Positions 1-22,496 of a stretch of 22,496 bases of DNA are shown here, in pieces. Within the stretch, counting starts at the first letter, position 1. Each line of letters begins with the position of its first letter. A program made the position numbers and the translations under genes. The stretch spans positions 1 through 22,496 of IMG/VR virus record IMGVR_UViG_3300030101_003760; one strand, 5' to 3'. Under the pieces are notes generated by a model, which ran no database searches, was not told the DNA's origin, and was given only the letters and a program-made list of their open reading frames with translations. Source of the stretch: a virus.

Positions 1-807
1 GGTGGTGGTGTACCAGCTTTTATGGGAGGTAAAGCAGCAGCATTAGGACAAGCGACTCCGGGTATTACAGCAGGAACATTTAGTGCAGTTGATGCAGCAG
101 GAAATGTAGTGCCTTTGGGTGATCCAGCAACTCAAGCAATTAGAAAAGTAGGTGAAACTGTTGTGGGGTCAGGAGCACCTCAAGCCTCACCTGGTCTATT
201 AAGTCAAGCTGGTGAATTTATAAAAGAAAATCCATTTACGACAATTGCAGGTGGCGCTACATTGTTAAGTATGGCTAATCAACCAAAAATGCAACCATAC
301 AGTGAAACACCAGAAGGAGCTTTTTCAGAAGAAGAATACAAAGATGCTCTTGTAAGACAAAAAGAAAGATTTGCAGGAACAAAAGACACATACCCTTATC
401 CAGAAGATGAAGAAGAACCTTTAACACCAGAAAACATTTATGACAGACAAGAGATGATGTATGCCAATCAGGGAGGTCTTGCATCTTTTAGAGAAGGCGG
501 AGTAAACTATCTACCATCAAAATCAGATCACGATGAACAAGACTCGACTAACTATGTAAGAGCGACAGGTTATGTAGAAGATGGTTCTGGCAATGGTGAT
601 AAAGATGAAGATACAATGTTAGCACAACTTGCTGATGGGGAATTTGTTTCTCGTGCAGATGCTGTGTTAGGTGCGGGTATTATGCAAGGAGCTAATCCAG
701 AAGATTTTAAAGATATGAGAAGAAAAGGAGCACAATTTTTTTATAAACAACAAGATCAATTAAAAAGGATTTATGATATTGTAAATGATGGAAATAAAAC
801 AAGTTGA
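1..807 (+). CDS. Virion-associated protein, 5'-partial
   Basis: The frame is open from base 1 (268 codons before the TGA at 805-807). The first Met, at 22, has no ribosome binding site and lies in a Gly-rich coding run, so the true start is probably upstream of the window. The N-terminal half is Gly/Ala/Thr-rich. The middle is acidic (residues about 95-150, many Glu/Asp/Tyr/Pro). The C-terminal part contains GGLASFREGG and then a segment around LADGEFVSRADAVLGAG. I recognise that LADGEFV..ADAV.GAG type of segment from uncharacterised structural proteins of marine phages. No enzyme motif is visible. It overlaps the next gene by 23 nt and heads the virion block, which supports a virion or assembly role. 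The exact function is unknown. Confidence 0.7.
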   Translation, partial: GGGVPAFMGGKAAALGQATPGITAGTFSAVDAAGNVVPLGDPATQAIRKVGETVVGSGAPQASPGLLSQAGEFIKENPFTTIAGGATLLSMANQPKMQPYSETPEGAFSEEEYKDALVRQKERFAGTKDTYPYPEDEEEPLTPENIYDRQEMMYANQGGLASFREGGVNYLPSKSDHDEQDSTNYVRATGYVEDGSGNGDKDEDTMLAQLADGEFVSRADAVLGAGIMQGANPEDFKDMRRKGAQFFYKQQDQLKRIYDIVNDGNKTS

Positions 808-1204
808 CATAGATTGTATTGATGTGTTTTGGGATGGTGTAAAAGGTTGGATTGAAAAAGTAGTAAGACAGACTAATGGACGACATACTGTTGAAACTAC
901 TTACAGACGTTTGAAGCAAGGTATAATGACGATGTTTTTGGTTATGCACAATAAAAAAGTCACTGCTGTGATTGTCACACAGGTTGTCATATATCCCGCA
1001 AAAAATGTTTTAGGTTTTTTATTTATTGGAGGTAAGAAGGTGTGTAACTATCTTAAAGAAATAGAAGATTATTTTATTAAGTATACACGAAGTCTTGGCT
1101 TAGATATGATTGAATGTTGTGGTAGAAAAGGATGGATTAAAGTGTTGAAAGAACAAAAACAAACAATGAAACTTACAGGATATGCATATGAAATTTTTGC
1201 TTAA
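785..1204 (+). CDS. Small conserved phage protein, possibly GNAT-fold
   Basis: 139-aa protein starting at the first of two tandem ATGs (785 and 788), inside the end of the upstream gene. No good Shine-Dalgarno is visible, so translational coupling is likely. The order of predicted elements (helix, then beta-rich MTMFLVMHNKKVTAVIVTQ, a further hydrophobic strand, then a long helix and the phrase LGLDMIECCGRKGWIKVL) resembles the small GNAT-like proteins found among structural genes of marine podoviruses. I see no convincing acetyl-CoA-binding R/Q-x-x-G-x-G/A loop, so activity is uncertain. It contains a QGIM tetrapeptide (coded at 917-928) that recurs in the next two genes. The end overlaps the start of the following gene by about 17 nt. 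Confidence 0.6.
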   Translation: MMEIKQVDIDCIDVFWDGVKGWIEKVVRQTNGRHTVETTYRRLKQGIMTMFLVMHNKKVTAVIVTQVVIYPAKNVLGFLFIGGKKVCNYLKEIEDYFIKYTRSLGLDMIECCGRKGWIKVLKEQKQTMKLTGYAYEIFA

Positions 1205-2255
1205 GATAGTACCAAATAAAATTAAAATTTGGTTATTAAATGTATTGTACAAAGATATTGCTGGTAAGGGAACTTGTGGTGATACTGAACTAGCACATAT
1301 AAATAAAGACGAGGCTTTACTACTTAAACTTGCAGGGGGTTCAGGAACAGTAAATGAATGCACTGGTTTAAGACAATATGGTAAAGGTGGTGGTGGTAGT
1401 GCACCCGCACCTGCTCCAGCTCCATCAACACCCTCTAAAACAACACAAATACAAAGAGAGGCACCAGAAATTGAAGCTCGTAAATTAGCTTTATTTGATG
1501 AGGCAGTTGATTTATCCTCAGTGCCAATAGGTGTGCCCTCGTTTCAAGTAGCAGGAGCATCTCCATTACAACAACAACAATTTGATCAAGCACAAAATCT
1601 TCCTCAAGCAGGTCAACAAGCTTTTGCTGAAGGTATTGCATCAGTCTTAGGTACACAAGAACTTGCTCTACAAGGGCCAGACATAATGAGATTTATGAAT
1701 CCTTATCAAAGTTTTGTAACTGATGAGATAAACAGACAAGCAGAAATTGGTCGTAATAATCTTGCTACTCAAGCTATTCAAGCAGGTGCTTTTGGTGGAG
1801 GACGAGAAGGTGTTGCACTAGGTGAACTTGAGTCAGGCAGAGCACGTTCAATTGGTGAGGCACAAAGACAAGGTTATGAATCTGCTCTTAAAGCTGCTCA
1901 AACTCAACAAGGACAAGTGCTTACAGCAGGTCTACAAGGAGCGAGCGAATTAGGTCGTTTAGGTTCTGCTCAAGCTCAAACACAAGCTACTGCATCACAA
2001 GAAATGGCAAGAGCTGGAGCTGTTCAACAACAATTAGCTCAACAAGCTTTGACAGCACAAAGACAAACAGAAGTAGCAAGAGCCTATGAGCCATATCAAA
2101 GAATAGAATTTCAAAAAGGTATAATGACAGCTCTACCTACTGCTGCATCTACTGTAACTCAAACGACTGCACCAGGTGTAGATCCACTAGCCAAAGCCGC
2201 TTCAACAGGACTTGGTGCTTATGCCGCATATCAACTATTAAAACCATTTGGGTAA
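1188..2255 (+). CDS. Gln/Ala-rich virion protein (internal-virion-like)
   Basis: 355 aa from ATG 1188. I prefer this to ATG 1182 because the AGGA at 1177-1180 lies 7 nt from 1188 but only 1 nt from 1182. The first 70 residues are compact and mixed, ending in GLRQYGKGGGG. An Ala/Pro linker (APAPAPAPSTPSKT) follows. The rest is a long Gln/Ala-rich region of predicted helix, including QAIQAGAFGGGREGVALGE, and the extreme C-terminus is mildly hydrophobic (GLGAYAAYQLL). Such Ala/Gln-rich helical proteins next to a very large partner are typical of podoviral internal virion (ejection) proteins. That role is inferred from composition and position, not from a motif. An alternative is a tail or scaffolding component. 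Confidence 0.62.
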   Translation: MKFLLKIVPNKIKIWLLNVLYKDIAGKGTCGDTELAHINKDEALLLKLAGGSGTVNECTGLRQYGKGGGGSAPAPAPAPSTPSKTTQIQREAPEIEARKLALFDEAVDLSSVPIGVPSFQVAGASPLQQQQFDQAQNLPQAGQQAFAEGIASVLGTQELALQGPDIMRFMNPYQSFVTDEINRQAEIGRNNLATQAIQAGAFGGGREGVALGELESGRARSIGEAQRQGYESALKAAQTQQGQVLTAGLQGASELGRLGSAQAQTQATASQEMARAGAVQQQLAQQALTAQRQTEVARAYEPYQRIEFQKGIMTALPTAASTVTQTTAPGVDPLAKAASTGLGAYAAYQLLKPFG

Positions 2256-2258
2256 AGT

Positions 2259-3017
2259 ATGGATAAAACTTTACTTAGACCTTTATTTCAAAAAAGATAT
2301 ATGCAACTTAACAAACCACAAGGTTTTCGTTCTGGTGCTGCTATTGATTTTCAACAGTTGGCTATGGCCAATCAAAGTCAACAACAACCAAACAATGATC
2401 AAGGTATAATGCGTGTAACAAAACCTTCTGGCATGCAAGAAGATATTGAAATCAAAGAGAGAACACCAATTCAAGATGTAAATATTACAGAAAGTGTTGT
2501 TAGTGGTATGCAAAATCAAGATGCTCTTTCTAAAGACAAACAATTGGTGCAGGAACTTGATCAAGGCATAATGTCAATTAAAAAAGAGAGTGCAGAAAGA
2601 CCTATAATGGATCCAAACACAAATTTTGTTGATCGAAGGGTAAATCAACAAAGACTTGAAAATGATGCAGAAAGGGTAGCAACTTTAGAAGAGGACAAAA
2701 AAAAAGTGAAAGAAGAGGGTTTGTTTAATAGAAGTGACCAATTAGGAATGTTTGCTGCTTTAGTTTCAAGAAGATTGGCTCAGCCAGGAGCAACTCTTTC
2801 AAGTGGTTTTGCTTATGGTGTTGGTGACTATGCAACACTTTATGGAAAGGTCAAAGCTGCTGAAGCTGAATTAGCTGTTGCAAAACAAAAAAAGGTAAAA
2901 ATATGTGGGTCTTTGATTCAAGAGCTGACGGTGGCAAAGGTAAAAATATTTATATACCAGAAGGATCTTATGATCCAAGGTATCATACAAAAGCTAGAAC
3001 TGAAGAAAAAGGATTAG
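2259..3017 (+). CDS. Virion protein, N-terminal frame of a probable frameshifted locus
   Basis: 252-aa zero-frame product, starting 3 nt after the previous stop. It is Gln/Asp/Lys-rich, carries two QGIM motifs (coded near 2400 and 2562), a charged coiled-coil-like stretch near residues 130-150, and then SDQLGMFAALVSRRLAQPG and a helical segment ending AEAELAVAKQKK at about residue 212. The remaining 40 residues, after the slippery site at 2888-2894, are Lys/Ile-rich and look like out-of-frame sequence. The next open frame begins at exactly this point in -1. I read the locus as one 587-aa protein (212 residues in frame 0 plus 375 in frame -1), made by programmed -1 frameshifting or split by an artefact or mutation. 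No function is recognised beyond a virion context. Confidence 0.6.
   Translation: MDKTLLRPLFQKRYMQLNKPQGFRSGAAIDFQQLAMANQSQQQPNNDQGIMRVTKPSGMQEDIEIKERTPIQDVNITESVVSGMQNQDALSKDKQLVQELDQGIMSIKKESAERPIMDPNTNFVDRRVNQQRLENDAERVATLEEDKKKVKEEGLFNRSDQLGMFAALVSRRLAQPGATLSSGFAYGVGDYATLYGKVKAAEAELAVAKQKKVKICGSLIQELTVAKVKIFIYQKDLMIQGIIQKLELKKKD
2888..2894 (+). other. A AAA AAG slippery heptamer (-1 frameshift candidate)
   Basis: Read in the frame of the 2259 gene the codons are CAA AAA AAG, so bases 2888-2894 form A AAA AAG. This is the -1 slippery heptamer best known from E. coli dnaX and several insertion sequences. A -1 slip puts the ribosome directly into the frame that stays open to 4021. I did not find an obvious strong downstream hairpin by eye. 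A purine-rich stretch lies just upstream but is weak as a stimulatory Shine-Dalgarno. The seven-A run is also a typical place for sequencing indels. Confidence 0.55.
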
Positions 3018-4021
3018 TTGATGTTGTCAAATTTGATAAGGATGGTGTACCCAACATTATGTCAATTGCAACTAAAGATTTTAATCCACAAACAGATGAA
3101 AGGTTTTTAGGTAGAACATCTGCTATGCTCGCTAATGACCCAAACCAAACTGTTATTGAAATTACAGCTAATGAATTTTTTAGAGATAATTATATGGCAG
3201 AAAAAGTTCCGGGGTATAAAAGAAAATATGTTAAACCACCAAGCACTAGGGAATCTGCTTTATTAGACCAGCAAAAAAAGAAAGAATTTGAAAAGGAACA
3301 CGAAGATAAACTTGCTTTAGAAGCACGACTTAACAAAAGTTTAAATCTAGCATCCCTTGGTGATATAGCATTAGGATATATTAATGAAGGTGCTAGAGAA
3401 GGTCAAACTGCTAATTTTTCTGAGTTTGCAGCTGGTCTGGGAGGTTTTATAAGAAACCAATTCACTCGTAAATCATTAGGTGTGGGTGAATCAAAAGCTA
3501 ATGCTGAAGTTGGTTCAATGGAAGAAAAACTTATGACTGATTATGGCGACACTAATATTATTGAGGACGACGTCAATTTAACAATTTTAAGTAAAAAATT
3601 TAGAGCCTTAGATGCTGGTTTGCGTTCTATAGTAATTGAGCTAGCTTATGCTAAAGCTAAACAAAGAGAAGAAGGTGGCCGTTTCTCTGTAAGTGATATT
3701 GAGAATGCGATGGCTTCTATTGGTAGCACTTCAGATGAAATAAGCTTAAGACAAAAACTATCGCAAACTTTATTCAATGATATAGATGCACCTATGAAGG
3801 AATGGGAAAGAAAGTATGGAGCTTTACCAAAAGAATACGAAGAATTAAATATGTACAGAGACCTTTTCAAAAGAAACAGACCTGTTCAAGTAGAACCAGC
3901 TAGTCAACAAGAAAAAAGAAATCCATCTGGTCAACAACAAAATAATCAAATTTTAAAACCAGGTCAAAACCCAACAAACTCAAACCCTAATCCACCACCT
4001 CCGGGAGGTCAACCTTTCTAA
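2903..4021 (+). CDS. Virion protein, C-terminal frame of the same locus
   Basis: 372 aa if translated from ATG 2903, which has a weak AAGG about 7 nt upstream. The same frame is open back to 2894, where it joins the 2259 gene by a -1 shift, overlapping it by 115 nt. The protein is charged and helical (STRESALLDQQKKKEFEKEH, then a long mixed region with GYINEGAREGQTANFSEFAAG). It ends in a Gln/Asn/Pro-rich tail (residues about 330-372), a composition also seen at the end of the next protein. Its stop and the following start share one base (TAATG at 4019-4023). No enzymatic motif is visible. It is probably a virion component made in fusion with, or coupled to, the preceding frame. Confidence 0.6.
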   Translation: MWVFDSRADGGKGKNIYIPEGSYDPRYHTKARTEEKGLVDVVKFDKDGVPNIMSIATKDFNPQTDERFLGRTSAMLANDPNQTVIEITANEFFRDNYMAEKVPGYKRKYVKPPSTRESALLDQQKKKEFEKEHEDKLALEARLNKSLNLASLGDIALGYINEGAREGQTANFSEFAAGLGGFIRNQFTRKSLGVGESKANAEVGSMEEKLMTDYGDTNIIEDDVNLTILSKKFRALDAGLRSIVIELAYAKAKQREEGGRFSVSDIENAMASIGSTSDEISLRQKLSQTLFNDIDAPMKEWERKYGALPKEYEELNMYRDLFKRNRPVQVEPASQQEKRNPSGQQQNNQILKPGQNPTNSNPNPPPPGGQPF

Positions 4022-7000
4022 TGACAAAAGCAACTAAAGAAAATTTACAAAAAATAGGAGAACTTAATCCATTCTCTGGTTCTGTATCAAAAATAAAAAG
4101 AAAATTTAATAGGTTTAACGTTTATAAAAATACAGATCAAGCGATGGAGCTTGATCCAGATTTGGCTAATCAGGATAGGCATGATGTAACTAATTATCTG
4201 TATCAATTAGAGTTACAGGATAATCCAAATACAGATTATTTAAACTTTTACAAAGAATTTAATCCTAATGGACCTTTTGCAAGTCAAAAAAATTATGTTG
4301 AAGCCTTTTCAAAGTTTGATCCAAACCTACAAAAGATGGATGATCTTGAAATTGCTAAACATGCATACAACACGATTAATGTTCCTTTTTCAGCGATGGC
4401 ACCTAATGGTAATAAGGTGTTTATTCCGCGAGTGTCCAATATAAGATATAGAGATTTCTATGATAACTTTGCATCTAAACAAGGTGAAAGAGATAATGTA
4501 GCCTTTTCTCCCACAGAATTTTTAGATGATCCAATTGATTTAAACCCTACGTATTCTACCAAAGAGATAGCAATTAGAAATGATATAAGTGCTGATGCTT
4601 ATGAAGGGGCAGCTGAAGTTGCTTTTGCAAAATCATTAGGTGACTTAGACGCTGATAAACTACAAGCGGCAAGTAATGTGTTATCAGCTAGGTTTGGTGA
4701 GGACGTTAAACCCTTTTACGAAGAAAACACAGGAGAGTATGCTTTTATTAATCCAGAAACAGGAAAAAAACAATTATTGAATCCTCCAAGTGCAGGTTTA
4801 GAAGATGTTGCAGGTCTTGGTGGAGATGCTATAGTTATGGTCCCTGATGCGATTGGTGCCACTATGGGTTTAATTTTAGGATCCACTCCACTCACTGCAA
4901 TACCAGCTGCCACAACAATTGGTACCCTTGAGGGAGGTAAGTCAGGTGGAGCACTGAGCCTACTTGGATCATATGGAGCATCTTTCTTTGGCCCTGGTTT
5001 TTCATCAATGGTAGGAGCGGGTATTGGATCTGGTTATGGTTCTGCATTTGGTGATGCAGCACGTGTATATTTAGGAAATCAACTTTATGGTGTAAATAAA
5101 GGATATGATGGCTTCGTTGATACTCTTAAAAAAAGAGGAAAATTTGATATGCTTAATGCGGCTGTTACGGCAGGGGGTCTTACGATGGAAAAAACATTTA
5201 ATTTAATTAAAGGTATAACCAAGGGGCACAGAATAGATCCTGATATTGTTGCAAGTATAAAGAACAATAGATTAAACGCAGATGAAACAAAAAAATTATT
5301 AGACGAAATGAATGAAACATTATCTCTTGCAAATATACAGGAGAGATTGCATTTTTCTTTAGGTGAAGTTATGAATAACCCTAAAATGCTCAGGAAACAA
5401 AAGCGTTATGAGGATAATGATAAATATGGTTTACAAGGTAGATTTGATACATTTAATAAAGATAGAGCAGACGCCCTGAAGGCTTATGTAGAACTACAAG
5501 CAAAAAATTTGGGCATCACTGATTTCTCTGGTGCAAGTCCTGCACATAAAGAAAGAATCGGAAAACTTATTCAAAATGTTGTTAACAAAAGACTTGACCC
5601 TAGAAGAAAAGTAGCGATTGATGCTATGCAAAATTCAGAAACCAATCTTACAAACCAAACTGTAAATTTAGCATCTGGTGATACGAAAGCAAAAGGAGTG
5701 GAAATAAGTAGTATAATAAAAGATATTTATAAAACTCAAAACAAAGATATAGTTAATGAGTATGCAGCTTTGTTTAATACAGGAGGTAAAAGAACAATTA
5801 CCTTAGACCCAAAAGGGCCAGTGGCTACAGAGTATGCTCGTCTCAGAAATGTACTTGAGGCAAATGACATTCCAAAAGCAAAAATTGATGAGCTTGTTAA
5901 AAATCCTTTAAGAAGATTGAAAGTTGTAGATGATGCAGGAAAACAAATTAAACTTGAACCAGGTGAAAGACGTTTAGATGACATCAAACAAACTTTAACA
6001 TCTTTAATGAGAAAAGATGGTGATTATTTTGGAGTTCCTGGATATCCTGAAAAATTAGAAAAAGCCTATAGGCAAGAGTTTAAAAACCAACTAGGTGCTG
6101 ATGATCCTTGGCTACAAGATTATATTGCTGTATCAAAAAAGTATGAGGCATTTAAAAATAAATTCGCAGGAACTCTGAGTGATATTGTACAAATTGGAGA
6201 TGGCACCGTCAAAATAGGTAATGAAGACGTTTTTAAACAAGTTTTCAAAAAAGGTTCACAAAATATGGATAGAACAAATGTTGACTTAACTTATGACGTT
6301 TTAAAATCAAGGCCTGATGCAATGTCCACTATGCGTGATGCAGTAGAAAGTAAATACAGAAAAGAAGTCATTGATCCAGAAACTGGAATCCCAGATGCAA
6401 ATAGACATAAAGCCTTTATGGATGCAGAGGAAGGTTATGGCTATGCTGTCAAAAAGTTTTTTGGTGATAGAGAATTTGCAAGAATAAATGCCCTTGGTGA
6501 TCTTACAAAAGTAAATACTGTAACGAAACAAAAAGCTGAAAGACTTTTACAAAATATTCAAAAATCTACTAAAGGTCAACTCTCTTCAATGAGACCAAGT
6601 CAAGTATATGATTATATGATGGACAAAAATAATCCTACTCAAGCAAAGAGTATAATGAATATTTTAAAAGATAAACCAGAAGTTGTGAAACAAATTAGAG
6701 AAAAAGTGCATGCAAATTTTTATCGAAAACTAGTGGATGAAAGAGGTCGCATTACACCACAGTCTTTTAAAGAATTAAAAAAATTTCTTGATACATCTGA
6801 TGAAGGTTATGGTCAAACACTACGTGCTATTTTCAATGATGATGCAGGAAAAAAATATATTAAAAACCTTGAAAAGGTGAAAAATGCAACTGATTTAATG
6901 ACTCGTGCTCGTGTGGTAAAAGGCACTGAAGGTTTACAAGAGGCAGCTAATATACCGCAATATGCAGTTGACATAGCTAGAGGTGTTTTATTTAGACCTT

Positions 7001-7485
7001 TAAGTAGAGAAGGTAAAATGTTTACAGGTGCTTTAAAATATCTTGGAATTGCGATGGACGAAGCTATGGCTGATATTTTAACACAACCAAAATTATTAGA
7101 TGAATATCTAAAAGCCGCAGGCAAACCAATACGTTCAAAAGCATTTAGGAATGCTATGGGTCTATCATTGGGTGTGCCTTTTAAAATAGATTATGAAACT
7201 GTCCCTGAAGGAGAGGAGTTTGATGCAATACAAGAAAACTTTCCAATTCCAAAAGAAGAGGACATACAACCTCAAAGTAATGTATCACAACCTACGGTTG
7301 ATATGTTTGCTATGCAACAACCCCCTGCCACGCAACCTGCATCACGACCCTCGGCCCCACCTGTTCAACCACCACAAGCTCAAGGTATAGCTTCAGTACA
7401 ACCTGACAGATCACAACAGTATGCAGGATTATTTCCAAATGATCCATCTGGACAAATGATAGCACAAGGAAAACAAAATGCCTGA
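4021..7485 (+). CDS. Large internal virion / ejection-type protein (1154 aa)
   Basis: The largest gene in the window, coupled to the preceding gene by TAATG. The N-terminal 260 residues are mixed and soluble-looking. Residues about 261-355 form a Gly/Ala/Ser-rich hydrophobic block (including AIVMVPDAIGATMGLILG and SSMVGAGIGSGYGSAFGDAA) that could insert in a membrane. A long charged helical region with many Lys and Asp runs to about residue 1050, followed by a Pro/Gln-rich linker and the tail QYAGLFPNDPSGQMIAQG, a type of C-terminal tail I associate with marine phage virion proteins. I see no lysozyme or transglycosylase catalytic motif. Size, hydrophobic block and position just before the lysis genes suggest an ejected internal protein comparable in role to T7 gp16. 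That is inference. Confidence 0.65.
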   Translation: MTKATKENLQKIGELNPFSGSVSKIKRKFNRFNVYKNTDQAMELDPDLANQDRHDVTNYLYQLELQDNPNTDYLNFYKEFNPNGPFASQKNYVEAFSKFDPNLQKMDDLEIAKHAYNTINVPFSAMAPNGNKVFIPRVSNIRYRDFYDNFASKQGERDNVAFSPTEFLDDPIDLNPTYSTKEIAIRNDISADAYEGAAEVAFAKSLGDLDADKLQAASNVLSARFGEDVKPFYEENTGEYAFINPETGKKQLLNPPSAGLEDVAGLGGDAIVMVPDAIGATMGLILGSTPLTAIPAATTIGTLEGGKSGGALSLLGSYGASFFGPGFSSMVGAGIGSGYGSAFGDAARVYLGNQLYGVNKGYDGFVDTLKKRGKFDMLNAAVTAGGLTMEKTFNLIKGITKGHRIDPDIVASIKNNRLNADETKKLLDEMNETLSLANIQERLHFSLGEVMNNPKMLRKQKRYEDNDKYGLQGRFDTFNKDRADALKAYVELQAKNLGITDFSGASPAHKERIGKLIQNVVNKRLDPRRKVAIDAMQNSETNLTNQTVNLASGDTKAKGVEISSIIKDIYKTQNKDIVNEYAALFNTGGKRTITLDPKGPVATEYARLRNVLEANDIPKAKIDELVKNPLRRLKVVDDAGKQIKLEPGERRLDDIKQTLTSLMRKDGDYFGVPGYPEKLEKAYRQEFKNQLGADDPWLQDYIAVSKKYEAFKNKFAGTLSDIVQIGDGTVKIGNEDVFKQVFKKGSQNMDRTNVDLTYDVLKSRPDAMSTMRDAVESKYRKEVIDPETGIPDANRHKAFMDAEEGYGYAVKKFFGDREFARINALGDLTKVNTVTKQKAERLLQNIQKSTKGQLSSMRPSQVYDYMMDKNNPTQAKSIMNILKDKPEVVKQIREKVHANFYRKLVDERGRITPQSFKELKKFLDTSDEGYGQTLRAIFNDDAGKKYIKNLEKVKNATDLMTRARVVKGTEGLQEAANIPQYAVDIARGVLFRPLSREGKMFTGALKYLGIAMDEAMADILTQPKLLDEYLKAAGKPIRSKAFRNAMGLSLGVPFKIDYETVPEGEEFDAIQENFPIPKEEDIQPQSNVSQPTVDMFAMQQPPATQPASRPSAPPVQPPQAQGIASVQPDRSQQYAGLFPNDPSGQMIAQGKQNA

Positions 7486-7699
7486 ACCAAGAACAACTAA
7501 AGAGCATATAATATCTTTGTATGGACATATTGAGGGTGTGAAAAAAGACGTCAATTCAATAAAAAATAATCACCTTGCTCACATACACGCAGATATTGAT
7601 AAGCTTGGTTCGAAAGTCGATAAGTTGTTATTTTGGTTAATGAGTGGTATGCTCACAATAATCATAACAATAATAGGACTTATAGCGTGGATCCAATAA
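7478..7699 (+). CDS. XhlA-like small membrane protein, holin candidate
   Basis: 73 aa, starting inside the end of the large virion gene (8-nt overlap ATGCCTGA), with AAGGA at 7466-7470 seven bases upstream. The N-terminal 45 residues are charged and heptad-like (EGVKKDVNSIKNNHLAHIHA), and one strongly hydrophobic C-terminal segment spans residues about 49-71 (LLFWLMSGMLTIIITIIGLI). A coiled coil followed by a single C-terminal membrane span is the plan of the XhlA/hemolysin-associated phage proteins. Together with the following membrane gene it makes a plausible lysis module. I see no endolysin beside it, so the holin role rests on architecture and place alone. Confidence 0.6.
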   Translation: MPEPRTTKEHIISLYGHIEGVKKDVNSIKNNHLAHIHADIDKLGSKVDKLLFWLMSGMLTIIITIIGLIAWIQ

Positions 7700-8118
7700 G
7701 TATTGCGACAGCTGCCTTTGGGGCAATTAAATCTGGGATCGAGGTAGGAAAAGAATTAAACAGCCTATCTGGTCACATCATAAAATTTGTGAAACAAATG
7801 AGTGATGTCGAAGAAGAACATAAGAAAGAAAAAAGCAAATGGTTTACTTCTTCAAACGAAGAAGCTCTACATACATATTTTGCTTTAAAACAAGTTCACG
7901 ATATGGAAAATCAATTACGAGAAATATTTACTTGGCACGGAGCACCGGGTGCTTGGAGTGAATTTGTTGCAATTAGAACTGATATTAGGAAAAAGAAAAT
8001 TGCAGCAGAGGCAAAACGTAAAGCAGAAAGAGAACAATTAATGGTAAATTGTGCTTATGGTTTACTTGCAGTAACTTTAATTGGATTAATTATTTTTCTT
8101 GTAATGTTGCTGAATTAG
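7687..8118 (+). CDS. Membrane-anchored protein of the lysis region, GTG start
   Basis: Best start is GTG 7687, giving 143 aa beginning VDPISIATAAFGAIK. AGGA at 7675-7678 lies 8 nt upstream and the start overlaps the end of the preceding gene. The upstream in-frame ATG at 7633 would add His/Asn-rich residues coded by the holin gene and is unlikely. The N-terminus (DPISIATAAFGAIKSGIEVG) is a type I recall from pelagiphage genes next to holins. The middle is helical and charged (VEEEHKKEKSKW). Near the C-terminus a basic stretch (RKKKIAAEAKRKAER) precedes a hydrophobic span (GLLAVTLIGLIIFLVMLL) ending the protein. The role is unknown; a holin partner or spanin-like envelope protein is possible. 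Confidence 0.6.
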   Translation: MDPISIATAAFGAIKSGIEVGKELNSLSGHIIKFVKQMSDVEEEHKKEKSKWFTSSNEEALHTYFALKQVHDMENQLREIFTWHGAPGAWSEFVAIRTDIRKKKIAAEAKRKAEREQLMVNCAYGLLAVTLIGLIIFLVMLLN

Positions 8119-8185
8119 CCCAAAATCTGGGAAAAAACGAACGATTTTAAGAGCCGTCAGTGAGTTTTTTTAATACTAGATGACC

Positions 8186-8214
8186 TTTACTACCTACCTA
8201 AAATAAACTAAAAT
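8186..8214 (+). promoter_or_regulatory. Putative sigma-70-like promoter before the basic-protein gene
   Basis: TTTACT (8186-8191) and TAAAAT (8209-8214) are separated by 17 bases, a 4/6 and 5/6 fit to TTGACA and TATAAT. The element CTAAAATA occurs three times here (8198-8205, 8208-8215, 8227-8234), so more than one -10 could be used. This 135-nt gap (8119-8253) is the largest non-coding gap in the first 17.9 kb, and I saw no convincing terminator hairpin in it. Confidence 0.35.
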
Positions 8215-8235
8215 ACAGGAAGTTAACTAAAATAA

Positions 8236-8245
8236 CCTTATAAGG
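8236..8245 (+). promoter_or_regulatory. CCTTATAAGG palindrome overlapping the ribosome binding site
   Basis: A perfect 10-bp palindrome whose right half is the start of the Shine-Dalgarno AAGGAG (8242-8247), 6 nt before ATG 8254. It cannot fold as a hairpin without a loop, but it could be an operator, or the anti-SD half could pair locally. The leader TAAGGAGATA is shared with two other genes (ATG 11911, and the minus-strand ATG at 18105). Confidence 0.3.
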
Positions 8246-8253
8246 AGATAATA

Positions 8254-8475
8254 ATGAGAAAAGGTATGAAATCAAAAGGCTACGCCAAAGGTGGAGCAAA
8301 AATGATGAAAGCTATGGGCGGTAAAATGGCCAAAGGCTATTCAAAAGGTGGTACAAGAATGATGAAAGTCAAAAAGACACCTCCTAAAGTATCTGGTGCA
8401 AAGACAAAAAAAATGTCTGTTGCTGCATTAAGAAAAGCTGCCAAGATGCTTGGTATGAAAGTGAGCAAAGCATAA
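8254..8475 (+). CDS. Small basic Met/Lys/Gly-rich protein with SAP-like C-terminus
   Basis: 73 aa preceded by a strong AAGGAGATAATA leader. The first 45 residues consist of imperfect repeats of the type KGYAKGGAKMMKAMGGKMA / KGYSKGGTRMMK, with Lys on nearly every third residue, several Met and almost no acidic residues. After a Pro/Lys hinge (KKTPPKVSGAKTKK) comes MSVAALRKAAKMLGMKV, which fits the start of SAP or Rho-N type helix-loop-helix nucleic-acid-binding motifs (L-x-V-x-x-L-R-x-x-x-K-x-x-G-x-x-V). Charge and motif suggest a nucleic-acid-binding or DNA-condensing protein, perhaps packed in the virion. It stands alone behind its own promoter-like region, between the lysis and replication genes, so high separate expression is plausible. 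The function is inferred. Confidence 0.65.
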   Translation: MRKGMKSKGYAKGGAKMMKAMGGKMAKGYSKGGTRMMKVKKTPPKVSGAKTKKMSVAALRKAAKMLGMKVSKA

Positions 8476-8487
8476 TTTACTTGCTTT
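8467..8487 (+). terminator. Weak hairpin after the basic-protein gene
   Basis: AAAGCA (8467-8472) and TGCTTT (8482-8487) are complementary around a 9-base loop, followed by TATTAAATTAA. The left arm overlaps the stop region of the 8254 gene. The stem is short and AT-rich and there is no clean U tract, so at best it is a weak attenuator. Confidence 0.2.
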
Positions 8488-8513
8488 ATTAAATTAAGAA
8501 CTTATTATGGGGT

Positions 8514-9191
8514 ATGGCATATCTTATTAAGAACATACCCTATTTTAAGGTTTGGGTCAGAAAAGAATTTACACACAATCACAGAAAATATCAAGGTGAA
8601 TACATTCATGCACTCGCTTGTGCAGTGACTAGTATTCCTGATAGGTGTTTAAGTTTTCAAGTCATTTTCACTGGCTGCGAAGACGAAGAGAATAGACTTG
8701 AGAATCCTCATGGTGGAGCAATGTGGGCAAGAATGCCTATTACTGCTCTTGTGGCAGACGAGCCTTTAGATGTAATGCCTCCTCCAATAATGACTCATCT
8801 GGCACAACCATGGGATTGTTCAGCAAGAAACTTTGAGGTTATGAAATTTGATAGAACATCGAGTAGTCCTTGGCAATGTAAAATAGATGGAGAGTTTTAT
8901 ACTGGCAAATATTATTTTACTGTTGATTATACTGGTTCAGAAATAGCAGATGATCCAGCTCAACATAAACAATCGCATATACTTGAATTAACAAGTGGAC
9001 CTTATCAAGGATGTATTGTTGCTTTACCAAACAATAGAGTAAGAGTCACATCTCCTGCTATGTGGGTTACAGGAAAAGGTGCTCCAGATTTTATACCAAG
9101 TCAATGGACTCATAGTGCAGAGGGTCACGACAGCTATATGGATTGGGAAACTACTTTTGATAATCTATATGCAGATAAAGAGAAAGAATAA
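8514..9191 (+). CDS. Conserved marine-phage protein of unknown function (225 aa)
   Basis: Starts at ATG 8514, 38 nt after the basic-protein gene. A GGGG run ending one base before the ATG is a poor ribosome site. The protein is rich in Trp, Tyr and Cys, with a beta-looking composition and no signal peptide or membrane span. It opens with IKNIPYFKVWVRKEFTHNHR, contains several isolated Cys (for example CEDEENR and QPWDCSARNF) and a Pro-rich turn (DVMPPPIMTHLAQPW), and ends acidic. I have an impression of closely related proteins in uncultured marine phage genomes, always unannotated. It sits between the lysis block and the nuclease gene, and the nuclease gene starts within its last codons. No function is proposed. 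Confidence 0.65.
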   Translation: MAYLIKNIPYFKVWVRKEFTHNHRKYQGEYIHALACAVTSIPDRCLSFQVIFTGCEDEENRLENPHGGAMWARMPITALVADEPLDVMPPPIMTHLAQPWDCSARNFEVMKFDRTSSSPWQCKIDGEFYTGKYYFTVDYTGSEIADDPAQHKQSHILELTSGPYQGCIVALPNNRVRVTSPAMWVTGKGAPDFIPSQWTHSAEGHDSYMDWETTFDNLYADKEKE

Positions 9192-9900
9192 ACAATTCGA
9201 AGTATCTGGTTTTATTATCAGTAATAAATATTCCTACAAAGAGTATTCAAGAAATGATGAAGAGTCTGGCAGAACTTATAATGTAGGACAAGTAAAAGTA
9301 CCATCTGTAACCACGATTTTAAACAAAACACAAAGTAAAGAAAAACAAGAAGCTTTAAGCAATTGGAGAGAACGAGTAGGATATAAAGAGGCTTCACGAA
9401 TCACGAACCAAGCAGCAACTAGAGGTACAGAGATGCATTATATCCTTGAACAATATTTAAATGGTAAAGGTTATATAAATTTATCAAAGTCAGGTGCTTT
9501 ACCTCGTATGATGGCACATACTATAATTTCAAATTTAGGTAAGTTTACAAAAGTATATGGGACAGAGGTTACTTTGAATTATGAAGATCAATGGGCAGGT
9601 TCTAGTGATGTTGTTTGTGAGTATGATGGGAAACCAACTATACTTGATTTTAAACAATCCAATAAACCTAAACGAGAAGAATGGATTGAGGATTATTATT
9701 ATCAAATTGCTGCATATGCACTTGCTCACAAAAAAAACTTTGGCGACATTCAACAAGGATTAATTTGTGTATGCACCAAAGATTTATTGTATCAAGGGTT
9801 TTTGGTCAATGAAGAATTATTAGCAGAGTATGAAAAGAAATGGTTTGCAAGGGTAGATAAATATTATAAAAATTTTAAAACTTCTTCACCTAAAGTTTGA
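9169..9900 (+). CDS. RecB/Cas4-type PD-(D/E)XK exonuclease
   Basis: 243 aa from ATG 9169, inside the end of the previous gene (23-nt overlap). Longer in-frame starts upstream only add residues coded by that gene. The PD-(D/E)XK signature is clear: His90 in RGTEMHYILEQYL, Asp147 in GSSDVV, Asp160-x-Lys162 in TILDFKQS, and the RecB-family Q-x-x-x-Y (Gln179, Tyr183) in YYYQIAAYALA. This family includes RecB, Cas4 and many phage recombination nucleases. Here it most likely degrades host DNA or processes phage DNA ends for recombination, the job done in T7 by the unrelated gp6. The 3' end overlaps the convergent minus-strand helicase gene by 37 nt. It is the first of the replication genes in this orientation. 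Confidence 0.85.
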   Translation: MQIKRKNKQFEVSGFIISNKYSYKEYSRNDEESGRTYNVGQVKVPSVTTILNKTQSKEKQEALSNWRERVGYKEASRITNQAATRGTEMHYILEQYLNGKGYINLSKSGALPRMMAHTIISNLGKFTKVYGTEVTLNYEDQWAGSSDVVCEYDGKPTILDFKQSNKPKREEWIEDYYYQIAAYALAHKKNFGDIQQGLICVCTKDLLYQGFLVNEELLAEYEKKWFARVDKYYKNFKTSSPKV

Positions 9901-11276
9901 GCACTTAAAGTAAGTTTTTGATTTAAACTTTTGATAACAAACTCATCAATTGTATTTTTTGCAATCAAATCAATATATGTAACTTTATTATCTTGACCAA
10001 TCCTATGTGCTCTATCTTCTGACTGTTGTCTGATCTCTAAATTAAATGAATTACTAAAATATATCACTGTGCTAGCTTTGGTAAGGTTGAGGCCGTAACC
10101 TCCAGTGCTTGGATTACCCACAAAAAATCTAACATTTTTGTTCTCTTGAAAGTTAACGACTGCTGAGTTTCGAGCTTCAACAGCAATATCTCCATATATA
10201 GATACGACAGACATTTGTCCAAACTTGTCTTCCAGTGTTTTAATAATGTTCTCAATGTTATATACAAAATTCGCCCAAATAATTACTTTACCATCAACCT
10301 CATCAAGTATATTTATTAATTCTGTAAGTTTTGCATTTGTTACTTCTTTTGTTTCACCATCATCTGTTTTAAGAAAACCATTGCATACTTGTTGTAGCTT
10401 GAGGATTTCTGTAAGTTTATTATTATAGGATGCCATTTCATCTTCTATGATTGCACGACAATTTTCTTTGAGAGAATTATATAATTTTACTTGTTGATCA
10501 GATAATTTAATATCTCGTCTTTCATAAATTTTAGGTGGTAAATCAAGACATTCTTCTTTTCTCACACGAAAGGAAAAAGATTTTATTTTGTTTTCTAATT
10601 CTTCCAAATGTTGATAGTATAAAGGTATTAAAAGATTTTTGTTAGCACCTATTTGAATTTGTTTCATTACTGAGTATCGTGCACGAAAAGCATAGAAGTT
10701 TGTAAAACCAAGTATACCAGGTTTGAGAAATTCACATTGGCTAAACAAATCTAAGGGAGATTTAGTAATTGGAGAGCCTGTTAGAATTCTTTTGTAAAGT
10801 GACTGTTTCGATACTTTGCATATATTTTTTGTGCGTTTGGCTTGTCTGTTCTTTATAGATGTAGCTTCGTCTATAACGATACACATACTTGCACTGTATA
10901 AATTCACAATGCTTTCAAGAGTTTTTACTCCTGATGCATGCGAAAAAGCCTCAACATTTATCAAATAAAAATTTAATTTATCCTCTTTTACTTCAAATTT
11001 CTTGTGTACCTTATGTATGTAAATGTTTGTTTCACAAGGACAATGTATGTCGATTTCTTTCGCCCAATTATGGTAAACAGAGTTTGGTGCTATAACAACA
11101 ACAAGATTTATTTTTTTTTGTAAGTACAAGTAAGCAAGATTATCAATTGTAACTTTTGTTTTTCCAGTACCCATTTCCATAAAATATGCAAACTCTTTTC
11201 TGTTTGCCCCTTCTATCAAGGCTTGTCGTTGATGTTCGTAGGGTTCTGTTTTGTAAATATATTTATCCATAATCAT
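9864..11276 (-). CDS. SNF2-family DEAD-like helicase/translocase
   Basis: 470 aa on the minus strand, alone between plus-strand genes. Superfamily 2 SNF2 motifs appear in order: Q-like EHQRQALIEG, Walker A GTGKT (residues 36-40), motif Ia VVIAPNSVYHNW, motif II VIDEATSIKN, motif III RILTGSPITKS, and at the C-terminus GYGLNLTKASTVIYFS and motif VI QSEDRAHRIGQ. All key residues are present, so an active DNA-dependent ATPase is expected. Phage SNF2 proteins are thought to remodel or unwind DNA-protein complexes in replication or recombination; the exact role here is unknown. Starts are possible at 11276 and 11270 and neither has a strong ribosome site. The promoter faces that of the 11364 gene. 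The 3' end overlaps the nuclease gene, so transcripts from the two strands can collide or pair. Confidence 0.9.
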   Translation of the reverse strand: MIMDKYIYKTEPYEHQRQALIEGANRKEFAYFMEMGTGKTKVTIDNLAYLYLQKKINLVVVIAPNSVYHNWAKEIDIHCPCETNIYIHKVHKKFEVKEDKLNFYLINVEAFSHASGVKTLESIVNLYSASMCIVIDEATSIKNRQAKRTKNICKVSKQSLYKRILTGSPITKSPLDLFSQCEFLKPGILGFTNFYAFRARYSVMKQIQIGANKNLLIPLYYQHLEELENKIKSFSFRVRKEECLDLPPKIYERRDIKLSDQQVKLYNSLKENCRAIIEDEMASYNNKLTEILKLQQVCNGFLKTDDGETKEVTNAKLTELINILDEVDGKVIIWANFVYNIENIIKTLEDKFGQMSVVSIYGDIAVEARNSAVVNFQENKNVRFFVGNPSTGGYGLNLTKASTVIYFSNSFNLEIRQQSEDRAHRIGQDNKVTYIDLIAKNTIDEFVIKSLNQKLTLSAQTLGEEVLKFL

Positions 11277-11281
11277 TTAAG

Positions 11282-11310
11282 TTAATATCCTATAATTTTT
11301 TATTTGACAA
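11282..11310 (-). promoter_or_regulatory. Possible minus-strand promoter of the SNF2 gene
   Basis: On the minus strand, TTGTCA (11310-11305) and TATTAA (11287-11282) lie 17 bases apart. The -35 overlaps that of the opposite promoter almost exactly, so the two would exclude each other. Transcription would begin almost at the start codon (leaderless or nearly so), which makes this assignment weak. Confidence 0.25.
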
Positions 11311-11332
11311 AACAACAAAAAAAATTTAATAG
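11304..11332 (+). promoter_or_regulatory. Sigma-70-like promoter for the 11364 replication genes
   Basis: A perfect -35 TTGACA (11304-11309), a 17-base A-rich spacer and a weak -10 TAATAG (11327-11332). The segment TTGACAAAACAACAAAAA is repeated, with one mismatch, in the minus-strand promoter at 18149, which supports a real shared element. A short leader then carries AAGGAGG (11352-11358), 5 nt before ATG 11364. Confidence 0.55.
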
Positions 11333-11363
11333 TAAAATGAACTATAAAAAAAAGGAGGTCCCT

Positions 11364-11900
11364 ATGGATTTAGAACAAGAAGCAGTCATCAAAGTCAATA
11401 CAGAAACCTCTGGTGACATCGCTGATAAATGTAATGACTTATTGGATCTTCAGAAACAAATAATCAAGTGTCAAGAAAACCTTAAAAATCTTGAAGAAAA
11501 AGAGCGTTTGCTTTCTGAGCAAGAGATTCCTAATTTAATGCAACAAGCAGGTATAGCAATGTTAAAATTAGCAGATGGTTCATCTGTTGAAGTTAAACCT
11601 TTCTATGCTGCAAAAATTCCTAAGTCAAAAGTTGATGAGGCCTTTAAATGGCTAAGTGACAATGGCCATGGGGATTTAATCAAGAATCAAGTGTCATTGA
11701 CATTTGGTAAATCTGAAGACAGTGAGGCAAACACTCTTGTCGAGGATTTAAGCAACAAGGGATATAATGTATCTCAAAAAAAGAAAGTGGAACCAATGAC
11801 TTTGAAAGGATTCGTCAGAGATGAAATCCAAAATGGTCGTAACCTTCCAATGGATTTATTTGGGGTTTATGTCTCAAACAAGACTACAATCAAAAAATAA
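11364..11900 (+). CDS. Coiled-coil protein upstream of the SSB-like gene
   Basis: 178 aa from ATG 11364, chosen because a full AAGGAGG stands 5 nt upstream. The in-frame TTG at 11304 and ATG at 11338 fall in the promoter. Residues about 20-60 form a charged helix of coiled-coil type (CQENLKNLEEKERLLSEQEI). The rest is compact: LADGSSVEVKPFYAAKIP, then AFKWLSDNGHGDLIKNQVS, and a C-terminal TLKGFVRDEIQNGRNLPMD followed by LFGVYV. From memory this arrangement is common in marine phages immediately before the SSB-like gene, usually unannotated. Position argues for a replication or recombination accessory, perhaps a partner of the ssDNA-binding protein. No catalytic motif is visible. Confidence 0.65.
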   Translation: MDLEQEAVIKVNTETSGDIADKCNDLLDLQKQIIKCQENLKNLEEKERLLSEQEIPNLMQQAGIAMLKLADGSSVEVKPFYAAKIPKSKVDEAFKWLSDNGHGDLIKNQVSLTFGKSEDSEANTLVEDLSNKGYNVSQKKKVEPMTLKGFVRDEIQNGRNLPMDLFGVYVSNKTTIKK

Positions 11901-11910
11901 GGAGATAAAC

Positions 11911-12720
11911 ATGAATGAAGTCGCAAATAAAAAAGAGTCACTTCCAACTCTTACAAATCTGGAAGAATTTTCTGGTCAAGGTACAGAAAACATCACAGCT
12001 CGTGATACTAAACTACCTATCTTAAAAATACTTTATGCTAATTCGCCTGTACTTGATGACAGTGACGCAAGGTATAATGAAAAGGCAAAACAAGGAGACA
12101 TCTATAATGAGATCACAGGCTCTTTGTACAAAAGCAAAGAAGGTGTCTATGTTGTGCCTTGTCTTTTTATCAACACTTGGAACGAGTGGGCAGATCGTGG
12201 CGATAGTCCAGGTAGACCCGCAGCTCAGTACACAAGTCTGCAAGCTCAAGAAAAAGCGGTTGGTAAAACATCAAGAGGTGATGATGGTAAAGATAGACTT
12301 GAAAATGGTCACTATGTTGAGGATACAGGTAATCACTTTGTCTATATACTTGATAAAGACTTTAATCCTATTGAGAGTGCTTTGATAGCAATGAAGTCAA
12401 CACAAAAAAAGAAATCCAAACTATGGAATTCTATGATGCAATCAAAAAGAATGAAAGGTAAAAATGGCTATTTCATACCTCCTTCTTGGGCAAGTGTTTA
12501 TAAACTTACAACCAACAAGGAACAAGGTAATGGTAACAGTTGGTATGGTTGGGAAATTGAGTTTAGCAGATTTCTTGATAAACCCGAAGACCAAGGCACA
12601 CTTGAAATTACTAAAGGTTTTTATCAAGGAGCTAAAGAGTCTGATATCTTTGGTAAAGTAGAATTTACAGAAGGTAAAACAATTGAAACAGCAGACACTA
12701 AAGAAGACGTTCCTTTCTAA
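11911..12720 (+). CDS. Putative single-stranded DNA-binding protein (DVPF tail)
   Basis: 269 aa from ATG 11911, behind TAAGGAGATAAAC (GGAG at 11901-11904). In-frame ATGs further upstream belong to the overlapping end of the previous gene. The body is rich in aromatic and basic residues: LPILKILYANSPVLD, PCLFINTWNEWADRG, MKSTQKKKSKLWNSMM, and WYGWEIEFSRFLD. The last residues are acidic and end DVPF. An acidic tail with a terminal Pro-Phe is the partner-docking end of bacterial SSB and has analogues in phage SSBs. Together with its place before the primase and helicase genes this makes an SSB role likely. I cannot show an OB fold by eye. It could also be a recombination mediator. Confidence 0.6.
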   Translation: MNEVANKKESLPTLTNLEEFSGQGTENITARDTKLPILKILYANSPVLDDSDARYNEKAKQGDIYNEITGSLYKSKEGVYVVPCLFINTWNEWADRGDSPGRPAAQYTSLQAQEKAVGKTSRGDDGKDRLENGHYVEDTGNHFVYILDKDFNPIESALIAMKSTQKKKSKLWNSMMQSKRMKGKNGYFIPPSWASVYKLTTNKEQGNGNSWYGWEIEFSRFLDKPEDQGTLEITKGFYQGAKESDIFGKVEFTEGKTIETADTKEDVPF

Positions 12721-14300
12721 TGCACAAGGAATTGTTGTCGTTGTTTCAAGGCGATGACTCTCGATATCTCAAGTCCTCTCTTACGGGAGAGGACGATGAG
12801 AGAGGCAAAAAGCAAGCTAACTATATCACGGTTCACGAACCTGTGACTGAGGATATTTGGAAACAACATCTTGAAGGTACATTACGACTAGGATTAAAAC
12901 CCGAAGTTGAAGGTCAGTGTAAATGGGGTTGCATTGATGTAGACCCTAACAATTACAAAGACTATTCAGAAAAAAAGTATGTTGAAATAATTAAAAAATA
13001 TAGTCTACCCTTTGTACCTGTAAAGTCAAAGTCTGGAGGCCTTCACATTTTTGTATTTTTTACTGAACTTGCTGACATAAAAAAGGTAGTAGAAAAATTA
13101 TCTGAAATAAACACACAGTATTTTTTAGCACAAGAAGTTTTTCCTTGTAACAAAGCAGTCAATATGCCCTACCACAATATGAATGCTACGATGGAGTTTG
13201 CATTTGACTCAAACAATAACCCATTAATGATTGGAAGTTTTATAAAATTAGCAAAAGAAAAACAAATAAAACCAAATGATTTTTTTAATTTTAAGGTGCA
13301 AGAGTATGAGGCTGAAGGTGAGTGGAAACATTATCCTCCTTGTGTACAAAAACTAATTCAAGAGGGGTGGAGTGGTAATAATCGTAACAATTTTTTGTTT
13401 AATGTTTTAGTTTTAGAAATGAAAAAAAACTCTACCCTCTCTGTGCAACAGTTAGAAGAGACTGCACAAGAACGTAATGTACAAATTTTTACAACTCCAT
13501 TAGGCAAGAATGAAGTATCGCAACTTGCAAAATCAGTCCACAAAGGAGGCTATGAATTTCAATGTCCTCCTAAACATCCAGAATATGGGCCAATCTGTAA
13601 CAAGGAATTATGTAAAACAAGAAGACTTGGCATTGGTGATGCAGTGCCAGAAATTATAGAATTTTTTGATAATATAAACTATATACAAGATACTAAAAAT
13701 ATATGGTATGAGTTTGATTATAAAGGTCAACGCATAAGTGTTACACCAGAGGATATGAAAGATGAAAAGAATTTTAGGGTGAAACTGTTAAGACATCGAG
13801 TATATTGGCTAACACTACCAAAACCTCGTAAAGGCCCAAGTCCCTTTGAATTGTTGATGAAAACAATTGTAGATAAATCTATTGAGTCTACTGACCATCA
13901 GTATAAAGACACTGTTGAAGAAGAGCGGTATTCTGTACTTAAAGACTTTTTTGAATCACACATTGAACAAGATAAGTTTGAAAAATTGAAGGATGGTTAT
14001 GTGGTTTTAGATTCTAAAACAAATATTTGTTATTTTAAGAAACTAACTTTGGATCGTTTCTTAAAAAAAAATGCAGCTCGCACCTTTAACACTACGACAG
14101 ATGCTTTACGTATGTTAGGTTGTGATAGAGCAGACTACAAAGAAGGTGAGAAAAATGTATGGTATGTTGAGATGCCTAACTTTGTAAGTCATCAAAGTAT
14201 CAAGAAAAAAGTAGAAAAAGATGAAAGTGAAATGGATGAAAGGTATCATGATAAATTCAGGAATTCAAAAACAAAAGAGTCTGCACAGAAAGACAATTAA
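12720..14300 (+). CDS. Archaeo-eukaryotic-type primase (AEP/PrimPol-like)
   Basis: 526 aa, coupled to the SSB-like gene by TAATG (12718-12722). The catalytic pair of the AEP superfamily is visible: Asp73-x-Asp75 in KWGCIDVDPNN and the downstream s-x-H motif SKSGGLHIFVF with His109. A Cys cluster (Cys282, Cys293, Cys298, in FQCPPKHPEYGPICNKELC) follows, which could bind zinc or, as in PriL-like domains, an iron-sulfur cluster. The C-terminal 220 residues show no Walker motif, so there is no fused helicase as in T7 gp4. The protein would make primers for the family A polymerase, with the helicase supplied by the next gene. Its start depends on coupling, since no strong ribosome site is seen. 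Primase is well supported; polymerase or translesion ability is speculative. Confidence 0.75.
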   Translation: MHKELLSLFQGDDSRYLKSSLTGEDDERGKKQANYITVHEPVTEDIWKQHLEGTLRLGLKPEVEGQCKWGCIDVDPNNYKDYSEKKYVEIIKKYSLPFVPVKSKSGGLHIFVFFTELADIKKVVEKLSEINTQYFLAQEVFPCNKAVNMPYHNMNATMEFAFDSNNNPLMIGSFIKLAKEKQIKPNDFFNFKVQEYEAEGEWKHYPPCVQKLIQEGWSGNNRNNFLFNVLVLEMKKNSTLSVQQLEETAQERNVQIFTTPLGKNEVSQLAKSVHKGGYEFQCPPKHPEYGPICNKELCKTRRLGIGDAVPEIIEFFDNINYIQDTKNIWYEFDYKGQRISVTPEDMKDEKNFRVKLLRHRVYWLTLPKPRKGPSPFELLMKTIVDKSIESTDHQYKDTVEEERYSVLKDFFESHIEQDKFEKLKDGYVVLDSKTNICYFKKLTLDRFLKKNAARTFNTTTDALRMLGCDRADYKEGEKNVWYVEMPNFVSHQSIKKKVEKDESEMDERYHDKFRNSKTKESAQKDN

Positions 14301-15864
14301 AATTTTCGGCCCTCCTGGTACGGGTAAAACACACACCCTTATTGAAAGAGTATTGAAAAAACATTTAGCAAAGGGCACTCATCCTAAAGATATTGCCTTT
14401 ATATCTTTTACAAATAAAGCAGTTGATACAGCTCGTGATAGAGCCTTGTCTACATTTACACAATATACAACAGATGATTTTCAAAGATTTAAAACATTAC
14501 ATAAGTATTGTAGGAGATATTTTGAGGAAGAGGTTTTTGATCCAAAAGATTGTATGCTTGACTATGCCTTGCAAGCTAAGATTATTAAAACTTCAGACAA
14601 TCGTTTATCTGACGATAATTTTCAATATAAGGATTGGTCATTAGGTGTGTATGATAAAGCACGAAACACGCTCCAAGAACCTCAATTGGTATATAAAAAT
14701 GAAAGCTATAAACGAGATTCACTTGATATATTTTTAAGAAAAGTTGATACATATGAACACTATAAGAAAGAGTCCTTCATTGATTTTACAGATATGATTG
14801 AAAGAGCGATAGATGAAGTAGATTTCCCTCCGCTTAAAGTCTTAATTTTAGACGAAGCTCAAGATTTTACACCCTTACAATGGTCTGTAATTTATAAAAT
14901 GTCTGATAAAGTTGAACGTATATATTTAGCTGGTGATGATGATCAAGGTATTTACAAATGGAATGGTGCAGATCCAAAATATTTTACTACTTATTTTCCT
15001 GGTCGCAAAGTTATACTTCGACAAACTAGGCGTTTTGGTGAACAAATTTATAAATTTTCTCAGATAATACGACAAGGTATTTTTGATAGTGTTCGCAAAG
15101 ATTATGAATGTTTACCAAAAAAAGGTACTGTAAATAGATATTTAAAATTTAATGAAGTGCCTTTTCATAAATTAGATGGCACTTGGTATATATTGGGTAG
15201 AGTGCGTTCAACAGTCAATGAATTAAGAATGGCCGCGAAAGATGCTGGTTTATATTTTTCTGATAATAAAGGTACAAAAAGTTTTGATTCTAAACAATGG
15301 GATGCAATCAGAGCTTGGACTGCACTCACTAATAATAAAAAAATAACTCGTGATTCAGCAGAAAATATGTATAAATATATAAGAGAATTAAAAGATTATG
15401 ATTTTAGAACAGTAAAGTTTTGGCAGACTATTCCTGAAACACAATTGTTTAGTTTAAAGGATTTACGAGATTGGGCAGGTTTAGATATGGATGATAGTTA
15501 CTTAAAAAAAACTTGGTGGGAAGTTTTAAAAAGAAATTTTAAAGATAATCAAGTCGTCTATTTTGTTCAGCTTCTCAAAAATTATGGTCATAAAAAATTA
15601 TCAAGCGAACCTGATATAGTTATTGATACAATACATTCAGTAAAAGGTGGTGAGGCTAATAATGTTCTTATATACTCAAAGACTAACTATGCCTCAACTT
15701 TTGACAGAAAGAATAGAGATGAAAAATCAGATGAAAAACGAGTATATTACACTGCGGTAACTCGTGCAAAAGATACCTTGCATATCTTGTCAACAGATCA
15801 TCAATTTAATTATCCTATTGGCAAAGACTATTTAATTTATTTACAGGAGTATGATTATGGATGA
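14248..15864 (+). CDS. UvrD/Rep-type superfamily 1 helicase
   Basis: 538 aa from ATG 14248, preferred because GAAAGG (14238-14243) is a usable ribosome site; in-frame ATGs at 14221 and 14236 are alternatives. It overlaps the primase gene by 53 nt. SF1A motifs are complete: Walker A GPPGTGKT (21-28), motif Ia FISFTNKAVDTA, motif II LDEAQDFTPLQW (Asp202, Glu203), motif III GDDDQGIYKW (229-238), motif IV RQTRRFG, motif V TIHSVKGGEANNV (from Thr461), and motif VI YYTAVTRAKDT (Tyr501). It is a DNA helicase with expected 3'-5' polarity by family, either the replicative helicase of this phage or a recombination helicase. The absence of a DnaB or gp4-type helicase in the window makes the first option worth considering. 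Confidence 0.9.
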   Translation: MINSGIQKQKSLHRKTIKIFGPPGTGKTHTLIERVLKKHLAKGTHPKDIAFISFTNKAVDTARDRALSTFTQYTTDDFQRFKTLHKYCRRYFEEEVFDPKDCMLDYALQAKIIKTSDNRLSDDNFQYKDWSLGVYDKARNTLQEPQLVYKNESYKRDSLDIFLRKVDTYEHYKKESFIDFTDMIERAIDEVDFPPLKVLILDEAQDFTPLQWSVIYKMSDKVERIYLAGDDDQGIYKWNGADPKYFTTYFPGRKVILRQTRRFGEQIYKFSQIIRQGIFDSVRKDYECLPKKGTVNRYLKFNEVPFHKLDGTWYILGRVRSTVNELRMAAKDAGLYFSDNKGTKSFDSKQWDAIRAWTALTNNKKITRDSAENMYKYIRELKDYDFRTVKFWQTIPETQLFSLKDLRDWAGLDMDDSYLKKTWWEVLKRNFKDNQVVYFVQLLKNYGHKKLSSEPDIVIDTIHSVKGGEANNVLIYSKTNYASTFDRKNRDEKSDEKRVYYTAVTRAKDTLHILSTDHQFNYPIGKDYLIYLQEYDYG

Positions 15865-16078
15865 AGTTAACTTTCCGTCACATTATCGTAAAGGTAAAAT
15901 AGAATGTATTGATGCAATTGAAGCCGCCTTGACTACAGAGGAGTTCTTGGGATATCTTAAGGGACAGATTATAAAATACACTTGGAGAGCAAAGCATAAA
16001 GGCAAAGAGTCACAAGATTATCAAAAACTACAATGGTATTGCACTCGACTCGTAAATTTTACAAAAGATAATGACTAG
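15857..16078 (+). CDS. DUF3310 protein (T7 gp1.7-related family)
   Basis: 73 aa from ATG 15857, preferred to ATG 15851 because AGGAG (15845-15849) is 7 nt from the former and 1 nt from the latter. It overlaps the helicase gene end by 8 nt. The sequence matches the DUF3310 pattern well: FPSHYRKGKIECIDAIEAAL, TTEEFLGYLKGQIIKYTWRA, a Lys/Gly turn, then a KLQWYCTRLV helix. T7 gp1.7, in this family, is reported to be a nucleotide kinase acting on dTMP/dGMP. Many phage members are shorter, and whether they share that activity is unknown. Its place directly before the DNA polymerase gene (8-nt overlap) fits a role in nucleotide supply. Confidence 0.82.
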   Translation: MDEVNFPSHYRKGKIECIDAIEAALTTEEFLGYLKGQIIKYTWRAKHKGKESQDYQKLQWYCTRLVNFTKDND

Positions 16079-17939
16079 TTTACAATTAACATTTAATTTT
16101 AAAAAGCATATGTGGAGTGCTCCTAGTGAGTACAAAGACCTTAGTGATGCGAAAGAAATTGCGATTGATTTAGAAACCAAAGACGAAGGTATTAATCAAG
16201 GTTTAGGTGCTGGTTGGGCTACAGGTGCTGGTGAAATAATAGGTTTTGCAGTTGCTACTGAGGGGTGGCAGGCTTACTATCCTTTTGGTCATTTTGGTGG
16301 TGGTAATTTAATCAAAGAGCAAGTGTTGAAATATATGCATGACATTTGTGCTTTACCTTGTGCTAAAATTTTTCACAATGCTCAATATGATGTAGGGTGG
16401 TTGAAAGCTTATGGTATCGATGTCAAAGGTGAAATTATTGATACTATGGTTGCTGGTGCTCTAATTGATGAGAATAGATATACTTATAAATTAAATTCTT
16501 TAGCGAAAGATTATATTGGAGAATTAAAAGCAGAAACTGATTTGGTAGAGGCCGCAAAAGCTCACGGTGTAGATCCTAAACAAGAGATGTGGATGTTACC
16601 AGCAGAGCATGTTGGTTTTTATGCAGAGCAAGATGCACGATTAACTTACTTGTTATGGCAAAGATTTAAACACGAGATCTATAAACAGAATTTAGAAACA
16701 ATTTGGGAATTAGAAAAAAAATTATTGCCTATCTTAATTGATATGCGAAAAAGAGGGATTAGAGTAGATTTAGAAAAAGCTAATATATTACAAAAACAAT
16801 TTGCAGAAAAAGAAAAACAAGTCTTATTTCGTATAAAAAAACTTGTTGGTAAAGACATTGATATTTGGGCAGCCAGGCAAATAGGTTTTGCTTTTGACAA
16901 ATTAGGTATTGATTATCCAAAGACTTCTAAATCAGGTGAGCCTAGTTTCACACAAAATTGGTTATCTAATTCTGAACACGAGATTTCAAGGTGTATTGTA
17001 AGTGCTAGAGAATTAAATAAATTTAGAAACACTTTCCTTAATTCGATACTGAAGTTTGAGAACAAAGGTAGAATACATGCAGAGATACAACAACTTCGTA
17101 ATGATTCTGGAGGTACTGTTAGTGGTAGATTAAGTATGTCAAATCCTAACTTACAACAATTACCAGCTCGCAACAAAGAGTTTGGACCTATGATTAGAGG
17201 TTTGTTTTTACCAGAAGAAGGCTACAGATGGGGTAGTTTTGATTACTCACAACAAGAACCACGTTTAGTGGTTCATTATGCCTCTAGTATTGGAGAAGGC
17301 TATGAGGGGTCACAAGAATTGGTTGAGGCTTATGCCAATGCAGATGCTGATTTTCATCAGACTGTGGCAGATTTAGTTGGGATTGATCGTAAGCAAGCAA
17401 AAACAATTGGATTAGGTTTGATGTATGGTATGGGTAAAAACAAATTAGCTAATATGCTTGGCCTTGGTTTTGATGAGGCTAGTGCTTTGATTGGAAAGTT
17501 TAATAGAAGAGCACCTTTTGTAAAAATGTTATCTGATAGATGTATGAAGAAAGCTAATGAGGAGGGTGTTATAAGAACAAAATTAGGTCGTAAATGTAGG
17601 TTTGATATGTGGGAGCCAAAAGATTTTGGTATACACACACCAGAAACTTTTGAAAATGCTAGTGCTAAATATGGTCGTAACAATATAAAAAGAGCTTTTA
17701 CTTACAAGGCATTGAATAGATTAATTCAAGGCTCTGCCGCAGATCAAACTAAACAAGCCTTAGTCAAATGTAATGAAATTGGTTACTTGCCTTTATTACA
17801 AATACACGATGAACTTTGTTTTAATGTGCTCGAAGAAGATGTTGATAAAATCAAAAGTGCGATGGAGGGTTGCGTGGAACTCAATGTTCCAAGTGTGGTA
17901 GATGTAGCACTTGGTTCAAACTTTGGTGAAGCTACGTAA
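16071..17939 (+). CDS. polA: Family A DNA polymerase with 3'-5' exonuclease
   Basis: 622 aa, starting in the last codons of the DUF3310 gene (8-nt overlap ATGACTAG). The N-terminal proofreading domain is intact: Exo I IAIDLETKD (Asp33, Glu35), Exo II IFHNAQYDVGWLK, Exo III FYAEQDARLTY. The polymerase domain has motif A SFDYSQQEPRL (Asp391), motif B RKQAKTIGLGLMYGMGK, and motif C LQIHDELCFNV (Asp580, Glu581). There is no 5'-3' exonuclease domain, and length and layout match T7-type phage polymerases. In motif B the residue equivalent to E. coli Pol I Phe762 and T7 Tyr526 is Leu448. It should be the replicative polymerase. The convergent small minus-strand gene overlaps its last 8 nt. Confidence 0.95.
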   Translation: MTSLQLTFNFKKHMWSAPSEYKDLSDAKEIAIDLETKDEGINQGLGAGWATGAGEIIGFAVATEGWQAYYPFGHFGGGNLIKEQVLKYMHDICALPCAKIFHNAQYDVGWLKAYGIDVKGEIIDTMVAGALIDENRYTYKLNSLAKDYIGELKAETDLVEAAKAHGVDPKQEMWMLPAEHVGFYAEQDARLTYLLWQRFKHEIYKQNLETIWELEKKLLPILIDMRKRGIRVDLEKANILQKQFAEKEKQVLFRIKKLVGKDIDIWAARQIGFAFDKLGIDYPKTSKSGEPSFTQNWLSNSEHEISRCIVSARELNKFRNTFLNSILKFENKGRIHAEIQQLRNDSGGTVSGRLSMSNPNLQQLPARNKEFGPMIRGLFLPEEGYRWGSFDYSQQEPRLVVHYASSIGEGYEGSQELVEAYANADADFHQTVADLVGIDRKQAKTIGLGLMYGMGKNKLANMLGLGFDEASALIGKFNRRAPFVKMLSDRCMKKANEEGVIRTKLGRKCRFDMWEPKDFGIHTPETFENASAKYGRNNIKRAFTYKALNRLIQGSAADQTKQALVKCNEIGYLPLLQIHDELCFNVLEEDVDKIKSAMEGCVELNVPSVVDVALGSNFGEAT

Positions 17940-18105
17940 TATTTTTTGCTGAGGCTATATCTTTTAAAATCATACGTCCTTTAATCGTATCAATTTTTTT
18001 TTCGATATCTTTCATCTCAATAGAATATACTCCTGTGCTTGTATACATGAAGTTCCACTGAGCTTCTAAAGCCATTTTTTCAGCTATTAAAGTATCCATA
18101 TTCAT
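17932..18105 (-). CDS. Small minus-strand helical protein of unknown function
   Basis: 57 aa from the ATG at 18105, chosen because AAGGAG stands four bases upstream on the minus strand; a second in-frame ATG lies at 18099. The protein is predicted helical (AEKMALEAQWNFMYTS, then IEMKDIEKKIDTIKGRM), with heptad-like spacing in the second part and no known motif. An excellent promoter precedes it. Transcription runs against the polymerase gene, overlapping it by 8 nt (it ends with TAG at 17934-17932). A short, strongly driven, isolated gene like this is typical of early host-takeover genes, but that is inference. Its transcript could also act as antisense to the end of the polymerase mRNA. Confidence 0.65.
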   Translation of the reverse strand: MNMDTLIAEKMALEAQWNFMYTSTGVYSIEMKDIEKKIDTIKGRMILKDIASAKNIT

Positions 18106-18120
18106 ATATCTCCTTAGTAT

Positions 18121-18149
18121 ATAATAAGTTATTTTTGATGTTTTGTCAA
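18121..18149 (-). promoter_or_regulatory. Strong sigma-70-like promoter, minus strand
   Basis: On the minus strand, TTGACA (18149-18144), a 17-base spacer and TATTAT (18126-18121). Nearly consensus, and the first 18 bases match the plus-strand promoter at 11304 with one mismatch. The predicted start site is close to the ribosome site of the 57-aa gene, so the leader would be very short. Confidence 0.7.
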
Positions 18150-18155
18150 TTCTTC

Positions 18156-18183
18156 TTGACATATCCTATATTATCTATATCTT
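18156..18183 (+). promoter_or_regulatory. Probable plus-strand promoter in the divergent region
   Basis: TTGACA (18156-18161) with a 16-base spacer to TATCTT (18178-18183). An alternative is TTGTCA (18143-18148) with 18 bases to TATATT (18167-18172), and TATAAT at 18186-18191 lacks a well-spaced -35. It would drive the ribbon-helix-helix-like gene at 18214. The 10-mer ATATCCTATA (18161-18170) also occurs at 11285-11294 in the other divergent region, a possible operator. The whole gap 18106-18213 appears regulatory. Confidence 0.45.
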
Positions 18184-18213
18184 AATATAATTAACTTAAC
18201 AGAAAGGAATATT

Positions 18214-18414
18214 ATGGATCCGAATAGATGGAAATCAGTAGCTGTCAGAGTAGCTGATTATAACTTATTGAAAGGTTTAGGAAAACTAAAACACAGAGCA
18301 CCTGCCTCTCAAATTGCAAAATTAGTAGATGATTACATTAAATATTTAGCAAAAAAAGAAGGTTTAAAAGTTGAAGACCTTAAAAAAAAGTTAGTGGCTA
18401 CTCAAAATGGATAA
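18214..18414 (+). CDS. Ribbon-helix-helix-like small regulator candidate
   Basis: 66 aa with GAAAGG upstream of ATG 18214. The order is a short strand (WKSVAVRV, residues 6-13), helix (ADYNLLKGLGKLKH), turn with Ala-Pro-Ala-Ser, then a second helix (SQIAKLVDDYIKYLAKKEG). This is the order and length of MetJ/Arc ribbon-helix-helix DNA-binding domains, which bind as dimers through the strand. The C-terminal 20 residues are basic. It lies directly behind the divergent promoters, the usual place for an autoregulator, so it may control the early genes on both sides. The fold is judged by pattern only. Confidence 0.6.
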   Translation: MDPNRWKSVAVRVADYNLLKGLGKLKHRAPASQIAKLVDDYIKYLAKKEGLKVEDLKKKLVATQNG

Positions 18415-18679
18415 AGCAAATAACTCTCAAGAAAAACAACTTCGTTGGGCACCTTTTCTAGCTTTTGTTGATACCAAAAGATATGGCACCGGGTATTTAG
18501 ATACCTCAATAGCTCACGATGATTATAAAAAAGGTATACATATTTCATTACCAGAGCACCTAGAACTTATAATGGATAGTGAATTCGAGTATAATGGTAA
18601 GAAGATGAAAGCTTTAACTGTTCATAGATGTCCTTATTGGGACGAATCTCTTTATGTCTTTGCTAGAGAGATAGAATGA
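18407..18679 (+). CDS. Unknown small protein (90 aa)
   Basis: Starts within the end of the regulator gene (8-nt overlap ATGGATAA), so it is probably translated by coupling; no clear ribosome site is visible. The protein is soluble-looking, moderately acidic and aromatic (RWAPFLAFVDTKRYGTGYLD, GIHISLPEHLELIMDSEFE, TVHRCPYWDESLYVFA). I do not recognise it. It is the second gene of a four-gene cluster (18214-19099) of short proteins joined by 8-, 4- and 8-nt overlaps, consistent with one early operon. Confidence 0.6.
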   Translation: MDKANNSQEKQLRWAPFLAFVDTKRYGTGYLDTSIAHDDYKKGIHISLPEHLELIMDSEFEYNGKKMKALTVHRCPYWDESLYVFAREIE

Positions 18680-18882
18680 AGTGGATTTTAATTTTATTTT
18701 TATATAGTGGTGAGGAAGTCGTATATGGTGAACTTGAAGCCTGTAATGTAGACAAAATTTGGGATAAAGTTGAAATGTACGAGCAAGAGAATAACATAGA
18801 TGTTCAAGGTTGGGGTTGTTACGATGAGAAAACATTCATCATACGACAAAAAGCCAGAGAAAGTTTAGGTATAGATGTTTGA
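18676..18882 (+). CDS. Unknown small protein (68 aa)
   Basis: Coupled to the preceding gene by a 4-nt ATGA overlap. The N-terminus is hydrophobic but short (WILILFLYSGEEVVYGE), more like a buried strand followed by a turn than a signal peptide, because acidic residues follow at once. The rest is charged with a Trp/Gly/Cys stretch (VQGWGCYDEKTFIIR). No family is recognised. It could be a small alpha/beta protein of the host-interaction class. Confidence 0.55.
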   Translation: MKWILILFLYSGEEVVYGELEACNVDKIWDKVEMYEQENNIDVQGWGCYDEKTFIIRQKARESLGIDV

Positions 18883-19099
18883 TTGGTTTATTGTAACACT
18901 TTGGTTTGAGTTAAATGACAAACTTTATATGAAACATTATCCAGACCACCTCGTCAGTAATTGTGAAAATGCAATTGTTGAACTTATTGATGTGTATAAA
19001 AAAAAATACCCACTGCGAGAGTTTCGTGCAGCTAAATGTAATAAACCTTCAGTCTGGTATAATAAATACAAATTGAATAAGTGGGACATATATAAATAA
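18875..19099 (+). CDS. Unknown small protein (74 aa)
   Basis: Overlaps the preceding gene by 8 nt. Opens with a hydrophobic strand (FDWFIVTLWFEL), then a helix (NCENAIVELIDVYKKKYPLR) and a basic, aromatic end (SVWYNKYKLNKWDIYK). The strand-helix layout loosely resembles that of its upstream neighbour, so the two could be diverged relatives, but I cannot show it. It ends 3 nt before the methyltransferase start. Confidence 0.55.
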   Translation: MFDWFIVTLWFELNDKLYMKHYPDHLVSNCENAIVELIDVYKKKYPLREFRAAKCNKPSVWYNKYKLNKWDIYK

Positions 19100-19102
19100 A
19101 AA

Positions 19103-20959
19103 ATGAAACTCTTAGATTTATTTTCTGGTATTGGTGGCTTTAGTTTAGGTGCAGAATATAATAATATAGAAACAATAGGATTTGTAGAAAAAGATGCATT
19201 TTGTCAAAAAGTATTACGAAAACATTGGCCTAACACACCAATCATTGGAGATATAAGAGATGTCAAAAGAGAAACCTTTGAGTCAGTTGACATTGTTTCC
19301 GGAGGATTCCCCTGTCAACCCTTCTCAGTCGCAGGAAAACGAAGAGGAACAGACGATGACCGCTATCTCTGGGATGAAACTATTAGAGTCGTGTCCCTTT
19401 ACAAACCCCGATGGTTTGTTGGCGAAAATGTTGACGGACTTGTTAACATCCAAAACGGCATGGTACTCAGACAGGTGCAAACTGATTTGGAAAAAGAGGG
19501 TTTCCAAGTCCAATGTCTTGTTATTCCAGCTAGCGGCATCGGTGCATGGCACCAAAGAAAAAGAGTCTGGATTGTGGGCCACTCCCAACACGATGGATCA
19601 TCTACCTCCCAGGAGCAAGGAGGGTACAATCAAACTTCAACAAGGCCACAGGAAGGGGAGAACTCGTCCATCAAATCTGAGGGAGCAAGTAGATCCAGAG
19701 ACAATGGCAATGTATCGCACACCAACGACAATGGACTCGAAGGAAGACAGTTTGAAACACGCAACGAAGATGATGCAAGGAAAGACAACGAGAGCCTCTG
19801 GAGAAAGAGTACAAATAACATTAGCAGATCAAGTGATGATAGAGGAAATAAAACGAAACCCAGAGTTGATGAAGACATATCAAGACCACACGATGGTAAC
19901 GAGGAAAAACCTACCACCACCACAGATGTTTGTGAAGTATCTCAAGAGTCAAACGACAGTGGCACAATTGAACAAGCAAGTAGAGATAAAGAAAACAACG
20001 ATAGAACATTGGTTCAGAAAAGACAAATGTTTCAGTTATCCAAGTCCAGAGGATTGGGAGATGATAAAACCTCATCTGAAAGAAATAAAATACGACAAGG
20101 AGATGACAACACTGTATCCCATCGAGTGGACTCCAACGATGTATCCAACACCCACGACTCAAGACTCACGAATCGGCCCCAACAACATCAAGGGAAGTCA
20201 ACACAGGAAAGAGAGGGGCAACCCAGCTCTAGCCGACAAAATTTTATTTCCAAGTCCAACAGCAACGAATGTGAACACACCTCAACCAGACAGAGTAGAA
20301 AGAACAAAATCTGGAGGTTTTATTCTGAGGAAAAAGAACAAGCCTCATATGACCTATGGAGCAAGACTTCAAGATGCGATGATGTATCTGGAGAACAAGA
20401 AGATGTATCCAACTCCCAACACCAACGATGGAGCAACGAATCCATCAGAGGACATAGAGAATTGGGAGAAAAGAGCAGAGAAAAAGAAAAAAGAGGGAAT
20501 CAATCTGCATTACGCTCTACGACATGCAGTTCAGAAAGAGGAACAGATGAAGATGTATCCAACTCCTGTAGCGAAAGACAATTGCTCAGAGAGTCTGGAA
20601 AGTTGGGAGAGAAGAGCGAAGAAACACAAGGCTCAAGGGAAAACAATACCCAAGGCTTTGAGAATACAAGTGCAAGAGGAAAGCAAGATGTTTCCTACAC
20701 CAACACAAAGAGATTACAAGGACACAACAGTAAGCCAAGGTTATCAGAGGAGGAACTCAGATTCACTTCCGGTAAAGATGATGAAAAACAATACACCTGG
20801 TGGGAAACTCAATCCAACATTTGTGGAGTTCCTGATGGGGTATCCTATGGATTGGACAAAGGTAGAGTAGGTAGGATTAAGTCTTTGGGTAACTCAATAG
20901 TTCCCCAGATAGCTTATCAAATTTTTAAGTCAATTAAACAAGCAGAGGAGGTAAAATGA
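19103..20959 (+). CDS. dcm: C5-cytosine DNA methyltransferase with a large repetitive insert
   Basis: 618 aa. Motif I DLFSGIGG (5-12), motif IV GGFPCQPFS with catalytic Cys71, motif VI ENV (108-110), motif VIII QRKRVWIVG (151-159) and motif X SLGNSIVPQIA near residue 594 are all present, so methyl transfer to C5 of cytosine is expected, probably shielding phage DNA from restriction. Between motifs VIII and IX, where the target-recognition domain belongs, lie about 415 residues of Ser/Arg/Glu/Asn-rich, disordered-looking sequence with repeated VSN, VSH or VSY phrases instead of an evident folded domain. A second frame is open through almost all of the gene. No ribosome site is seen before ATG 19103 (AATAAAAA), so expression may be low or coupled. 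The bases here are visibly less AT-rich than in neighbours. Confidence 0.9.
   Translation: MKLLDLFSGIGGFSLGAEYNNIETIGFVEKDAFCQKVLRKHWPNTPIIGDIRDVKRETFESVDIVSGGFPCQPFSVAGKRRGTDDDRYLWDETIRVVSLYKPRWFVGENVDGLVNIQNGMVLRQVQTDLEKEGFQVQCLVIPASGIGAWHQRKRVWIVGHSQHDGSSTSQEQGGYNQTSTRPQEGENSSIKSEGASRSRDNGNVSHTNDNGLEGRQFETRNEDDARKDNESLWRKSTNNISRSSDDRGNKTKPRVDEDISRPHDGNEEKPTTTTDVCEVSQESNDSGTIEQASRDKENNDRTLVQKRQMFQLSKSRGLGDDKTSSERNKIRQGDDNTVSHRVDSNDVSNTHDSRLTNRPQQHQGKSTQEREGQPSSSRQNFISKSNSNECEHTSTRQSRKNKIWRFYSEEKEQASYDLWSKTSRCDDVSGEQEDVSNSQHQRWSNESIRGHRELGEKSREKEKRGNQSALRSTTCSSERGTDEDVSNSCSERQLLRESGKLGEKSEETQGSRENNTQGFENTSARGKQDVSYTNTKRLQGHNSKPRLSEEELRFTSGKDDEKQYTWWETQSNICGVPDGVSYGLDKGRVGRIKSLGNSIVPQIAYQIFKSIKQAEEVK
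19260..20870 (+). CDS. Nested +1-frame ORF inside dcm (536 aa, PTP-repeat protein)
   Basis: Lies wholly within the methyltransferase gene. ATG 19260 has GGAG (19247-19250) nine bases upstream, a better ribosome site than that of dcm. The product is basic. It opens with SQLTLFPEDSPVNPSQSQEN, antisymmetric to motif IV in the other frame, then KLIWKKRVSKSNVLLFQLA, then copies of a motif such as MYPTPTTQDS (ATWPxP, YRTP, YPTP, FPSP, FPTP variants). Two longer repeats read like WEKRAEKKKKEG..ALR..VQ. It ends with NPTFVEFLMGYPMDWTKV. I recall proteins with PTPTA.D repeats and LNP.FVEWLMGFP.GWT ends from many phages near methyltransferases, without known function. That the pattern recurs favours a real protein over a chance open frame. 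Its relation to DNA modification is inference. Confidence 0.6.
   Translation: MSKEKPLSQLTLFPEDSPVNPSQSQENEEEQTMTAISGMKLLESCPFTNPDGLLAKMLTDLLTSKTAWYSDRCKLIWKKRVSKSNVLLFQLAASVHGTKEKESGLWATPNTMDHLPPRSKEGTIKLQQGHRKGRTRPSNLREQVDPETMAMYRTPTTMDSKEDSLKHATKMMQGKTTRASGERVQITLADQVMIEEIKRNPELMKTYQDHTMVTRKNLPPPQMFVKYLKSQTTVAQLNKQVEIKKTTIEHWFRKDKCFSYPSPEDWEMIKPHLKEIKYDKEMTTLYPIEWTPTMYPTPTTQDSRIGPNNIKGSQHRKERGNPALADKILFPSPTATNVNTPQPDRVERTKSGGFILRKKNKPHMTYGARLQDAMMYLENKKMYPTPNTNDGATNPSEDIENWEKRAEKKKKEGINLHYALRHAVQKEEQMKMYPTPVAKDNCSESLESWERRAKKHKAQGKTIPKALRIQVQEESKMFPTPTQRDYKDTTVSQGYQRRNSDSLPVKMMKNNTPGGKLNPTFVEFLMGYPMDWTKVE
19572..20720 (+). repeat. In-phase PTP/VSN repeat elements in the dual-coding region
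   Basis: Copies resembling GATGTATCCAACNCC start with ATG at 19710, 20139, 20403, 20553 and 20688. More diverged copies lie at 19572 (LWATPNTMD) and near 20230 (LFPSPTATN). The gaps between ATG copies (429, 264, 150 and 135 nt) are all multiples of three. The last two units also share a flanking segment read as WExRAxK. In the dcm frame the same bases give VSHTND, VSNTHD, VSNSQH, VSNSCS and VSYTNT. Confidence 0.7.
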
Positions 20960-21132
20960 CTAAAAATAAAAATATGATATGTGAAGAATGTAACGGTAAT
21001 GGATATGTTCGCACAGATCAAAACAAACCAATAGCCGCAGATAACACACATATCTGTTCAGTATGTCAAGGCGAGGGAACAGTTGGTGATGCAATAAGGT
21101 TTGAGGACAATGAAGTACAATATTGGTGTTAG
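20956..21132 (+). CDS. Two-CxxCxGxG zinc-ribbon-like miniprotein
   Basis: 58 aa, coupled to the methyltransferase stop by ATGA, with AGGAGG at 20946-20951 upstream. It contains CEECNGNG and CSVCQGEG, two CxxCxGxG motifs 25 residues apart, the zinc-binding repeat of the DnaJ cysteine-rich domain. DnaJ carries four such repeats and a J domain; here there are only two and nothing else. Small phage proteins with this pair are common and may act as zinc-bound adaptors; a chaperone role is not established. The sulfotransferase gene starts inside its last codons. Confidence 0.72.
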   Translation: MTKNKNMICEECNGNGYVRTDQNKPIAADNTHICSVCQGEGTVGDAIRFEDNEVQYWC

Positions 21133-21841
21133 TGGCCTTCCTAATTTTTTAGTTGTAGGCACTCAAAAGGGTGGTACTACAAGTTTGTATCATCTGTTGC
21201 GTAGACATTCAGGAATGTTTCTTAGCACACCAAAAGAGACGCATTATTTTAGTAAAAACTATGATAAACCTTTATCTTGGTATCAAGAACATTTTTTACA
21301 AGCACACCCTTCACAGTTGCGAGGTGAAGTAACACCTTTTTACCTATTTCATAAACACGCACCAGAAAGAATATATGATAATGTACCCAATGCACGGCTC
21401 ATTGTCCTCTTACGAGATCCTGTGGAGCGAGCTATCTCACAGTATTTTCACGCAAAAAATAAAGGTTACGAGACTTTAGGTATTGAAGATGCTTTTGCTG
21501 CAGAACCACATAGAATAAATCGATCTGACTACAGCTACCAAAAACATTCTTATTTAAGTAGAAGTAGATACGATGAGCAATTAAAAAGATATAAGAAATT
21601 CTTTTCTGATAAACAAATTTTAATTATGCGAAGTGAAGATTTGTTTACAGATACATTAAATTGTTGGAAGAAATTGTTGCATTTTATTGGTGTAAGTCCT
21701 ATTGATTTACCTTGTCCTTTACCTTTTTATAACAAAGGTAAAAAAGACACAGTGCCAAAAACATTATGTAACAAACTAAAAGACGAGTTGATTAATACTT
21801 ATAATTGGCTTGAAGATAAATATAAAATAAATTGGAGTTAA
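21110..21841 (+). CDS. PAPS-dependent sulfotransferase
   Basis: 243 aa from ATG 21110 (a TTG at 21101 would add three residues). AAGG at 21096-21099 is ten bases upstream. Both PAPS-binding signatures are present: the 5'-phosphosulfate loop VVGTQKGGTTSLYHLL (from residue 15) with Lys20, and the 3'-phosphate loop RDPVERAISQYFH starting at Arg102. The KETHYF segment is typical of the heparan-sulfate N-deacetylase/sulfotransferase-like (NDST-type) group. Length is that of a single sulfotransferase domain, with no signal peptide. It would move sulfate from PAPS to a sugar or other hydroxyl or amine acceptor, perhaps on host surface glycans or on the virion. The acceptor is unknown. An auxiliary gene uncommon in small phages. 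Confidence 0.85.
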   Translation: MKYNIGVSGLPNFLVVGTQKGGTTSLYHLLRRHSGMFLSTPKETHYFSKNYDKPLSWYQEHFLQAHPSQLRGEVTPFYLFHKHAPERIYDNVPNARLIVLLRDPVERAISQYFHAKNKGYETLGIEDAFAAEPHRINRSDYSYQKHSYLSRSRYDEQLKRYKKFFSDKQILIMRSEDLFTDTLNCWKKLLHFIGVSPIDLPCPLPFYNKGKKDTVPKTLCNKLKDELINTYNWLEDKYKINWS

Positions 21842-21843
21842 TT

Positions 21844-22065
21844 ATGACTGAATTTCAACAAGGCATATTCAAACTAGTAGCAACAACATCGTTAGGTAGA
21901 GCAATTGTTTACACTTTAGGACACATTATAATATCAATGTGTGTTGTGTATTCTCTTACAGGTGCTTCTATTTTTGAGGCAGGTTTAGTAGCTGTTATTG
22001 AACCACTCATAAATGGTTGTTGGTATTTAATATTGGACAAGTTTTTTGTAAAGTTCAATGATTAA
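21844..22065 (+). CDS. DUF2061-type small membrane protein
   Basis: 73 aa from ATG 21844 with GGAG (21834-21837) six bases upstream; an in-frame TTG at 21832 is less likely. It has two membrane segments (AIVYTLGHIIISMCVVYSLT and GLVAVIEPLINGCWYLIL) around a Thr/Gly turn. The order R-A-I-V, I-I-S, LTG, then VIEPLIN..WY matches DUF2061, a small two-span family of unknown function found in bacteria and phages. It sits between the sulfotransferase and the oxygenase; in this position it might serve the host membrane or surface change, but nothing in the sequence shows how. Confidence 0.75.
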   Translation: MTEFQQGIFKLVATTSLGRAIVYTLGHIIISMCVVYSLTGASIFEAGLVAVIEPLINGCWYLILDKFFVKFND

Positions 22066-22496
22066 TAAGGTAGAAACAGAAATACCTTTTACTACTAATA
22101 ACAGAATAATAGATTTGTTATACTTATCTACATCTTGGGGATTTGGTAGTGATGTTGGTTTGTCAAAAAGCAAAAATAAAATGGATAGTGGTTTTGTTGT
22201 TACTTCTTTTAGTGACGGCAACCCCTCATTTCAAATAGACAGTTTGAATATTTATGCAAACGTAATATTAGATGCAATAAGTCATAATGCATTTTTAAAA
22301 TACAACAGAGTGAGAAGAGTGTATTGGAATTGGTATCATTCAAACAGTCAAACTGAATTTCATCAAGATAATGTAGCCGACAATCAAGTATCAATAATAT
22401 ATAATTTACACGACAATGATGGAGGCACTGAGTTTCAGATAGGCGATAAGATAGAATTTTTTAAATCAGAACCTTCACAAGCTCTGATATTTCCAA
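22058..22496 (+). CDS. 2OG-Fe(II) oxygenase, 3'-partial
   Basis: Starts at ATG 22058, 8 nt inside the DUF2061 gene, and stays open for 146 codons to the window end. The iron-binding H-x-D is visible as FHQDN (His102, Asp104) after RRVYWNWYHSNSQ. Next come VSIIYNLHDNDGGTEF and a final SEPSQALIFP, the positions where prolyl-4-hydroxylase-like 2OG oxygenases have their T-x-x-Y-L strand, GGE/GGT turn and P-G-R-x-x-x-F strand. The distal His and the 2-oxoglutarate-binding Arg/Lys would lie beyond the window. Such oxygenases are frequent in marine phages; the substrates are unknown. No strong ribosome site is visible, so coupling to the upstream gene is likely. Confidence 0.75.
   Translation, partial: MINKVETEIPFTTNNRIIDLLYLSTSWGFGSDVGLSKSKNKMDSGFVVTSFSDGNPSFQIDSLNIYANVILDAISHNAFLKYNRVRRVYWNWYHSNSQTEFHQDNVADNQVSIIYNLHDNDGGTEFQIGDKIEFFKSEPSQALIFP

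Follow-up and report, generated by a model that had tools for sequence, protein, structure and literature searches.

The closest described counterparts of the gene reported here are the disruptins, of which the archetype is reportedly that of phage phiKT of Holt et al. 2022. In the portion available to us, PMC12819732 describes the phiKT disruptin as a short amphipathic helix, notes that the diversity of disruptins hampers their prediction, and leaves open whether phages that lack spanins encode disruptins. The accessible part of PMC9636201 gives no detail on disruptins, and those of PMC12753301 and PMC9599517 mention neither a holin nor an endolysin. Our subject is the gene for a small Lys-rich repeat protein, here the KGG protein, in a 22,496-base linear virus record (the window, meaning this whole stretch of DNA), whose DNA polymerase shares 70% identity with its counterpart in Pelagibacter phage HTVC023P. 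We tentatively suggest that the KGG protein is a polycation that may act on the cell envelope at lysis, in the manner of a disruptin.

The KGG gene, its leader, and its product

Computed from sequence, the KGG protein has a net charge of +23 and a pI of 11.5, with 23 Lys/Arg and no Asp/Glu residues, 11 Met, 11 Gly, and 10 Ala. The original prediction had placed an ORF for a small, extremely basic product here; its coordinates are exact and the ORF is real. Low complexity and a low-confidence structural model are features that a spurious or neutral ORF could also show, but every one of the 15 KGG gene pairs compared had a dN lower than its dS (dN 0.02 to 0.16 versus dS 0.12 to 0.93), and the gene is under selection at the protein level. 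Such selection, together with fixed gene order and a conserved promoter and Shine-Dalgarno sequence (SD), refutes a spurious or neutral ORF, to which we assign almost no probability.

Both the strong leader and the dedicated promoter originally proposed for this gene are supported (Table 1). TTTACT-17 nt-TAAAAT occurs once in the window, compared with 0.01 matches expected from shuffled sequences, and is conserved before the same gene in relatives. It is kept in all 16 aligned upstream regions, which were picked from loci with a gap of about 120 to 135 nt, its −35 element being invariant and its −10 element nearly so. A strict form of the pattern was found in 22 of 80 loci and in the window, once per locus and 65 to 68 nt before the KGG gene; the promoter is absent from other KGG loci, which have a short or different upstream gap. 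The palindrome between promoter and SD is, judging from the upstream alignment, a possible operator. Of the 81 genes in the KGG set, 71 are preceded by an SD match of at least 5. In five loci (L008, L022, L058, L065, and L067), the gap before KGG holds a conserved ORF of ∼25 codons, Lys-rich with aromatic residues and a strong SD of its own.

Table 1. Features of the KGG locus (window coordinates)
Feature	Position	Strand	Remarks
Coiled-coil-like protein of the upstream cassette, 73 aa	7478..7699	+	One C-terminal hydrophobic segment
Membrane protein, phrog_32327 (cluster 4)	7687..8118	+	GTG start inferred from relatives (MDPISIATAAF)
Dedicated promoter of the KGG gene, sigma-70-like (TTTACT-17-TAAAAT)	8186..8214	+	Conserved, unique in window
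Palindrome AGTTAACT between promoter and SD	8221..8228	.	Nearly invariant in upstream alignment
Shine-Dalgarno TAAGGAG	8241..8247	+	
KGG-repeat polycation gene	8254..8475	+	73 aa, ATG to TAA
Repeat unit 1 (KGYAKGGAKMMK)	8275..8311	+	
Repeat unit 2 (KGYSKGGTRMMK)	8332..8368	+	
C-terminal helix-G-strand motif MSVAALRKAAKMLGMKVS, half-SAP-like	8413..8466	+	Pfam, AlphaFold
phrog_3704 protein	8514..9191	+	PurM/ferredoxin in other phages' annotation

The KGGxxMMK repeats that had been noticed earlier are genuine: the protein contains two copies of KGYxKGGxxMMK, encoded by 37-nt units that are 84% identical and whose starts are spaced by 57 nt. By a loose pattern, relatives carry one to five KGG-type units (two or three in 68 of 80), and the unit KGYxKGGxxMMKAMGGKMA is the only constant part of the family. 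At the C terminus, 48 of 80 relatives have a helix-Gly motif like MTVAQLRAAAKKKGYKITKA, as detected by regular expression, and the remainder end differently. At the N terminus, six of 80 have a LysM domain (Pfam E about 1e-12 in both of those scanned, L045 and L079), a seventh LysM-bearing relative was recognized by eye, and, in PHROGs, one LysM form (L065) additionally matches endolysin families that bear LysM; a Pfam scan found no LysM in the window protein. Compared across relatives, the ends of KGG proteins are modular and the repeats constant. Two further motifs led nowhere: FTYKGKKYTT, found at the C terminus of some relatives, retrieved only scattered hypothetical proteins, and the GG motif, tried as a tag (encapsidation signal), gave no pattern.

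An AlphaFold model based on 40 sequences had a pLDDT of 62 and a pTM of 0.24, with helices at residues 14 to 21 and 56 to 66, and we read the KGG protein as probably mostly disordered. Foldseek returned nothing for this model at E ≤0.001 (the best E, 1.4, is meaningless at that pLDDT), and a profile search of solved structures with the KGG family gave no match. Helix amphipathicity beyond that expected from composition was not detected in shuffle tests: the best 18-residue hydrophobic moment was equaled by 201 of 2,000 composition shuffles, and only 5 of 64 distinct relatives showed an excess at 5% or below, while the mean moment over 11 residues was somewhat high in the KGG protein (75 of 2,000 shuffles).

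The original prediction also gave the protein a SAP or Rho-N end, which did not hold up: neither profile search nor model yields a confirmed domain. SAP (PF02037) is the commonest Pfam match in the family, found in 9 of 40 members scanned at E ≤1 (best E, 0.0039); Rho_N (PF07498) was matched by 2 of the 40 at the same threshold (best E, 0.035), the window protein not being one of them. The window protein scored 12.5 bits against SAP, whose curated cutoff is 23.9, in an alignment spanning positions 3 to 22 of 37, and the low-confidence model has one C-terminal helix (56 to 66) and no second. The KGG C terminus shares with SAP and Rho_N the first helix and the following Gly-hydrophobic turn, but is without a second helix and falls under the curated cutoff. 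The resemblance recurs across the family, yet stops after the first helix, and we did not file this end as SAP. Lsr2-like phage proteins (phrog_1223) are basic like KGG and show a weak whole-length similarity that is not significant (E 0.1).

Distribution and gene neighborhood of the family

Scanning IMG/VR viral contigs yielded 87 KGG relatives, 80 of which were kept (L001 to L080); a pattern scan added nine contigs that carry the repeat, and a LysM-form query two more. The genomes of 84,980 species gave two matches (L111 and L112), both of phage type, and we rejected these as bacterial copies: L111 agrees with viral contig L010 in both its length and the position of its match, and the genes of L112 stand in phage order. 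The assignment of L111 and L112 to Maricaulis and Flavobacteriaceae MAGs probably reflects binning errors. The tblastn search of 50,697 phage records with the 73-residue protein returned nothing, which does not imply absence, since the low-complexity filter probably masked the query; blastn with the KGG gene of L017 gave only short chance matches. From its sequence matches, the family is virus-only, marine, and widespread, occurring in phages related to those of SAR11, and, judged on titles and the starts of abstracts with partial coverage, no paper listed in literature searches names it.

At 78 of 81 loci, KGG is followed by a gene for a phrog_3704 protein; the gene before KGG encodes a membrane protein belonging either to cluster 4 (phrog_32327) or to cluster 8 (phrog_2524). 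Where at least 1.6 kb of upstream DNA was present (69 loci), such a membrane protein always precedes KGG, as determined by tblastn; it ends within 0.9 kb of KGG in 68 of these loci and 1.0 kb away in the remaining one. In 44 of the 69, the membrane protein is itself preceded by a small coiled-coil-like protein that has one hydrophobic segment, and such transmembrane (TM) coiled-coil genes could be i-spanin-like. Clusters 4 and 8 are unrelated at E 1e-5 and occur in different genome backgrounds: downstream of KGG, one setting has replication genes and the other has genes for GroES, scaffold, and capsid, with head-cluster names partly read from sequence by eye. Farther upstream in the window, the ORF at 1182-2255 matches the DNA ejection protein phrog_4287 (E 1.6e-8).

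Several other genes deserve mention. In L112, an ORF on the opposite strand that by eye resembles a 2OG-Fe(II)-oxygenase lies between cluster 4 and KGG, and L012 likewise has an opposite-strand ORF there. The PurM name looks doubtful for the gene that follows KGG in the window, which lacks Pfam matches at E ≤1, has no profile match to a solved structure, and gave a poor model (pLDDT 51.7). Two plus-strand ORFs (19103-20959 and 19260-20870) overlap by 1.6 kb in different frames, one matching C5 DNA methylase (Pfam E 1.6e-49) and the other the phrog_1008 DNA methyltransferase (E 3e-28), an apparent case of dual coding. A sulfotransferase-domain gene (Pfam E 2e-17) is located at 21101-21841.

Endolysins and small cationic proteins in related phages

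Using the M15 proteins of HTVC023P and HTVC027P as phmmer queries, we found an M15 endolysin in all five long contigs, far from KGG; a search of 34 contigs for PF13539 endolysins gave nothing above cutoff. Close to the M15 gene are TM mini-proteins and small basic DUF6321 and DUF5872 proteins (G007, G013, G015, G022, and G027; L091 to L105), Pfam names that we took from HTVC023P relatives. Together these genes seem to form a second lysis-like block, and their DUF6321/DUF5872 products would be candidates for outer-membrane breakers equal to or better than KGG. They are small and very basic and occur in the same phages as KGG, and in HTVC023P, DUF6321 occupies KGG's place before the PurM-like gene; unlike KGG, they carry Cys and lie near the M15 endolysin, and they have no detected sequence similarity to KGG. 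A crude lipobox/TM scan of the five long contigs revealed no clear o-spanin beside M15.

Among 13 distinct named phages with a cluster 8 homologue, eight have a gene annotated as endolysin, lysozyme, or chitinase either next to that homologue or one gene away: HMO-2011, CRP-901, CRP-902, T2S1 (on the other strand), Vibrio 1.113.A, K396, CRP-13, and Pseudomonas O4 (DMTU_1 is alike). HTVC025P, 275E43-1, Vp_R1, CRP-6, and 1.257.O have no such neighbor within the stretches inspected, which differ in length between phages; Marinomonas phage YY, whose genes carry misc_feature annotations, was for that reason excluded from the 13. In HMO-2011, cluster 4 and cluster 8 homologues share the lytic-enzyme block. 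The CRP-901 gp45 "peptidase," considered as an endolysin, is actually a cluster 4 relative.

Some cluster 8 homologues also have small cationic neighbors, such as HMO-2011 gp59 (+19), O4 gp21 (+15), and HTVC025P gp29 (+14). At 7 of 13 loci, compared with 1.33 expected, the immediate neighbor of the cluster 8 homologue is a small cationic gene from a different family, a count reached in 0 of 20,000 random draws; this test was framed after four of the 13 loci had been viewed. The nine previously unread loci gave a cationic neighbor in four (P 0.0009), with P rising to 0.016 when the control rate is given a floor of 0.08, and to 0.09 if an HNH-like neighbor is discounted as well; a different HNH-like neighbor, in L107, was retained in the count because a second cationic ORF adjoins there. 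These counts are only suggestive of an association between small cations and cluster 8 membrane proteins.

Possible roles and comparison with disruptins

Of the roles considered for the KGG protein, we prefer one at the envelope, with low confidence, over nucleic-acid binding and over service as a virion or ejection accessory. It is favored because of the LysM fusions and the fixed association with lysis-type membrane proteins. The protein would be expressed from its own promoter within a membrane-protein cassette, and might remain cytoplasmic until opening of the inner membrane; it could then bind anionic envelope polymers (peptidoglycan and outer membrane) and contribute to outer-membrane breakage at lysis in the manner of disruptins. 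Activity would reside in the constant repeats, and the ends would be swappable, with LysM in some relatives and a short helix in most. Against this reading stand the lack of KGG amphipathicity beyond composition, the location of the M15 endolysin elsewhere, near other small basic proteins, in five long relatives, and a C-terminal motif that leans toward nucleic-acid-binding folds.

A late nucleic-acid binder, whose lysines coat or condense phage DNA or the host nucleoid while a SAP/Lsr2-like helix adds contact, is slightly less likely. The high positive charge with no acidic residues, the prominence of SAP among Pfam matches, the phrog_1223 match, and the placement of KGG in an operon with an exonuclease (window type) or with head genes (cluster 8 type) are all consistent with it, but only half a SAP is present, under cutoff and missing its second helix; C termini vary across the family, and LysM fusions would serve no purpose in a protein that condenses DNA. 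No result is specific for DNA condensation, and the LysM fusions and gene neighborhood seem, at low confidence, to point to the envelope instead. Less probable still is an accessory that is packed with internal virion proteins and, during entry, freed into the periplasm, the LysM variants then holding the wall. The LysM fusions would suit it, as would the position of window-type KGG behind large internal-virion-like proteins, including the phrog_4287 match; on the other hand, an independent promoter sets KGG apart from virion genes, and cluster 8-type KGG lies in a head operon rather than beside tail genes.

A broader proposal, in our view improbable, extends the envelope role beyond this family: in marine phages, a PHROG_2524 or PHROG_32327 membrane protein would commonly be accompanied by a sequence-unrelated small polycation that acts as an outer-membrane breaker, which would make these polycations a broad unrecognized class of disruptins, with KGG (sometimes anchored to the wall by LysM) as one large family. 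Phages of SAR11 are among the commonest viruses in the sea, and the KGG family, with its fixed cassette and dedicated promoter, allows the question of their exit through the outer membrane to be tested in a laboratory strain; if KGG instead binds DNA, it would represent a new protamine-like phage family. In contrast to the phiKT disruptin with its short amphipathic helix, KGG is a Gly-rich repeat in which excess amphipathicity was not found, and its gene departs from the disruptin pattern in lying away from the endolysin. Like the disruptins, however, KGG is a small cationic phage protein (73 residues, +23), and both have membrane-protein neighbors of lysis type.
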